Origin: Alphaproteobacteria bacterium
Lineage (GTDB): Bacteria; Pseudomonadota; Alphaproteobacteria; Rhodobacterales; Rhodobacteraceae
Direction: 5' to 3'
NCBI GenBank assembly: GCA_009908505.1
Contig: JAAAPD010000039.1
Coordinates: 1 to 64,000, forward strand
Length of the DNA stretch: 64,000 nt
The notes under the pieces are model-generated. The model was not told where the DNA came from and did no database searches. It saw nothing but the letters and a program-made list of their open reading frames with translations. Both the position numbers and the translations under genes were made by a program. Numbering within the stretch: the stretch's first letter is position 1; each line of letters begins with the position of its first letter. Positions 1 to 64,000 of the stretch are shown here, in pieces.

Positions 1-450
1 GATCGCAGGTTCGGCCCGCGGCCCGTCATCCATGTCTGCATCGTCACGCTGATGGTGGTCTGCGTCATCATTGTCGGCATGACGCGCGAGCAGGTCCTGG
101 GCATCCCGCTGGCGCCGGGCAGCCCGGTGCCGGACCTGCTGTTCTACATCTGCGGGTCGATCATCGGCGGCGCGGGCGGCGGCATCTACTCGGCCAGCCG
201 GTCGATGATGGTGCGCCACACCCACCCCGAACGCCCGACCGAGGCGTTCGGCCTCTTCGCCTTGTCCGGCAAGGCCACGGCGTTCCTCGCCCCCGGCCTG
301 ATCGCCTTCTTCACCTGGTGGTTCGGCGATGCGCGGCTGGGCTTTACCCCCGTTATCGGGCTTTTCCTGGCGGGCTTCGTTCTGCTACGCTGGGTCCATC
401 CAGAGGGAGATCGCGCAGAATGGTCAAAGTCCTCAATACCGGCGCCCTGA
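1..450 (+). CDS. MFS permease, C-terminal part (gene starts before the window)
   Basis: The frame is open from base 1 and stops at 448-450, so only the last ~149 residues are visible. It shows three hydrophobic helices (around LLFYICGSIIGG, FLAPGLIAFF and VIGLFLAGFVLL) and a loop motif GGGIYSASRSMM followed by a basic, polar stretch, as in the cytoplasmic face of the second half of major facilitator permeases. The pattern looks most like the UMF1/Atg22-like branch, whose substrates are poorly defined. The last 31 bases overlap the start of the following mepA gene. Family assignment is an inference from a fragment. Confidence 0.7.
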   Translation, partial: DRRFGPRPVIHVCIVTLMVVCVIIVGMTREQVLGIPLAPGSPVPDLLFYICGSIIGGAGGGIYSASRSMMVRHTHPERPTEAFGLFALSGKATAFLAPGLIAFFTWWFGDARLGFTPVIGLFLAGFVLLRWVHPEGDRAEWSKSSIPAP

Positions 451-1343
451 TCCTTGCACTTGTCTTGACGGCGGCCTGCCGCGACGGGGCGACGGACTAT
501 GACGGTACCGATCGCACAACGGTATCCACCCAGGGCAACAATGACACCCGCGTGGCAAAAGAGGTCTTCGGATATCTGCCCGCCGCCTCGACCCAGGTCA
601 ACGCCGCCATCGGTGGCTATGCCCGGGGCTGTCAGGCCGGGGCCGTGCAACTTCCCGAAACCGGCCCGACATGGCAGGCCATGCGCCTGAGCCGCAATCG
701 CAACTGGGCCCAGCCGGAAACCATCGACTACGTCAAGAACCTGAGCCGGTTCGCCGCCACTCTGCCGGGATGGGAGGGGCTTTATGTTGGCGACATGAGC
801 CAGCCCCGCGGCGGCCCCATGCTGACCGGACATCGCAGCCACCAGTCGGGGCTGGATATCGACATCTGGATGCTGCCGCCGGATCGCCTGAACCTGACCG
901 CGCAGGAGCGCGAGAACATCAGTTCGATCTCCATGCGGCGCGACCGCGGCGCCTATACGAATGACCGCTGGACCGAGGAGCACATGCTACTGCTTCGTGC
1001 CGCGGCCAGCGATGATCGTGTCGCGCGGATTTTCGTTTTTCCCGGCGCCAAGGTCGCTATGTGCGACTGGGAAACCGGTGACAGGGCCTGGCTGCGCAAG
1101 ATCCGGCCCTGGTGGGGCCATCACTACCATTTCCATGTGCGCCTGACCTGCCCCGTAGGTGATCGCGCCTGCGAGAACCAGGCGCCGCCGCCGCCGGGCG
1201 ACGGCTGTGCCGATGCGCAGGTCTGGGTCAACAACATCCTGAACCCGCCGCCGCCCGATCCCGAGGCAACGCCGCGCCCGCCGCGTGGACCGCTGCGCAT
1301 GGCGGACCTGCCCGGCCAGTGCAGCGCCGTCGCCGCCAACTGA
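420..1343 (+). CDS. mepA: Penicillin-insensitive murein endopeptidase MepA
   Basis: Predicted 307-residue periplasmic zinc endopeptidase that cuts D-Ala-meso-DAP cross-links in peptidoglycan. The family metal-site motifs are present: HRSHQSGLDIDIW near residues 138-150 and WWGHHYHFHVRL near 231-242. The N-terminus is a signal peptide ending LVLTAAC, so C20 may be lipidated, though the residue at -3 is Thr, which is not typical of a lipobox. The ATG at 420 is chosen because the signal peptide starts there; the frame stays open further upstream inside the MFS gene. The C-terminus is a proline-rich tail (residues ~262-300). It overlaps the upstream permease gene by 31 bases, suggesting coupled translation. 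Confidence 0.9.
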   Translation: MVKVLNTGALILALVLTAACRDGATDYDGTDRTTVSTQGNNDTRVAKEVFGYLPAASTQVNAAIGGYARGCQAGAVQLPETGPTWQAMRLSRNRNWAQPETIDYVKNLSRFAATLPGWEGLYVGDMSQPRGGPMLTGHRSHQSGLDIDIWMLPPDRLNLTAQERENISSISMRRDRGAYTNDRWTEEHMLLLRAAASDDRVARIFVFPGAKVAMCDWETGDRAWLRKIRPWWGHHYHFHVRLTCPVGDRACENQAPPPPGDGCADAQVWVNNILNPPPPDPEATPRPPRGPLRMADLPGQCSAVAAN

Positions 1344-1380
1344 GTTGACAAGCCCCGCACCGCCCCGGTAGGAGCACAGC

Positions 1381-1401
1381 GTTCTGCCATTCGGGCAGGG
1401 C
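1381..1401 (+). other. Stem-loop in the leader of the queuosine-precursor transporter
   Basis: Bases 1381-1388 (GTTCTGCC) can pair with 1394-1401 (GGCAGGGC) around a 5-base loop, an 8-bp stem with two G-U pairs. It sits about 36 bases before the transporter start and 37 bases after the mepA stop. No U-run follows, so it is not a classic terminator. A regulatory leader is possible because this transporter family is often under preQ1 riboswitch control, but I cannot match a known preQ1 class here. Confidence 0.35.
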
Positions 1402-1437
1402 CAAGTCTCCGCGACCTTGTCAAAACGGACCAAAAAC

Positions 1438-2076
1438 ATGACCCGCCTTCTTCCTGGCATCCTTGCCATGGCCACCGTCGTGGTGGCCTCGAATATCCTC
1501 GTCCAATTCCTGCTGCTCGATGGCCTTCTGACCTGGGGGGCGTTCACCTATCCCTTCGCCTTTCTGGTGACCGACATCATGAACCGCGTCTATGGCGCGG
1601 GCCCCGCGCGCCGCGTCGTCTTTGCCGGCTTCGTGACCGGTGTGATCTGTTCGCTGATCGGCAGCCAGATCATGTTGCAGGGCGATGGCTATACCTATGC
1701 CGCCGTGCCGCTGCGCGTCGCCGTGGCCTCGGGCACCGCTTTCCTTGTGGCGCAACTGCTGGACGTGGCGATCTTTTCTCGCCTGCGTGAGGGCGCCTGG
1801 TGGAAGGCCCCGCTGACCTCAACGGTGATCGGGTCGGCGGTCGATACCGCCCTGTTCTTCACCATCGCCTTCGGCGCGGCCCTGACCTTTGGCGCCGCCG
1901 CCGACGAGCAAATCTCATGGGCCCAGGATGCCGCGCCCTTCCTGCTCAGCGGCCCGCAGGCACCGCTCTGGGTAACGCTGGCCGTGGCCGATTGGGGTGT
2001 CAAACTTGCCATTGCCCTGGTCGCCTTGGTCCCGTTCCGCCTTATTGTTGGGCGTCTTCTGCGGCCCGTCACGTAA
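1438..2076 (+). CDS. yhhQ: Queuosine precursor transporter (YhhQ/VUT family)
   Basis: Predicted 212-residue inner-membrane protein with about six hydrophobic helices. The signature FLVTDIMNRVYGAGPARRVV matches the DUF165/VUT family, which imports 7-cyano-7-deazaguanine or 7-aminomethyl-7-deazaguanine for tRNA queuosine synthesis. The ATG at 1438 gives a start directly before the first helix; an in-frame TTG at 1417 would add seven residues. A stem-loop lies in the leader. The gene is followed by the short 2140-2335 unit and then arfB, so the neighbours share a translation theme. Confidence 0.85.
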   Translation: MTRLLPGILAMATVVVASNILVQFLLLDGLLTWGAFTYPFAFLVTDIMNRVYGAGPARRVVFAGFVTGVICSLIGSQIMLQGDGYTYAAVPLRVAVASGTAFLVAQLLDVAIFSRLREGAWWKAPLTSTVIGSAVDTALFFTIAFGAALTFGAAADEQISWAQDAAPFLLSGPQAPLWVTLAVADWGVKLAIALVALVPFRLIVGRLLRPVT

Positions 2077-2157
2077 ATGTAGTAATTTTTTCTTTGGCGA
2101 TCCCCTGATCTTGTGTTTTCCTGACCTCAGGCGAAATCAATGAAAGGAGGTGATCCA

Positions 2158-2214
2158 GTGTCTAGAAAGAGATTGGAGAGAGGTGTCGGGACAGCTTGGA
2201 GGTTTGACATCTGA
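2158..2214 (+). CDS. Putative 18-residue leader peptide with a very strong ribosome binding site
   Basis: GTG at 2158 opens the frame MSRKRLERGVGTAWRFDI and stops at 2212-2214. AAGGAGG lies 7 bases upstream, within a 17-base match to the 16S rRNA 3' end, which is the best ribosome binding site in the window. An in-frame ATG at 2140 would instead give 24 residues (MKGGDP at the N-terminus), but then the SD match would lie inside the coding region. The peptide is basic and amphipathic with no domain I recognise. Downstream hairpins and a terminator suggest an attenuation-type leader or a genuine micropeptide gene. Not proven to be translated. Confidence 0.45.
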   Translation: MSRKRLERGVGTAWRFDI

Positions 2215-2303
2215 GGCAGCCCTTGGGTGTGCAAACCTTCAGGTGGGCCGGTTATCACCAACGTGTGAGAGCAGTCTAACCGACCCCACCTCCTGAACTT
2301 TCG

Positions 2304-2335
2304 AAGGGCCGTTCCATCGCCGGAGCGGCCCTTTT
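2304..2335 (+). terminator. Rho-independent terminator
   Basis: AAGGGCCG at 2304-2311 pairs with CGGCCCTT at 2326-2333, an inner TCC/GGA extends the stem, and TTTT follows at 2332-2335. It closes the 2140-2335 unit about 40 bases before arfB. Confidence 0.75.
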
Positions 2336-2378
2336 CCATTGCCCTGCAAATCCTGTCCACACGTGGTAAGACGTGGTC

Positions 2379-3729
<1,351 letters not shown>

Positions 3730-3897
3730 AGGGGTTGGTGGAGGCGGTTTGAGGCTACTGGGCTAAGAAGCGCTCCGCGAAAGGCTAGGTGGAACGGCGG
3801 ATCAAGGCGAAGAAGGAACGAGGGAGGTTAAGCGGTTGCGGGGTAGAGTGTAGACTTGCTTTTTTTCCGGAGCCTATGCGGCGCTTGGCGCTCGCAC

Positions 3898-4632
3898 TCA
3901 GATGAGTAGGACTGCAATCAATATAGCAAGGGCACCAAACCGGAGCAGCGTCGGAAGGAACAGGATTACCCTAGGCGGCTTGTGAACCCTTGCGCCCATA
4001 ACAGGCCCTCCGCGGAGGACTGGAAGAATCCATTCCGCAAAATGCGGTCGCTTTGTGGCGCCAAAATGATTTAGCAAGAAGTACCTGTCGGTGATTGGCG
4101 AGTTCCCAAATCCAACAACACCGGTGTGCCCGAACGTTCTGGGTCGGATGCTAGCCAACATGATCGGCCAAAGATCACACACTCCACAGTCGTTTACTAG
4201 ATTGGCTGCGCAATTTTTTAGTTTGCGATCATCATCGTGGTGGCAAATTGAACCTGAAAAGAAGACCCAGTCGAACTTGCCCTTGATGTCATCAGATAGT
4301 GAAGCAAAAACTTTTGTTCCGTTACTATGGCAGATAATTGAGTACGAGTCGGCATCAGATGCGTCAAATGCATCTTGCACTCGAGCTTCCGTAAGAGTGG
4401 AGCGCTTTTTTGAGCCCAAACCTGCCACTAGGTCAAGTGGCGTCATTAGAGCGTAACTGACGGGCACATATCCAAACTCAATGTCAGCAAACTTGCCGTC
4501 CGTAACGTGCGAGAAATCATCCCACCAGTCCGAGATTGATAGGATCCCGTGCAGCACAAAGACTTCATGTCGAACCGCGTCAATAACAGATACATCTTCG
4601 ACTTCAAATGGTGCAGGAGTGACTGGGATCAT
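3898..4632 (-). CDS. Alpha/beta-hydrolase-like protein with C-terminal membrane anchor
   Basis: Predicted 244-residue protein, not assigned to a named family. VFVLHGI (residues 24-30) resembles the oxyanion-hole HG motif and SIICHSNGT (98-106) a nucleophile elbow with S103. D152 and H169 or H189 could complete a triad. A hydrophobic helix at 222-244 would anchor it to the membrane. The base composition is visibly AT-richer than in flanking genes, suggesting transfer. A 13-bp inverted repeat sits 3 bases before the ATG and no Shine-Dalgarno sequence is visible, so expression may be controlled there. The upstream 4711-5019 gene is in the same direction. A lipase or esterase role is only inference. 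Confidence 0.6.
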   Translation of the reverse strand: MIPVTPAPFEVEDVSVIDAVRHEVFVLHGILSISDWWDDFSHVTDGKFADIEFGYVPVSYALMTPLDLVAGLGSKKRSTLTEARVQDAFDASDADSYSIICHSNGTKVFASLSDDIKGKFDWVFFSGSICHHDDDRKLKNCAANLVNDCGVCDLWPIMLASIRPRTFGHTGVVGFGNSPITDRYFLLNHFGATKRPHFAEWILPVLRGGPVMGARVHKPPRVILFLPTLLRFGALAILIAVLLI

Positions 4633-4634
4633 AG

Positions 4635-4664
4635 AGATATTCGCCTTATTAAAGGCGAATATCT
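4635..4664. promoter_or_regulatory. 13-bp perfect inverted repeat, candidate operator or hairpin
   Basis: Bases 4635-4647 (AGATATTCGCCTT) pair perfectly with 4652-4664 (AAGGCGAATATCT) around a 4-base loop ATTA. It lies immediately before the start codon of the hydrolase-like gene and 47 bases after the end of the small ribbon-helix-helix-like gene. No T-run follows on either strand, so it is more likely an operator or a translation-blocking hairpin than a terminator. Confidence 0.6.
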
Positions 4665-4710
4665 TCCAAATTCAAACTACTGTCATCAGTTTTTCTGAAG
4701 TCTGGCGGAA

Positions 4711-5019
4711 TTAGACTGCAATCTTCTTTTCTATTGCAGCCCGACTGACAGACCCGCGGTGTGATTCCTGGATGTCCTTCGTTAGGTTTGATAGCTGCTG
4801 CACATTTTGCAGAGCGGGCAACTGAAGATAGTACTTCTCGTCGGTAGAGTTCCCTTGAGAGAACACATCTCTGCCAACCTGTTTCTCCCTAACCATCCAC
4901 TCGAGCGCCGCAAACGCGTTGCCAAACAACTCCTTCTTTGTCTGGAAGTCGCATACATCCATCATGTGGTTAAGCCGCGCAGCTTCCTTAGCCGACAATT
5001 CAATTTGAATTCGTGCCAT
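4711..5019 (-). CDS. Small protein, possible ribbon-helix-helix DNA binder
   Basis: Predicted 102-residue protein. The N-terminus MARIQIELSAKEAARLNHMM followed by a helix through TKKELFGNAFAALEWMV is the strand-helix-helix pattern of ribbon-helix-helix regulators such as many antitoxins; the C-terminal half (residues 55-102) is polar and unassigned. GAGGAGCAATC-type spacing gives a usable ribosome site before the ATG at 5019. It is AT-rich like its neighbour and could regulate the pair through the inverted repeat at 4635-4664. Function is inferred from pattern only. Confidence 0.5.
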   Translation of the reverse strand: MARIQIELSAKEAARLNHMMDVCDFQTKKELFGNAFAALEWMVREKQVGRDVFSQGNSTDEKYYLQLPALQNVQQLSNLTKDIQESHRGSVSRAAIEKKIAV

Positions 5020-5217
5020 GATTGCTCCTCAAGGCCGTGACAGAGGTGTCGGATCGACGGTCGACACATGGACGGTAAGCCCCTAGTTTTACTTTGTTTT
5101 ATGCCAATTCCTTCGTCGATCAGCAAAGTCTCGACTGGCGCAGATCGCGACAGACTCAAACAAGATTGCACTTAGAGCCACAAATATCAAGTTAATCATG
5201 GAGATATTGTGATTGAA

Positions 5218-5251
5218 TCGTGATGATAATGCGAGTGCATTACCATCACGA
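5218..5251 (-). terminator. Strong hairpin after pncB
   Basis: Arms 5218-5232 and 5237-5251 pair over 15 positions with one mismatch (5226/5243) and a 4-base loop. It starts 6 bases after the pncB stop on the minus strand. The U-run after it is poor (ATTCAATC), so it may stabilise the 3' end as much as terminate. The remaining spacer 5020-5217 shows no gene. Confidence 0.5.
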
Positions 5252-5257
5252 AGCGCT

Positions 5258-6550
5258 CTAAACCACAACCTCCAACCTCTCCTGCTTCCCCACCCCGAAC
5301 ACGCGCTTATACCGGGCGATCTCGTCAACCGGCCCCATGGCCTTGTTGGGATTGTCCGAGAGTTTCACCGTGGGCTGTCCGTTGGCCGTCACCGCCTTGC
5401 AGACCAGGCTGAACGGGGCGAGCGTGTCGCCCGCCGTCAGGCCCATGAAATCGTTGGTCAGCATGGTGCCCCAGCCAAAGCTCACCTTCACGCGGCCCGC
5501 GAATTGGGTGTGCAGCTCCACGATCTTGTCGGCATCCAGCCCGTCCGAGAAGATGATCAGCTTGTCCGTCGGATCCTCGCCCCGGGATTTCCACCAGTCG
5601 ATGGCAATCTCGGCCCCGGCGGCCGGGTCGCCTGAATCGATGCGTATGCCCGTCCAGCCCGCCAGCCAGTCGGGCGCGTTATCAAGGAAGCCCTTGGTGC
5701 CGTAGGTGTCGGGCAGGATGATGCGCAGGTTGCCCTCGTGCTCCTCATGCCAGTCCGACAGCACGTCATAGGGGGCATTGGCCAGCGCCGCGTCATCCTC
5801 GGCCAGCGCGGAATAGACCATGGGCAGTTCATGGGCGTTGGTTCCGATCGCCTCCAGGTCGCGGTTCTTGGCGATCAGGCAGTTGGAGGTTCCGGTGAAC
5901 CCGTCGCCCAGCCCCTCTTGCATGGCCTGCACCGCCCAATCCTGCCACAGGAAGGAATGCCGCCGGCGGGTGCCGAAATCGGCGACCTTGAGGCCCTGCA
6001 GCGGTTGCAGCGTCTCGATCTTGTGCCAAAGCTTGGTCATGGCGCGGGCATAGAGCACCTGAAGTTCGAAGCGTTTCATCTCGCCCAGAACGGCGCGGCC
6101 CCGCAATTCCATCAACACGGCAAGCGCCGGGATTTCCCACAGCATGACCTCGGGCCAGGCGCCTTCGAAGGTCAGTTCATATTGTCCGTCGCGCTTTTCC
6201 AAGTGGTAGGGCGGCAGGCGCAGGACCTCGAACCAGTCCATGAATTCGGGCGTGAACATTTGCCGCTTGCCGTAGAAGGTGTTGCCGCGCATCCAGGTGC
6301 TTTCGCCGCGCCGCAACGACAGCGAGCGGATATGGTCCAGCTGTTCGCGCAGCTCGCCCTCGTCGATCAGCTCGGCCAGGCGGATGTCCGTGGTCCGGTT
6401 GATGAGGCTGAACGTGACCTGCGTGTCGGGCTTGTTGCGAAACACCGACTGGCACATCAGAAGCTTGTAGAAATCGGTGTCGATCAGGGAGCGGACGATC
6501 GGGTCGATCTTCCACTTGTGGTTCCAGACGCGGGTGGCGATGTCGACCAT
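5258..6550 (-). CDS. pncB: Nicotinate phosphoribosyltransferase PncB
   Basis: Predicted 430-residue cytoplasmic enzyme of NAD salvage that couples nicotinate with PRPP, using ATP, to give nicotinate mononucleotide. Family features run end to end: LIDTDFYKLLM near residue 22, FGTRRRHSF near 190, the phosphate-binding region GTSNCLIAKN and IRIDSGDP near 305-312, and IIFSDGLDADKI near 335. The length is typical. It lies 69 bases downstream of pncA in the same direction, so nicotinamide is first deamidated by PncA and the product used here. Confidence 0.95.
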   Translation of the reverse strand: MVDIATRVWNHKWKIDPIVRSLIDTDFYKLLMCQSVFRNKPDTQVTFSLINRTTDIRLAELIDEGELREQLDHIRSLSLRRGESTWMRGNTFYGKRQMFTPEFMDWFEVLRLPPYHLEKRDGQYELTFEGAWPEVMLWEIPALAVLMELRGRAVLGEMKRFELQVLYARAMTKLWHKIETLQPLQGLKVADFGTRRRHSFLWQDWAVQAMQEGLGDGFTGTSNCLIAKNRDLEAIGTNAHELPMVYSALAEDDAALANAPYDVLSDWHEEHEGNLRIILPDTYGTKGFLDNAPDWLAGWTGIRIDSGDPAAGAEIAIDWWKSRGEDPTDKLIIFSDGLDADKIVELHTQFAGRVKVSFGWGTMLTNDFMGLTAGDTLAPFSLVCKAVTANGQPTVKLSDNPNKAMGPVDEIARYKRVFGVGKQERLEVVV

Positions 6551-6619
6551 GTGTCCTCTCCTTGCGGTTGGACAGGTTAGACCAAACCCGCTTGGGGGGC
6601 TGCAAGGGCGAAACGCCCG

Positions 6620-7213
6620 TCAGGCGAGGGTCACGCCGGCGCCCTTCATCCCGTCGAGCGCCGCATCGAGCGATCCGTCGAAGTCGATTGCACGGCACAG
6701 GTCGGTCCGAACGGTGACGGCAAAGCCCAGCCGGGCCGCATCCGTGGCGGACCAGTTGACGCAGAAATCGGTGGCCAGCCCGACCATGGTGAGCCTGTCG
6801 ATGTCGCGGCTGCGCAGGTAACCCTCCAGCCCGGTGGGCGTTTCGTGGTCGTTCTCGAAAAACGCCGAATAGCTGTCGAGGGCCGGGTTGAACCCCTTGC
6901 GGATGATCAGGTCGGCGCGGTCGACTTCCAAGTCGGGGTGGAACTTGGCCCCGTGCGATCCCTGGATGCAATGGTCGGGCCAAAGCACCTGCGGGCCGTA
7001 GGGCATTTCCATCATGCTCATCGGCTCGGCGTCATGGGTGGAGGCGAAAGAGGAATGACCCGCCGGGTGCCAGTCCTGTGTCAGGATCACGGCGTCGAAA
7101 TCGGACATCAGCCGGTTGATGCCGGGCACGATGTCATCGCCGCCCGAGACCGCCAGCGCACCGCCGGGGCAGAAGTCGTTTTGCACGTCGATGACAACAA
7201 GGGCATGGGTCAT
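6620..7213 (-). CDS. pncA: Nicotinamidase PncA
   Basis: Predicted 197-residue isochorismatase-fold hydrolase turning nicotinamide into nicotinate and ammonia. The catalytic triad D9 (VVIDVQNDF), K106 (IIRKGF) and C151 (ATDFCVNW) is visible, as are metal ligands D47, H49 and H53 in TQDWHPAGH. The ATG at 7213 has AAGGAG at a good distance; the frame extends upstream but without a comparable start. Together with pncB downstream it forms a two-gene NAD-salvage unit. Confidence 0.93.
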   Translation of the reverse strand: MTHALVVIDVQNDFCPGGALAVSGGDDIVPGINRLMSDFDAVILTQDWHPAGHSSFASTHDAEPMSMMEMPYGPQVLWPDHCIQGSHGAKFHPDLEVDRADLIIRKGFNPALDSYSAFFENDHETPTGLEGYLRSRDIDRLTMVGLATDFCVNWSATDAARLGFAVTVRTDLCRAIDFDGSLDAALDGMKGAGVTLA

Positions 7214-7360
7214 GGGAGGCTCCTTCCGTGGTCGGCCAAACACTAGAACGGGCGCGAGAGATTGAAAACCCGGGCAGGAGGCATGACGGGTTTGACCCGC
7301 ATCAACGCGCGGCGTCGCGGGCTCGGGCACAGTGGAATCATGGAATCGGAGGGCACCATC

Positions 7361-7888
7361 ATGAAATTTCTGGTCGGATACGCCTCGACCGAGGGGCAAT
7401 CACGCAGGATCGCGCGGCATGTGGGGGACAGATTGTTTGATGCGGAGCATACCGTCGAATTGCTGTCGCTCGAGGATACAGAGGGCCTGAGGACGGATCG
7501 GTTCGATCGCACGGTTCTGGTTGCCTCGATTCATGCGGGTCAATACCGCAAGGAACTGTCGGCCTTCGCCGCCGAGCATCGCCCCTGGCTGGACCGGACC
7601 CCGGTGCTGTTCCTTTCGGTTTCCCTGGCCGCCGCCGGGCACGAAGCCGAAGATTGGCGCGGGCTGGACAGGATCGTCGAGGATTTCACCGAGGTGACGG
7701 GCTGGACACCCAACCGCGTCGAACAGGTCGCCGGGGCCTACCGGCCATCACAGTACGACATGTTCAAACGCTTCATCATGCGCCGGATCATCGCCACCAA
7801 GGATCCAGACGCCGACCCAGAAGTCGACAAGGAATATACCGACTGGCCCGCGCTGGATGCATTGGTGGATGACTGGACGCGCAACTGA
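7361..7888 (+). CDS. Flavodoxin-domain protein, HemG-like
   Basis: Predicted 175-residue flavodoxin-fold protein. The N-terminal FMN-phosphate loop is seen as YASTEGQSRRIA (residues 7-18), and VLVASIHAGQY near 58-67 and FLSVSLAAAGHE near 90-101 fit the menaquinone-dependent protoporphyrinogen IX dehydrogenase HemG family. The C-terminal KDPDADPEVDKEYTDW is also HemG-like. The ATG at 7361 has GGAGGG seven bases upstream; an ATG at 7340 is less well supplied. Whether it oxidises protoporphyrinogen here is inference. Confidence 0.7.
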   Translation: MKFLVGYASTEGQSRRIARHVGDRLFDAEHTVELLSLEDTEGLRTDRFDRTVLVASIHAGQYRKELSAFAAEHRPWLDRTPVLFLSVSLAAAGHEAEDWRGLDRIVEDFTEVTGWTPNRVEQVAGAYRPSQYDMFKRFIMRRIIATKDPDADPEVDKEYTDWPALDALVDDWTRN

Positions 7889-7926
7889 TCTTGCAGGCAA
7901 TCCGTCGCAATCGTATGTGAGCCGAC

Positions 7927-8850
7927 ATGTTCACGGTTGCCGCACTCTATCATTTTATGCCGTTTGACGATCCCGCCGCGTTGCAGGGACCACTGAAGGC
8001 CCTATGCGCGGAAACGGGCACCACCGGTACGCTGCTGCTGGCGCGCGAAGGGATCAACGGCACCATCGCGGGCAGCCGTGCGGGGATCGACCGGGTTCTC
8101 GCACATATCCGCGCCCTGCCGGGCTGTGCCGACCTGGAGTGGAAGGAAAGCACCGCCGCGGACCAGCCCTTTGCGCACATGAAGGTGCGGCTCAAGAAAG
8201 AAATTGTGACCATGGGCCAGCCCGATGTGGACCCCCGCGCGAATGTGGGCCGCTACGTCGCGCCGGAGGATTGGAACGATCTTATCCAGGCGCCCGATGT
8301 CACGGTGATCGACACGCGCAACGATTACGAGGTGGCGATCGGAACGTTCGACGGCGCGATCGACCCTGAAACGGCCTCTTTCCGCGACTTCCCCGCCTGG
8401 TGGGAGAAGAACAAGCACCGCTTTCACAACAAGCGGATCGCGATGTTCTGCACCGGCGGTATCCGGTGCGAGAAATCGACCAATTTCCTGATCGGACAGG
8501 GGGTCGACGAGGTCTATCACCTCAAGGGCGGCATCCTGAAATACCTCGAAGAGATGCCCGAAGAGGACAGCCTTTGGCATGGCTCGTGCTTCGTCTTCGA
8601 TGGGCGCGTTAGTGTCGATCACGGGCTGAAAGAGGGGCCGCATGTCCTGTGCCATGCCTGCCGCCGCCCCCTTCTGCCCGCCGATATGGAGTCCGAGGAT
8701 TACGAGGCGGGCGTGTCTTGCCATCACTGCATTGATGAGACCAGCGACGCCGACAAGGCGCGGTTCCGCGAACGCCAGAAACAGATTGCGCTTGCCCGCG
8801 CACGGGGTGTGCAGCATCTGGGGGCTGATCTGTCGGGCAAAGTGGGCTAA
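7927..8850 (+). CDS. trhO: tRNA uridine(34) hydroxylase TrhO (rhodanese-domain)
   Basis: Predicted 307-residue enzyme that hydroxylates wobble uridine 34 of tRNAs with oxygen. The N-terminal acylphosphatase-like domain contains [16 protein letters not shown] (residues ~33-48), and the rhodanese domain carries the active-site loop [11 protein letters not shown] near residue 176-186. A cysteine-rich tail ([12 protein letters not shown]) follows, as in the YceA/TrhO family. The broken hemerythrin gene begins 10 bases downstream. Confidence 0.9.
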
Positions 8851-8860
8851 CTCCCCCGCC

Positions 8861-9438
8861 ATGGACCTGTCACTTGAAACCCGAGAAGGGCTGCCCGAGG
8901 CCTTTCAAGTGCTGTTGCGTGAACACCCGCGCGCGGCGTGGCAAGCCGACCCGCATTTCAACGGGCTGATCGCCTTCTGGCTGGATCGTCACATGATGTT
9001 CCGCAAGCTGGGGACATTGTTGCAGCAGGAATCCGAAGCCCTGCTGGATGACAATACCGATGCCCGCCGGTTTGCCCAGGCAGTCGGCCATTACGGCGGC
9101 ATGTTCGTCAATCAGTTGCACGGCCATCACCAGATCGAAGATCACCATTACTTCCCCGTGCTTGCGACCCGCGACTTGCGACCCGCGACAAGCGCATCGA
9201 GAAGGGCTTTGCCCTACTGGATACGGACCACCATGCGCTTGACGGCCATCTCGACCGGTTCGTGAAATCGGCCAATGCCGCCATCAACGGGGTGCTGGAG
9301 GAGGATGCCAAGCCTGCGGCCGCGAAATTTCGCGGCGCGTCCCGCGATATGGATCGCCTGTTGCGGCGGCACCTGGACGACGAAGAGGACCTGATCGTGC
9401 CCGTGATCCTGAAATACGGCACCGAGGGGCTTGGATAA
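8861..9438 (+). pseudogene. Hemerythrin-domain protein, frameshifted by a 14-bp tandem duplication
   Basis: From ATG 8861 the frame encodes a four-helix metal-binding protein with histidines in HMMF, QLHGHHQIEDHHYFPVL. At codon 101 the 14-bp unit CTTGCGACCCGCGA occurs twice (9161-9174, 9175-9188), so translation leaves the frame and ends at 9265. Removing one copy restores an uninterrupted 187-residue protein to the stop at 9436-9438, continuing RDKRIEKGF... and HHALDGHLDRF, which supplies the remaining metal-ligand histidines (also RRHLDDEEDL). The normal role would be binding of a di-iron centre and oxygen or NO sensing. It follows trhO closely. The gene may be dead, phase variable or mis-assembled. 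Confidence 0.85.
9161..9188 (+). repeat. 14-bp perfect tandem duplication
   Basis: Two adjacent copies of CTTGCGACCCGCGA. The unit contains GCGAC-type microhomology at both ends (GCGACcc, GCGAC), the kind that promotes slippage. As 14 is not a multiple of three it breaks the hemerythrin frame. Confidence 0.95.
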
Positions 9439-9478
9439 TCCGGCGCCATGGTCTCATCTGGGCACGAAGGAGACCCCG

Positions 9479-10726
9479 ATGATCACAGAGAGCCTGCTCA
9501 AAGACATTCGCGCCCGTTTCGCCCATGTCGAAACCTGCCCGTTCGAGGGGCCGCGCATCTTTTTCGAGAATGCCGGCGGGGCGCTGACGCTGGACAGCGT
9601 GGTCGAAACCTCGGCCCGGTTTGCGGCGATCCCGGACAACCAGGGCCGCGCCAACGGGGCGTCACAGGCACTGGTCGATATCATCGCGCGGGCAAAGACA
9701 GCGGGAGCCGAGTTTTTCAACGCCAAAAATGGCCAGGTCATCGTCGGGGAAAGCGGCACGGAATTGCTGTTCCGGCTTGTGCGCACGGCGGTCACGCGAC
9801 AGGGTCATGGCGTCGTGCTGAGTTCGACCGTCGAACACCCTGCCTCTCGGTCGGCCGCCGCTCATTGGGCCGGCATCATGGGGCTGGAGCATCGGCTTGT
9901 GCCACATGACAACGATCTCGGCCTGGTCACGCCCGAGGCCTACGCCGCCGCCGTGACGCCCGATGTCACAGTCGTGACGATCCTGCATACCTCGCCCGTG
10001 ACCGGGATGGGGATGGACCTGAACGGGATCGCCGGCGCGATCCGCAGCGTGGCGCCCGAGGCCTTGATCATCGTCGACGGAATCCAGCATGCCAGCCATG
10101 GCGGAATCGACGTGGCGGCCGCGGGCGTCGATGGCTACGTCATCTCGCCCTACAAGGTGTTTTCCCGTCATGGCTACGGCGTGGCCTGGATCGGTGACCG
10201 CCTGACCAACCTTGGCCCCGAACAGCTCGCGGGCGGGCCGGAGCGCAATTGGGAACTCGGCACCCGCGACACCGGGGCCTACGCGACCTTTGCCGATCTG
10301 GTGGACTATTTCGACTGGCTGGGCGCGCAGGTTGGCAACGCCGACACCCGACGCAACCGGATCGAAGAGGCCGGCCGCGCAATCCATGCGCATGAAAAGC
10401 GTCTGACAGATGCGATGCTGCATGGCACGGGCAACCTCAGGGGGTTGGCTGAACTGCCCGGCGTTCACGTGATCGGAGGCATCGACAACCCCGCGCGCGA
10501 GGGGCTGGTCTGTTTCTGGGCCGATCGCATCGCCGCCGCCGACATTGTCGATCGTCTGAACGCCGAAGGCATTCGCACCCATACCCGCAAGGCCGACCAT
10601 TACAGCGGCAACATCCTTGACCCGCTGGGTCAGGACGCCGCCGTCCGGGTCAGCATGTGTCACTATAATTCCGAGGCCGAGGTGGCGCGGTTCCTGTCGG
10701 TGATGACGGATCTGCTGAGGGACTAA
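9479..10726 (+). CDS. Class V aminotransferase / cysteine-desulfurase-like PLP enzyme
   Basis: Predicted 415-residue fold-type I PLP enzyme. GESGTELLFRL (residues ~84-94), TILHTSPVTGM (~165-175), IIVDGIQHASHGG (~196-208) with the cofactor-contacting Asp, and SPYKVFSRHGYG (~222-233) with the Schiff-base lysine follow the class V order. It lacks the usual cysteine-loop context of IscS/SufS that I can point to, so desulfurase activity is not assured; the substrate is unknown. The ATG at 9479 has AAGGAG upstream. It converges on gyrB with only 6 bases between stops. Confidence 0.8.
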   Translation: MITESLLKDIRARFAHVETCPFEGPRIFFENAGGALTLDSVVETSARFAAIPDNQGRANGASQALVDIIARAKTAGAEFFNAKNGQVIVGESGTELLFRLVRTAVTRQGHGVVLSSTVEHPASRSAAAHWAGIMGLEHRLVPHDNDLGLVTPEAYAAAVTPDVTVVTILHTSPVTGMGMDLNGIAGAIRSVAPEALIIVDGIQHASHGGIDVAAAGVDGYVISPYKVFSRHGYGVAWIGDRLTNLGPEQLAGGPERNWELGTRDTGAYATFADLVDYFDWLGAQVGNADTRRNRIEEAGRAIHAHEKRLTDAMLHGTGNLRGLAELPGVHVIGGIDNPAREGLVCFWADRIAAADIVDRLNAEGIRTHTRKADHYSGNILDPLGQDAAVRVSMCHYNSEAEVARFLSVMTDLLRD

Positions 10727-10732
10727 CGCCCC

Positions 10733-13165
<2,433 letters not shown>

Positions 13166-13231
13166 TTATTTCTGCGATTTTATACGAAATCCGGGGGGGA
13201 ATGTCACGCAGCAGGGGCATATTTTGTGGCG

Positions 13232-13852
13232 TCAGAAAAAGGGAATACCCAGCCCCACGCCGATCAGCAGAAGACCCGAGGAAATGTTCATGCGGCGCAC
13301 GGCCTGGGGTGACTTCAGCATGGTTTTCACGCGGCCCACGAAGGTCGCCATGACCAGGTTGCCGAAAAGCGGAACCAGCGCCGACATCATCCCGATCGCG
13401 ACCACGTCCCATGCCGTCAGAACCGTCAGGTCGAAGAAGCCCGGCAGCATTCCCATATAGAACAAGATGGCCTTGGGGTTGGCGAGGATGACGGCCAGCC
13501 CCGCAATGAACCCGGCGGCGAAGCCCGGGCGTGTCAGTCGGCTGTCGCGGCCGATTTCCTTGCCCGCCGAACGCAGCACGAGCGTGCCCATCAACAGGAA
13601 GGTCGCGCAAGCCACCCATTTCATAACCGTCATCGCCATAGAAAACTGGTCGACCACCCAAGCCATCCCCAGAACCGCCAAAACCGACCAAAGGACATCC
13701 CCCACGACCACGCCCAGCGTCAACGGCCAAGCGGCCGCGAACCCGCCCGTCATGGCGCGCGCGATCAGGGCCAGCCAGACCGGCCCCGGCGTAAGGAACA
13801 GGATAAGAAGCGCCCCGGCATAGAGCGCCGCATCGGCTGCGGAGATCGTCAT
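13232..13852 (-). CDS. LysE-family amino-acid exporter
   Basis: Predicted 206-residue membrane protein with about six helices. LTPGPVWLALIARAMTGGF near residues 20-38 is the LysE/RhtB signature, and NPKAILFYMGMLPGF near 124-138 is the conserved central motif. Such proteins export amino acids or homoserine lactone-like compounds; the substrate cannot be read from sequence. It follows the GNAT gene by 10 bases and may be the last gene of the recF-linked unit. Confidence 0.85.
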   Translation of the reverse strand: MTISAADAALYAGALLILFLTPGPVWLALIARAMTGGFAAAWPLTLGVVVGDVLWSVLAVLGMAWVVDQFSMAMTVMKWVACATFLLMGTLVLRSAGKEIGRDSRLTRPGFAAGFIAGLAVILANPKAILFYMGMLPGFFDLTVLTAWDVVAIGMMSALVPLFGNLVMATFVGRVKTMLKSPQAVRRMNISSGLLLIGVGLGIPFF

Positions 13853-13862
13853 GCAGCGCCCT

Positions 13863-14408
13863 TTAGAACTTCGTGCCCAGCAAGTCGATATGCGCGGAGG
13901 CGTCCCACGGCATATCGCCCAGGGGCAGGATCATCATGTCGTCATGGGTGACAGCTGTTTCCTGCCGGATCACCGCGCCGGTTTCCTGCCCATACATCGG
14001 GGTATAGGTCAGCGGATTGCTGACGGCGCGGAACCCGTGCCCGGCATAGATCGGCCTGTTGCCGAACAGCACGAAGAATGCCGCCCCGCTCGACCTTGCC
14101 TCGTCGAGGGCGGCAGTCAGAAGCCGCGTCGCGATCCCCTCTCCCTGCCTTTCAGGGGCGGTTGCGACCTCGGCCAATCCTACGATGTCGACCAGCGCGT
14201 CCCCCATACGGATCGCACGATAGGTCAGGGCCATGTGTCCAATGATCTCGGGGGCCCGTAGGACCAGCCGCAGATGGTGGCGCTGTTGATGGTAGCTGCG
14301 CCCGCAGAATCCCTCGTCATCGAACGCGGCAAGCAACAGTTGGGCAATCTGCGCCTCGTCGTCCGGCTCCAGGCGCATCTCTTCGATACGGTCGATCTGT
14401 CCGGTCAT
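13863..14408 (-). CDS. GNAT-family N-acetyltransferase
   Basis: Predicted 181-residue acetyltransferase. The acetyl-CoA pyrophosphate loop is seen as VATAPERQGEGIATRLL near residues 82-98, preceded by VDIVGLAEV. FFVLFGNRPIYAGHGF (~112-127) is the following motif B region. The substrate is unknown. Its ATG overlaps the stop of the VOC gene as ATGA, so the two are translationally coupled. Confidence 0.85.
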   Translation of the reverse strand: MTGQIDRIEEMRLEPDDEAQIAQLLLAAFDDEGFCGRSYHQQRHHLRLVLRAPEIIGHMALTYRAIRMGDALVDIVGLAEVATAPERQGEGIATRLLTAALDEARSSGAAFFVLFGNRPIYAGHGFRAVSNPLTYTPMYGQETGAVIRQETAVTHDDMMILPLGDMPWDASAHIDLLGTKF

Positions 14409-14827
14409 GCGATCCTTCCCTCCGCGTCAAGCGGGTCGAACGGGTTGTAGGCATATTCCCAGACATGGCCGTCCGGGTCCGCGACATAACTGGAATAGCC
14501 GCCCCATGCAGTTTCGAACGGGGGGCGAACGGGCGTAGCGCCACAAGCCAGCGCATGGGCATAGGCCGCGTCCACGCCGGCCGGGTCCGGCTGGTTCTGG
14601 GCCAGGGTCATGGCCCCGGTGCGCAGCTCGGCAACGTCGCGCCCGGTCTCTTTCGCCAACCCTTCCAGCGTGAACAGCGCGAATTTCGCCCCGCGCATAT
14701 CGTAGAAGGCCACGAGGTCATTGGCGCTTTCCAACTGCCAGCCCAGGGCCTCGTAATAGCCGCGCGCACGGTCCAGGTTGGCAACGGCGAGCGTGATGAA
14801 GTTCACGCGATTGAAAGGCAGGGTCAT
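14405..14827 (-). CDS. VOC-family (glyoxalase/bleomycin-resistance fold) protein
   Basis: Predicted 140-residue protein with two beta-alpha-beta-beta-beta modules. VNFITLAVANLDRARGYYEAL at the N-terminus and the closing WGGYSSYVADPDGHVWEYAYN near 108-130 are typical VOC repeats with a metal-binding Glu. Substrate unknown. Start and stop overlap recF and the GNAT gene by 4 bases each. Confidence 0.85.
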   Translation of the reverse strand: MTLPFNRVNFITLAVANLDRARGYYEALGWQLESANDLVAFYDMRGAKFALFTLEGLAKETGRDVAELRTGAMTLAQNQPDPAGVDAAYAHALACGATPVRPPFETAWGGYSSYVADPDGHVWEYAYNPFDPLDAEGRIA

Positions 14828-15942
14828 GGGGTCTCCTCGGGGTCAATATGGCTGGTCTGGTCATCTTCGCGCACCGAAAGCCATTGGGCGCGCTGGCCCA
14901 GCTCTGTGAAAAGCTCGGGGCCGGTGCCGGTCAGAAAAGCCTGCGCGCCCAGGGCGCAGATCTCGTCATAGAGCGCCGCGCGGCGCCCAGCATCCAGGTG
15001 CGCTGCGACCTCGTCGAGCAACAGGATCGGCGGCGCGCCGAAATGCTCGGTCAATGCCCGCCCGTTGGCCAGGATGAGCGACACCAGAAGCGCCTTCTGC
15101 TCGCCCGTGGAACAGTCGCGCGCCGCGACCCCCTTGGCGGCAAAAATGGCGTCGAGGTCGGCGCGATGCGGTCCCGCCAAGGTGCGGCCCGCGGCCATGT
15201 CGCGGGACCGACCCATGGCAAATACGGCCTGCAGCGACGCCGGGTCATCGGGCGCCTCGGGGGCCGGGTCTGGATGCGTCAGGGTCAGGTCGGCGGTTGG
15301 AAAGGCCGTTTCCGCGTTCGCCTGCGCCTCGGTCAATCGATCGATTGCATGGGTGCGATTGCGTTGGATCACCGCGCCCGCCTCAGCCATCTGCGATTCC
15401 AGTGCACGATACCAATGGGCATCCGCCACTTGGTCCTTAAGCAGCCGATTGCGTTCGCGCATGGCCTTTTCATAGGTCAGAACCGCCTCGGCATGGGTGG
15501 GCTCGAAGCTGAGCGTGGCCCGGTCCAGGAACCGCCGCCGCCCTTCGGCCCCCTCGATCCACAGCCGGTCCATGGACGGGATCAACCAGAGGACTCGCGC
15601 AATGCGGCCCAGCGCGGTTTGCGGCGCGGTTTTGCCGTCGATCCGCACCTGGCGCGGGGCGGCGTTTTCGGAGAAGGTCTCGATCTCGTGCGCGCGGCCC
15701 AATGCGGTTAGGCTTGCGGTGATCTTCCAGCCCAGCGCCTCGGGACGGCGTGATAGGTCTTCGGCACCGGCACGGCGCATGCCGCGGCCCGGAGATAGCA
15801 TCGACACCGCCTCGAGGATGTTGGTCTTGCCCGCGCCGTTGGGGCCGTGAATGGCCACGGGGCGGCCGTCCAAGTCCAGTCTCGCCCGCTTGTGCGACCG
15901 GAAATGCGATAGGGTGAGCGCGGTTATGGCCAGCCGGCTCAT
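14824..15942 (-). CDS. recF: DNA replication and repair protein RecF
   Basis: Predicted 372-residue SMC-like ATPase that loads RecA at gaps with RecO and RecR. Walker A GPNGAGKTNIL lies near residues 33-43, the ABC-type signature STGEQKALL near 282, and Walker B ILLLDEVAAHLD near 310. It lies 64 bases downstream of dnaN in the standard dnaA-dnaN-recF order. The downstream VOC and GNAT genes are coupled to it by ATGA overlaps. Confidence 0.96.
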   Translation of the reverse strand: MSRLAITALTLSHFRSHKRARLDLDGRPVAIHGPNGAGKTNILEAVSMLSPGRGMRRAGAEDLSRRPEALGWKITASLTALGRAHEIETFSENAAPRQVRIDGKTAPQTALGRIARVLWLIPSMDRLWIEGAEGRRRFLDRATLSFEPTHAEAVLTYEKAMRERNRLLKDQVADAHWYRALESQMAEAGAVIQRNRTHAIDRLTEAQANAETAFPTADLTLTHPDPAPEAPDDPASLQAVFAMGRSRDMAAGRTLAGPHRADLDAIFAAKGVAARDCSTGEQKALLVSLILANGRALTEHFGAPPILLLDEVAAHLDAGRRAALYDEICALGAQAFLTGTGPELFTELGQRAQWLSVREDDQTSHIDPEETP

Positions 15943-16006
15943 CTTCCGGCACCACCTTCGAACCCCGCAAAACGGGCCGGGATTATCTGAAAAACTTCGC
16001 GCCCCG

Positions 16007-17125
16007 TCACACGCGCATCGGCATCACGACATAGACGGCGGTCGTGTCGTTGCCTTCGCGCATGAGCGTGGGATCACCCGAGGAATTGAACAGGAAAACG
16101 GCATTCTCACGATCGACCTGGCTGGCGATTTCCAGCAGGTATTTCGCGTTGAACCCGATCTCCAGCCGCTCATCCCCATAGGCAACGGCCAATTCTTCCT
16201 CGGCGGCACCACTGTCGGGGGCGTTCACTGACAGCACCAGCTTGTCTTCGTCCAGCGCCAGTTTCACGGCGCGGGACCGTTCCGAGCTGACCGTTGCGAC
16301 ACGATCTACCGCTTTGGCGAATTCGCCTGCGTCCACTTCCATCTTGCGGGTGTTTCCCTGCGGAATGACGCGCGTGTAGTCGGGGAAAGTGCCGTCGATC
16401 ACCTTGGAGGTCAGAGTGATGTCGGGGGTCGCGAACCGCACCTTGGTTTCGCTCACCGAGACGGCGATGGACATGTCATCATCGTCCAGCAGCTTGCGCA
16501 ACTCGCCAACGGTCTTGCGCGGAACGATCACGCCCGGCATGCCATCGGCCCCGTCGGGCAGGTCAGCATCGATCCGGGCCAGGCGGTGCCCATCGGTGGC
16601 CACGCAGCGCAGCACCTTGCCGCCATCGACCTCGGAGACGTGCATGTAGACACCGTTGAGGTAGTAGCGGGTTTCCTCGGTCGAGATGGCGAATTTCGAC
16701 TTGTCGAACAGCCGGCGCAGCACCGGGGCGGGGGCCGCGAAATTCGTGCTGTAATCCGACGATGCCATGACCGGGAAATCTTCCTTCGGAAGGGTCGCGA
16801 GCGAAAAGTTCGACCGTCCCGCCTGGATCGTCAGGCGCCCGGCCGCACTGTCCTCGGACAAGGTCACCAGCGCGCCATCGGGCAGCTTGCGCACGATCTC
16901 GTTCAGGGTCACCGCCGAAACCGTTGTGGCACCCGCGCGCTCGACCTGGGCCGGGGCCTTGTCCACCACCTCGATATCCAGGTCGGTGGCGCGAAAATGC
17001 ACGTCGCTGCCGTCGGCCTCGATCAGGACATTGGCGAGGATCGGTATGGTGTTGCGCCGCTCGACCACAGACTGCGCCTGCGCCACCGCCTTGAGCAACA
17101 CGCCGCGTTCGATACTGAATTTCAT
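16007..17125 (-). CDS. dnaN: DNA polymerase III beta sliding clamp
   Basis: Predicted 372-residue clamp of three similar domains that dimerises into a ring on DNA. MKFSIERGVLLKAVAQAQSV at the start, HFRATDLDIEV near 55 and VVMPMRV at the C-terminus are family features. It lies 179 bases downstream of dnaA and upstream of recF, same strand. Confidence 0.98.
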   Translation of the reverse strand: MKFSIERGVLLKAVAQAQSVVERRNTIPILANVLIEADGSDVHFRATDLDIEVVDKAPAQVERAGATTVSAVTLNEIVRKLPDGALVTLSEDSAAGRLTIQAGRSNFSLATLPKEDFPVMASSDYSTNFAAPAPVLRRLFDKSKFAISTEETRYYLNGVYMHVSEVDGGKVLRCVATDGHRLARIDADLPDGADGMPGVIVPRKTVGELRKLLDDDDMSIAVSVSETKVRFATPDITLTSKVIDGTFPDYTRVIPQGNTRKMEVDAGEFAKAVDRVATVSSERSRAVKLALDEDKLVLSVNAPDSGAAEEELAVAYGDERLEIGFNAKYLLEIASQVDRENAVFLFNSSGDPTLMREGNDTTAVYVVMPMRV

Positions 17126-17304
17126 AGCCCTCGCTCCGTCCTTAGCGACCTTCGAACCAGTTCAAAGGCCGGGGGGGCGAACGAAACTAACGGTTTCGCC
17201 CTGCCATACAAGTCTTTTGATGGACTGTCCGCGACGGGGATTCAAGCGTCAACAGCCGGCGTGGGGGCGGGGTCAACGGCTATCACCGAGCGTGGCGGAT
17301 TTGC

Positions 17305-18654
17305 CTATTCCTGAAGCGCGCGTTGCAGCAGTTCCAGATCATCGGCGATCTGGCTGTCGGTCTGGCGCAACTCCTCGATCTTGCGGATGCCATGCATGAT
17401 CGTGGTGTGGTCGCGCTTGCCGAACTTACGGCCGATCTCTGGCAGGGACCGGCTGGTCATGCTCTTGCACAGCCACATGGCGATCTGGCGCGGGCGGGCC
17501 AGGTTGCGCGGACGGCGCGGCCCCAGCATATCGGAGAGCCGAATGGCGTAGTGTTCCGATACTTTGCGCTGGATCTCCTCGATCGTGACCTTGCGATCCG
17601 ACGACCGCAGGATGTCCGAAAGGCAATCTTGCGCCAGCTCCATCGTCACTTCGCGCCCGACCAGCGAGGCGAAGGCGAAAAGCCGGGTCAGGGCCCCTTC
17701 GAGGATGCGCACATTGGACGAGATCCGGTGTGCAAGGAATTCCAGCACGCCCGTGGCCACCTCGACGCCGGGATAGATCGAGCGATACATCTCCTGCTTG
17801 GCATGCAGGATGCCCAGGCGCAGTTCGTAGTCGGTGGGGTGCAGGTCGACGACAAGGCCGCATTGCAGGCGCGACCGGATACGTTCGGAGACATCCTTGA
17901 GTTCGCCCGGCGCGCGATCGGCCGAGATGATAAGCTGCTTGTTCTGATCCACCAGCGCGTTGAAGGTGTGGAAGAATTCCTCTTGCGTGCTTTCCTTGCC
18001 GGCCAGGAACTGGATGTCATCGACCATCAGCACATCGACCGAGCGGAACATCTGCTTGAAGTCCATCATCTTGCGGTCGCGCAGCGCCGAGATGAAGCGA
18101 TAGATGAACTGGTCCGCCGAGATATAGAGCACGTTCAACTCGGGCTGCCGGACAGACAGTTCATGCGCGATGGCATGCATCAGGTGCGTCTTGCCCAGTC
18201 CAACGCCACCATAAAGGAACAGCGGGTTGAACGTGACCGGGCCGCCTTCGGCCACGCGCTTGGCCGCGGCGTGGGCCAGCTCGTTCGGCTTGCCTACCAC
18301 GAAGGTGTCGAAGGTGAACCGGTGGTCGGGCTGGATCTCGCCCGTTGGTTTGGCGACAGGGGTGCCGTTGGCTACGGTCGGCTTTTCACCCTCGGCGGGT
18401 TTGTAGCCCAGGGTTTCAGCGACGGTAAAGGACAGGCGTTGAACCTGCGCACCGGTACGATTCAGGTGATAGATGATCTGGTCACCGAAGGTCTTGCCGA
18501 CATAGTCCCCCATGAAGGCGTTCGGTACTTCGATATGGGCTACACCTTCGCTCAGCGATGACAGGACCAGTGGCTCGATCCAGTTCTTGTAGTTGCTTGC
18601 CCCGACCGCGTTGCGGATGTCGTCCTTTACTGTGCCCCATTCGTTTTGTGCCAT
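17305..18654 (-). CDS. dnaA: Chromosomal replication initiator DnaA
   Basis: Predicted 449-residue AAA+ initiator. Domain I is at the N-terminus (YKNWIEPLVL); the AAA+ domain has Walker A GGVGLGKTHL near residue 148 and Walker B VLMVDDIQFL near 210; domain IV carries the DNA-binding signature KRDHTTIMHGIRKIEEL near 410-426. Complete and typical. It heads the dnaA-dnaN-recF set on the minus strand, downstream of rpsT. Confidence 0.98.
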   Translation of the reverse strand: MAQNEWGTVKDDIRNAVGASNYKNWIEPLVLSSLSEGVAHIEVPNAFMGDYVGKTFGDQIIYHLNRTGAQVQRLSFTVAETLGYKPAEGEKPTVANGTPVAKPTGEIQPDHRFTFDTFVVGKPNELAHAAAKRVAEGGPVTFNPLFLYGGVGLGKTHLMHAIAHELSVRQPELNVLYISADQFIYRFISALRDRKMMDFKQMFRSVDVLMVDDIQFLAGKESTQEEFFHTFNALVDQNKQLIISADRAPGELKDVSERIRSRLQCGLVVDLHPTDYELRLGILHAKQEMYRSIYPGVEVATGVLEFLAHRISSNVRILEGALTRLFAFASLVGREVTMELAQDCLSDILRSSDRKVTIEEIQRKVSEHYAIRLSDMLGPRRPRNLARPRQIAMWLCKSMTSRSLPEIGRKFGKRDHTTIMHGIRKIEELRQTDSQIADDLELLQRALQE

Positions 18655-19134
18655 TCTGTCCCGACCGCCCTTTTAAAAATTCTGCACTGTCCCGCGCGTC
18701 GGAAGAAATCGACGCGCCGCGTTCCGCAACATTCCCGGGTTCACTGGCAAAAAGAATTCCCCACCGTCGGAACAGGTCCCAACGGACTCTTTTAGCACCA
18801 AGGTTCAGAGCGTTGCGGAGGTCGATAGGCTTGGCCCGAACAACGCCGCACTCTGCAGAACAGCGGAACAAGGGTGGGCCGGCTCATCCGGTTATTCGCC
18901 TTCGCCGGCGTCCCTATGGATTTGCCCAGTCAGAAACCCCGAAATGGATCTCTTAAAACCGGGCCTATCCCCCATCTTCCCCCAGGAACGATGTGAATCG
19001 TTGGGGAAACATAGCGACGTCGCAGAGCGCTTTTCAACTGCAAGGTTGGGCTTGACTCGTTGCAACACGAGAACGAATCCGGACGACGATTGAATCTTAA
19101 GAGAAACTCTTTTTCGCTGCGACGCAGAATGCCA
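18655..19134. other. Long spacer upstream of dnaA, possible origin or regulatory region
   Basis: About 480 bases between the rpsT terminator and dnaA hold no convincing gene. There are short AT-rich tracts next to dnaA (TTTTAAAAATT at about 18671-18681) and a few poor matches to the DnaA box TTATNCACA (TTATTCGCC near 18893, and CGATTCACA, bottom strand, near 18990), but no perfect box or cluster. Many alphaproteobacteria place oriC elsewhere. I can only call it a candidate dnaA control region. Confidence 0.3.
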
Positions 19135-19160
19135 AAGGGGCACCCGCTCGGGTGCCCCTT
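19135..19160 (-). terminator. Terminator of rpsT
   Basis: AAGGGGCACCC (19135-19145) pairs perfectly with GGGTGCCCCTT (19150-19160) around a 4-base loop. It lies about 38 bases beyond the rpsT stop on the minus strand and is followed there by a short T-containing stretch. Confidence 0.75.
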
Positions 19161-19197
19161 GAGTGTTGCTGTTTGACACAGGTTCAGGCGATTCTGC

Positions 19198-19461
19198 CTA
19201 GCCGATTGCCTTTACCCGGGCGCTTAGCCGCGACAGTTTGCGCGACACGGTGTTCTTGTGCATCACGCCCTTGGAAACACCGCGCATCAGTTCGGGTTGG
19301 GCGGCGCGCAGGGCGGCGGCGGCGGCGTTTTTGTCACCGGCGGCGATCGCCTCTTCGACCTTGCGCAGGTAGGTGCGGATACGCGAGCGGCGCGCCTTGT
19401 TTACGGCGTAGCGACGCTCGTTCTGGCGGGCGCGTTTCTTGGACTGGGGCATATTAGCCAT
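19198..19461 (-). CDS. rpsT: 30S ribosomal protein S20
   Basis: Predicted 87-residue basic protein binding the 5' domain of 16S r[20 protein letters not shown] at the N-terminus and [16 protein letters not shown] near residues 61-76 are diagnostic. Length typical. It has its own promoter-like sequence upstream and a strong terminator downstream, and lies before dnaA on the same strand. Confidence 0.97.
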
Positions 19462-19578
19462 GTGCGTGTTCTCTCTTGTCGGGTCGTTTCAAATTGCAAA
19501 TGCACGGGTCGTCCCGACCCCGGGTTCACTACCGGGCGAATCTGGCCAAGGCGGGCCGCACGCGCATGTCTGGCGGCG

Positions 19579-19606
19579 CATATACAGGCTTTGGCCCGGG
19601 TTGCAA
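19579..19606 (-). promoter_or_regulatory. Putative sigma-70-type promoter of rpsT
   Basis: On the minus strand TTGCAA (19606-19601) and TATATG (19584-19579) are separated by 16 bases, close to the housekeeping consensus. It would give a leader of roughly 110 bases before the rpsT ATG. Pattern match only. Confidence 0.4.
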
Positions 19607-19634
19607 ACAGCAATTTGATCCCGACAGCCCCGAC

Positions 19635-20411
19635 CTACTTGTCGCGGAATTGTGGTTCGCGCTTTTCGGTGAAGGCGGCCATGCCTTCGGATTGATCCTC
19701 GGTTGCGAACAACGAGAAGAACAAGCGCCGTTCGTAGTTCAATCCTTCGGCGAGCGTCATCTCATAGGAGCGGTTCACCGCATCCTTCGCAGCCATAGAT
19801 GCCAGCAGCGATTTCTCGGCGATCTTTCCGGCGGCGGCCAGCGCCTCTTCCTTGAGCTTCTTGGCCGGCACGACTCGCGAAACGAGGCCGCAGCTTTCGG
19901 CCTCTTCAGCATTCATGAAACGGCCCGTCAGATGCATGTCCATGGACTTGGACTTGCCGACGAACCGGGTCAAACGCTGGGTGCCGCCTATCCCCGCGAT
20001 GACGCCCAGGTTGATTTCGGGCTGGCCGAACTTGGCCGTTTCGGCGGCGATGATGAAATCGCACATCATGGCCAACTCGCAACCCCCGCCAAGCGCATAG
20101 CCCGACACGGCCGCGATGATCGGCTTGCGCACGCTCAGGAACCGGTCGCTTTCATTGCCGAAGAAATTCTGTCGATACATCTCGACGAACCCCTTGTCGG
20201 CCATCTCGGTGATATCGGCCCCGGCGGCAAAGGCCTTTTCGGAGCCGGTCACCACCATGCAGCGCACCTTTTCACTGGCATCGGCCTCTTCCAGCGCCGC
20301 GGTCAGTTCGCCGAGCAATTTGCTGTTGAGCGCATTGAGCGCCTCGGGCCGGTTCAGCGTGATCAGCGCCACGTGATCCTTGATTTCGACATTGATCGTT
20401 TCATAGGCCAT
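19635..20411 (-). CDS. Enoyl-CoA hydratase
   Basis: Predicted 258-residue crotonase-fold enzyme that hydrates 2-enoyl-CoA in fatty-acid beta-oxidation. AAGADITEM (~63-71) forms the oxyanion hole region, and the two catalytic glutamates fall in GGGCELAMM (~108-116) and [10 protein letters not shown] (~129-138). The C-terminal EKREPQF is typical of FadB/EchA-like hydratases. The ATG at 20411 is chosen by alignment with the family; an upstream extension lacks support. The precise acyl range is unknown. Confidence 0.9.
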
Positions 20412-20473
20412 GGGCTGCTCTCCTGCGCGTTGCACGGACCGGAAGGGTTACCAGAGGCAGGACAGGGATCAAC

Positions 20474-21319
20474 CTATCTTTGGCAGCGCGGGCAATAGAA
20501 TGTGGAGCGCCCCGATTGCACGATACGCCGGATTTCCCCCTCGCAGCCGGGGGTGGTGCAGGGCTGCCCCTCTTGGTCATAGGCCTTGAAAACGTGCTGA
20601 AAATAGCCCAGTTCGCCATCGGCCCGCCGAAAGTCCCGCAGGGACGATCCACCCGCCTCGATCGCCTCGGAAATAATGTCGCGAATAATCGGCACCAAGA
20701 GCGCGACGCGGGCGGCCGACACCTGCCCGGCCTTGCGTCGCGGATTGATTCCCGCCCGATGCAGCGCCTCGCAAACATAGATATTGCCCAGCCCCGCGAT
20801 GATCCGTTGATCCAGCAACGCGGCTTTCATGGGGGTGTTGCGCCCGCTGAGCGCCGCCACGAGGTAGGGTTCGTTGAAATCGTTGCCCAGCGGCTCGGGG
20901 CCGAGGCCGTCGAGCAGCCAATGCCTTGCGCCCGTGGCAAACAGATCCATCGCGCCGAACCGGCGCGGGTCGTTGAATGTCACGCGGGCGCCATTGGCCA
21001 TGTGAAAGACGATATGGTCATGCTTCTGTGGGGCAGGATGATCATGGTGGAAGACCCCCAGCGGGTCGCCAGAAACGGTCATTCGACCGGACATGCCAAG
21101 ATGGATCAAAAGGGTCTCGCACCGGTCCAGATCGGCCAGGATGTATTTCGAGCGCCGCCGGAGCGCGGTCACCCGTGCCCCGGTCAGGCGGGCGGCCATG
21201 TCGTCCGGAAAGGGCCAGCGCAGGTCGGGGCGATTTACAATCGCTTTCGCGATGACGTGCCCGTCCATTGATGGAGCGAGTCCGCGGCGGACGGTTTCGA
21301 CTTCCGGGAGTTCTGGCAT
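20474..21319 (-). CDS. mutM: Formamidopyrimidine-DNA glycosylase
   Basis: Predicted 281-residue bifunctional base-excision enzyme that removes 8-oxoguanine. The mature N-terminus [13 protein letters not shown] supplies the catalytic Pro and Glu. The C-terminal zinc finger is visible as [12 protein letters not shown] with CPRCQ at the end. Its first 85 bases overlap the end of the upstream membrane-protein gene on the same strand. Confidence 0.96.
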
Positions 21320-21972
21320 TCGCCCCTCAGGTTCTCGGCAATACGGGTTTGAGCGAAGGTAAGGAAGTCCGGCATGCCGGCAAGGTATTTCTGAACCTCG
21401 AGCCTGGAGCCGTCTTCGAAGTTCAGGACATAAAGATAGTGCCCGTTGTCACGGATCCGTACCAGGTCGCGCCAGGCATGTTCGCGGCGGTTGAAGGCCC
21501 AGCCCTGCGCAATGATCCTGTCTCGGTCATAGCGCAGTTCATAGCTGAAAAGGTAAACCACCGAATAGGCGATAAGCGCAGTCAGTCCCCAGGTGATCGG
21601 GCCGTCCGAGGGCACAAGGGCGCCCGGCGTGCCCCAGATGACAAAAAGGATTGCCCCCGCACTGATCAGGGACACGGCCCGCACGCCAAGGGTTGGGCGC
21701 AAAACGTGTTCGTCGATCATGCGGTCGGCGGCGCGACCGGTTCCCGACCGTGCGACAACGCCGGCGCTGAAGGGCAGGCTGGGGCCACCAAGCCGGGCGA
21801 TCACGGTCTTCTCGACCTCGGCCTCTTTCGCCACGCGCGGCTCCATGAAATGGCGGGCGATCCTGTCACCCGGCGCACGGCCCTGCCAACGCCGCCACAG
21901 AAGCAAGCCATAGACCGCAGCGAGGATCAGCAGGGGCAAGAGTCCAGTCAGCACGCTATCGAACCAAGCCAT
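21235..21972 (-). CDS. Membrane protein of unknown function
   Basis: Predicted 245-residue protein with an N-terminal helix ([16 protein letters not shown]) and two central helices (around residues 103-122 and 131-148), followed by a soluble part that resembles a PH-like fold ([21 protein letters not shown] is split by the fold). GGAG eight bases before ATG 21972 sets the start. The last 85 bases run into mutM, an unusually long overlap; in the next frame a TGA lies just before the mutM SD, so a small frameshift could have extended this gene. No family name recognised. Confidence 0.65.
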
Positions 21973-22061
21973 ATGCAATACTCCTGCGTCAGAAAGTGGG
22001 TTTGTATCCCGGGGGACTTAGCTATAGGTGAAATCTGACTGGATTAGGGCAGGCGCACGAC

Positions 22062-22811
22062 ATGACCGAGACCGACCGCACCACCCATTTCGGCTTTGAC
22101 ACCATCCCCGAGCAGGACAAGGCCGGGCGGGTGCAGGGTGTGTTTTCCAGCGTGGCCAGCAAGTATGACGTGATGAACGACGCGATGTCGCTGGGTATCC
22201 ATCGCATCTGGAAGGACGCGATGATGGACTGGCTCGCGCCGCGCCCTGGTCAGCGGCTGCTGGACGTGGCGGGCGGGACCGGCGACATTTCGTTCCGGTT
22301 CCTCAAGCGGGCAGGGTCGGGCCATGCAACTGTGCTGGACCTGACCGAACCGATGCTGATCGAGGGTCGCAAGCGGGCCGAGGCGGCGGACATGGCCGAC
22401 AGCCTGGACTGGGTCGTGGGCGATGCAATGGCGCTGCCCTTCGACGATAACACGTTCGATGTCTACACGATCAGCTTCGGCATCCGGAACGTGACCCGCC
22501 CGCAAGAGGCCCTGAACGAGGCGTTCCGCGTGCTCAAGCCCGGTGGGCGGCTGATGGTTCTGGAATTCAGCGAGATCCCCAACGACCTCCTGCAACGAAT
22601 CTATGACTTTTATTCGTTCAACGCGATCCCGGTGATGGGCAAGGTCATCACCGGTGACAGGGACAGCTATCAATACCTGGTGGAATCGATCCGCCGCTTT
22701 CCCGGTCAGGACACGTTCCTGTCCATGGTCCGGCAGGCCGGGTTCGAGAACGCGAAATACCGCAACTTGTCCATGGGTATCGCCTGCCTGCACTCGGGCT
22801 GGAAACTGTAG
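22062..22811 (+). CDS. ubiE: Ubiquinone/menaquinone C-methyltransferase UbiE
   Basis: Predicted 249-residue SAM-dependent methyltransferase that makes 2-methoxy-6-polyprenyl-1,4-benzoquinol C-methylated in ubiquinone synthesis. SAM motif [13 protein letters not shown] near residues 66-78, family signature [16 protein letters not shown] near 29-44 and FGIRNV near 142. ubiB begins at the base after its stop, so the two form an operon divergent from the membrane-protein gene. Confidence 0.95.
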
Positions 22812-24341
22812 ATGCGCGGCCCGCACAATATCTTTCGCCTCGTCCGAACCGGCGCGACCCTCGAACGCAACGCCGCCATGGCCGACATCCTGGAGGCCGT
22901 CGAGGCGCCGCGCATCGCGCGCATCGCGATCCGGACGCTGGCCTGGCCGTTCAAGTGGCTGGGCTATCGCGGCGATGCCAGCCTGCCGCCCGTGGCACGC
23001 GCGCTGACGGCCATGGGACCGGCCTACATCAAGTTCGGTCAGATCCTTTCGACCCGGCCCGACGTGGTCGGGGACGCGCTCAGCATGCAATTGCGCCTTT
23101 TGCAGGATCAGTTGCCACCTTTCTCGCGGGGGCGGGCCAGGGAAACCGTGGCCTTTGAGCTGGGCCGGCCCGCGGATGAGGTCTTTTCCGAATTTTCGGA
23201 ACCGGTCGCGGCCGCGTCCATTGCCCAGGTGCACCGCGCGCAATTGGCCGATTCCGGAAGGGATGTCGCCGTAAAGGTTCTGCGCCCTGGCATCGAACGC
23301 GCCTTTCGCCGCGATATCGACGCGTTCTATTTCGCCGCCGGGCTGGTGGCCAAGTTCCTGCCCGGTTCGCGCCGCCTGCGCCCGGTCGAGGTGATCGAGC
23401 ATTTCGAGGGCGTCGTGCTGGGGGAACTGGACCTGCGCCTGGAAAGCGCCTCGGCCTCCGAGTTTGCGGACAACACGGAGAATGACGAAGGTTTCAGCCT
23501 GCCTCAGGTCTTGTGGAACCATTCCTCGCGCCGGGTCATGACCATGACCTGGGCCGACGGGATCAATGCCGGCGATGTCGCGGCCTTGCGCGCCGCCGGG
23601 CATGATATGACCGGGTTGAGCCAGCGGGTGATCCAGCTGTTCCTGAGCCATGCCCTGCGCGACGGCTTTTTCCATGCCGACATGCATCACGGCAACCTCA
23701 AGATCGCGCCCAACGGCGATATCATCGCCTATGATTTCGGCATCATGGGCCATATCGACGAGTATACCCGCCGGGTCTATGCCGAGATCCTCTACGGTTT
23801 CATCAAGCGGGATTACAAGCGCGTGGCCGAGGTACATTTCGAGGCCGGCTACGTGCCCGCCGACCGCGATGTCGATGAATTCGCCCGCGCCCTGCGCGCG
23901 GTGGGCGAGCCGATCTTCGGCATGGATGCCAGCCGGATCTCCATGGGCAAACTGCTGGCCTACCTGTTCGAGGTCACGGAACGTTTCGGCATGGAAACCC
24001 GGACCGAGTTGATCCTGTTGCAGCGAACGATGGTGGTGGTCGAGGGGGTCGCCCGGACGCTGGATGAGCGCATGAACATCTGGGATGCGGCCAAGCCTGT
24101 TGTCGAACGCTACATCGCCGAGAGCATCGGGCCAAAGGCGGTCGCCGACGACCTGGCCAAGACCGCGCGGGTGCTGGCCCGGTTCGGCCCTCGGCTTCCG
24201 GCCCTGGCGGAAGAGGCGCTGATCCGGCTGTCGCAAGAGCAGGAAGAGCCTGAACAGCCTTCGCGTTGGTGGGGCCCGGTCTGGGCCGTCATGGGCGGTG
24301 CCATTGGTGCGGCGATTGTTGCGTTCTTCACCCTGTTCTAG
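22812..24341 (+). CDS. ubiB: Ubiquinone biosynthesis protein UbiB (ABC1/ADCK kinase-like)
   Basis: Predicted 509-residue atypical kinase-fold protein needed for ubiquinone synthesis. The KxGQ motif appears as YIKFGQILSTRPD (~72-84), the Ala-rich loop as AAASIAQVHRAQL (~131-143), and the catalytic and metal-binding segments as FHADMHHGNL (~289-298) and AYDFGIMGHI (~308-317). A C-terminal hydrophobic helix (WAVMGGAIGAAIVAFFTLF) anchors it. It follows ubiE directly and converges on flgD. Confidence 0.94.
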   Translation: MRGPHNIFRLVRTGATLERNAAMADILEAVEAPRIARIAIRTLAWPFKWLGYRGDASLPPVARALTAMGPAYIKFGQILSTRPDVVGDALSMQLRLLQDQLPPFSRGRARETVAFELGRPADEVFSEFSEPVAAASIAQVHRAQLADSGRDVAVKVLRPGIERAFRRDIDAFYFAAGLVAKFLPGSRRLRPVEVIEHFEGVVLGELDLRLESASASEFADNTENDEGFSLPQVLWNHSSRRVMTMTWADGINAGDVAALRAAGHDMTGLSQRVIQLFLSHALRDGFFHADMHHGNLKIAPNGDIIAYDFGIMGHIDEYTRRVYAEILYGFIKRDYKRVAEVHFEAGYVPADRDVDEFARALRAVGEPIFGMDASRISMGKLLAYLFEVTERFGMETRTELILLQRTMVVVEGVARTLDERMNIWDAAKPVVERYIAESIGPKAVADDLAKTARVLARFGPRLPALAEEALIRLSQEQEEPEQPSRWWGPVWAVMGGAIGAAIVAFFTLF

Positions 24342-24344
24342 AGC

Positions 24345-25001
24345 CTATTCGCGCAGCGCAGAAACCTGGTTGGCGAGAACCCCGGACCCACCTTCGAGGA
24401 TCAGGATCGTTTCACCGCCCTCGGCGCGCACCTCGGTTACGCGTGCATAGATTTCGGCCGGTTCGTCGATCAGCACCTCGTCGCCCGAATAGCTGACCAG
24501 GTTGAACCGGTATTGCCCATGCGGAAGGGGCGATCCATCTTCGGCAAGACCCGACCATTCGTAGGCTTGGGCCGATGACGGCAATTCCAGCCGCTGCACC
24601 TCGGCGCCGTCGGCGTCCGTGACGACAAGCTCGACCCTGTCGGCGATCGCGGCCGGGTTCGGCGCGATGGTGATCGGGTCGCCGTTGAACTGGGCCGGAA
24701 CGGCGGCCCGCGCATCGCGCCCGACCCAGGATGCCATCTGCGCCATGCCGGTGGTGCCCATCTGTACCATCATCGCCTCCAGCAGGTCATTGGTCAGGAC
24801 CTGCTGTTCGACCCCCGAGAAGGTTGCAAGTTGCATCGCGTATTCGGCAGAATTCGTGGGGTTCAGGGGATCTTGGTTTTCCATCTGAACAGTGAGCATC
24901 TTCAGAAAGGTCTCGAAATCCGAACTGATCACCGTTTCGGGGGTCTCTGTGGTCTGGCCGCTTGCGAAAGCGGGGGTCGACTGCGGTTGCGCGATTTCCA
25001 T
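24345..25001 (-). CDS. flgD: Flagellar hook capping protein FlgD
   Basis: Predicted 218-residue scaffold that caps the growing hook so that FlgE can polymerise. The N-terminal export/cap segment FLKMLTVQMENQDPLNPTNS near residues 30-50 and VEQQVLTNDLL are diagnostic, followed by the Ig-like part (LVVTDADGAEVQRLELP). It is 9 bases downstream of fliK and likely cotranscribed. Confidence 0.92.
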   Translation of the reverse strand: MEIAQPQSTPAFASGQTTETPETVISSDFETFLKMLTVQMENQDPLNPTNSAEYAMQLATFSGVEQQVLTNDLLEAMMVQMGTTGMAQMASWVGRDARAAVPAQFNGDPITIAPNPAAIADRVELVVTDADGAEVQRLELPSSAQAYEWSGLAEDGSPLPHGQYRFNLVSYSGDEVLIDEPAEIYARVTEVRAEGGETILILEGGSGVLANQVSALRE

Positions 25002-25010
25002 GGTTGTGTC

Positions 25011-26351
25011 CTATAGTTTGAGATCCAGCCCGGCTCTCAGGGCGAGTCCGGCCGTGCTTTGTGGCGCTGGGCTGTCGTCCATCGGCTCGGCCTCTTGCGA
25101 GGAAGGCAGGCCGGGGCTGCCGTGGTTTCGATCATGCTGGGTTTCCCCCTCGAAGCGGAAGTCGATATCGGCATATCCCAAGGCTTCGAATTCGCGTGCC
25201 AGGCCGTCGATGTGGCGTCTGAGCAGATCGGCGGTCTCGGGCCGTTCCGCCGCAATGGTGACGGTCAAACCGCCTTCGGACCCCGCAAGCGACAGGCGAA
25301 CGCGGCCGAGTTCTTCGGGGTTCAGGCGCAATTCGGTCTGTCCGCCCTCGGCCAACGTGACGCCAACGGCGATCTGATGCGCGATCTGGGCGGGCGTCGC
25401 CCGCGGCATGCCACCACTGGTCAGGGTGAATGCCTGCCCGCTCGGGCCAGCACGATCCGGGGCGGTCAAGGCGGGCCCGTCAACAAGGGGTGAAAGCGTT
25501 TCCTCGGCCGACACGCCGCCGACATTGCCCGTCATTGCGAGGCGGCCATGCGCCGGCTCGGCTATCCACAAGGGGACCGCATTGCCCGACATACCGGCAT
25601 GCATCACCGCGACGGCCATCTGACTGCGCACCGGCGCATTGGAGCTTGCGTCAGGATCACTGATACCCACGCGATCGGGCAATTTGATGGTTTCGCGCGA
25701 CAGCTCATGCCGCCTGGTTTCCACGGCAGCCGCTTTTCCAAGGCCCGGCGCCGGTATGGTCTGGGGAACCGCTGCGGATTGGCCAATGACCGCGTGGTCA
25801 CCCGAGCTGCGCAAAGCCGGTGCGTTGGCCACGTCCGCCCGCTGATCATCAGAAATGAATATGCCGCCAATGCTACCTGTGATAATCGGTCTGCTTGGTC
25901 CTTTATCGGGCCGCACCACACTGTCAGCCGCGGTAGATCGAAGACCTTTACCGGGCGCCTCTTGGCGGGCACCGTCGTGCCCGCCCCCACTCGGCGTGAG
26001 CGCTTCGAGCGGGGTTGTTGAGGACTCCGCGGATATGCGCCCCGATCCGTCCAGCACGCGTGACCCGGCCTCATGGGCAGTCCCGAATTCGCCCTCTAGT
26101 GTGGCGGACGGGCGCGGGCCTTTTTCCGGCTCGACCTGGGGGGCGTCACCTTCCAGCACCTCGGGCGCGTCGGGTTCAGTCCTTGCTACCTGACCGGGAT
26201 CATCGGAACCGGTCGGCACTGTCTTGTCCCGCCTGGTTTCAGCGATCAGGACATCGCCAAAAGCCGCGGCAGTGTCCGGCGCCTCTTTTCTTGGATCGAG
26301 GCCCAAGCCTGACCCTGTGGTCGGCGGGAGGCGCATATCGAATGGAATCAT
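25011..26351 (-). CDS. fliK: Flagellar hook-length control protein FliK
   Basis: Predicted 446-residue secreted ruler protein that measures the hook and switches export specificity through FlhB. Most of it is low-complexity and poorly conserved; the C-terminal Flg_hook domain is recognisable around residues 340-420 (ELRLNPEELGRVRLSLAG, VTIAAERPETADLLRRH). The ATG at 26351 has GGAG six bases upstream. It shares a divergent control region with flgJ that contains a CtrA-like box. Its partner FlhB is interrupted in this window. Confidence 0.85.
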   Translation of the reverse strand: MIPFDMRLPPTTGSGLGLDPRKEAPDTAAAFGDVLIAETRRDKTVPTGSDDPGQVARTEPDAPEVLEGDAPQVEPEKGPRPSATLEGEFGTAHEAGSRVLDGSGRISAESSTTPLEALTPSGGGHDGARQEAPGKGLRSTAADSVVRPDKGPSRPIITGSIGGIFISDDQRADVANAPALRSSGDHAVIGQSAAVPQTIPAPGLGKAAAVETRRHELSRETIKLPDRVGISDPDASSNAPVRSQMAVAVMHAGMSGNAVPLWIAEPAHGRLAMTGNVGGVSAEETLSPLVDGPALTAPDRAGPSGQAFTLTSGGMPRATPAQIAHQIAVGVTLAEGGQTELRLNPEELGRVRLSLAGSEGGLTVTIAAERPETADLLRRHIDGLAREFEALGYADIDFRFEGETQHDRNHGSPGLPSSQEAEPMDDSPAPQSTAGLALRAGLDLKL

Positions 26352-26397
26352 CGGCTTCTCCGATCCTGTTTTCGACCCCGGTCTACCCGAGAGAAGC

Positions 26398-26412
26398 TTA
26401 CCCAATCTTTAC
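26398..26412. promoter_or_regulatory. CtrA-like box between fliK and flgJ
   Basis: TTAC-N7-TTAC, close to the CtrA consensus TTAA-N7-TTAA with the right 11-base repeat distance. It is 46 bases from the fliK start and 48 bases from the flgJ-like start and could serve both strands. Confidence 0.45.
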
Positions 26413-26460
26413 CGACCCCCTGCCATAGTCCGACCAATTCGAATGACCGAGGACCCCGCC

Positions 26461-26739
26461 ATGACGCCCCAAATCGAATCGCTCGCCCTGGTGCCGCAAC
26501 CGCCGCGCCAGGTCCAAGCCATGAAAGAGGCCGCCCGACAGCTCGAGGCGAATTTTCTCGCCCAGATGCTGAAATCCACTGGTGTCGGTGAGGCGCCCGA
26601 CGGGTTCGGCGGCGGTATCGGTGAAGACCAGTTCGCCTCTTTCCTGCGTCAGGAACAGGCACGCGAAATGGCCGATGCCGGGGGAATCGGGCTGGCACAG
26701 AGCCTATTCGAAGCGATGATGGAGACGCGCAATGCCTGA
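26461..26739 (+). CDS. flgJ: Rod-binding protein, FlgJ N-terminal domain only
   Basis: Predicted 92-residue protein. AARQLEANFLAQMLKSTG (~22-39) and FASFLRQEQAREMADAGGIG (~59-78) are the rod-cap domain of FlgJ. The muramidase domain found in enteric FlgJ is absent, as is normal in alphaproteobacteria. GAGG eight bases before ATG 26461 sets the start. It overlaps the next gene by 8 bases. Confidence 0.85.
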   Translation: MTPQIESLALVPQPPRQVQAMKEAARQLEANFLAQMLKSTGVGEAPDGFGGGIGEDQFASFLRQEQAREMADAGGIGLAQSLFEAMMETRNA

Positions 26740-27073
26740 TCTGGCCACCCGATTCGAAGAGGTCATGCAATCCGAAAGACAGGTCTTGCGGCGCGGCGAC
26801 CTGGCCGCACTTGAAAAGCTTGCGCCCGAAAAGGAGGCCCTGGCCGACGCGGTGTCGGATGGCGGCGCGCTGACCCGTCCACAGCTTGAACGCATTCGCA
26901 CTCTGCTCGAACGGAATCGCCGGCTTCTGGCCGCGGCTCAGGATGGTGTGCGCGATGTTCAGGCCCGTTTGGAGGAGCAGAAGCGACTGCGCCAAGGCAT
27001 GACAACCTACGACAAGTCCGGCCACGAGGCCCGCATCGCGTCCCCGCGCCCCGCGACCGAGCGACGGTTCTGA
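26732..27073 (+). CDS. Small coiled-coil protein, probable FlgN-like export chaperone
   Basis: Predicted 113-residue, largely helical charged protein (FEEVMQSERQVLRRGDLAALEKLAPEK pattern of heptads) ending in a basic tail. Position after flgJ and before flagellin, size and coiled-coil nature fit the FlgN family that escorts FlgK and FlgL. Sequence evidence alone is weak. Confidence 0.6.
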   Translation: MPDLATRFEEVMQSERQVLRRGDLAALEKLAPEKEALADAVSDGGALTRPQLERIRTLLERNRRLLAAAQDGVRDVQARLEEQKRLRQGMTTYDKSGHEARIASPRPATERRF

Positions 27074-27131
27074 ATACGCGTCGCATTCGATTTCAATTGC
27101 ATGGAATGTTCACCGTAAAGCCGCATTCGCG

Positions 27132-27146
27132 TTAAGCCGCCGTTAG
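27132..27146 (+). promoter_or_regulatory. CtrA-like box upstream of flagellin
   Basis: TTAA-GCCGCCG-TTAG with the 11-base spacing of CtrA sites. It is 154 bases before the flagellin ATG, leaving a leader long enough for post-transcriptional control by FlbT, which lies downstream. Confidence 0.55.
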
Positions 27147-27300
27147 GTTGGTCCCCGCAATATCCCCCTGCATCCGATCGGATGGCGCGCTGCCGAAATC
27201 GGCATCCGCACACGTCAGAATGGCGAAACGTCCGGCTCCATCTTGGGGTCGGTCCCCGAAAACCAGGCGCAAAACGCGCCCCCAACTACAGGACCAAAAC

Positions 27301-28125
27301 ATGTCCAGCATTCTGACGAACAACAGCGCAATGGTGGCCCTCCAAACCCTCAAGGGCATCAACGGCGACCTGGCCAAGACCCAGGATATGATCTCGACCG
27401 GCAAGGAAGTCGGCAAAGCCAAGGACAATTCCGCGATCTGGGCGATTTCCAAGGTCATGGAATCCGACGTGTCCGGCTTTTCGGCCGTGGCCGACTCTCT
27501 TGCCCTCGGGGAATCGACGGTCGCCGTCGCCTCCGCCGGGGCCGAGCAGATCACCAACCTTCTCAACGAGATGAAGGAAAAGGTCGTCGCGGCGACCGGC
27601 GAGAACGTGGACCATGCCAAGATCACGGCGGATGTCGACGAAATGAAGAACCAGATCACCTCGATCATCTCCGCTTCGCAGTTCAACGGGGCCAACCTGC
27701 TGAACACCGCTGGTGGCGATGTGACGGTTCTGTCCTCGCTCGATCGCGACGCCGCTGGCGCGGTGACTGCGCAGAACATCACCGTCGCCTCGGTGGACTT
27801 CGAAGCCGGCCTCGACCTGACCACTGTTGACGTGTCCTCGGCCGCCGCGGCCGACGGGTCGCTTGCCGCGATGGAAACCCTGATCCAGGCCGCTGTGGAC
27901 GGCGCCGCCGAACTGGGCGCTTCTGCCTCGCGGATCTCGGATCAGAGCGACTTCGTTGGCAAGGTCATGGACGCCATGAAGAGCGGGATCGGTTCGCTCG
28001 TCGATGCCGACATGGAAGAGGCGTCGGCACGCCTTCAGGCGCTGCAGGTGCAGCAGCAGCTGGGCACCCAATCGCTGTCGATCGCGAACCAGGCGCCACA
28101 GGCGATCCTGTCGCTGTTCCGCTAA
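27301..28125 (+). CDS. fliC: Flagellin
   Basis: Predicted 274-residue filament subunit. The N-terminal D0/D1 helix MSSILTNNSAMVALQTLKGI and ISTGKEVGKAKDNSAIWAIS, and the C-terminal ADMEEASARLQALQVQQQLG with SIANQAPQAILSLFR, are the conserved flagellin ends. The middle region (about residues 135-200) is short and variable, typical of compact alphaproteobacterial flagellins. It is the only flagellin gene in the window. A GC-rich hairpin follows, then flaF-flbT. Confidence 0.97.
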   Translation: MSSILTNNSAMVALQTLKGINGDLAKTQDMISTGKEVGKAKDNSAIWAISKVMESDVSGFSAVADSLALGESTVAVASAGAEQITNLLNEMKEKVVAATGENVDHAKITADVDEMKNQITSIISASQFNGANLLNTAGGDVTVLSSLDRDAAGAVTAQNITVASVDFEAGLDLTTVDVSSAAAADGSLAAMETLIQAAVDGAAELGASASRISDQSDFVGKVMDAMKSGIGSLVDADMEEASARLQALQVQQQLGTQSLSIANQAPQAILSLFR

Positions 28126-28134
28126 CGCGGTGAC

Positions 28135-28158
28135 GGGCGCCCGCCCGGGCGGGCGCCC
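28135..28158 (+). terminator. GC-rich hairpin after flagellin
   Basis: A perfect 12-bp palindrome centred on CCCGGG lies 10 bases after the flagellin stop. No real T-run follows, so it may act as an mRNA-stabilising 3' hairpin or a weak terminator before flaF. Confidence 0.55.
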
Positions 28159-28208
28159 CCATTTCCTGCCGCCGTTGCCGCAACGGCCAGGTCCCGAAAG
28201 GACATGAG

Positions 28209-28586
28209 ATGAACGCCACAGAATTGGCCCGTCAAGCCTACCACCCGGCCCAATCGGCCCTTCGCACCGGTCGCTCGGCCGAGGCCCAGCTCTTCGGACA
28301 GATCACGTCACGTCTACAGTCCGCCGCCGACACCGAACCGACCGATTTCGCCCGACTGGCCGAGGCCCTCAACGAGAACAGGCAGCTGTGGAAGGTCCTG
28401 GCGATCGACGTCGCCGACGCCGACAACACGCTGCCTGCCCAGCTGCGGGCGCAGATCTTCTATTTGGCCGAATTCACGTTTCAGCACACCTCCAAGGTGC
28501 TGAAGAAGGACGCGGAGGCAGACGTCCTCATCGAGATCAACCGGGCGATCATGCGCGGGCTCAATGGGGCGGAGGCCACGCAATGA
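28209..28586 (+). CDS. flaF: Flagellar biosynthesis regulator FlaF
   Basis: Predicted 125-residue protein of the FlaF family, which in Caulobacter is needed for flagellin secretion and translation. ARQAYHPAQSALRTGRSAEA near the start and ENRQLWKVLAIDVADADN near 57-74 are conserved. It overlaps flbT by 4 bases (ATGA). Confidence 0.92.
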   Translation: MNATELARQAYHPAQSALRTGRSAEAQLFGQITSRLQSAADTEPTDFARLAEALNENRQLWKVLAIDVADADNTLPAQLRAQIFYLAEFTFQHTSKVLKKDAEADVLIEINRAIMRGLNGAEATQ

Positions 28587-28993
28587 CGGGACTTGTGCTG
28601 AAGTTGGGACCGAAGGAAAGGGTCCTCGTGAATGGCGCCGTGATCGAGAACGGCGATCGCCGGTCTCGGGTCTCGATCCTGACGCCGAACGCCAATATCC
28701 TGCGGTTGCGAGACGCGATACGGCCGGACGAAGTCAACACGCCCGTTCGCCGGGTCTGTTACATTGCCCAGCTCGTCCTGTCCGGCGATGCGAAGGAGGA
28801 TGAGGCCCGTCACCAGCTCTTGCGCGGGATCGAGCAGCTCAGCCAGGCGCTTTGCGATCCCGACAGCCGCAAACAATTGTCCGACGCGACCGAGGCCTTG
28901 ACCGAAAGTGACTACTACCGCGTTCTCAAACGCCTACGGACCTTGCTGCCACGCGAGGAACGCCTTCTCGCCGCATCGCGCGCCGTGTCATGA
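28583..28993 (+). CDS. flbT: Flagellin mRNA regulator FlbT
   Basis: Predicted 136-residue post-transcriptional regulator that in Caulobacter binds the 5' leader of flagellin mRNA and promotes its decay. LVLKLGPKERVLVNGAVIEN at the start and DYYRVLKRLRTLLPREE near the end are family features. Its likely target is the 150-base leader of the flagellin gene just upstream. ATGA overlaps couple it to flaF and to the DUF1217 gene. Confidence 0.92.
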   Translation: MTGLVLKLGPKERVLVNGAVIENGDRRSRVSILTPNANILRLRDAIRPDEVNTPVRRVCYIAQLVLSGDAKEDEARHQLLRGIEQLSQALCDPDSRKQLSDATEALTESDYYRVLKRLRTLLPREERLLAASRAVS

Positions 28994-29796
28994 ATTTCCA
29001 ACCCGTCGTTCCCCTGTCCGGCTATGCCGGGTGGAAATTCCTGGAACGCACCATGGACACACAACGCGCCGCGTTCAACGAAAGCGCACCCGTCCAAAGG
29101 GCAACAGATTCCTTTCGCGAACGGATCGGCAACATCACCAATGCCCAGCAACTGGTAGATGATCGGGCCCTGCTGAGCGTGGCGCTGGGTGCCTTCGGGT
29201 TGGATGAGGACCTGGACAACTCGTTCTTCATGCGCAAGATCCTAGACAGCGATCCGGATGATCCTGAGGCGCTCGCCAATCGTCTTTCCGACAGTCGCTA
29301 CGGTGACTTCGCAAAAGCCTTCGGTTTCGGCGGGGATGGTTTGCCTCGCACCCAGTTTGAGTTCTTTGCCGACGAAATTGTCGATCGGTACGAAGCCCGG
29401 CAATTCGAACGAGCCGTGGGCGAGGCCGACAACAGCATGCGGCTGGCCCTCAACTTCGAACCGGCCTTGGGCGACATTGTCGCCGCGAACGGCTCCGCGG
29501 ACGCCCGCTGGTTCGCTGTTATGGGCAATCCCCCACTTCGCAAGCTGTTCGAAACCGCGCTGGGTTTTCCTTCCGGTTTCGGTAGCATCGACATCGATCG
29601 GCAACTCGAGCAATTCAAGTCCCGCAGCGAGGCGACCTTTGGGACTAACGACCTCGAGGCGCTTTTGGCAGATGACAATAGCGAGAAGGTCATCCGCCTC
29701 TTCATGGTGCGTTCGGAGACGCAGCAATCCACCAGCCTTGGCGGCGCCTCCGTCGCATTGAGCTTGCTACAACAGGCTCCGGGCCAGCTCTTTTAG
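28990..29796 (+). CDS. DUF1217 family protein
   Basis: Predicted 268-residue protein of the DUF1217 family, which is common next to flagellar genes in Rhodobacterales and Rhizobiales. ERIGNITNAQQLVDDRALL near 37-55 and repeats of DDPEALANRLSDSRYGDFAKAF type match the family. No enzyme motif or signal peptide is seen; the role in flagella is unknown. ATGA overlap with flbT shows coupled translation. Confidence 0.8.
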   Translation: MNFQPVVPLSGYAGWKFLERTMDTQRAAFNESAPVQRATDSFRERIGNITNAQQLVDDRALLSVALGAFGLDEDLDNSFFMRKILDSDPDDPEALANRLSDSRYGDFAKAFGFGGDGLPRTQFEFFADEIVDRYEARQFERAVGEADNSMRLALNFEPALGDIVAANGSADARWFAVMGNPPLRKLFETALGFPSGFGSIDIDRQLEQFKSRSEATFGTNDLEALLADDNSEKVIRLFMVRSETQQSTSLGGASVALSLLQQAPGQLF

Positions 29797-29902
29797 AGGC
29801 CCCTTCTGGCCAAGGCGCGTCTGCAAATTTTCATACGGCTACGCGAGGCCTGACACCAAGGCCAACTCCAGCCCAATTATTCACCTCGAAGGTTCAGCCG
29901 TT

Positions 29903-31264
29903 TTACCGGCTGGGGCCTCCAAAACCAGGCGGCGGCGCCTCTGCCGCCTCTGCCTGGCCAGCGGACAATGCCCTTCGCAGGGCCCGGAACGCCCCACGAG
30001 GGCCGTTGGGGGATGCTTCTGTACAGAACCGGTCAAGCGCCTCATGGCAAGCGATGGCTTCGTCGACGACCTTGTCGCTACCCGGCGCATATAGGCCCGA
30101 CTGGATCATCAACTCGGACCTCGCATAAACGCCGAGATGTCGACGCGCCGTCGCGATCAGCCCGTTTTCATGCGACGTCGCAACACCCGGAAGAGATCTC
30201 GAAACGGACCTCACCACGTCAACCGCCGGGAACCGCCCCCGTTCCGCGATGGCCCGGTCCAATACCACGTGCCCATCCAGAACGCCGCGCAGGATATCGG
30301 CGATCGGTTCGTCCATGTCCGACCCGGCCACAAGGACCGAGTAGACCGCCGTGATATCCCCGGCGTCCGCGACACCGGGCCCGGCCCTTTCGCACAGACC
30401 GGCAATGGCGGCGGCGGTCGACGAGGGATAGCCCCTGAGATTGGCCGCTTCACCGGCGGCGGTCGCCACTTCGCGATGGGCCTCGGCGAACCGCGTCACG
30501 CTGTCGATGAGCAAGAGGACGTGCCGGCCGGCATCGCGGAAATGCTCTGCCACCGCGGTGGCCGCGGCCGCACATCGGCGACGGGTATGGGCCGGACGGT
30601 CCGACGTCGCCGCGACGATGACACAGCGCGCCATGCCATCAGGCCCCAGGACGTTTTCGATGAATTCGCGCAGTTCCCGGCCACGCTCGCCAACCAGGCC
30701 GATCACGATCACATCCGCCTCGACCCCCTGTGCGAGCTGCGCAAGCAAGGTCGACTTGCCAACGCCGGAGCCGGCGAAAAGGCCGATCCGCTGGCCACGT
30801 GCCAGGGGCAGTATCGTGTCGAACAGGGCCAGACCAGTGCCGACACGCGCGCCCAGCGCCCTTCGAGCGCCCGCGGGGGGTGGCGCCGCATGCAGCGACG
30901 CCAGCGCGCACCCCTGAGATAGCGGACGGCCGTCAAGCGGTTGACCTTCCGGATCTACCACCCGGCCGATCCAGCCATCGTGCGGCGCGAAAACCGGCGG
31001 CGGGACAAGAACCCCGGCATCACCCGTCACGACACCCTCGGCCGGGCCATCCAGAAGCACGCGAACGTTTTGGCCCTCGGCGCTGGTGACCATGCCGCTA
31101 TAGCGCCCATTGGCCAACCGCACCCGATCCCCCGGGGCGGCTCGACCGGCAAGGCCAGTCAAAACAACCTGGGACCCGGTTACCGAGATGACACGCCCCA
31201 CGGGGAATCGCGCCTGCGCGCGGCGGATGGCGGCCGCTGCGTTCTGGAACTGGAAATCTTTCAT
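29903..31264 (-). CDS. fliI: Flagellum-specific ATPase FliI
   Basis: Predicted 453-residue ATPase of the type III flagellar export apparatus. Walker A GLFAGSGVGKSTLLAQ near residue 160, Walker B LLLIDSVTRFAEAHRE near 245 and the arginine-finger region GSDMDEPIAD near 325 are present. The ATG at 31264 is preferred to a TTG eight codons upstream. It reads away from flgB across a spacer with a CtrA-like box. Confidence 0.94.
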   Translation of the reverse strand: MKDFQFQNAAAAIRRAQARFPVGRVISVTGSQVVLTGLAGRAAPGDRVRLANGRYSGMVTSAEGQNVRVLLDGPAEGVVTGDAGVLVPPPVFAPHDGWIGRVVDPEGQPLDGRPLSQGCALASLHAAPPPAGARRALGARVGTGLALFDTILPLARGQRIGLFAGSGVGKSTLLAQLAQGVEADVIVIGLVGERGRELREFIENVLGPDGMARCVIVAATSDRPAHTRRRCAAAATAVAEHFRDAGRHVLLLIDSVTRFAEAHREVATAAGEAANLRGYPSSTAAAIAGLCERAGPGVADAGDITAVYSVLVAGSDMDEPIADILRGVLDGHVVLDRAIAERGRFPAVDVVRSVSRSLPGVATSHENGLIATARRHLGVYARSELMIQSGLYAPGSDKVVDEAIACHEALDRFCTEASPNGPRGAFRALRRALSAGQAEAAEAPPPGFGGPSR

Positions 31265-31309
31265 TGGCCCTCGCTGTTGCGGCGACAACCAATCCTTAGG
31301 GAATCAGGC

Positions 31310-31324
31310 TTAAGCCTTCGTTGA
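31310..31324. promoter_or_regulatory. CtrA-like box between fliI and flgB
   Basis: TTAA-GCCTTCG-TTGA, one mismatch from TTAA-N7-TTAA, in the 84-base divergent spacer. It is 45 bases from the fliI start and 24 from the flgB start. Confidence 0.45.
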
Positions 31325-31348
31325 AACCGGATCGAGGGAGAAGCCCCG

Positions 31349-31732
31349 ATGTTCAAATCACTGGATGTGCTCCAGACCGCCATGGATATGGCCCGCCACG
31401 CCGGGTCGCGGCAGGCCGTGACAGCCGCCAACCTGGCCAATGCCGATACGCCCGGCTATCGTGCGCGTTCCGTCGCGCCATTCTCCGAAATCTACACGAC
31501 CCCGCCCACCGAAACCCTGCGCCGCACCCGGCCGGGGCACATGGAAACGGCCGGGTCCAGCGCGGCCGCACGAGTCGATTTCACCGATTCGGAACCGTCG
31601 CCGAACGGCAATTCCGTTTCGGTCGAGCAGGAAATGCTCAAGGCAGTCGAGATACAGCGCGAACATAACCGTGCCCTCACCATCTACAAGCATTCGCTGG
31701 AAGTTCTGCGCTTGTCGCTCGGACGGAGGTAG
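31349..31732 (+). CDS. flgB: Flagellar proximal rod protein FlgB
   Basis: Predicted 127-residue rod protein. ANLANADTPGYRARSV near residues 26-41 is the rod/hook family motif, and VSVEQEMLKAVEIQREHNRAL is the conserved C-terminal helix start. GGGAG lies upstream. First gene of a nine-gene plus-strand unit flgB-flgC-fliE-fliQ-flgF-flgG-flgA-flgH-fliL-like. Confidence 0.94.
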   Translation: MFKSLDVLQTAMDMARHAGSRQAVTAANLANADTPGYRARSVAPFSEIYTTPPTETLRRTRPGHMETAGSSAAARVDFTDSEPSPNGNSVSVEQEMLKAVEIQREHNRALTIYKHSLEVLRLSLGRR

Positions 31733-31735
31733 CCC

Positions 31736-32128
31736 ATGACCGATTTCTCCAATGCCATGTCGATCGCATCCAGCGGGATGAAGGCCCAGGCAACGCGTCT
31801 GCGGCACGTATCGGAAAACATCGCGAACGCCGACACCCCCGGCTATCGCCGCAAGACCGTCGCCTTCGAAGAGGTCGTCGCAGCAGGCCGCACCACCGGC
31901 TTGGTCGAAACCGGCCATGTGCGCCTGGACAGAAGCGACCTGGCACAAATTCACGACCCATCCCATCCGCTGGCCAACGCGAACGGCAATTACGACGGGT
32001 CCAACGTCAACATGCTTATCGAGATCGCCGATGCCCGAGAAGCCCAGCGCAGCTACGAGGCGAACCTCAAGCTGTTCGACATGGTCCGGCGCATGTCGAC
32101 GTCGTTGACGGAAATCCTGCGAAAGTAA
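31736..32128 (+). CDS. flgC: Flagellar proximal rod protein FlgC
   Basis: Predicted 130-residue rod protein. SENIANADTPGYRRKTVAFE (~27-46) and the C-terminal SNVNMLIEIADAREAQRSYE with LKLFD are diagnostic. It begins 3 bases after flgB. Confidence 0.95.
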   Translation: MTDFSNAMSIASSGMKAQATRLRHVSENIANADTPGYRRKTVAFEEVVAAGRTTGLVETGHVRLDRSDLAQIHDPSHPLANANGNYDGSNVNMLIEIADAREAQRSYEANLKLFDMVRRMSTSLTEILRK

Positions 32129-32143
32129 AAAGGAGCCCTGACA

Positions 32144-32431
32144 ATGGAATTCCAGCCGATCCAATTCGCCGCGCAGCAATATGCTGCGAACAAGCCCGCC
32201 ACCGCGCCCCAGCCCGGGGAATCCGGCGCCGCCTTCGGTGATTTCGCCTCGGACTTCGTTTCGACCATCAAACATGGCGAATCCCAAGCCATGCACGCCA
32301 TGAGCGGCGGGGCCGACCCGCATGCCCTGGTCCAGGCGCTGGCACAGACAGAGATTGCCATCCAGACCGCGGTGACGGTTCGCGACAAAGTGGTCGAGGC
32401 CTACCAGGAAATCCTGAGGATGCCGGTCTGA
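32144..32431 (+). CDS. fliE: Flagellar hook-basal body complex protein FliE
   Basis: Predicted 95-residue adapter joining the MS ring to the rod. The C-terminal pattern SGGADPHALVQALAQTEIAI with TVRDKVVEAYQEILRMPV is characteristic. AGGAG lies before the ATG. Its TGA shares a base with the fliQ ATG. Confidence 0.92.
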   Translation: MEFQPIQFAAQQYAANKPATAPQPGESGAAFGDFASDFVSTIKHGESQAMHAMSGGADPHALVQALAQTEIAIQTAVTVRDKVVEAYQEILRMPV

Positions 32432-32700
32432 TGATGGACGAGGCCGTTCTATACGACACGCTCCGGCAGGGGCTGTGGGTCGCCGTGGTCATTTCGATCC
32501 CGATCCTCGGGGTCGCACTGGCGGCCGGCCTTGTCGTGGGGCTTTTCCAGGCCCTGACGTCGATACAGGAAATGACCCTGACCTTCGTGCCCAAGCTGCT
32601 GGCGATCGTCGGCATCTTCTGGATCACGATGGGGTTCATGACCGAAACGCTCGTGACCTTCTTCCAATCCACCCTGATCCCCATCATCGCCGGAGGCTGA
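32431..32700 (+). CDS. fliQ: Flagellar export protein FliQ
   Basis: Predicted 89-residue inner-membrane component of the export gate with two helices (ISIPILGVALAAGLVVGLF and LLAIVGIFWITMGFM regions). QALTSIQEMTLTFVPK lies between them, the conserved FliQ loop. Its partners FliP, FliR, FlhA and FlhB are also in this window. Confidence 0.94.
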   Translation: MMDEAVLYDTLRQGLWVAVVISIPILGVALAAGLVVGLFQALTSIQEMTLTFVPKLLAIVGIFWITMGFMTETLVTFFQSTLIPIIAGG

Positions 32701-32703
32701 GCC

Positions 32704-33420
32704 ATGGAGAATGCCACCTATTCCACGCTGACGCGGCAATCCGGGCTGATGCGCGAAATGCGGATCGTGGCCAACAACATCGCCAACAGTGCCACCACGG
32801 GCTACCGCGCCGAGGGTGTGATCTTTTCCGAGCATGTCGCCGCGCTGGGGCCCGACGCGCCATCGCTGTCCATGGCCAATTCCGCCGTGCGAGAGACGAG
32901 TCAGACCCAAGGCAGCCTGACCCAGACGGGCGGGCCGCTGGATATCGCGGTCGAGGGCGACGGCTATTTCCTGGTCGAAACACCGCAGGGTGAACGCCTG
33001 ACCCGTGCCGGGGCGTTCACGCCAAACGAAAACGGCGACCTTGTCACGCCCGAAGGCCACAGGGTTCTGGATGCCGGCGGCGCGCCGGTCTTCATTCCCG
33101 CGGGGGCCGGACCCATCGGGATCGCGCCCGATGGCACGGTAAGCGCCGGTGGCCAACCCGTGGGACAGATCGGCCTGGTGCGCCCGATCGACCCCAACAG
33201 CATGATCCGTGAGGACGGCGTCCGCTTCCACGCCCGGTCCGGTTTCGAAGAGGCGACCGAGGCCCGGATGCTCCAGGGTTTCCTGGAGGAATCCAACGTG
33301 AACCCGGTCCTGGAAGTGAGCCGGATGATCGAAGTGCAGCGGGCTTACGAGCTTGGCCAGAGCTTCATGGACAAGGAAGACGAACGTATCAGAGGCGCGA
33401 TCCGCGCCCTTGGCAAATAA
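32704..33420 (+). CDS. flgF: Flagellar basal-body rod protein FlgF
   Basis: Predicted 238-residue proximal rod protein. MRIVANNIANSATTGYRAEG (~20-39) and the C-terminal SRMIEVQRAYELGQSFMDK are diagnostic; the middle DIAVEGDGYFLVETP is the shared rod/hook beta motif. It precedes flgG by 12 bases. Confidence 0.94.
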   Translation: MENATYSTLTRQSGLMREMRIVANNIANSATTGYRAEGVIFSEHVAALGPDAPSLSMANSAVRETSQTQGSLTQTGGPLDIAVEGDGYFLVETPQGERLTRAGAFTPNENGDLVTPEGHRVLDAGGAPVFIPAGAGPIGIAPDGTVSAGGQPVGQIGLVRPIDPNSMIREDGVRFHARSGFEEATEARMLQGFLEESNVNPVLEVSRMIEVQRAYELGQSFMDKEDERIRGAIRALGK

Positions 33421-33432
33421 GGAGGCTACAGA

Positions 33433-34218
33433 ATGCGCGCCCTGCAAATCGCCGCGGCCGGCATGACCGCCCAGCAGACCCGGGTCGAGGTGATCTCGAA
33501 CAACCTCGCCAACATGAACACCACCGGCTACAACGCCCGCCGCGCGGAATTCGCCGACCTGCATTATCAGCAGGTTCAGCGGCCGGGCACGATCAATGCC
33601 AGCGATGGCAGCGTTCTGCCCACCGGCGTGCAACTCGGGCTGGGCGTTCGGCCCGCTGCAGTATCGGTGATGCTGTCTCAAGGATCGCTTGCCGCGACCG
33701 GCGGCGACCTCGATATCGCGATCGAGGGCCAGGGCTATATCGAGGTGACCCTGCCCGACGGCCGCGCCGCCTACACCCGTGATGGCGGGCTGAAACGGAC
33801 GGGCGACGGACAGATTGTGACATCCGATGGCCACCCGGTCGTGCCCGATATAACAATTCCACGCGACACCCGGTCCATCTCGATCAATCCCGAGGGCGAA
33901 GTCTATGCCTATTTTGCCGATCAGGTGCAGCCGCAACTGCTGGGCCAGGTCACGCTGTCGGGGTTCGTCAATCCCCGCGGGCTCGAAGCGATCGGCTCGA
34001 ACCTGTTTCTCGAAACCCCGGCCTCCGGGCCGGCCGCCGTATCCGCCCCCGGCCAGGATGGCTTGGGCATGATCCGGCAGGGCTACCTGGAAGACAGCTC
34101 AGTGGATCCCGTGAAAGAGGTGACCGACCTGATCGCCGCCCAAAGGGGTTACGAGCTCAATTCCAAGGTCATCACCGCCGCCGACCAGATGCTGGGCGCC
34201 ATGGTCCAGATCCGATGA
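33433..34218 (+). CDS. flgG: Flagellar distal rod protein FlgG
   Basis: Predicted 261-residue distal rod protein. VISNNLANMNTTGYNARRAE (~22-41) and the C-terminal LIAAQRGYELNSKVITAADQ are diagnostic, and the length fits. AAGGAGG lies upstream. Its stop overlaps the flgA start by 4 bases. Confidence 0.96.
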   Translation: MRALQIAAAGMTAQQTRVEVISNNLANMNTTGYNARRAEFADLHYQQVQRPGTINASDGSVLPTGVQLGLGVRPAAVSVMLSQGSLAATGGDLDIAIEGQGYIEVTLPDGRAAYTRDGGLKRTGDGQIVTSDGHPVVPDITIPRDTRSISINPEGEVYAYFADQVQPQLLGQVTLSGFVNPRGLEAIGSNLFLETPASGPAAVSAPGQDGLGMIRQGYLEDSSVDPVKEVTDLIAAQRGYELNSKVITAADQMLGAMVQIR

Positions 34219-34643
34219 AGCGCTTTGTCCTCCTGATCTGCCTATGGGCCGCGCCGCTTGCCGCGCAAGAGGCGACGATGACCGTGGTGGCGGCGCGCAC
34301 CATCCCGGCCAAGTCGGTGATCGGGCCGGACGATCTGCTGCTTCGTGAGGTCTCGACGCTCGGCGCGGTCCGCGACCCCGACCAGATCATCGGCATGGAG
34401 GCCCGTGTCGCGCTCTATGCCGGGCGCCCCATCCGCAGCGCCGATATCGGCCCACCCGCCGTGGTGGAACGCAACCAGATCGTGGCCCTGATCTACGCGC
34501 AAAACGGCCTTGTCATCCGCACCGAGGGCCGGGCCCTGGACCGCGCCGGTCCGGGCGACCTGATCCGGGTCATGAATGTCATGTCCCGCCAGACCGTTCG
34601 CGCCGTGATCGACGAAGAAGGGATTGCCCATGTCACCAACTAG
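34215..34643 (+). CDS. flgA: P-ring assembly chaperone FlgA
   Basis: Predicted 142-residue periplasmic protein with a signal peptide ending WAAPLAAQE (residues ~11-19). The SAF domain is seen around ARTIPAKSVIGPDDLLL (~28-44) and VRVMNVMSRQTVRAVI near the C-terminus. It is a short, single-SAF form as in many alphaproteobacteria. It helps FlgI, encoded further on, form the P ring. Confidence 0.88.
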   Translation: MKRFVLLICLWAAPLAAQEATMTVVAARTIPAKSVIGPDDLLLREVSTLGAVRDPDQIIGMEARVALYAGRPIRSADIGPPAVVERNQIVALIYAQNGLVIRTEGRALDRAGPGDLIRVMNVMSRQTVRAVIDEEGIAHVTN

Positions 34644-35367
34644 ACTCTGTTTCATCGCAATCCTCATGCTCGGCCTTGCAGGCTGTGGCCGTATAGCGGC
34701 CATTGGCAAGGCCCCGGAAATGAGCCCGGCCCAAGCGTCGGGCGAGGCCACGGCGATGATGACTTATGGATTGGGCGAAGACCTTCGGCGGACCGCGGCC
34801 CGCTCGGACACGCCCTCGCTTTGGACCGGGGCGCGCGGATCGCTCCTGGGGGACAGGCGCGCGATGCAGCGCGGCGACATCCTGACCGTGGTGATCGAGA
34901 TCGACGACAGTGCCTCGATCTCGAATTCCACCGGTCGCTCGCGTTCGGGGGCCGAGAACATGGGAATTTCCGCCCTGTTCGGGCTACCGCAACGCGCAAA
35001 CGAACAGCTGCCCGACGGTGCGACCCTGGACCCGGCGGTTCAGCTGAATTCGTCTTCCACGTTCTCTGGGGATGGGTCGGTGCAACGCAATGAGCAACTT
35101 GAGCTGCGGGTCGCCGCCACTGTGACGCAGGTCATGCCCAACGGTGTTCTGGCCATCGAAGGTCAGCAGGAAGTGCGCGTAAATTTCGAGCTACGCGAAT
35201 TGCTGGTCTCGGGCTTCGTACGCCCTGAGGATATCAGCCGCCAGAACGAGATCACCTATGACAAGATCGCCTCGGCTCGGATTTCCTATGGCGGGCGCGG
35301 TCAGATCAGCGACGTGCAGCAACCGCGCTATGGCCAGCAGGCGGCCGATATCGTGCTGCCTTTTTGA
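34630..35367 (+). CDS. flgH: Flagellar L-ring lipoprotein FlgH
   Basis: Predicted 245-residue outer-membrane lipoprotein forming the L ring. The lipobox LGLAGC is clear near residues 14-19, and GDILTVVIEIDDSASISNST (~77-96) and VSGFVRPEDISRQNEI near 196 are FlgH signatures. The ATG at 34630 overlaps the flgA end by 14 bases. Confidence 0.95.
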   Translation: MSPTRLCFIAILMLGLAGCGRIAAIGKAPEMSPAQASGEATAMMTYGLGEDLRRTAARSDTPSLWTGARGSLLGDRRAMQRGDILTVVIEIDDSASISNSTGRSRSGAENMGISALFGLPQRANEQLPDGATLDPAVQLNSSSTFSGDGSVQRNEQLELRVAATVTQVMPNGVLAIEGQQEVRVNFELRELLVSGFVRPEDISRQNEITYDKIASARISYGGRGQISDVQQPRYGQQAADIVLPF

Positions 35368-35376
35368 GGTTTCAAC

Positions 35377-35904
35377 ATGAAAAAGCTTCTTCTCCCCCTC
35401 ATTCTTCTGGTGCTTGGAACGGGCGGCGGCATCGCGGCCGGGCTGTTCCTTGTATCACCGCCCGAGAAAGAGGAGATGTTGGCGGAGAACCCCTGTGGAG
35501 ACACCCCCGACGCGGATCGGCCGGAACAGGCCGAGGCGCCGGAGGCCGAGGAAGAAGGCGCCGCCATGACCGAGGGGCGCGAATACGCACGCCTCAACAA
35601 CCAGTTCGTGGTGCCGGTAGTTCATAACGACAAGGTCAGCTCGCTGGTCGTTCTGTCGCTCTCGGTCGAAGTCGAGGCCGGCACCAAGGAGAACGTCTTT
35701 TCTCATGAGCCGCGGTTGCGCGACCTGTTCCTGCAAGTTCTGTTCGACCATGCGAATATGGGTGGGTTCGACGGCGCATTCACCACATCCTCCAATATGC
35801 GGTTGTTGCGCGATGCGCTCCGGCGAACGGCGACCCGTAACGTGGGCGGTGGCATCACCGATGTCCTGATAATTGACATCGTGCGTCAAGACGTGGCGGG
35901 CTGA
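35377..35904 (+). CDS. FliL-family protein (first of two)
   Basis: Predicted 175-residue protein with an N-terminal membrane helix (LLLPLILLVLGTGGGIAAGLF) and an acidic linker, then a periplasmic domain with YARLNNQFVVPVVHNDK (~68-84) and EPRLRDLFLQVLF. This is a FliL-like fold, distinct from the classic FliL at 44608-45114. It closes the flgB operon; FliL proteins act at the stator-rotor interface, but this paralogue is uncharacterised as far as I know. Confidence 0.75.
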   Translation: MKKLLLPLILLVLGTGGGIAAGLFLVSPPEKEEMLAENPCGDTPDADRPEQAEAPEAEEEGAAMTEGREYARLNNQFVVPVVHNDKVSSLVVLSLSVEVEAGTKENVFSHEPRLRDLFLQVLFDHANMGGFDGAFTTSSNMRLLRDALRRTATRNVGGGITDVLIIDIVRQDVAG

Positions 35905-35972
35905 CGCATCCGCTTAACAGGCGGTTGCACGTCCCTGCCCCAGGATTCTCGTTGGCGCAAACGGCCACGCGC

Positions 35973-36350
35973 TCAGGTCTGGCGTCTGGACTTGCGCCGG
36001 GCTTCCTCCGTCAACCGGGCCAGCATCCCTTCGGCCGCCTGTCGTTTGCCGAATGCGGTAGCGAGGTCGGCGCGCCGCGCCTCCCTCTCGGTCATAAGGC
36101 GGGCAAGCTCGTTGTTCAGGCTTCGGCGGCGCTGCTCTACCCAGGCCCGCCACCGCATGTCGGCCTTGGCGATCGCCGCCGGCGACAAATCCGAGTCGGC
36201 TTCGACGTCTCTGGTTCGATGAAGTGCCGCCAACTGACCCTGAACGGCTTCGATTCGCCGCGAAACCTCGGACAATCGAGCCTGTTCTGCCTGAAATGAG
36301 GCCTCTAAAACCTCTTGCAGGCGGGCGATCTGACGAAGATCGAGGCTCAT
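35973..36350 (-). CDS. Small coiled-coil protein at the end of the flhA operon, FliJ-like
   Basis: Predicted 125-residue, almost wholly helical, highly charged protein with no membrane segment (SLDLRQIARLQEVLEASFQA start, TEEARRKSRRQT end). Size, coiled-coil character and position after flhB suggest a FliJ-like export factor, but sequence similarity to FliJ is not obvious. Its ATG overlaps the flhB stop by 4 bases, so its translation may suffer from the flhB frameshift. Confidence 0.55.
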   Translation of the reverse strand: MSLDLRQIARLQEVLEASFQAEQARLSEVSRRIEAVQGQLAALHRTRDVEADSDLSPAAIAKADMRWRAWVEQRRRSLNNELARLMTEREARRADLATAFGKRQAAEGMLARLTEEARRKSRRQT

Positions 36351-37443
36351 CTGTGCGCCTCTTGACGGATACGCTCTGCAAAACGGATGGCGGCGGCCAC
36401 TGCTTGGTAGTGGTCAGGCGGGATCTCTTGCCCGATCTCGACTGTCGCATGGAGCGCACGGGCTGTCGGCGGATCGGAGTGGATCGGCACGGCGCTTTCG
36501 TCGGCAACCTCTCGAATACGGGCGGCGACATGGTCCACGCCCTTGGCGACACAAACCGGCGCAGAACCCGCCTCGCGGGACCACTTGAGGGCGACGGCAT
36601 AATGGGTTGGATTGACGATGACCACGTCCGCTTCGGGCACGTCGGCCAGCATCTGTGTGTTCGCGACTTCCATCGCTTTCTGGCGGCGTTGTTGCTTCAT
36701 CATGGGGTCACCTTCGGCGTCCTTCTGTTCATCCGTCATCTCCTTGCGGGACATGCGGTGCTTGCGCAGGTGTTCGGCCCTCTGCCACACGAAATCGATG
36801 CCGCCGATCGTCAAAGAGATCGCGAGGACGATGGCGAGAAGACCGATCGCGAGGCGCAGCAGTTCCGCCGTCGCCAGGCCGGGATCGAGATGGATCGTCA
36901 TAAGCATCCGCGGCATCTGAGCATCCGCGGCATCTGACCGGCAAGGTAGACGAACAGAACCACCGAGTAGATGGTCAGCTTGACGAAACTCTTGAAGAAT
37001 TCGAACAAGCCGGATCGCCCGAACTTGTTCTTGGCTTGGGCAATCGGTGACACTTTCGAAAGCTTCGGTTCCAGCTTGCTGGGCGCGAAGACAAAGCCGC
37101 GTTGCGCAAGGATCGTCACGATCACGATCCCGATCGGCACCACGAAAAGCGGCGAAAGCGCCTGTCCGACCGCCAACAAGAGCCCGCCAACCGATGGCGC
37201 CGCGGAACCGTCGAAAAACAACTCGGACAATTCGCCGGCCCGGTCCAATGGCACCATCAACGTCTGGCCCGCCCCGGTCAGGGCCCGGCTTCCGAGGGCC
37301 AGACCGGCGAACAAAAGGCCCGCATAGGCGGCCGCCGTGTTCAGGTCGTTCGACCGGGGAATCTCGCCCTTCTTTCGGGCGTCTTCCAGTTTCTTGGCGG
37401 TCGCTTCGTATTGTTTGTCGTCTTCGGCGCCTTCTTCACTCAT
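36347..37443 (-). pseudogene. flhB: Flagellar export switch FlhB, split by a 17-bp tandem duplication
   Basis: FlhB is the membrane export gate component whose autocleavage at NPTH switches substrate class with FliK. Here residues 1-181 read from ATG 37443 and stop at a TGA (36898-36900) caused by a 17-bp duplication (36903-36936). The remaining 170-odd residues, with the last membrane helix and VIVNPTHYAVAL, are open in another frame down to 36347. Removing one copy gives an intact 359-residue protein through GQMPRMLMTIHLDPG. The new stop overlaps an in-frame ATG as ATGA, so a two-piece FlhB is possible. flhA-fliR-flhB are coupled by 4-base overlaps. Confidence 0.9.
36903..36936 (-). repeat. 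17-bp perfect tandem duplication inside flhB
   Basis: Plus-strand unit AGCATCCGCGGCATCTG present twice, 36903-36919 and 36920-36936. The unit carries GCAT microhomology at two places. Seventeen bases shift the flhB frame. Confidence 0.97.
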
Positions 37444-38201
37444 GGCCCGCCTCCGAAAGGTGCGACCAGAAAGCTTTGCAAGGCCTTTAACCAGACTGAC
37501 AAGAGGATCGGGGCGGACAGGAACAGCAGGATCAAACCGCCGGCCGTGATGGCCGGGGCCCCCACGAAGGCCACCATCAATTGCGGCATGGCACGATTGA
37601 TGACCCCCAAGGTGACATTGTAAAGCAGCGAGGCGATGACGAATGGTGCGGCGAGCGTGAAGCCCAACGAGAAGCTGCGCGCGACCTGGGCCACGCCCGA
37701 GGTCGTCATCAGCTCGGCCGGAATCATGCGGCCCGGTGGTATCAACGAATAGCTGTGGATCATGTATTCGGCGACCGCCACATGGAGTCCCATCGTCGCC
37801 GCCAGTGCCAGGCCTGCCACGACAAGGATATGGGCCATCGCCGGTTGCGGATCAGCCCCGGCGCTGCCCCCGAATATTTGGGAAAGCGAGGTCGATTGCG
37901 CGGCGATGGTCCCGGCAATCTGCAAGGCGAAGACGAAGAGCCGCAACAGAAGACCGAAAAACAGCCCCGTCACGGTCTCGGACAGCAGTAGTCCCGGTGA
38001 AAGAGCGGGCAATGCCGGAGCGGCAGGCAAAATGATGAGCGTGAACGCCAAGGCGAGGCCCAGCTTGACCCGCACCGGAACCGATCGTTCGCCGAAGGCC
38101 GGCAAAAGGGCCATCATGGCCCCGACCCGCAAAAAGACAGCGATGGCCGCGAAAAGGCTCTCCTGGCCGATTTCCAGCAGTTCGGCTGGAACCGATATCA
38201 T
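37440..38201 (-). CDS. fliR: Flagellar export protein FliR
   Basis: Predicted 253-residue membrane protein of the export gate with about six helices (for example FAAIAVFLRVGAMMALLPAF and VTGLFFGLLLRLFVFALQIA). Length and hydrophobic pattern are typical. ATGA overlaps link it to flhA before it and flhB after it. Confidence 0.92.
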   Translation of the reverse strand: MISVPAELLEIGQESLFAAIAVFLRVGAMMALLPAFGERSVPVRVKLGLALAFTLIILPAAPALPALSPGLLLSETVTGLFFGLLLRLFVFALQIAGTIAAQSTSLSQIFGGSAGADPQPAMAHILVVAGLALAATMGLHVAVAEYMIHSYSLIPPGRMIPAELMTTSGVAQVARSFSLGFTLAAPFVIASLLYNVTLGVINRAMPQLMVAFVGAPAITAGGLILLFLSAPILLSVWLKALQSFLVAPFGGGP

Positions 38202-40282
38202 ACTGGAACCAGCCCCACCAAGGCGGGCTTGGCGTCTATCCCGATTTCTTCGAAGGACAGGACCGGATTGGTCACTCCCTTGGCGGTCAGGACGGTGCGC
38301 AGGAACCGGCGCCGCTTCATCGATGTCACGATCGCGGGAAAGGTGCCCGTTTCTCCGGCGGCGGCCACCTTCTCGGAAATGGCGGTGGCCAGGCGGTTGA
38401 ACTCATCGGGGGGCAGCGCGACATCCCCTGTGCCCTTGTCGGACGGAACCTGGTAGGTGGCGAAGGTGTCTTCCCATTCCGGCGCAAGCTGCACGAGCGG
38501 GATCGTTCCATCCGCGCGCCTGAGCTCGGAAACGAGTTGGAAACCCAGTCTTTGGCGCACGTGCTCTGCGATACCCTCGGCGGTGGGGTAGATCTGCCGC
38601 CCCTCGGCCACCGCCTCGATGATGGTAGCAAGGTTGCGGATGGAAACCCGCTCTTCCAGCAGTAGCCGGAGGACCGACAAGAGCACATCCATGGGAACCT
38701 TGTCGGGGATCAGCTGGTCCAGCATTTTCCGGTTTTCCTCGGCCCGCGCCGCATCGCTGAGATTGGACATTTCATCCAGCAGGCGCCGTAGGGCCCGCAA
38801 GGTGAGAAGCCTTGGAAAATTCTTCTTGATGACCTCCAGAAGGTGAGTCGCGAGAACCTCAGTGGGCTGCACCGTCGTAAGGCCGACTAGCGCGGCCTCA
38901 TCCTGATCGGACGGTGCGATCCAGCGTGCTGGGGCTCCGTAGACCGGTTCCTTGACATCCTCGCCACCCAGGCCGGTTTCCTGCGGCCCGGACAACAGGG
39001 CCAGCACCTTGTCACTGCGCAGGGTATCGCGGACCTGCTCGACCCCCTGGACGAGGACCCGGTAGGTGCCACCGGCCAGGCCCGCATTATCCGTCAACCG
39101 GATTTCGGGCAGCAGAAGCCCGTATTCGGTCGCGACATGGCTCCTCATATTCGCGATGCGCACGTCGAGCCCGATGCCGGGATCAAGTACCATCTCAACC
39201 AGATCGGGGGCAAATTCCACGTGGATATCATCGAGATCCAGGAGGTCACCGAGGCTGGGGTCATGAGACGGCTGATCGGGGGTCACGTTCGCGGCCTCGC
39301 TGTCGGCTTCGGCCCGTTTCGCGGCCATATGCGCCAACCAGGCCGCAGCCGCCAGGACCAGCCCCCCGAGGATGAACGGCAGAAACGGCAGACCGGGAAC
39401 AAGGGCGAACAACCCCATCAGGATGGCCACTGTCACAAGCGCCGGCGGATAGCGGCCGAGCTGCCCAACGATGGCCAGATCCACTGCCCCGTTGGCGCCG
39501 CCCCGCGCGAGCAGCAGGGCCGATGCAATCGAAATGATCACCGCGGGAATCTGGGAAACAAGTCCGTCGCCCACCGTCAGTATGGCGTAGGTTTCGAAGG
39601 CCACGCCAAGCGGCATACCGTGAATCACCGTTCCCATGATCAACCCCATGACGAGGTTGAGGAATGTGATCAGCAACCCGGCAATGGCATCGCCCTTCAC
39701 GAATTTCGACGCCCCGTCTAGCGAGCCGAAAAAGGTCGTTTCCGCCTGTTCCGTTTCGCGGCGCGCGCGCGCTTCTTCATGGTTAATGGCACCCGCGCTC
39801 ATATCGCTGTCGATCGCAAGCTGCTTGCCGGGCATACCGTCAAGCGCGAACCGGGCGCCAACCTCGGCCATGCGCGTGGCACCCTTGTTGATCACGACGA
39901 AATTCACGATCAACAGAACGCCGAACACGACAAGCCCGAGAAAGACGCTTCCGCCCATCACGAAATCGGCAAAGCCCTCGATCACGTCGCCGGCCGCGTT
40001 CGTACCTGTATGGCCGTTGCCGATAATGAGCTTTGTCGACGAAACGTTCAGCGACAATCGAAGCATCAGGGAGGCGAGTAGGACTGTTGGAAAGGCGGAG
40101 AAGTCCAGCGGCCGCTCAATGAACAGGGTCACCGTGAAAATCAGGATCGCCAGCGCGAAAGAGGCGGCCAAGCCGATATCCAGCACCCAGGCCGGCATCG
40201 GCAGGATCATCATGACGATTACGGCCATGAGCGCCATGGCCAGCAGGATCGTCGGTTTGAATATGTTCGCCAACGTCCCCAT
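38198..40282 (-). CDS. flhA: Flagellar export gate protein FlhA
   Basis: Predicted 694-residue protein: eight membrane helices in the first ~330 residues and a large cytoplasmic domain that docks chaperone-substrate complexes. LLASLMLRLSLNVSSTKLII (~75-94), the FHIPEP-type region around NKGATRMAEVGARFALDGMP (~138-157) and GDGLVSQIPAVIISIASALL (~240-259) are conserved. The ATG at 40282 is preferred to TTG codons upstream. First gene of flhA-fliR-flhB-fliJ-like. Confidence 0.95.
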   Translation of the reverse strand: MGTLANIFKPTILLAMALMAVIVMMILPMPAWVLDIGLAASFALAILIFTVTLFIERPLDFSAFPTVLLASLMLRLSLNVSSTKLIIGNGHTGTNAAGDVIEGFADFVMGGSVFLGLVVFGVLLIVNFVVINKGATRMAEVGARFALDGMPGKQLAIDSDMSAGAINHEEARARRETEQAETTFFGSLDGASKFVKGDAIAGLLITFLNLVMGLIMGTVIHGMPLGVAFETYAILTVGDGLVSQIPAVIISIASALLLARGGANGAVDLAIVGQLGRYPPALVTVAILMGLFALVPGLPFLPFILGGLVLAAAAWLAHMAAKRAEADSEAANVTPDQPSHDPSLGDLLDLDDIHVEFAPDLVEMVLDPGIGLDVRIANMRSHVATEYGLLLPEIRLTDNAGLAGGTYRVLVQGVEQVRDTLRSDKVLALLSGPQETGLGGEDVKEPVYGAPARWIAPSDQDEAALVGLTTVQPTEVLATHLLEVIKKNFPRLLTLRALRRLLDEMSNLSDAARAEENRKMLDQLIPDKVPMDVLLSVLRLLLEERVSIRNLATIIEAVAEGRQIYPTAEGIAEHVRQRLGFQLVSELRRADGTIPLVQLAPEWEDTFATYQVPSDKGTGDVALPPDEFNRLATAISEKVAAAGETGTFPAIVTSMKRRRFLRTVLTAKGVTNPVLSFEEIGIDAKPALVGLVPV

Positions 40283-40511
40283 TGTCTTGATCAACAACAA
40301 ATGGGTCGGGAAAAAGCCGCGGCAGGCGGATTCTTAGTGGTCATCAAGGCGCTTTCTGCTGCTTGTCCTAGCCCCGAAAGTAGGACCGGTTGGTTTACAA
40401 TCCGTAAGCGGCGTGAGGACGCGGCCGGTTGGGCGGCGCCGCTGACCGGGCCCTTGCCACCAGGCGTATACCCGGGGTCGAGTCGGATCGATCGTACTGC
40501 TTTGCCGGCGA

Positions 40512-42716
40512 TCAGTTGCCAGGGCTATCCGCGTCCGCGGACTCAACCGGGAAGCGCTCAAGCAGTTCAGTGATCGTCCTGCGCGTTTCGCGGGCCCCTT
40601 CAAGGGCGGCGCGGCGTTCGGCCAAATCTTGCATCTCAGTCATATCCGGCTGCGACAGTGCCTTTTCGGCGACCTCTCGAAGGATCGGATCACCCGAGGC
40701 TGCCAGACGATCCCAGGCGCCGGCCCGGAAATCGGCTGCCGGGTCCGGGCTATCCGGTCGGGCCGCAAGAGCGCCTCGATAATCCCCCATGGCGAACATT
40801 GCGTCGGCGCGAAGCTGCTCGGCCCGGGCATCGGTCATACCGCCAAGATGCTGGATCGCGTCCTGCGTCTGGCCAAGTTTCAGGGCAGCCTCGGCCCTGA
40901 GATAACGCCGCTCTCCCATCGCCTCGCCCTCAGCGGGGCGTCGAACGAGCTCCAAGGCACGTTCGGCAAAACCATTCTCGATCAGCCGTGCCGCGACTGC
41001 ATTGACCGTATCGGCCGAGAGCGACTTGGGGAGGGCCTCGAACCCAAGCCGCAGGAAGATCGGAGTTTGCCCTGAACTGACCAGTTTTCGGTAAAGATCA
41101 TCTGCCAGTTCGCGGTACTGATCGTCGTCCCAGCGATCACTGAAGTCCGTCAGGATTTCGCGCCCCTTGCGCCATTCAGATCGAGCGATATGGCCCCGCA
41201 GCATCGTCGCCGCCAAGGCCGGTTCAGCATCCGTTTCGCGGTATTCCTGCATCAACGCGGCGACGAGGACCATGTCTGAATCGCTGGGTCTATCCCCCGT
41301 TTGGATAGTCAGCTCGATCAGGCGGATCAGCGACCCCGGATCAGGTCGGTCGCCCGCCACGGGGTCCAGAATACCAAGGGCGCCGGCGGAATCGCCGTTG
41401 GCCTCGAGAAGTGCGGCCTCCAGTCGTTGGGCTTCAGCAGTGCGGGCTGCGTCCCGCCCCCGAACCGACTCGAAGACAAGCGACGCACCGTCGACATCGC
41501 CAGCATCCAGAAAGGCCCGGGCCAGACCGGTGCCAATATGGGATTGTAGGGGCTGCGGAATCAGGCGAAAGGTTCGGATGACGCGGTTTCGATCCAGGTC
41601 GGAGAGCGCGGCATTGCCGGACAGCAATAGCCAGGGCGCTGCACCGTTCTGACACCCGATCTGCGACGCGAGGACGGGTTCGTCGCCGGGCAGGTCATCG
41701 ACGATCCGCGCCAACTCTGCCAGAAGCGCAGTCTCCCTATCAGGTCTGAGGCTGGAGATCGTGGCAAGAGCCTCACGTCCGAACCCGAAATGTAGGTAGC
41801 CGTGCGCCAGACGCAGCAGCGCCGCCTCCGACGGACGATCGAATTCGGCGGCCAGGCCAACTCTCAGATCAGCGATCAGGTTTGCGAAGCTACCCTCGCC
41901 GACCCATTCGGAAATCTCGAACGCCTCCTGCGGCAGGCATGTCTCATCAACCGCGCTGGCCAACCTCTCATTGACGGCTGCGAGTTGCCGATCCAGGGCG
42001 TTTCCGAGCGTCATGCCCGGTCGGCGATTTCCCGGGTCGGCGGCACCGACCGGTCCTGCGTCATCGGATGAGGAGGCTATTTCCGGCATCGGTTCGGGGG
42101 CGTTCTTATTGGCCGGTTGCGCGATCGCACCTTCGACGGAAGGTGTAAGGTACCCCGCCGCCACTGCCCGGGCCAGCTCTTGCGCCATGCCTTCGAACTG
42201 AACCATATCAGGGGCTACTCGGGGGCGTTCCGGGCCCACCCTCTTTTCAAAGGCGCCGGGCAACAGGAAAATCGGCCCTTCGTCGGTGGGTTCAGGTGAC
42301 AAAGGCAATCGCAGCGGGCTTGCTTGGGTCAGTTCACGATCGGCCGACCGATCCGGATCAGGCCCATCGACGATATCGACCACCAAAAAGCCGGGCCGCC
42401 AAAGAAACGAATCCACGTGGCAGGGGGCGCAGGCTGTCTGAATTCCCAGAGTTCCAGCGCCAAGATCGACCACGGCATCCAGCCGCCGCGCCGGCAACCG
42501 GTCAAGCACACCTTCTGTCGAGAATTCCGCTTCCGAATCTGACAGCCACAGCTCCGCCCCGGCCTCGGTACTTTGGATGCTCCATTGCGTGCCTTCACCG
42601 ATCCCGATGACCAGTCGCGAGAAAGTGTCATGTTCACCGGAACGGATCGAGATGTCTCGGGGCATGGCCGCACCAGCCCAGAGCAAGAAAACCAGAACGC
42701 TCAGAGCAAACTTCAT
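40512..42716 (-). CDS. Large secreted protein with TPR-like repeats in the motility locus
   Basis: Predicted 734-residue protein with an N-terminal signal peptide (FALSVLVFLLWAGAAMP). Residues ~20-130 form a beta-rich AMIN-like part containing CAPCH, a CxxCH motif that could bind haem c or be chance. From about residue 240 on the sequence is alpha-helical with TPR/SEL1-like pairs (RLAHGYLHFGFGREALATIS, RAEAALKLGQTQDAIQHLGG). The ATG overlaps the motA stop, so it belongs to the stator operon; similar proteins occur in flagellar clusters of Rhodobacterales, role unknown. Confidence 0.65.
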   Translation of the reverse strand: MKFALSVLVFLLWAGAAMPRDISIRSGEHDTFSRLVIGIGEGTQWSIQSTEAGAELWLSDSEAEFSTEGVLDRLPARRLDAVVDLGAGTLGIQTACAPCHVDSFLWRPGFLVVDIVDGPDPDRSADRELTQASPLRLPLSPEPTDEGPIFLLPGAFEKRVGPERPRVAPDMVQFEGMAQELARAVAAGYLTPSVEGAIAQPANKNAPEPMPEIASSSDDAGPVGAADPGNRRPGMTLGNALDRQLAAVNERLASAVDETCLPQEAFEISEWVGEGSFANLIADLRVGLAAEFDRPSEAALLRLAHGYLHFGFGREALATISSLRPDRETALLAELARIVDDLPGDEPVLASQIGCQNGAAPWLLLSGNAALSDLDRNRVIRTFRLIPQPLQSHIGTGLARAFLDAGDVDGASLVFESVRGRDAARTAEAQRLEAALLEANGDSAGALGILDPVAGDRPDPGSLIRLIELTIQTGDRPSDSDMVLVAALMQEYRETDAEPALAATMLRGHIARSEWRKGREILTDFSDRWDDDQYRELADDLYRKLVSSGQTPIFLRLGFEALPKSLSADTVNAVAARLIENGFAERALELVRRPAEGEAMGERRYLRAEAALKLGQTQDAIQHLGGMTDARAEQLRADAMFAMGDYRGALAARPDSPDPAADFRAGAWDRLAASGDPILREVAEKALSQPDMTEMQDLAERRAALEGARETRRTITELLERFPVESADADSPGN

Positions 42717-43579
42717 GCGGCATCCTTCGTGGCCTTCAACGCCTCCTCGAGGTCGGAGTAGCTGGGCCGGTGTTGGCTCGGCGTGTTCTGTCGCCCGACC
42801 TCGATACAGATATTGGGGGTGTGGCGATGCAGGTTGGCCACCAGGACCTCGCGGATCAACTGGTAGAAATGGGCATCCTCCTCGATCACCGATTTCACCT
42901 TCGCCGCGAAGGGACCCATGAAACCGTAGGCCAGGAATACGCCCAGAAAGGTTCCAACCAGGGCGCCCCCGATCATCTTGCCAAGGATTTCCGGCGGTTG
43001 GTCGATCGACGCCATGGTCTTGATCACCCCCAGAACCGCCGCGACGATACCAAGGGCCGGCAACGCATCGGCCACAGCCTGCAAGGCATGGGTCGAATGC
43101 AACTTGTGGTGAAGCGATGCCTCGATCCGCTTTTCCAGGACCTCTTCGACCTGATGCGGATCATCATAGTTCATGGACGCCGTGCGCAGGGTGTCACAGA
43201 TCAACGAAACGGCCTCAGAATCCGCCTGGATCTTGGGATAGCGGCCGAAAATGCTGCTCTCTTCCGGCCCCTCGATGTGTTCTTCCAGGCCTACGGGGTT
43301 GGCGCGCGCCAGGCGGATCAGTTCGAACAAGAGGCACAGCAGGTCACGGTAATCCTCGTTCTTCCAGTTTGGCCCCTTGAAAACCTTGCCCATGTCCTTG
43401 AGCGTATGCTTGGCATCGGCCCCTTGATTGGATAGCGCGAACGCCCCGATCGCCGCCCCCCCGATCATCATCAGCTCGAAGGGAAGGGCCTTGAGGATCA
43501 TACCCATCTTGCCACCAGCCAGGGTGTATCCACCGAAGACCATGACGAAGATGATGATGATTCCAACGATACTGATCAT
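42713..43579 (-). CDS. motA: Flagellar motor stator protein MotA
   Basis: Predicted 288-residue proton-channel subunit with four membrane helices (IIIIFVMVFGGYTLAGGKMG at the start, GALVGTFLGVFLAYGFMGPF near 228-247). KHTLKDMGKVFKGPNWKNEDY and the cytoplasmic loop RADSEAV-like region fit MotA. MotB is encoded about 11 kb away. A weaker CtrA-like box precedes it. Confidence 0.95.
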   Translation of the reverse strand: MISIVGIIIIFVMVFGGYTLAGGKMGMILKALPFELMMIGGAAIGAFALSNQGADAKHTLKDMGKVFKGPNWKNEDYRDLLCLLFELIRLARANPVGLEEHIEGPEESSIFGRYPKIQADSEAVSLICDTLRTASMNYDDPHQVEEVLEKRIEASLHHKLHSTHALQAVADALPALGIVAAVLGVIKTMASIDQPPEILGKMIGGALVGTFLGVFLAYGFMGPFAAKVKSVIEEDAHFYQLIREVLVANLHRHTPNICIEVGRQNTPSQHRPSYSDLEEALKATKDAA

Positions 43580-43634
43580 GAAATCTGGCCTTCCTGGAAC
43601 AGTTCACACCATCGATGTCTTGCCATGCAGAGCG

Positions 43635-43649
43635 TTAAATCTTTGCTGA
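43635..43649 (-). promoter_or_regulatory. Weak CtrA-like box upstream of motA
   Basis: On the minus strand TCAG-N7-TTAA, two mismatches from the consensus in one half, 55 bases before the motA ATG. Weaker than the other boxes. Confidence 0.3.
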
Positions 43650-43667
43650 CGTCTTGCCGTTTCGGCT

Positions 43668-44240
43668 CTATTGCGTGGGAACCAGCGCGTTTCGTCCGGC
43701 GATCACCACGCTGATCGAATACGCGGTGGCCGGTTCCAGCCCAGCCATGACCGCGGCAGCCGCATCAGGTCGCATTCGCGCCATGAATCCGGCAGCGAAT
43801 TCCGGCGTCATCTCTTCGAACAAGGCCGCGGCTTCGGCCGGCTTCATGCTTTCATAGACACTGACAAGATTGGTGATGTCGCCGTCATTGGCGGTTTCCG
43901 CACTGGCGATCGTGGCCTCCAGGCTTTCTTCGGCAAGCCGCAACTGGTCGAGCTGTTCCTGCACTTCCTGCTCGGCCACACGCATGGCCTGCATGCGGTC
44001 GGCAAGACTGGCCTCTAGGGCGGTGACACGCTCTTCACGGGCGTCAAGCGCCACCAATAGTTCCTCCGGAATCTCACCACTGCAGGTATCAGGCTCGGAC
44101 GGCAGGACTTGGGGCGTTTCGGCCAGCATCTCTTCGGCTTCGGCCAGGGCCGGTCCCGCCCCGATGGCGATGCGCAGAGCCGCCGAAGCGAGGAGCAGTC
44201 CTACCAAAATACCCAAGGTCGAAGGCGCGCGCCAGGTCAT
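43668..44240 (-). CDS. MotE-like periplasmic motility protein
   Basis: Predicted 190-residue protein with an N-terminal membrane anchor, a coiled coil (DAREERVTALEASLADRMQA, ~90-110) and a C-terminal MgtE-N-like module (YESMKPAEAAALFEEMTPEF and ARMRPDAAAAVMAGL). This order matches MotE/FliG-middle-domain-like proteins; in Sinorhizobium MotE is a chaperone for the motility protein MotC. Its ATG overlaps the stop of the DUF6468 gene. Confidence 0.7.
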   Translation of the reverse strand: MTWRAPSTLGILVGLLLASAALRIAIGAGPALAEAEEMLAETPQVLPSEPDTCSGEIPEELLVALDAREERVTALEASLADRMQAMRVAEQEVQEQLDQLRLAEESLEATIASAETANDGDITNLVSVYESMKPAEAAALFEEMTPEFAAGFMARMRPDAAAAVMAGLEPATAYSISVVIAGRNALVPTQ

Positions 44241-44593
44241 GCCGGCTCCGACGTCTTGCGCTCGGCGCGACCGAAGAATGGCGACAAGGTCTGTTCCTGC
44301 CGGGCAGGTTGCGGCAGATCGTGCAGCGAGGCGATCAGAAGCTGCAACTGCTTGGCCGCGTTCTCGGCTCGTTCCGTTTCCTTGACAAGCGTGCTGGCAG
44401 CCTCGGCCGACGCGGCCTCGGTGCGTTTCAGGGCAGCCGCCAGGTCATCGACCTGAACAGAAAGCACGGCAATCGCACCACCGAGGCCCTTGTCGAGGTC
44501 GGACAGCCGACGCAATCGGCGTGACAAAACGAAACAGTAAAAACTGGCCGCAAGCGCCCCAGACGCCAACAATATATCAGCGATCATCGCCAT
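44237..44593 (-). CDS. DUF6468-like small membrane protein
   Basis: Predicted 118-residue protein: one N-terminal helix (ADILLASGALAASFYCFVLS) and then a coiled-coil cytoplasmic part (LDKGLGGAIAVLSVQVDDLA). It matches the DUF6468 family found next to fliL and motE in Rhodobacterales flagellar loci. Function unknown. It sits between fliL and the MotE-like gene. Confidence 0.65.
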   Translation of the reverse strand: MAMIADILLASGALAASFYCFVLSRRLRRLSDLDKGLGGAIAVLSVQVDDLAAALKRTEAASAEAASTLVKETERAENAAKQLQLLIASLHDLPQPARQEQTLSPFFGRAERKTSEPA

Positions 44594-44607
44594 GGTTCAG
44601 ACCCTTT

Positions 44608-45114
44608 CTAGTTCAGAACAAATTCCATGATGAGAAGGTCGCGGACACGCCCGTCCCCGACCACGACCTGGACCCGCCGCAACATCTGCGCCCGCAGACG
44701 CGACAGGGCCGTAGGATCCTGCAGGTCCTCGACCGCGACGGCGCGAAGATAGCCGTTGAGCACATCGAGGATGCGAGGCTTCAATTCAACGACCTCGTCC
44801 ATATGATCGGGATCAACCTCGAGCTGGGCATTGAAGCGCAAATGCGAGGAGGCCCCCGACGGCGCCAGGCTGATCACGACCGGATCGAGCGGTACGAACG
44901 CGATCGGCGGCAGAGATTCCGCGGTGTCGGCCTCTTTGTCGGCCTGCGCCTCGACGGGTTCACCGGCCCCGCCGATCAGGCCCATCTGCACGGCCGCGAA
45001 ACCGCCGCCCCCGCCGAGAACGGCAAAGACCAATCCAAGGATAAGTGGCAGTTTCGAGCCTTTCGCTGCAGCGTCCTCTTCCGTGTCGCCGGCATCGGTC
45101 GTGTCTTCGGCCAT
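44608..45114 (-). CDS. fliL: Flagellar basal body-associated protein FliL
   Basis: Predicted 168-residue protein with one membrane helix (KLPLILGLVFAVLGGGGGFA) and a periplasmic domain carrying IAFVPLDPVVISLAPSG (~71-87) and VVVGDGRVRDLLIMEFVLN at the end, as in canonical FliL. It supports the stator-rotor link. First gene of fliL-DUF6468-motE-like, divergent from fliF over a CtrA-like box. Confidence 0.9.
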   Translation of the reverse strand: MAEDTTDAGDTEEDAAAKGSKLPLILGLVFAVLGGGGGFAAVQMGLIGGAGEPVEAQADKEADTAESLPPIAFVPLDPVVISLAPSGASSHLRFNAQLEVDPDHMDEVVELKPRILDVLNGYLRAVAVEDLQDPTALSRLRAQMLRRVQVVVGDGRVRDLLIMEFVLN

Positions 45115-45160
45115 GGCTAGAATCCCTTTCGGCGTTTTCCCTGAAATAGGCCGAGACTGA

Positions 45161-45175
45161 CTAACCGATTGTTAA
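45161..45175. promoter_or_regulatory. CtrA-like box between fliL and fliF
   Basis: Minus-strand TTAA-CAATCGG-TTAG; the two half-sites are 11 bases apart. It lies 46 bases from the fliL start and 58 from the fliF start. Confidence 0.55.
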
Positions 45176-45233
45176 GCCTGGCAACCCTATTGAGGAGGCA
45201 AGGCAGAATGCCCGGAAAAATCGGAGAACCCCC

Positions 45234-46822
45234 TTGGACTCACTTTCGTCCCTATGGTCGACGCTGGATTCCCGCCGCCGCATCATCGTGATCGGCGCAA
45301 CAGTCGCGGTCTTCGTGGCCGTGCTTGCCCTGGCCCGCACGACCACCAGCCCGGATATGTCGCTGCTCTATGCCAATCTTGACGGGTCGGCCGCCGGAGA
45401 TGTGATCACGACGCTGGATCAGCGCGGCGCCACCTACGACGTGCGTGGAACATCGATCTTCGTGCCCAGCGCCGAGCGCGACGCGTTGCGCATGACCCTC
45501 GCATCCGAAGGGTTGCCCGCCAATACGAATCAAGGCTACGAGATCCTCGACAACCTGTCTGGTTTCGGCACCACCTCGCAGATGTTCGATGCCGCGTATT
45601 GGCGCGCGAAAGAAGGCGAATTGGCCCGCACAATGCTCGCCAGCCCACATATTCGCGCGGCACGTGTTCATATCTCTTCACCGACCGGACAGCCGTTTCG
45701 CCGGGATCAGAAACCCACCGCTGCTGTCACCGTCACAACGACGCGCGGCATGCTCGAAACCACCCAGGCGGAGGCGCTGCGCTTTCTCGTAGCGTCGTCC
45801 GTTCCGGGCATGTTGCCCAAGGATGTCGCGGTGATCGACGGCGCCAATGGCCTTGTCGCCGGGGCAGACGATTCTGCCACGCTGGGCACCGATAACGAGC
45901 GCACGGAAAAAATCCGCGCGCGGGTCGAACGGCTTCTGGCCGCACGGGTCGGGCCCGGAAACGCAGTTGTCGAGGTCAGCCTGGAGACGGTCACCGAGAC
46001 CGAATCGATCACTGAACGGCTGATCGACCCCGAAAGCCGCATTGCGATCTCGACCGAGGTGCAGGAAAGCACCAACAAGGCCAATGACAGCCGGGGCGGG
46101 GATGTGACAGTGGCCTCGAATCTGCCCGACGGCGATGCCGAGGCTGGCGGCGGGAATTCCATGAATGAAGCGGCCGAAAGCCGCTCGGTCACCAATTTCG
46201 AGGTCTCCGAGACCCAGCGAGAACTGCTGCGCGCACCCGGCGCGGTACGGCGGCTGACGGTCGCTGTTCTGGTCAACGCGGTCGAGACCACGAACGGCTC
46301 AGGCGAGGTCCAACAGGTGCCACGCCCCGAGGAAGAGCTCGAAGATCTCCGGGAATTGGTTGCGGCCGCAGTGGGCTTCGACTCCAATCGCGGCGATGAG
46401 ATCACGATCCGGTCCATGGCCTTTGAACCGACTGCGGCGCAGGACGATCCTCTTGGAACCATCGAGGCGCCGTCCACCCCCCTGGACATGATGCGCCTGA
46501 TCCAGACCGGTGTACTGGCCGTGGTGGCGCTGGTGCTCGGGCTCTTCGTGGTGCGCCCGATCCTGGTTGGCCGCGGCGCGGCCGCGCGGAACGAACCACT
46601 TCAACTGGATAATAGCGGCGCCGCACAACCCAGCGACCTGCCGGCCCAGATCACGGCGGATACGGCCTTGCCGGTTCTTGCCAAGCCAATTCGGGCGAAA
46701 GCGACACAGAGGCCGACCCCGTCGACCGGCTCCGTGACCTGATCCAGGATCGACGGGCAGAGGCGGTTCAGGTGCTGAAATCCTGGATGGATGATGTGCC
46801 GAACGACGAGGCCGGTGCATGA
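45234..46822 (+). pseudogene. fliF: MS-ring protein FliF, frameshifted near the 3' end
   Basis: FliF forms the MS ring and binds FliG through its C-terminal tail. From a TTG start at 45234 (GGAG upstream) the frame encodes a first helix (RRRIIVIGATVAVFVAVLAL), FAASEGLPANTNQGYEILD-type ring domain and second helix near residue 425, but ends at 46742 with an unrelated tail. The true tail, DPVDRLRDLIQDRRAEAVQV and KSWMDD, lies in the next frame and ends at 46820-46822, where its TGA overlaps the fliH ATG as expected. The switch lies between about 46,600 and 46,700, most simply a 1-base loss near 46685. Corrected length about 529 residues. Confidence 0.85.
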
Positions 46823-47376
46823 CGTCCCAATTGCGTTTCGAGGACTTTACCAATTCCACCGAGACCGGCGCAGAGATCGGCCCCTCGAAGGAATACCTGG
46901 CCGGATTCGAAGACGGCGTAAGGGCCGGGCAGCATGCGGCGGAAAAACAGCAACAGAACCTGAACAAGGCGTTGGTAACCCACATCCGGAACACCGAACT
47001 GACACGCGCCGAGCTCCGGCAAGAGCTGTTGCAGGCCATGGCGCCCGTGATTGAGCAACTGGCAAACGCCGTTTTGCCCGCTCTCGCCTCCGAATCCTTT
47101 GTTCATCACCTCTCGCAAGAGATCCGAACAGCGCTGGAAGGGGCGACCAATGTCCCGCTGAGTCTTGCTGTTCATCCCGACCAGTTCGAGGCGGTCAACC
47201 TGGCGCTGGGAACCGCCGAGGTTGGCGTTTCCGAGGATTCGGACCTGTCCCCCGACCAGGCGCGACTCAGTCTCGAGTCCTGCGAAACGCTGGTCGATCT
47301 GCCCGCCCTGATCCGCCAGCTGCAGAACGCACTGGCCGGACTGTTTCCCGACGAAAGGACTAAGACCCATGTCTGA
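46819..47376 (+). CDS. fliH: Flagellar export stalk protein FliH-like
   Basis: Predicted 185-residue protein with an N-terminal coiled coil (YLAGFEDGVRAGQHAAEKQQ, ~30-49) and a C-terminal domain typical of FliH/V-ATPase E-stalk proteins that bind FliI. Position between fliF and fliN supports the call; similarity is modest. Its ATG overlaps the restored fliF stop. Confidence 0.75.
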   Translation: MTSQLRFEDFTNSTETGAEIGPSKEYLAGFEDGVRAGQHAAEKQQQNLNKALVTHIRNTELTRAELRQELLQAMAPVIEQLANAVLPALASESFVHHLSQEIRTALEGATNVPLSLAVHPDQFEAVNLALGTAEVGVSEDSDLSPDQARLSLESCETLVDLPALIRQLQNALAGLFPDERTKTHV

Positions 47377-47641
47377 TTCTACTGCACCCGACCATCCGCT
47401 TCATGACTTGCCGATCGAGATCACTGTTTCGGTTGGACGGGCGCGGCCCTTCGTTCGCGACCTTCTCACGCTTGAGGAACAAGCCGTTCTGGCCCTTGAT
47501 CGACGGGTCGAAGACCCGGTCGAACTGTTCGTGGGTGGTCGCCTGATCGCTCGTGGGCAGCTGGAAGAGGCCGAGGCAGGCGACGGTAGCCTGGCGGTCC
47601 GGCTGACAGAAGTCGTGTCCGGTGGACTGTCCCTTGGCTAA
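47369..47641 (+). CDS. fliN: Flagellar motor switch protein FliN
   Basis: Predicted 90-residue C-ring protein made of one SpoA domain: LPIEITVSVGRARPFVRDLL (~12-31), RVEDPVELFVGGRLIARGQL (~46-65) and VRLTEVV. It lacks the N-terminal extension of enteric FliN. It overlaps fliH by 8 bases and fliP by about 20. Confidence 0.9.
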   Translation: MSDSTAPDHPLHDLPIEITVSVGRARPFVRDLLTLEEQAVLALDRRVEDPVELFVGGRLIARGQLEEAEAGDGSLAVRLTEVVSGGLSLG

Positions 47642-48365
47642 GGCGCCTCATCTCGCGCTGGCCCTGCTCGCAGTATGCCTGGCCGGTCCCGCGACGGCAC
47701 AGGATATTGCCATAGATTTCGGTTCCGACGGGTCACTTGCAAACCGTTCGGTGCAGCTGATCGTGTTGATAACGGTGCTCAGTCTTGTTCCGGGCATTGC
47801 GATCATGATTACCTGCTTTCCATTCATAGTGACGGTTCTGGCCATCCTGCGGCAGGGGATCGGGTTGCAGCAGTCTCCGCCCAACATGCTCATGGTCAGC
47901 CTGGCCCTGTTCCTGACCTATTTCGTGATGGAACCAGTCTTCGTCGCCGCCTGGACCAACGGCGTCGATCCATTGATCAATGGCGCCCTGACCTTGGAAG
48001 AGGCCTTTCCAAGGGTCATGGCACCCTTCCGCGACTTCATGTCTGCCCGGATCGATCCCGGCACCTTCGAGGAGCTGGCATCACTGCGACCGGATGTTGC
48101 ACCGAAGACCGCTATCGATTCTTCGCCACTGTCTGTTCTGGTGCCATCCTTCCTGCTCAGCGAGATCGAGCGGGCCTTTCAGATCGGATTCCTCGTCTTC
48201 CTGCCATTCCTGATCATTGATCTCGTAGTGGCGGCCGTTCTGATGTCTATGGGGATGATGATGGTACCGCCTGCCATCGTTTCGCTTCCCTTCAAGCTCG
48301 CCTTCTTCGTCGTTGCAGATGGCTGGAGCCTGATTGCCGGCAGCCTGGTCCGCAGCTATTTCTAG
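47622..48365 (+). CDS. fliP: Flagellar export protein FliP
   Basis: Predicted 247-residue export-gate protein with a cleavable-type N-terminus and four helices. VLITVLSLVPGIAIMITCFP (~46-65), LRQGIGLQQSPPNMLMVSLA (~76-95) and the C-terminal GMMMVPPAIVSLPFKLAFFV are diagnostic. The GTG at 47622 or a TTG at 47634 could start it. Last gene of the fliF unit. Confidence 0.95.
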   Translation: MDCPLAKAPHLALALLAVCLAGPATAQDIAIDFGSDGSLANRSVQLIVLITVLSLVPGIAIMITCFPFIVTVLAILRQGIGLQQSPPNMLMVSLALFLTYFVMEPVFVAAWTNGVDPLINGALTLEEAFPRVMAPFRDFMSARIDPGTFEELASLRPDVAPKTAIDSSPLSVLVPSFLLSEIERAFQIGFLVFLPFLIIDLVVAAVLMSMGMMMVPPAIVSLPFKLAFFVVADGWSLIAGSLVRSYF

Positions 48366-48707
48366 TGGTTTTCGAACCAGCAGTCGCGCCGGACAATTTC
48401 AGAACCTCGCGATCGGGGTAATCGGGCACAATTCCCTGGATCGCGGTCACGGATAGGAGCGTCTTGGGCGCAATGACCCCAGCACTGGCAAATGCCGCCG
48501 TCTTGGACATGCTGCACCACCATGGCCGGCCGGCCTGGTTTATCCCTGAAGGCCGGCAGCGCTGGCTCGCCCATCAAAGAACTCCCCTGCATCCATCAAG
48601 TGGGGGGCCTCCTCGGTTGGTTCGGGCCTGAGCATGCCGCTTATGTCTCTGGGGTCCCCTGAACGGGGGGATTGTGCAACGCGCCTTCGCGTGCACTGAC
48701 CCAGTCC
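48366..48707. other. Spacer between fliP and flgI without a recognised gene
   Basis: Nothing here is confidently coding. A minus-strand frame of 76 codons (48362-48592) with several cysteines (GGICQCWGHCAQD) and an overlapping 72-codon frame (48292-48510) exist, but neither has a good ribosome site or a family I recognise. A pair of facing GC-rich repeats near 48650-48670 (GGGGTCCCCT, GAACGGGGGG) could fold. The stretch may hold remains of a lost gene. Confidence 0.3.
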
Positions 48708-49811
48708 CTATTGCACCACGAATTCAGCGTGCAGGGCGCCGGCAGCCTTGATGCTCTTTAGGATATCGATCATGTCGCGGGGACCGACACCAAGGGCATT
48801 CAGTCCCGCGACGACCTCTGAAAGGGAGGTCCCGGCGGGAACTTCAGCCATGGCGATACCCGGATCCTCCTCAAGTTGGGCATTCGTGCGCGGCACGACC
48901 ACCGTCTGACCCGGCGCGAAGGGGTTGGGCTGGGCCACGAGCGGCGTTTCCTCGATCCGAAGGGTCAAGTTGCCTTGACTGACGGCAACGCGCGAAATCC
49001 GGACATCCTCACCCATCACGATCGTGCCCGAGCGCTGATCGACCACGACCCTGGCCCGTCTTTCCGGTTCGACCAGGATATTCTCGACCTGGACCAGCGC
49101 ATGGGCGGGCGAGGCCGCACGGGTCGCCGAAATATCGAGGCGGACGGTCCCGGCATCCAACATGGTTGCGACACCACGTCCGAAAGCGCGATTGATCGAG
49201 GCCTCGATCCGGGCGGCGGTCGTAAAGTCCGGCGTCCTAAGGGCTAGCCGGATCACCTCGAGCGCTGCAAAGTCGAAATTCACCTCACGCTCGACGGTGG
49301 CGCCACCCGGAATGGTGCCCGACGTGGGGACGCCCTGCACGACCGTGGCCGCTTCGCCCTCGGCAGACGCGCCACCGGCGATGATCGTGCCCTGAGCAAC
49401 GGCATAGATCTCCCCGTCGGCCGCATTGAGCGGCGTCATGATTAGGGTCCCGCCCAGCAGGCTGTCGGCGTCACCGATGGCCGACACGGTCGCGTCGATG
49501 GAACTGCCTGCGCGGGCAAAGGGTGGCAGGCTCGCCGTGACCAGAACCGCGGCCACGTTGTTCGGACGAAATTGCTCACCGGTCACGTTGACACCGAGGC
49601 GCTCAAGTATGTTGGACATGATCTCTTCGGTGAAGGGTGAATTGCGCAGGCCGTCGCCGGTTCCGTTCAGGCCGACAACTAGGCCGTAGCCGACGAGATC
49701 GTTGGAGCGAACCCCATCAAATTCGACCAGGTCTTTCAACCGGACCGGCGTCGCATTTGCGAGCGAGGCCGAGACCATGAAAGCGATCAGGGCGGCCATC
49801 AATCTGGTCAT
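48708..49811 (-). CDS. flgI: Flagellar P-ring protein FlgI
   Basis: Predicted 367-residue periplasmic protein with a signal peptide, forming the P ring. VRLKDLVEFDGVRSNDLVGY (~23-42), GLVVGLNGTGDGLRNSPFTE and VNVTGEQFRPNNVAAVLVTA are strongly conserved, and QRSGTIVMGEDVRISRVAVS lies near 258. It overlaps flgL by 4 bases at the end of flgE-flgK-flgL-flgI. Confidence 0.96.
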   Translation of the reverse strand: MTRLMAALIAFMVSASLANATPVRLKDLVEFDGVRSNDLVGYGLVVGLNGTGDGLRNSPFTEEIMSNILERLGVNVTGEQFRPNNVAAVLVTASLPPFARAGSSIDATVSAIGDADSLLGGTLIMTPLNAADGEIYAVAQGTIIAGGASAEGEAATVVQGVPTSGTIPGGATVEREVNFDFAALEVIRLALRTPDFTTAARIEASINRAFGRGVATMLDAGTVRLDISATRAASPAHALVQVENILVEPERRARVVVDQRSGTIVMGEDVRISRVAVSQGNLTLRIEETPLVAQPNPFAPGQTVVVPRTNAQLEEDPGIAMAEVPAGTSLSEVVAGLNALGVGPRDMIDILKSIKAAGALHAEFVVQ

Positions 49812-50818
49812 CTCAGATACTCCGTCAGCGACAGGCGGGACAAGCGCGCCGTCAGCGTGTAGTGGGTTTCGAGTTGCAGCTGGACCTGTTGAAGCGCCGA
49901 GGCCGTCTCGTAGGAGTCGGCGGAGCTCATCTCGTTTCGGGCGATGGACAGGGCGGTTTCCTGTGCAGAAAGGCGCGTCGACGCAAGGCCGATCCGCTCT
50001 TCCGAGGCGCCCAGATCTGCCCGAAGTTGAGTCAGGGGCAAGGCGCTCTCGACCAGTGCCTCGCCCGACCGCCGAAGCAAGCTCGCACGATCTGAATCCG
50101 AGAGCGCCAATGCCGCGTCTCCGGCAATGGCTCCGAGGGCCGCCGCCTTGAGGGTTGCGCGGATCGCCCCGTGATCGGCGCGCGCCTGAATCTCAATCAC
50201 CTCGCCATCACCGATAGGCCGAACGAGATTGTCAGTGGTACTGCCCGCATAGGCCGACATCATGAAGCCACCTCCGGGCGAATCGAACCAGGTATCGACT
50301 GCGGCGACCACACCGGCCGCGTCCGTGGCGCCGGAGGCGGCTGTCACGACGGCCTGTAGCATGTCAGATCCATTCGACAGAGGCGCCTGGCCCAGCTCTG
50401 TCCCGCCAAAGATCGGCCGATCGGCGACGTGTGTGTTCAGGGCGCCAACCATGGCCTCGAAGGCCCTTTCGGCCTCGGTGGAAGCAGCAGCTCTCTGCTG
50501 TGGGCTGGTCTCCGTGACGACGGACAGCAAGGCCGTCGCGGCGGATTCGCCTGCCTCGCCTGTGCGGGTAAGGGCGAGCTGCGCCACCGAAAGGAAATTC
50601 TCCGTCTCGTCCAGGGACCGTACCTGCGTCTTGATCAGGTCGAGCTGACGGGTGGTGTCATGGAACCGGGCCTGGTCGCGGCCCAGATGGCCGGTAAGGT
50701 CCCACACCCGCCCCGTCGACAATTCCTGGGAAAGCGTGTTCAGCCGGTCCTTGATCTGCGCGTTATGGCGCACCGATACCAGGTGGCGGCTCAGATCGCC
50801 GATCATCGACATACCCAT
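49808..50818 (-). CDS. flgL: Hook-filament junction protein FlgL
   Basis: Predicted 336-residue flagellin-like junction protein. The C-terminal helix LSIARNEMSSADSYETASAL and N-terminal LNTLSQELSTGRVWDLTGHL show the flagellin/FlgL fold. The ATG at 50818 has GGAG eight bases upstream; a GTG two codons earlier overlaps the flgK stop. Exported after the FlhB switch. Confidence 0.85.
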   Translation of the reverse strand: MGMSMIGDLSRHLVSVRHNAQIKDRLNTLSQELSTGRVWDLTGHLGRDQARFHDTTRQLDLIKTQVRSLDETENFLSVAQLALTRTGEAGESAATALLSVVTETSPQQRAAASTEAERAFEAMVGALNTHVADRPIFGGTELGQAPLSNGSDMLQAVVTAASGATDAAGVVAAVDTWFDSPGGGFMMSAYAGSTTDNLVRPIGDGEVIEIQARADHGAIRATLKAAALGAIAGDAALALSDSDRASLLRRSGEALVESALPLTQLRADLGASEERIGLASTRLSAQETALSIARNEMSSADSYETASALQQVQLQLETHYTLTARLSRLSLTEYLR

Positions 50819-50820
50819 GG

Positions 50821-52266
50821 TCACAGCTCCATCAAACGGTTGATCATGGCCTCGACGGTCTGCACGAGGCGCGCATTTGCGGCATAGGCCTGCTCCACCC
50901 GCAAAAGCATCTGCATCTCGTGGTCGGTATCGACGCCAGTGGCTGCCTCCGCCTCAGTGAGCGTGTTCCATCGGGCGGTCGCGAAGCTCAACTCTTCATC
51001 GGCATTCAGCCGTGACGCGCCGATCTCGGACTGAATATCGGCGACGTGGCCGCCGAGCGACCGCCCCATACCCGACCCGCCAAGCGGTTGGGACGACTGC
51101 AGGGCGGCGCCCGCCGCAAGAAGAAGGGAACTGTCACCGGACGCCCCCGGCATGGTACTGTTGATCCCGTCGCGCAAGCGCCAGGTCTCACCACCCTGCG
51201 ACGGATCGACTGCCGCGTTGACCGCGATCCGGCCGGCCAAGCCAACGGTATCCATTGGATCGAGCGGTTGTCCACCATCCGTGAACAGGCCCGCATCGCC
51301 GGGTCCAAGCGTTGGGTCGACGGAACTGTCCTGCAGGCGCTCGATTATATCAGTTGCGACGGTATCGAGTTTCGCCTGCGCCTCCACAAGGTCCACGTCC
51401 CGGGCAATGAATGCCGTCTCTAGACTGCCACCGGCCAGCTTTCCCAGGCCATCTGGCGCGATCGCCACACCATCACGGGTGATTCCAGTCAGCCCGCCAC
51501 CCGAGAGGGTCATGTCTGGGGTGATCACCGGCGTCGGGACGAAATCGAACCGTTTCGCAGGACCGTCGATGAGCATCTCGCCGCCCGGCGTCATCAAGGC
51601 GACCTGCCCACCGTGGCGGTCAAGTTCCCGGATCGGAACGATACTGGCAACCTGGTCGATGACTTTTTGGCGTTGGTCCATCAGGGCGGACGGATCCGAC
51701 CCGGTATTCACACTTGCCGTGATGTCGGCGTTCAGGCGCTCGACCTGGCCAAGCGCAGTATTGAGCTGGTCGACTTGCGTGGCGATTTGTTCATCCGCCT
51801 CTGCGCGCATGGTCTGAAGCGTGTTCGAGGCCGTATTCAAGGCACCCGCGAGGTCCTGAGCCCGACCAAGCACGGTGTTCAACCGGATCGACGATGACGG
51901 ATCGGTCGCGGCATCGACGAGCGACTGCTCAAACCCGGAAACACGGGCCGTCAGCGCATCGGGTTGCCCGGGGGCACCAAAAACCGTTTCCAGCCTTTTC
52001 CGCAGGTCCACCAGGGCGGAGGCGCCCGACATCTCGGAATCCGCAAGCCGGCGTTCACCGATGATACCGCGATCCACGACTCGGGTTACGGCCCCAATCT
52101 GCACGCCCGCCCCGCGCCCACCGACGGAGGCGGCATTCAAATCCAGTTCGCGTCGCCCGTACCCTTCGGTCAGGGCGTTGGACACGTTCGAGGAGACGAT
52201 CTCGGCAAGGCGCGAGGCGGCATTCATGCCGCTGACTGCGTTGGAAAGGGAATGAGAAAGGCTCAT
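50821..52266 (-). CDS. flgK: Hook-filament junction protein FlgK
   Basis: Predicted 481-residue junction protein. SLSNAVSGMNAASRLAEIVS with SSNVSNALTEGYGRRELDLN at the N-terminus and MLLRVEQAYAANARLVQTVE at the C-terminus are diagnostic. It lies 21 bases downstream of flgE. Confidence 0.92.
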   Translation of the reverse strand: MSLSHSLSNAVSGMNAASRLAEIVSSNVSNALTEGYGRRELDLNAASVGGRGAGVQIGAVTRVVDRGIIGERRLADSEMSGASALVDLRKRLETVFGAPGQPDALTARVSGFEQSLVDAATDPSSSIRLNTVLGRAQDLAGALNTASNTLQTMRAEADEQIATQVDQLNTALGQVERLNADITASVNTGSDPSALMDQRQKVIDQVASIVPIRELDRHGGQVALMTPGGEMLIDGPAKRFDFVPTPVITPDMTLSGGGLTGITRDGVAIAPDGLGKLAGGSLETAFIARDVDLVEAQAKLDTVATDIIERLQDSSVDPTLGPGDAGLFTDGGQPLDPMDTVGLAGRIAVNAAVDPSQGGETWRLRDGINSTMPGASGDSSLLLAAGAALQSSQPLGGSGMGRSLGGHVADIQSEIGASRLNADEELSFATARWNTLTEAEAATGVDTDHEMQMLLRVEQAYAANARLVQTVEAMINRLMEL

Positions 52267-52287
52267 GCCGAGGTCTCCTTCATCGGT

Positions 52288-53586
52288 TTAGCGCTTGATG
52301 TTGGTCGTTTCCTGAAGCATTTCGTCCACGGTCTGGATCACCTTGGCGTTTGAGGAATAGGCCCGTTGCGTCTGGATCAATTGGGTGAGTTCGCCGGCCA
52401 CATCAGTGGCGGATTCCTCGCGCGCGAAGCTGACGACATCACCGGTGGGACCGTCACCGGCATCCCAGAGGAAGAACGGTCCACTGTCGGGGGTGACCGT
52501 GTAGCTCTGATGATCCTGGGTCAGCAGGCCATTGGGGTTTGGGACATCCACCAGTGGCACCTTGTAGATCAGGCGCGACATGCCATTGTCGAAATAGGCA
52601 TGCACATTGCCGTTGGCGTCGACCTCGACCGAGGTCATGTTGCCAACCGGCGACCCGTCCTTGGAGATCGAGACCGGCGCGAAGGCATCGGAAAGCTGCG
52701 TCAGACCACCAGGATCGCCCAGAGTACCGATGTCGATATCGACCGGTCCGCCAGCTACATTCACTTGAATCGTGCCGGTGGCAGGGTCATAGGGGCCACC
52801 ACTGACATCCGTGACCGACAACAGACGACCGCCGTCGCCCCGCGTGTCGTCGAAGGTCAGGGTATACTCGCCGATCACGGCGCCACCCGAAGCGCTGTCT
52901 TCCAGCACCATGGTCCACTCGTTGGACGCGCCAGCACCGGGAACTGTTGGCACAAAGGTGATCGACAGACTTTCGGATTTCCCGAGGTTGTCGAAGTACT
53001 CGATCGAAAGCTCTTGTGTCTCACCGCTTGCGCCGGCCTCGGTCTCGGTTGCGGGAAGGTTGACCGCTAGGTCGATGGCCGTGGTCGCATTTCCGAAGAA
53101 CTGGTTGGCATTGATCTGCACCGGTTCTAGGCCGCCGATCGTGTCGCGCGGATGGGTCGGGATGGTGCCGTCAGGGTTCGCGGCCCAGCCCATCAGAACC
53201 AGCCCGCTGGAGGTCGTCAGATAGCCATCGGCATCCGGGCGGAACGATCCGGTGGTCGACAATTTGAACGGCAGGTCCCCGGCCCCACCGATTGCCGAGG
53301 CGTCAGAGACCGGCAGCATGCCCCGGCCCCGCACGGCGAGGTCCGTCGCGTTGGAGGTCGAGACCAGGGGTCCACGTTCGTCGATCAGGCGTTGCGTCGT
53401 CACGCGGACCCCGCCGGCGGAATAGCCGCCCTTGCCGCTTTCGATGACCATCGAATGAAAATCGGCTACGGCCCGCTTGTAGCCGTAGGTCGAGGAATTC
53501 GCGATATTGTCGGAGATCGTGGCCAGTTTGCTGGCATTTGCGGACAAACCGGCGACGCCGGCATTGAGCGAGGAAGAGATGGTCAT
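52288..53586 (-). CDS. flgE: Flagellar hook protein FlgE
   Basis: Predicted 432-residue hook subunit. The N-terminal LSANASKLATISDNIANSST and GYKRAVADFHSMV, the RPDADGYLTTSSGLVLMGWA middle motif and the C-terminal LIQTQRAYSSNAKVIQTVDE are conserved. Preceded by the clearest CtrA-like box; first of flgE-flgK-flgL-flgI. Confidence 0.95.
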   Translation of the reverse strand: MTISSSLNAGVAGLSANASKLATISDNIANSSTYGYKRAVADFHSMVIESGKGGYSAGGVRVTTQRLIDERGPLVSTSNATDLAVRGRGMLPVSDASAIGGAGDLPFKLSTTGSFRPDADGYLTTSSGLVLMGWAANPDGTIPTHPRDTIGGLEPVQINANQFFGNATTAIDLAVNLPATETEAGASGETQELSIEYFDNLGKSESLSITFVPTVPGAGASNEWTMVLEDSASGGAVIGEYTLTFDDTRGDGGRLLSVTDVSGGPYDPATGTIQVNVAGGPVDIDIGTLGDPGGLTQLSDAFAPVSISKDGSPVGNMTSVEVDANGNVHAYFDNGMSRLIYKVPLVDVPNPNGLLTQDHQSYTVTPDSGPFFLWDAGDGPTGDVVSFAREESATDVAGELTQLIQTQRAYSSNAKVIQTVDEMLQETTNIKR

Positions 53587-53648
53587 GTTCTTGGCCTTTC
53601 TGTCACAAGACGCGCACAGGAATTGAACCAGCCTTATCTTCCGACCGA

Positions 53649-53663
53649 TTAACGGCGCGCTAA
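53649..53663 (-). promoter_or_regulatory. CtrA-like box upstream of flgE
   Basis: Minus-strand TTAG-CGCGCCG-TTAA with 11-base spacing, 62 bases before the flgE ATG. It also lies just after the motB stop on the same strand. Confidence 0.55.
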
Positions 53664-53694
53664 CAGCTAAAATGCGATGCAGTTTCGACGCTGC

Positions 53695-54507
53695 CTAGCG
53701 CCAGCGCAGCAGCGTGATTTTGACCCGATCATTGCGCGTCGCAAAACGGTCGGTGGTGACGGGCCGCCTGTCGGCATGACCGGTGATGCGCGCCATGCGG
53801 ACCTCTTCCACCCCGGCGTTGACCAGCAGTCCGCGAACGGCATCGGCACGGCCGCTCGAAATGTCCCAAACTGGGTTCTCGGCAAGGACAACCGGCTGCG
53901 TCCGAAGGTGCCCATCAATGGCGATGGGGTTCGTCACCATCCCGAAGATCGGCGCGAAATGGGTCATGAGTTCGACCATGACCGGTGTCGGTTCGCGTGT
54001 ATTGCCGACAAAGATGGGCGCGCCGTCGCGAGCAAAGATCTCGACTATCAGGCCCTCGTCAGTAACGCGGGTCACGACGTGGCGCAGCGCCTCCATTTCA
54101 AGCAGGCTTTCTCCGCCCACGCCCATCAACTGCTGCTCGACTTCGCGAAGGGCCGCAACCTCGGCGGCGGCCTCGGCCGCCGACTGTTGCCCCTGAACGC
54201 GGAGTCCGACCGCCTGGCCCGTTCCATTTCGCGCCAAGGTCCGGTCCGTCATGATACTGTCGCCACCGAACATGTCCGCACCACCGCCGGAAACTCGGTT
54301 CACCGGCACGGTTGGCGAAAAATAATCCGCGATTCCCTTGCGTTGCTGTTCGGTGGTGGCGTTGAGCAACCACATCAACAGAAAGAACGCCATCATCGCG
54401 GTCACGAAATCCGCATAGGCGACCTTCCATGCGCCGCCGTGATGACCATCGCCACCGACGACCTTCTTGCGTTTGATAATGACCGGCGCGTTCGACTTGT
54501 CGCCCAT
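53695..54507 (-). CDS. motB: Flagellar motor stator protein MotB
   Basis: Predicted 270-residue stator subunit. The membrane helix with the proton-carrying Asp is VAYADFVTAMMAFFLLMWLL (~29-48), and the periplasmic OmpA-like peptidoglycan-binding domain shows AIDGHLRTQP and ISSGRADAVRGLLVNAGVEE with MARITGHADRRP. The ATG at 54507 has GAGG upstream; an ATG six codons earlier is possible. It partners MotA at 42713-43579. Confidence 0.95.
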   Translation of the reverse strand: MGDKSNAPVIIKRKKVVGGDGHHGGAWKVAYADFVTAMMAFFLLMWLLNATTEQQRKGIADYFSPTVPVNRVSGGGADMFGGDSIMTDRTLARNGTGQAVGLRVQGQQSAAEAAAEVAALREVEQQLMGVGGESLLEMEALRHVVTRVTDEGLIVEIFARDGAPIFVGNTREPTPVMVELMTHFAPIFGMVTNPIAIDGHLRTQPVVLAENPVWDISSGRADAVRGLLVNAGVEEVRMARITGHADRRPVTTDRFATRNDRVKITLLRWR

Positions 54508-54581
54508 GACCTCACCCTTTTTCACCCGTATCTGGGATAGCAGGGCAAAGGTGAAGACCAGCCTAACAGTTCAAATGCCCG

Positions 54582-55343
54582 CTATTCCCCGGCCAATTGA
54601 TAGACTTCATCCGGGCCGCAGAATTCGGCCAGTTTGTAGCCATTATCGAACATGATTTCGCTAATCCGGCGGTCAGCTGTATTGTTCTCGATCGACCAGA
54701 ATTCGACCCTGAACCTGCTGAAATCGAAGGCTTCGAGCACCGGAAGCTCGCCGCCCTCGATATCGAGCGAGATGAAGTCCGGCGCGGTCACGCCGGTTTC
54801 TTCCATGATGCCCGCGAGAGTCCGGGTTTCGACCGTTAGGCGGCGCTCCTTGTGGCGGCTATCGGACCGCACCGTGGCAAGCGCCCGCGCGTGGTAGGTT
54901 TCGGTCAGACCGCTCATCTGGGTGTAGCCTTCCACCACCTCGATGAACTCCGCCTCGCCCTCGGTCACCGCGACGGCGACACCGTGGCAGGGGCACCGAC
55001 GCACCTGCTGAGCCTTTTTCAACTGGGCTGGAACCGGCTCAACCAGTGCGCCGGTCCAGCCGCGAAACACCTCTAGGAAAAAAGTGTTCGATCCGGTCAC
55101 GCCATCATAGCCGCCGATATCCAGAAATGTGCCGCCGCGCTTGCGATTCAGCATCATGTCGATGACCAGGTCCTGACCGGCCTGCGATGTATAGCGATAG
55201 CCGGGGTCCAGCATGCGCCGGGTTTCGTGCAGCCGACGCACAAGCGGCGCGCGGCGACGGGTCTTGTCCTTTTCTAGGATACCGCTCAGCCGGCGCACTT
55301 CGGCAAAAAGGGCCTTGCGGGTGTCGGCGAGAGAGTCACTCAT
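54582..55343 (-). CDS. FkbM-family methyltransferase
   Basis: Predicted 253-residue SAM-dependent O-methyltransferase. FLDIGGYDGVTGSNTFFLEV (~74-93) with VEPVPAQLKKAQ and the closing PDFISLDIEGGELPVLEAFD near 166-185 follow the FkbM order. These enzymes methylate sugars or polyketides; with the upstream glycosyltransferase-like gene and the adjacent flagella a role in glycan or flagellin-glycan modification is possible but unproven. ATGA overlap with the preceding gene. Confidence 0.88.
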   Translation of the reverse strand: MSDSLADTRKALFAEVRRLSGILEKDKTRRRAPLVRRLHETRRMLDPGYRYTSQAGQDLVIDMMLNRKRGGTFLDIGGYDGVTGSNTFFLEVFRGWTGALVEPVPAQLKKAQQVRRCPCHGVAVAVTEGEAEFIEVVEGYTQMSGLTETYHARALATVRSDSRHKERRLTVETRTLAGIMEETGVTAPDFISLDIEGGELPVLEAFDFSRFRVEFWSIENNTADRRISEIMFDNGYKLAEFCGPDEVYQLAGE

Positions 55344-55741
55344 GGGTCGGCTCCGTGACCGGTATAGGATTTTTCCTCGACCAGGTCCGACCCCAGCAAG
55401 GTGTTGATTTTCTTCTTGACCTCGGCCCGCTCGTCATTGGTGCCATATACGGCGCGGGCGAGGGCGATGAAGGATGCGCCAAAATCCTCGCGGGCCTCAC
55501 AGGCGCGAATGTCGTCTTCGATGACCCAAAGACGTGAATTGATGCGATAAAGCTCTACCCATAGCGCGGCCAACTCCGTGTCTTCGGGTAAATATTCGTT
55601 GGCCGTGCGGGTCAGAACCTGGTGTTCGTGCAGGACGTTGGTCAGCTTGGCCGGGTCGTCGATCCGTTCGCTCTTGAGGCGCAGGATCGTCAGCTTGTCG
55701 ATCAACTCCGCCGGGGCGGTGGGCACCATGATCCGTTCCAT
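55340..55741 (-). CDS. DUF6165-like protein
   Basis: Predicted 133-residue protein. VPTAPAELIDKLTILRLKSE (~6-25) is the hallmark of the DUF6165 family (PxxPGELIDKITIL pattern). The rest is helical. Such proteins often accompany glycosyltransferases. AAGGAC lies before ATG 55741, 4 bases past the TPR gene stop; the stop overlaps the FkbM gene start. Confidence 0.75.
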   Translation of the reverse strand: MERIMVPTAPAELIDKLTILRLKSERIDDPAKLTNVLHEHQVLTRTANEYLPEDTELAALWVELYRINSRLWVIEDDIRACEAREDFGASFIALARAVYGTNDERAEVKKKINTLLGSDLVEEKSYTGHGADP

Positions 55742-55745
55742 TCGG

Positions 55746-57110
55746 TCAAAGTCCTTCCACTTTTTCACGCAAGGCCTGCTCGACCCGGTCGAATACATCC
55801 AACCAATCCAATGGCCGGACCTGCCGGAACAGGCGCATGGAAGGATACCACGGCGTTGTCTCACCCGCATGGGTAAAAACCCAGAACGGATCCCAATGCA
55901 GGATCGTCCAGACCGGGATGCCCAGTGACCCGGCGATATGGGCTGTCGCCGTGTCCGAGGTGATGACAAGATCCATTTCCAGCATCGTCGCGGCGCAATC
56001 CGCGAAATCCCTGTCAGTGCTGGCGGTATCGACCATGAAGGCGGCACTGCCGTCACCATGAAATTCGACAAGGGCTGGCCCCTTGTAGAGCGAGAAAAGC
56101 TGCACCCCCGCAATATCCGCGAGCGGCAGGTAGGCGCGATGGGAAAAGGACCGGAACGCATTGCCCTTGTAGGTGGCTGATCCCGACCAGACCACGCCGA
56201 CCTTGAACCGATCCTGAAAGGGGGCCGCGATGGCCCGGGCACGGGCGCGCGACTCCTTGGGAACGGCCAGACGGGTTGGCGGCGGAGGCGTGCCCCTCTC
56301 GTCCGGCCCAAACACGGCCATGGGCATGTCCATCAGGTTCATCCATGCATCATAGGACGACAGGTCCGGCACCGATGTACCGACCCAGTCCGCGCCGTCG
56401 AGCTCAGACAGCAAACGCGCCACGGGCTTTTCCGCCACGAAATGCAGTTTCGCCCCTTTTTGGGCCAGAACAGGAACGAATCTGGAAAAAAGGATCGCAT
56501 CTCCGAACCCCTGTTCGGGCAGAACCAACAGGGTCTTTCCGGAAACGGCATCGCCATCCTGCCAAGCCGGAACGTCGATTTTGCGTGGCGTCATTTCATC
56601 GCTGCGCCACCGGGCACGATAGCTGCGGAACCCCGCGCCATAGAGGCCCGCGCCGAGCTGCGCGAAGGCCAGCTGAAGCTCGATCTCGGGCTCTTGAGGA
56701 TAGTCAGCCACCTTGGGTGCAAGATAGTCGATCGCTGCTCGGTAGTCGCCCTTGCCGCGCTGGCACCGCCCGATCAGGGCGTGATGCAGCACGTGCGAGC
56801 TGTCATGGTCCAGGGCCGCCCGCCGCAAGGCGATGGACCGGTCATATTCCCCGAGATCGGACAGGATATTGGCATAGTTCTTGCGGATTCCGGGATCATC
56901 CGGTTTCAGCGCATAGGCCCTTTCCTGCGCCCGCCGGGCTTGCTCATGATGGCCTTTTGACCGGAGCAGCGCGCCCAGGTTGGACCAGATACCGGCATCC
57001 CCCGGGGTCTCGGAAAGGTAGGCCACGTAGCCGGCGCGCGCATCGTCCAGTTTCCCCTTGCGATGAAGGGCCGTCGCCGCATCGGCGACCTTGCGATCCG
57101 CCGTCGCCAC
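55746..57110 (-). CDS. TPR protein with glycosyltransferase-9-like C-terminal domain
   Basis: Predicted 454-residue protein. Residues ~10-160 hold TPR repeats (AGIWSNLGALLRSKGHHEQA, DPGIRKNYANILSDLGEYDR). The C-terminal half resembles heptosyltransferase/GT9-fold enzymes: LLVLPEQGFGDAILFSRFVP (~194-213) and DLVITSDTATAHIAGSLGIP near 375-394. It starts with GTG. Acceptor unknown. It lies in a four-gene unit with an unknown gene, DUF6165 and FkbM. Confidence 0.75.
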   Translation of the reverse strand: MATADRKVADAATALHRKGKLDDARAGYVAYLSETPGDAGIWSNLGALLRSKGHHEQARRAQERAYALKPDDPGIRKNYANILSDLGEYDRSIALRRAALDHDSSHVLHHALIGRCQRGKGDYRAAIDYLAPKVADYPQEPEIELQLAFAQLGAGLYGAGFRSYRARWRSDEMTPRKIDVPAWQDGDAVSGKTLLVLPEQGFGDAILFSRFVPVLAQKGAKLHFVAEKPVARLLSELDGADWVGTSVPDLSSYDAWMNLMDMPMAVFGPDERGTPPPPTRLAVPKESRARARAIAAPFQDRFKVGVVWSGSATYKGNAFRSFSHRAYLPLADIAGVQLFSLYKGPALVEFHGDGSAAFMVDTASTDRDFADCAATMLEMDLVITSDTATAHIAGSLGIPVWTILHWDPFWVFTHAGETTPWYPSMRLFRQVRPLDWLDVFDRVEQALREKVEGL

Positions 57111-57118
57111 GACCGGCC

Positions 57119-57898
57119 TCAGCCCTTGCGCTCGACGGGTTTGACCAGCGTTTTCGGGCGACGCGCTTCGGCGGCCTCGAAAAGGGAAAACGTCTGGTTC
57201 ACGTAATTCACCGCGCCCGAGATCAGGTCCATGTAGGATTTGAGCTCGTCGGTCAGTTCCACCTCTTTCACCGCGACGCTGCGGTCCTGCGGCAAGGTCT
57301 CGAACATCACGTAGAACAGCGGATCGCCCCGTCCCAGCTTGATCGGCTTGTCGGTATCATGCCATTCGAAGGCCCACATCAGGGGCCGGGGCCAGACATT
57401 GATCGGAAAGCGGCCGCCGAAGATCGTGCCCGGCAGAGGTTCTTTCGTATAGTGCATGAAGGGGCTGATCTGGCTGGCATAGACAGGTTCGTCCGCGATG
57501 AACACATAAGGTAGCGACAGCTGGATCGTAGGTACGCCCTTGAGGCGCCATTCGGTTTCCGGCGTCAGGTGCAGTTTTTCGCCCAGCTTGTTGGCCCGGA
57601 TCGCGCTTTTCGCACCCGCCAGGTTCCTTAGAACCGGTTTTCCGTCCTTGTCCCGGTCGAACCCGACATGAACGTCGAACGGGCACCGTACCATGAAATA
57701 GCGGCTTTCCAAGTTGATCACCGCGGGGCAACGCGAGGCCGACTTGGCATGGTCACGATTGACCTCGGCCGTTCGGACACGTTCAGGCGGATCGTAGATT
57801 ATCCCACCCTTCTGGTCGGCAAGGAACCAACCCACGGTCACGGGTCCGGTGGCGGCGGGGGTTTCACCGGTCTGCTCGAAGGTCACCAACACGCGCAT
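57119..57898 (-). CDS. Conserved protein of unknown function
   Basis: Predicted 259-residue soluble protein without signal peptide. It has tracts such as ESRYFMVRCPFDVHVGFDRD (~44-63) and RFPINVWPRPLMWAFEWHDT (~165-184), no catalytic motif I recognise. GGAG eight bases before ATG 57898 sets the start. It heads the TPR-DUF6165-FkbM unit, 8 bases before the TPR gene. Confidence 0.7.
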   Translation of the reverse strand: MRVLVTFEQTGETPAATGPVTVGWFLADQKGGIIYDPPERVRTAEVNRDHAKSASRCPAVINLESRYFMVRCPFDVHVGFDRDKDGKPVLRNLAGAKSAIRANKLGEKLHLTPETEWRLKGVPTIQLSLPYVFIADEPVYASQISPFMHYTKEPLPGTIFGGRFPINVWPRPLMWAFEWHDTDKPIKLGRGDPLFYVMFETLPQDRSVAVKEVELTDELKSYMDLISGAVNYVNQTFSLFEAAEARRPKTLVKPVERKG

Positions 57899-58108
57899 GC
57901 GCAAAACTCCTCGTTCCATCCCCCGAACGAGTGGAAACGCAAAGACAATGCCAAGTCAAAACCTCTTGCGAGGCAGACATGAATCGCCGAGCGCCCGTGT
58001 CCTACCTGCGTCGTTCACGGGCGTCGGCAGGACCGGATATGTCGCAAACAGGCCTAGACTCGACCTGTCGCGGTTGTTTTCGTGTTCGGGACAACAGGAG
58101 GGCGGATC

Positions 58109-60511
58109 ATGAAGGCGCATTATCGGGTCGTCGTAATCGGCGGGGGTGTCGTGGGCGCCTCGGTCGCCTATCACCTCACGAAATTCGGCTGGACCGATGT
58201 TGCCATCATCGAACGCAACGTGCTGACCGCCGGGTCCTCCTGGCATGCGGCCGGCGGTATTCACGCCCTGAACGCGGATCCGAACATGGCCGCCCTTCAG
58301 GCCTATACGATCGACCTGCTGGGCGAGGTCGAACTCGAAAGCGGGATCGACATCGGCCTGCACATGACCGGCGGCATTACCATCGCGACGAACGAAACGC
58401 GCTGGGAATGGCTGCAATCCTCCTTTCGCACCTTCCAGTCCGTGGGGATAGAGGATTGCCACCTGATGACCCCGGACGAGGTGAAGGATAAATGCCCGAT
58501 CATGGACACGACCGGCGTGATCGGTGGCCTCTGGGCGGATCGCGAGGGCTATATCGACACGACCGGCACCGTCCACGCATATGCGCGCGCCGCCAAGAAC
58601 CGAGGCGCCGACATTGTCGAGCACAATCGTGTTCTGGAACTGAATTGGAAGGGCGATTCTTGGGAAGTTGTTACCGAAAAAGGCACTATTACGGCCGAAC
58701 ACGTGGTGAATGCCGGTGGCCTTTGGGCCAAGCAATGCGGTCGCATGGTCGGACTCGACCTGCCCGTTTCGCCGCTGGCACACCATTACTTCCTGACCGA
58801 GTCCATCCCCCAGATCGAGGCGCTGGATTTCGAGGTGCCGATGACCGTGGACCCGGAAGGGTTCACCTATATGCGGCAGGACAAGAAGGGCATCCTGATC
58901 GGGATCTACGAGATCGACCACCAGCACTGGATGATGGATGGCGCCCCGTGGAACTACGGGATCGAATTGCTGCAAGAGGATATCGATCGGATCGAGAACG
59001 AGCTCACACTGGCCTTTGAACGCTATCCATGTCTGAACGACGTGGGCATCGAGAACTGGGTTAACGGCGCTTTCACCTTTTCGCCCGATGGCAATCCGCT
59101 GGTCGGGCCGGTGGCATCGGTGCCCAACTACTGGCTAGCCTGCGGGGTGATGGCCGGGTTTCTTCAGGGGGGCGGCGTCGGCAAGACCCTGGCGGAATGG
59201 ATGATCCATGGCGACACCGAGGCCGATGCCTGGTCCATGGATATCGCCCGCTACGGGCCGCACCAGTCCAACAAGGAATATATCAGGCAGACCACCGGCC
59301 AGTTCTATTCGCGCCGCTTCGTCATGTCCTACCCGAACGAACAACTGCCCGCGGGCCGCCCACTGCGAATGGCGCCTGCCCATTCCGAGATGACGCAGGC
59401 CGGCGCGCGCTGGGGGTGCAGCTGGGGCCTGGAAATCCCGCTCTATTTCGCGCCCGACGGGTTCGAGGAAGTGCCCAGCCTGAAGCGGTCCAATGCCCAC
59501 GACATCGTGGCCGCCGAACACAAGGCCGCGCGCAGGGACGTGGCCATGCTGGATATCACCGGGTTCAGCCGGTTCGAGGTTTCGGGACCCAATGCCGATG
59601 CCTGGCTGGACAGGGTATTCTCGACCCGCCTGCCCAAGCCGGGCCGGGCGCGTCTCGCCGTAATGCTGTCCCCCGAAGGCAAGCTGAAGGGTGACATGAC
59701 GCTCTTCAACTGGGGCGACGGAACCTGGTGGATCATGGGCAGCTATTACCTGCGCGAATGGCACATGCGCTGGTTCAATGACCACCTTGAGGACGGCGTT
59801 GGCATACGCGACATTGGCGACGATATCTGCGGTTTCTCTTTGAACGGGCCGAAATCCCGAGCCGTGATCGAGAAACTGACCGACGGCCCGATCGGCGATA
59901 TGCCCTTCATGGGCTGCGGCACCTTCGACCTTGGCCTCATCCGCGCAAGAGTCGGCCGCCTGTCCGTGACGGGCGAGATGGGCTACGAGATCCACTGCAA
60001 AGCCAATGAGCATATCGCCTTGCGCGGGATGCTGCTAGCGGCTGGGGCCGATCAGAATATCCGCGAAATGGGATTCAACGCGCTTCTGTCCCTGCGGATC
60101 GAAAAGAGCTTTGGCATCTGGTCCGCGGAATTCACCCAGGACCGCACCCCCGGCATGACCGGGATGGACCGCTGGATTGCCTGGGACAAGGGCGATTTCA
60201 TCGGCCGCGAAGCCGCGATGAAAGAACGCGAGGCAGGTGCTGACCAGATGCTGGTGACGCTTGGGATCGACAGTGCCGAGGCCGAGGCGGTAGGCTATGA
60301 ACCTGTCTGGCAGGAGGGCAGGAAGGTGGGCTTCACGACCTCCGGCGCCTATGGGTACAGCGTGGGCCAGTCCCTTGCCATGGCACTGGTTGACAAGGCG
60401 GCGGCCAATCCCGGAGCCGAACTGACCACCCATATCGTCGGGGTAGAATGCAAGGCCACGGTGCTGGACCCGTCACCCTATGATCCGGACGGCCGGGCGA
60501 TGCGGGGCTAG
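58109..60511 (+). CDS. Dimethylglycine/sarcosine dehydrogenase-like FAD enzyme with GcvT domain
   Basis: Predicted 800-residue enzyme. The N-terminal FAD domain has [17 protein letters not shown] (~7-23) and GSSWHAAGG near 47-55, the histidine that covalently holds FAD in dimethylglycine dehydrogenase. The C-terminal half (from about residue 430) is a GcvT-like tetrahydrofolate-binding domain ([29 protein letters not shown]). The start has AGGAGG seven bases upstream. Demethylation of dimethylglycine or sarcosine, feeding C1 units to folate, is the likely role; the exact substrate is inference. Confidence 0.85.
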
Positions 60512-60587
60512 CACCTCGCATCACTGTGAGCGGTACTGGTTTTTCATTGCATCCGACCCATATTCTTGTGGCAGGAAAGGAGAGCCG

Positions 60588-61034
60588 ATGACCACCTATC
60601 ACAAGTCGCCCGAGGCCATCGCCAACCTGACGCCGGAGCAATACCGCGTCACCCAGGAAAACGGCACGGAGCGGCCGTGGACGGGGCCCTACCTGGAGAA
60701 CAAGGAACCGGGCATTTATGTCGATATCGTTTCGGGTGAGCCGCTTTTCGCGTCCTCTGCCAAGTATGAATCCGGCTGCGGCTGGCCCAGTTTCACCAAG
60801 CCTATCGCGTCCGATCATATCAACGAGCTGATGGACAACAGCCTTGGAATGGCACGCACCGAGGTCCGGTCGGCCCAAGGTGACAGCCACTTGGGTCATG
60901 TATTTCCCGATGGCCCGCCCGAACACGGCGGGCTGCGCTATTGCATCAACGGCGCCGCGCTTCGCTTCGTTGCGCGTGACGAGATGGAGGCCGAAGGCTA
61001 CGGTGCTTACTTGGACCAAGTGGAGGATATCTAA
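60588..61034 (+). CDS. msrB: Peptide-methionine (R)-S-oxide reductase MsrB
   Basis: Predicted 148-residue repair enzyme for methionine-R-sulfoxide. [12 protein letters not shown] (~63-74), [17 protein letters not shown] and the catalytic [11 protein letters not shown] (~122-132) are diagnostic. One of the usual zinc CxxC pairs is not seen, so it may be a zinc-free form. AAAGGAG precedes the ATG. Its TAA shares a base with the msrA start. Confidence 0.94.
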
Positions 61035-61543
61035 TGGCTGAAGATCGCGCAGTTCTGGCTGGTGGCTGTTTCTGGGGTATGCAGGACCTGATCCGCAAGA
61101 TGCCCGGCGTGATCTCCACCCGGGTGGGCTACACCGGTGGCGACGTGACGAATGCGACCTATCGCAACCACGGCACCCATGCTGAAGGCATCGAGATCAT
61201 TTATGACCCCGACACGCTTAGTTACCGGAAGATCCTCGAATTCTTCTTCCAGATCCACGACCCGACCACCAAGAACCGGCAGGGCAACGACATCGGTATG
61301 AGTTATCGCTCGGCCATATACTACACCGATGCCCGCCAGAGCGAGATTGCGCTCGACACGATCAAGGATGTCGAGGCATCGGGCCTATGGCCCGGCAAGG
61401 TCGTGACCGAGGTTGCCCCGGTGGGCGATTTCTGGGAGGCAGAGCCGGAACACCAAGACTATCTGCAGCGGGTTCCCAACGGCTATACCTGCCATTTCGT
61501 CCGTCCGAACTGGGTGCTTCCCAAGCGGAACGCGGCGGAATAG
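61034..61543 (+). CDS. msrA: Peptide-methionine (S)-S-oxide reductase MsrA
   Basis: Predicted 169-residue enzyme with the catalytic motif GGCFWGMQD (~11-19), [10 protein letters not shown] and [14 protein letters not shown] (~133-146). It repairs the S-epimer of methionine sulfoxide, so msrB-msrA handle both forms. Translation is coupled to msrB. Confidence 0.95.
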
Positions 61544-61546
61544 AGT

Positions 61547-62182
61547 CTATTCGCCAAGCGTGATGACACGTCCGCCAGAGGCACTGGCATCTTCTGCATC
61601 ATGGGTGACCATGAGGACCGGAAGGTCGCGGTCTCGCGCCATGTCAAAGACCAGCGCCCGTATCTGCGCCCGGCGGCTGGTATCCAGCCGCGAAAAAGCC
61701 TCGTCCAGCAACAGGGCCTTTGGCTGCGACAGCAGCACACGCAGCAATTGAACCCGGGCGGCCTGTCCACCCGACAGGGTCGCCGGATCGCGGCCTTCGA
61801 ACCCCGTCAGGCCGATCTCTGCAAGGGCATTGGCGATGCGCTCCCGTCGGTCCGCCCTGCTTCCACCCGGCGCCATGCCGAAGGCAAGGTTCTGTCCGAC
61901 GCTCATATGCGGAAACAGGATATCGTCTTGAAACAGAATACCCACATGGCGGAGATGCGGTTGCAGGCGGGAAATGTCGTCCCCGTCAAGCCAGACCTTC
62001 CCGGTGGCCGTGAAGGCTCGATCAAGCGTACCGGTAACAAAGGACAGAAGGGTCGATTTCCCGACGCCGGACGGCCCCATTATTGTCAGAACCTCGCCGG
62101 GCGCGATGGCGCAATCGACCTCGATCAGCGTCTGCCCGCCATCGGTGATGCAGACCTGACTCAGTGTCAATCCATCAGACAT
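61547..62182 (-). CDS. ABC transporter ATP-binding protein, YnjD-like
   Basis: Predicted 211-residue ATPase. Walker A MGPSGVGKSTLLSF (~35-48), Q-loop LFQDDILFPHM, signature LSGGQAARVQLLRVLL (~137-152) and Walker B ALLLDEAFSRLD. Order substrate protein-permease-ATPase and small size fit the YnjBCD/thiamine-type import family. It overlaps the permease by 8 bases. Confidence 0.9.
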   Translation of the reverse strand: MSDGLTLSQVCITDGGQTLIEVDCAIAPGEVLTIMGPSGVGKSTLLSFVTGTLDRAFTATGKVWLDGDDISRLQPHLRHVGILFQDDILFPHMSVGQNLAFGMAPGGSRADRRERIANALAEIGLTGFEGRDPATLSGGQAARVQLLRVLLSQPKALLLDEAFSRLDTSRRAQIRALVFDMARDRDLPVLMVTHDAEDASASGGRVITLGE

Positions 62183-63965
62183 GCAGCCCTCGCCGGTTTC
62201 GCCAGATCACTGTCGGCACGATTATGGCCAGCGCAAAGGGCAAAAGGGCGGCTAGCGTCTGCATGATGCCATAGACACCGATCGCCCGCCTGTCACCGCC
62301 CGAGGCCAACGCCACCGCCTCGGTCGTCAATGTTGCCACACGTCCGCCCCCGATCAGGAGCGTCGGAAGGTATTGCCCGACGGAGACTGCCATGCCGACC
62401 GCAAAGGCCGTCAGAACCGGGCGCAACAGCATCGGCAACCGAACCCGCCAGAAGACCCGCGCCGGCGGGGCGCCGAGCGTGGCCGCCACGACGGCATTTC
62501 GCGGGTCCCAGGCCCGCCAGGCGTCGCCCAGCGACAGAAAGACATAGGGCAAGACAAAGACCAAGTGCGCGAAGACAACGGGTGCGCCGAGCGTGGCCGC
62601 CACGACGGCATTTCGCGGGTCCCAGGCCCGCCAGGCGTCGCCCAGCGACAGAAAGACATAGGGCAAGACAAAGACCAAGTGCGCGAAGACAACGGGTAGG
62701 CGTCCCACATCCGCCCCCGCCTGCAGCAGAAGGATCTGTAGCCCCGGCAGAAACGCGGTCTGCGGCACCAGCAGCGGCAGGTAGAGCAACCACAGGCCGC
62801 GCGTTGTCACCGTCCTGCCACTTCGATGTTCTGACTCCAAGCACCCCAAGACAAGTGCCAGGGCAATCAGCGTGGACAGCCCGGCCACAAGAAAGGTCTC
62901 TCCCATGGCGGCAACCGTTCCGGGCCCGTGCCTGGACCAGTTGCGCAAACCGAAACTGTCCGGAAGGGCCGAGGGAAAGCTCCAGAACCCGGCGAAGGAC
63001 CACACCAGCAAGCCCACCAGCGCGAGGGTGACGACCCCGGTCGCTAGAACGCCAAACCCAAGACCCGTCAGGCGCAAGCCCTGATCCAGGCAGCGCCGCT
63101 GGCCCGTTTCAATCCATCGACCCCCCAACGCGGCCACTAGGCCCTCGCCTACGCGCCAGAGCAGGAGTGCCAAGACGACAAGGCCGAGTTGCCACAGCGC
63201 GGCGGCGGCGGCGGTCAGCCGCAGGGTCAGGTCCGGGTCGCCCATCCATTTGACGATCTGAACCGACAAGCTGGGCGGCCGTGTCGGTCCGAGGATCAGC
63301 GCCACGTCAACGACGCTCATCGAATAGGCGAGGACGACGTAGACCGGCAGGCGGATCTGACGGTAGACGGGCGGGAACACGGTCTTGAGCCAGCCCGTCA
63401 CCCGGTCATAACCCAGATTTCGGGCGGTTTTCATTCTCTGTTCCTGCCGAACTTGTCCCAAAGCCGCCAAGGTCATCAACAGTAGGAACGGCACCTCCTT
63501 GGCCACGAGGCCAAGAGTCATGGCCAGCCCGGCCGGGTCTTGCACGATCAGCAGATCGGGGGGGCGGTCCCATCCGGTCAGCCAGGGCGAAACCAGGCGG
63601 CTGATCCAGCCCGAAGGTGCTATCAGGAACACGAGGCCGAAGGCGGCGGCGGCATGCGGCACCGACAGGATCGGAGCCAGCGCGCGCTGCAACAGGCCGA
63701 AGGTGCGCGTGCCGGACCAACCGGCGGTTACCAGCACCACGATCACCAGCGAAAGGAGCGTGGCCAATAGCCCGGGCACGATCGACAGGCGCATCGCCTG
63801 GACCAGACCCGGCCAGTTCAGCAAGTCCTGCATCGCGTTCAGCGATGGGCCAGTAAGACCCGCCCCCGGCAGATGACCGAAGGCGGGTAACAGGGTTCCC
63901 CATAGCCCGGCCGCGACCGGCCCGAGCATGACGACCAGCGTCAGAAGGGGAACATGGCGCAGCAC
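62175..63965 (-). CDS. ABC transporter permease with two fused membrane halves, internal 38-residue duplication
   Basis: Predicted 596-residue permease of about twelve helices made of two fused halves, like YnjC and FbpB-type permeases. The first EAA-type loop is near LAALGQVRQEQRMKTARNLG (~170-189); the second half has GDAWRAWDPRNAVVAATLGA followed by FWRVRLPMLLRP. A 38-residue segment containing a membrane helix and most of this second loop occurs twice in a row because of a 114-bp duplication. The extra helix would invert downstream topology, so function is doubtful. It starts with GTG 2 bases past the upstream stop. Confidence 0.85.
   Translation of the reverse strand: MLRHVPLLTLVVMLGPVAAGLWGTLLPAFGHLPGAGLTGPSLNAMQDLLNWPGLVQAMRLSIVPGLLATLLSLVIVVLVTAGWSGTRTFGLLQRALAPILSVPHAAAAFGLVFLIAPSGWISRLVSPWLTGWDRPPDLLIVQDPAGLAMTLGLVAKEVPFLLLMTLAALGQVRQEQRMKTARNLGYDRVTGWLKTVFPPVYRQIRLPVYVVLAYSMSVVDVALILGPTRPPSLSVQIVKWMGDPDLTLRLTAAAAALWQLGLVVLALLLWRVGEGLVAALGGRWIETGQRRCLDQGLRLTGLGFGVLATGVVTLALVGLLVWSFAGFWSFPSALPDSFGLRNWSRHGPGTVAAMGETFLVAGLSTLIALALVLGCLESEHRSGRTVTTRGLWLLYLPLLVPQTAFLPGLQILLLQAGADVGRLPVVFAHLVFVLPYVFLSLGDAWRAWDPRNAVVAATLGAPVVFAHLVFVLPYVFLSLGDAWRAWDPRNAVVAATLGAPPARVFWRVRLPMLLRPVLTAFAVGMAVSVGQYLPTLLIGGGRVATLTTEAVALASGGDRRAIGVYGIMQTLAALLPFALAIIVPTVIWRNRRGLHV
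62470..62697 (-). repeat. 114-bp perfect tandem duplication in the ABC permease gene
   Basis: Copies at 62470-62583 and 62584-62697 appear identical along their length. The unit encodes 38 residues beginning VVFAHLVFVLPYVFLSLGDA and keeps the frame. Confidence 0.97.
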
Positions 63966-63966
63966 G

Positions 63967-64000
63967 TCACTGAACGGTGCCGTAGCGCAGCGCCCAGTCC
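63967..64000 (-). CDS. Partial gene upstream of the permease, probable substrate-binding protein
   Basis: Only the last residues DWALRYGTVQ before a TGA (63967-63969) are inside the window. Position directly before the permease suggests the YnjB-like periplasmic binding protein; the fragment itself is too short to identify. Confidence 0.4.
   Translation of the reverse strand, partial: DWALRYGTVQ

Follow-up and report, generated by a model that had tools for sequence, protein, structure and literature searches.

The window, a 64,000-nt stretch of a Rhodobacteraceae contig, carries a short unit between a Vut_1/YhhQ-type transporter gene and arfB. The parts named in an initial annotation of this DNA (a 17-mer matching the 16S rRNA 3' end, a GTG-initiated ORF for an 18-residue peptide, the segments AGGTGGG at 2241-2247 and CACCTCCT at 2287-2294, a terminator and arfB) are all in place. 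Two things had escaped that annotation: the relation of the unit to the Rfam family RF01867 (CC2171), and a covarying hairpin around the stop codon. The unit and its neighbours include the following features.

1438-2076, + strand: Vut_1/YhhQ-type transporter gene (Pfam PF02592), upstream in 98/109 Rhodobacteraceae
2094-2122, + strand: promoter-like site with TTGGCG (2094-2099) and TTTCCT (2117-2122), 17 apart, suggested by the TTGAC position in relatives and weak in the window itself
2142-2158, + strand: 17-nt complement of the 16S rRNA 3' end, GAAAGGAGGTGATCCAG, an extended Shine-Dalgarno (SD) sequence, by direct match
2146-2152, + strand: SD core GGAGGTG, putative closed-state partner of 2287-2293, with 7/7 pairs in 93/105 relatives and in the closed fold of the window
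2154-2177, + strand: putative start-codon hairpin, 2154-2158 with 2173-2177 (codons 6-7), with 5/5 pairs in 95/109 Rhodobacteraceae
2158-2214, + strand: micro-ORF of 18 codons for the peptide VSRKRLERGVGTAWRFDI, GTG at 2158-2160 and stop codon TGA at 2212-2214; start, frame and stop are kept in relatives
2165-2169, + strand: P1 5' strand (codons 3-4), putative open-state partner of 2298-2302, from in-register covariation; an unregistered energy test was negative
2185-2189, + strand: P3 5' strand GTCGG (codons 10-11), putative partner CCGAC at 2280-2284, with modest support from pairing counts
2194-2244, + strand: stop-codon hairpin, predicted arms 2194-2216 and 2221-2244, CAGC loop at 2217-2220, 5' arm containing the stop codon, from the window fold and covariation near the loop
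2287-2293, + strand: putative internal anti-SD CACCTCC, from the 7/7 pairing test in relatives
2298-2302, + strand: P1 3' strand CTTTC, preceding the terminator, from in-register covariation
2306-2335, + strand: intrinsic terminator hairpin and T-run, from the sequence and the end-to-end RF01867 alignment
2379-2801, + strand: arfB (RF-1 domain, Pfam PF00472), downstream in 91/109 Rhodobacteraceae

The two flanking genes are nearly constant neighbours in Rhodobacteraceae. TTGAC is located at -51 to -46 before the element in 68/109 members and anywhere in -80 to -1 in 72/109, compared with 22/108 for a control window. This position is consistent with a promoter belonging to the unit itself, and transcription would start near 2130. 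In the adjoining region further on in the window, two minus-strand ORFs (3898-4632, 244 aa; 4711-5019, 102 aa) have no Pfam match.

As judged by alignment, the unit is a relative of a Caulobacter sRNA that is filed without a function, and so is not an orphan. Using cmscan, positions 2134-2332 align end to end with RF01867 (model positions 1-159 of 159; 46 bits, E 1.2e-8), and the 5' block is identical over 22 nt. The Rfam consensus includes the same 5' GAAAGGAGGUGAUCCAGUGUCU, and the homology extends from this block to the 3' terminator. The score is lower than the gathering cut-off of 75 bits, which is reached in 0/198 same-family genomes; the unit is therefore termed related to RF01867 rather than a filed member. 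RF01867-like matches (E <= 0.001) are present in 160/198 same-family genomes, one per genome except for two genomes with two, and in 85/385 genomes drawn from the class, and among 14 named control genomes RF01867 is matched by Caulobacter vibrioides alone. The sequence AAGGAGGTGATCCNDTGTC is found in 62/398 genomes drawn from the phylum, all of which are labelled as the same class or the same family; none of those labelled only as the same phylum has it. Plasmids searched by BLASTN yielded no match.

CC2171 is said to originate from work by Landt in 2008. The RNA group is thus already known as RF01867, where it is filed as Gene; sRNA, a non-coding type. A CC2171 homologue has been predicted in Mesorhizobium huakuii (PMC5596092), and in the available portions of two reports CC2171 appears only in tables (PMC11701678; PMC5596092). 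Ninety-four new CDS have been described in Caulobacter, and the main text, as available in part, does not name CC2171 (PMC4117421). No account of a CC2171 ORF or 16S complement was found in the literature searched, and an earlier mention is possible. On sequence comparison, the apparently new features are a 15-nt complement of the 16S tail, selected translation, a covarying stop-codon hairpin and a family-level anti-SD.

The 17-mer at 2142-2158 is complementary to the 16S 3' end at 17/17 positions. The 16S 3' end was not found in the window's own assembly, in which this locus is the sole exact 17-mer; 13 further sites are present at 3 mismatches, compared with 6 for the reversed control. Genomes L298 (same genus) and L302 (same family) have 16S 3' ends with the sequence ..GCGGCTGGATCACCTCCTTTCT.., and a same-genus and a same-family 16S gene terminate in ..CTGGATCACCTCCTTTCT. 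Because these ends fit the 17-mer, the match holds, and the initial annotation was right to regard it as real. The length of 17 nt applies to the window; at class level, a block of 15 nt is conserved.

This limit is seen in 66 class-level loci outside Rhodobacteraceae (70 minus four that lacked a good element or were duplicates; in one of the 66, the 50 codons read contain no stop). Positions 3-11 and 14 are invariant, there is A (55) or G (11) at position 12, either of which can pair with U, C occupies position 15 in 59/66, and position 16 is free; as the loci were retrieved by a model or motif that includes the block, this constancy is inflated. The free base is followed by ATG (36), GTG (25) or TTG (5), and CTG occurs in 0/66 loci; the free position 16 and the lack of CTG are less easily explained by such selection of loci. 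By these comparisons, the conserved block outside Rhodobacteraceae is a 15-nt complement of the single-stranded 16S tail, which we take to start after helix 45, and it ends where the tail does. Within Rhodobacteraceae, all 15 bases pair in 92/109 members when G.U is allowed, and all are Watson-Crick pairs in 60/109. A C at position 12 in 8/109 members breaks a 16S pair and gains a pair with codon 7 in the start-codon hairpin, suggesting that part of the extended match may serve intramolecular pairing.

Similar elements are present in other contexts. In L008 and L080, an identical 18-nt element lies immediately before an apparently ordinary protein gene of greater length, with no stop in its first 50 codons, suggesting that a perfect SD is not confined to CC2171-like RNAs. 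Exact AAAGGAGGTGATCCAGTG followed by ORFs of 11-16 codons was also seen in non-Alphaproteobacteria: Lujinxingiaceae and Myxococcales MAGs (L090, L103), Planctomycetota-type MAGs (L061, L064, L070, L121, L160), and L132 and L069. None of these loci matches an Rfam family. A script found a terminator in L064, L070, L103, L132 and L160 and weakly in L121, and none in L061, L069 and L090. L090 and L103 are 71% identical over 196 aligned columns downstream. Two gammaproteobacterial copies, in SAR92 (L108) and Cellvibrionales (L139), carry GTGTC and, about 40-60 nt further on, a GGGAGCC..GGCTCCC hairpin with a T-run; they have 32 nt in common at 90.6% and possibly represent a minimal version of the CC2171-like RNA. 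Copies of Bradyrhizobium, Methylobacterium and Brevundimonas type occur on IMG/VR contigs filed as viral (L374, L375, L376, L377, L379), and in L378, also from IMG/VR, the motif is present with no stop within the 50 codons read.

The micro-ORF was compared among 109 Rhodobacteraceae sequences, including the window, which with few exceptions are the best-scoring matches of the 160 matched genomes; they derive from 110 RF01867-like matches (30 loci given and 80 fetched), of which L242 was dropped before counting as it had no recognisable element. Codon 19 is a stop in 100/109 (TGA 48, TAG 38, TAA 14, TGG 0), and an in-frame stop within codons 2-18 occurs in 1/109, compared with 43/109 in each of the other frames. 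A tree was constructed from 85 YhhQ+ArfB pairs (43/82 internal nodes with support of at least 0.8), from which the 24/109 members without YhhQ or ArfB are absent. On its 81 tips with a stop, the four of 85 without one at codon 19 being left out, parsimony gives 27 switches of stop type among TGA, TAG and TAA, never via TGG, with 21 steps at the second base and 22 at the third; over the whole tree, the stop at codon 19 is lost 4 times. Codon 2 shows 39 third-base steps versus 4 and 4 at bases one and two. By this comparison, the 18-codon ORF is selected for translation in Rhodobacteraceae: start, frame and stop are all under selection, and the RNA may be a dual-function sRNA whose ORF is translated.

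The peptide itself behaves differently from its boundaries. Within Rhodobacteraceae, S2, L6, E7, G9, V10, G11 and T12 are conserved, and synonymous third-base steps at codons 6, 7 and 12 number 0, 1 and 2 on the tree; such near-static third bases suggest that RNA pairing may be what holds the peptide core. At codons 13-18, amino acids vary freely and pairing covaries. Many Hyphomicrobiales encode VSHC..TWI.AS peptides, mostly of 22-26 aa, Bradyrhizobium encodes VSxxKRCHLAGIAR (14 aa) with all three stop types in use, and other families encode M-S-S or M-S-H peptides. Beyond M-S, the peptides are unlike between families, and start and stop are retained, suggesting that what is conserved is the act of translation, and not necessarily the peptide.

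RNA structure persists, on computed folds, while the peptides differ between families: whole-RNA folding compared with shuffles gives a mean z of -3.52 for the 109 Rhodobacteraceae and -3.64 for 144 other loci, the terminator being included in both values. The consensus that RNAalifold gave for a MAFFT alignment of 101/109 sequences (length filter) was gappy and uninformative, and helices were therefore tested in register. The best-supported structural element on these tests is a CARN-loop hairpin with the stop codon in its 5' arm. Its frame is matched by 86/109 Rhodobacteraceae, in which the third to ninth pairs counted from the loop covary. Bases 1 and 2 of codon 18 are paired in 67/86 and 68/86 members, versus 37.6 and 42.9 after shuffling, and the third stop base is paired in 70/86 versus 56.9; 0/2000 shuffles attained the observed value in each case. 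GCARYC near the stop was rejected as a class-wide motif, being present in 87/109 Rhodobacteraceae and in only 16/141 others (shuffled 0).

Two further helices would join the ORF to the 3' region. In P1, base 1 of codon 4 is paired with the pre-terminator segment in 96/99 members (expected 73.8) and base 2 in 75/99 (expected 52.1), each with 0/2000 shuffles, and base 3 is paired weakly (62/99 versus 56.7 expected, 28/2000); 10/109 members without an anchor were dropped. On the tree, base 1 and its partner change in 12 and 14 steps, respectively, with 16 joint steps. These step counts weigh more than the shuffle counts because shuffles leave relatedness in. An unregistered swap test of P1 duplex energy was negative (170/200 permutations reached the own value). 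P3, between codons 10-11 and TAACCGAC, is paired in 418/460 cells versus 400.3 expected from column make-up, and in at most 241/460 cells when slid by 1-2; 16/109 members were dropped for want of an anchor and one more is absent from the pair counts (92). These counts give modest support for P3 pairing.

The initial annotation had proposed a switch between open and closed states, in which the anti-SD segment pairs with the SD or, instead, with AGGTGGG. The AGGTGGG:CCCACCT hairpin is possible in the sequence, and yet in the minimum-energy fold computed for the window SD:CACCUCCU pairing takes its place. In Rhodobacteraceae, a pre-terminator C-R-Y-C-U-C-C is complementary to GGAGGUG at 7/7 positions in 93/105 members (4/109 have no delimited 3' region), versus 21.6% of shuffled 3' regions, of which 93.5% give 6 or more pairs. 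The two bases before CUCC are Y in 96/98 and R in 93/98, and thus compatible with the SD by wobble. As the SD is invariant, the anti-SD side supplies only wobble-compatible changes, and compensatory change of both sides cannot be demonstrated; of the conservation proposed as a check on the switch, the pair itself is kept. Overall, the open-type P1 covaries, P3 does so modestly, and the closed pair is conserved with a non-varying SD side. These observations are compatible with two competing states in Rhodobacteraceae, and a possible switch would be limited to that family.

In computed energy, the closed fold lies below the element-unpaired fold in 93/93 members with the 7/7 anti-SD, and the SD:anti-SD pairing probability exceeds 0.5 in 83/105, with a value of 0.17 in L023. 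Freeing the element costs a computed median of 9.0 kcal/mol (105 members), and the duplex with the 16S tail gives a median of -32.2 kcal/mol versus -11.8 for an AGGAGG control, suggesting that a usual SD could barely open the RNA and that the extended SD can. Outside Rhodobacteraceae, tail-to-RNA complementarity is weak (mean z -0.60, n=144; -1.43 for Bradyrhizobium-type copies, n=11), suggesting that anti-SD gating is not class-wide and that closure would be a family-level elaboration, while the 16S complement and the ORF persist. The CARN stop hairpin and the internal anti-SD are supported for Rhodobacteraceae only. A class-wide internal 16S mimic, suggested by eye from CCTGGATCnTCGCCTC in Hyphomicrobiales, was rejected, as its duplex is near the shuffled level (VSHC group mean z -0.35, n=53).

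These comparisons show conservation of the 16S complement together with the start, frame and stop of the ORF, and in Rhodobacteraceae also of the stop-codon hairpin, P1 pairing and the internal anti-SD. We give a probability of about 0.5 to the reading that the unit specifies a ribosome-gated, translation-licensed regulatory or dual-function RNA, whose conserved function is the act of translation and not the peptide. An autonomous CC2171-related gene would produce a structured, translated RNA of about 200 nt, with the complement of the entire 16S tail near its 5' end, immediately ahead of the start codon of the micro-ORF. In Rhodobacteraceae, the free RNA would be closed, with the SD on the internal anti-SD and the start codon in a hairpin. 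A 30S subunit might then open it, since about 15 base pairs would be stronger than the closure; a usual 6-nt SD would barely suffice. The ribosome would pass the throw-away ORF and stop inside the hairpin, melting the stop hairpin together with the ORF:3' pairings, and thereby the 3' anti-SD segment would be freed and the fold changed. A bolder and clearly more tentative version is that this is a new kind of RNA, which offers the complete complement of the single-stranded 16S tail, is opened by a 30S subunit whose tail is free, and is refolded by a single ribosome passage, so that it reports free-30S or initiation capacity. The translation-licensed principle may reach beyond Alphaproteobacteria, as loci that share this 5' layout and show RNA-like traits are present in Planctomycetota, Myxococcales-type and Cellvibrionales genomes.

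The unit might instead be a small mRNA for a functional micropeptide, with the long SD ensuring strong translation and the structure regulating or stabilising the message. The seven residues kept within Rhodobacteraceae and the almost purely synonymous change at codon 2 (39 third-base against 4 amino-acid steps) are what this would predict. The divergence beyond M-S among families, the freely varying amino acids at codons 13-18, whose pairing covaries, and the third bases of codons 6, 7 and 12, which behave as RNA constraint predicts, make it a rather unlikely explanation. A trans-acting RNA, as the initial annotation also suggested, would capture 30S subunits by their 16S tail or block the SD sites of mRNAs with CACCUCC. 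For such an RNA a 15-17 nt complement whose duplex is predicted at -32 kcal/mol would be well suited, as would the anti-SD segment conserved in Rhodobacteraceae; a decoy, however, has no need of a selected start codon, frame and stop codon, and the anti-SD segment is not class-wide. These points argue against a pure decoy, and we regard action in trans as improbable.

Control of read-through into arfB by attenuation is more doubtful still, although same-strand arfB follows in 91/109 Rhodobacteraceae. The gap from terminator to arfB has a median of 50 nt (n=87), and arfB may thus lack room for its own promoter and may depend on read-through in this family. Elsewhere the downstream gene is not conserved: within the flanks examined, arfB is beside 0/144 other loci, whose downstream gene is on the same strand in 75, on the opposite strand in 63 and not found in 6. 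A general arfB leader was therefore rejected, and the position before arfB that the initial annotation pointed out applies to Rhodobacteraceae and not to the class. No conserved antiterminator is evident by eye; a CNGGCCC:GGGCCG candidate, judged by eye only, was dropped. As the 17-mer is the reverse complement of a 16S end, chance similarity or a leftover piece of 16S rDNA might also be considered, but the 16S match ends at the element, the ORF, hairpins and synteny recur in relatives, and exact AAAGGAGGTGNTYYNDTGTC is present in 149/198 same-family genomes (reversed control 0), leaving this explanation next to no credence.

On these comparisons, a family that is filed as non-coding and has lacked an explanation is conserved as a translatable message across the sampled Alphaproteobacteria, and it offers a concrete way into the question of how free ribosomes might be sensed by cells. 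It also serves as a warning that ribosomes may read conserved 'sRNAs' whose SDs are very strong. Mutations of the start, the stop, the SD length and the hairpin would separate the roles of translation, peptide and RNA.

The closest known system is RF01867 CC2171 of Caulobacter, with which the unit shares an end-to-end alignment, the 5' block, the 3' terminator and occurrence as a single copy in nearly all genomes. The unit differs from it in score (46 versus 75 bits), in the sequence of the internal helices and in its conserved ORF, the family being filed as non-coding. To our knowledge, the 16S complement conserved here is longer than in any other small RNA. Type I toxin messages, such as hok and aapA1, close their SD by 5'-3' pairing. 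Similarly, a 3' segment near the terminator is predicted here to close the SD of the micro-ORF; unlike those toxins, the peptides are charged and not membrane-like by eye, and the gene is single-copy and widespread in the class. Unusually long pairing at the start codon is also seen in the extended SD-anti-SD initiation of Staphylococcus aureus (PMC13009471) and of Flavobacteriales rpsU (PMC9976891). Those sites belong to ordinary messages or leader ORFs, whereas here the site would lie in a stand-alone structured RNA with its own terminator and 15 conserved bases complementary to 16S. Small RNAs with an ORF of 14-18 codons include the dual-function rnTrpL/peTrpL of Sinorhizobium (PMC10117765) and Spot 42; compared with these, whose peptides or RNAs have assigned roles, the SD of the present RNA is extended and, by prediction, self-closed.
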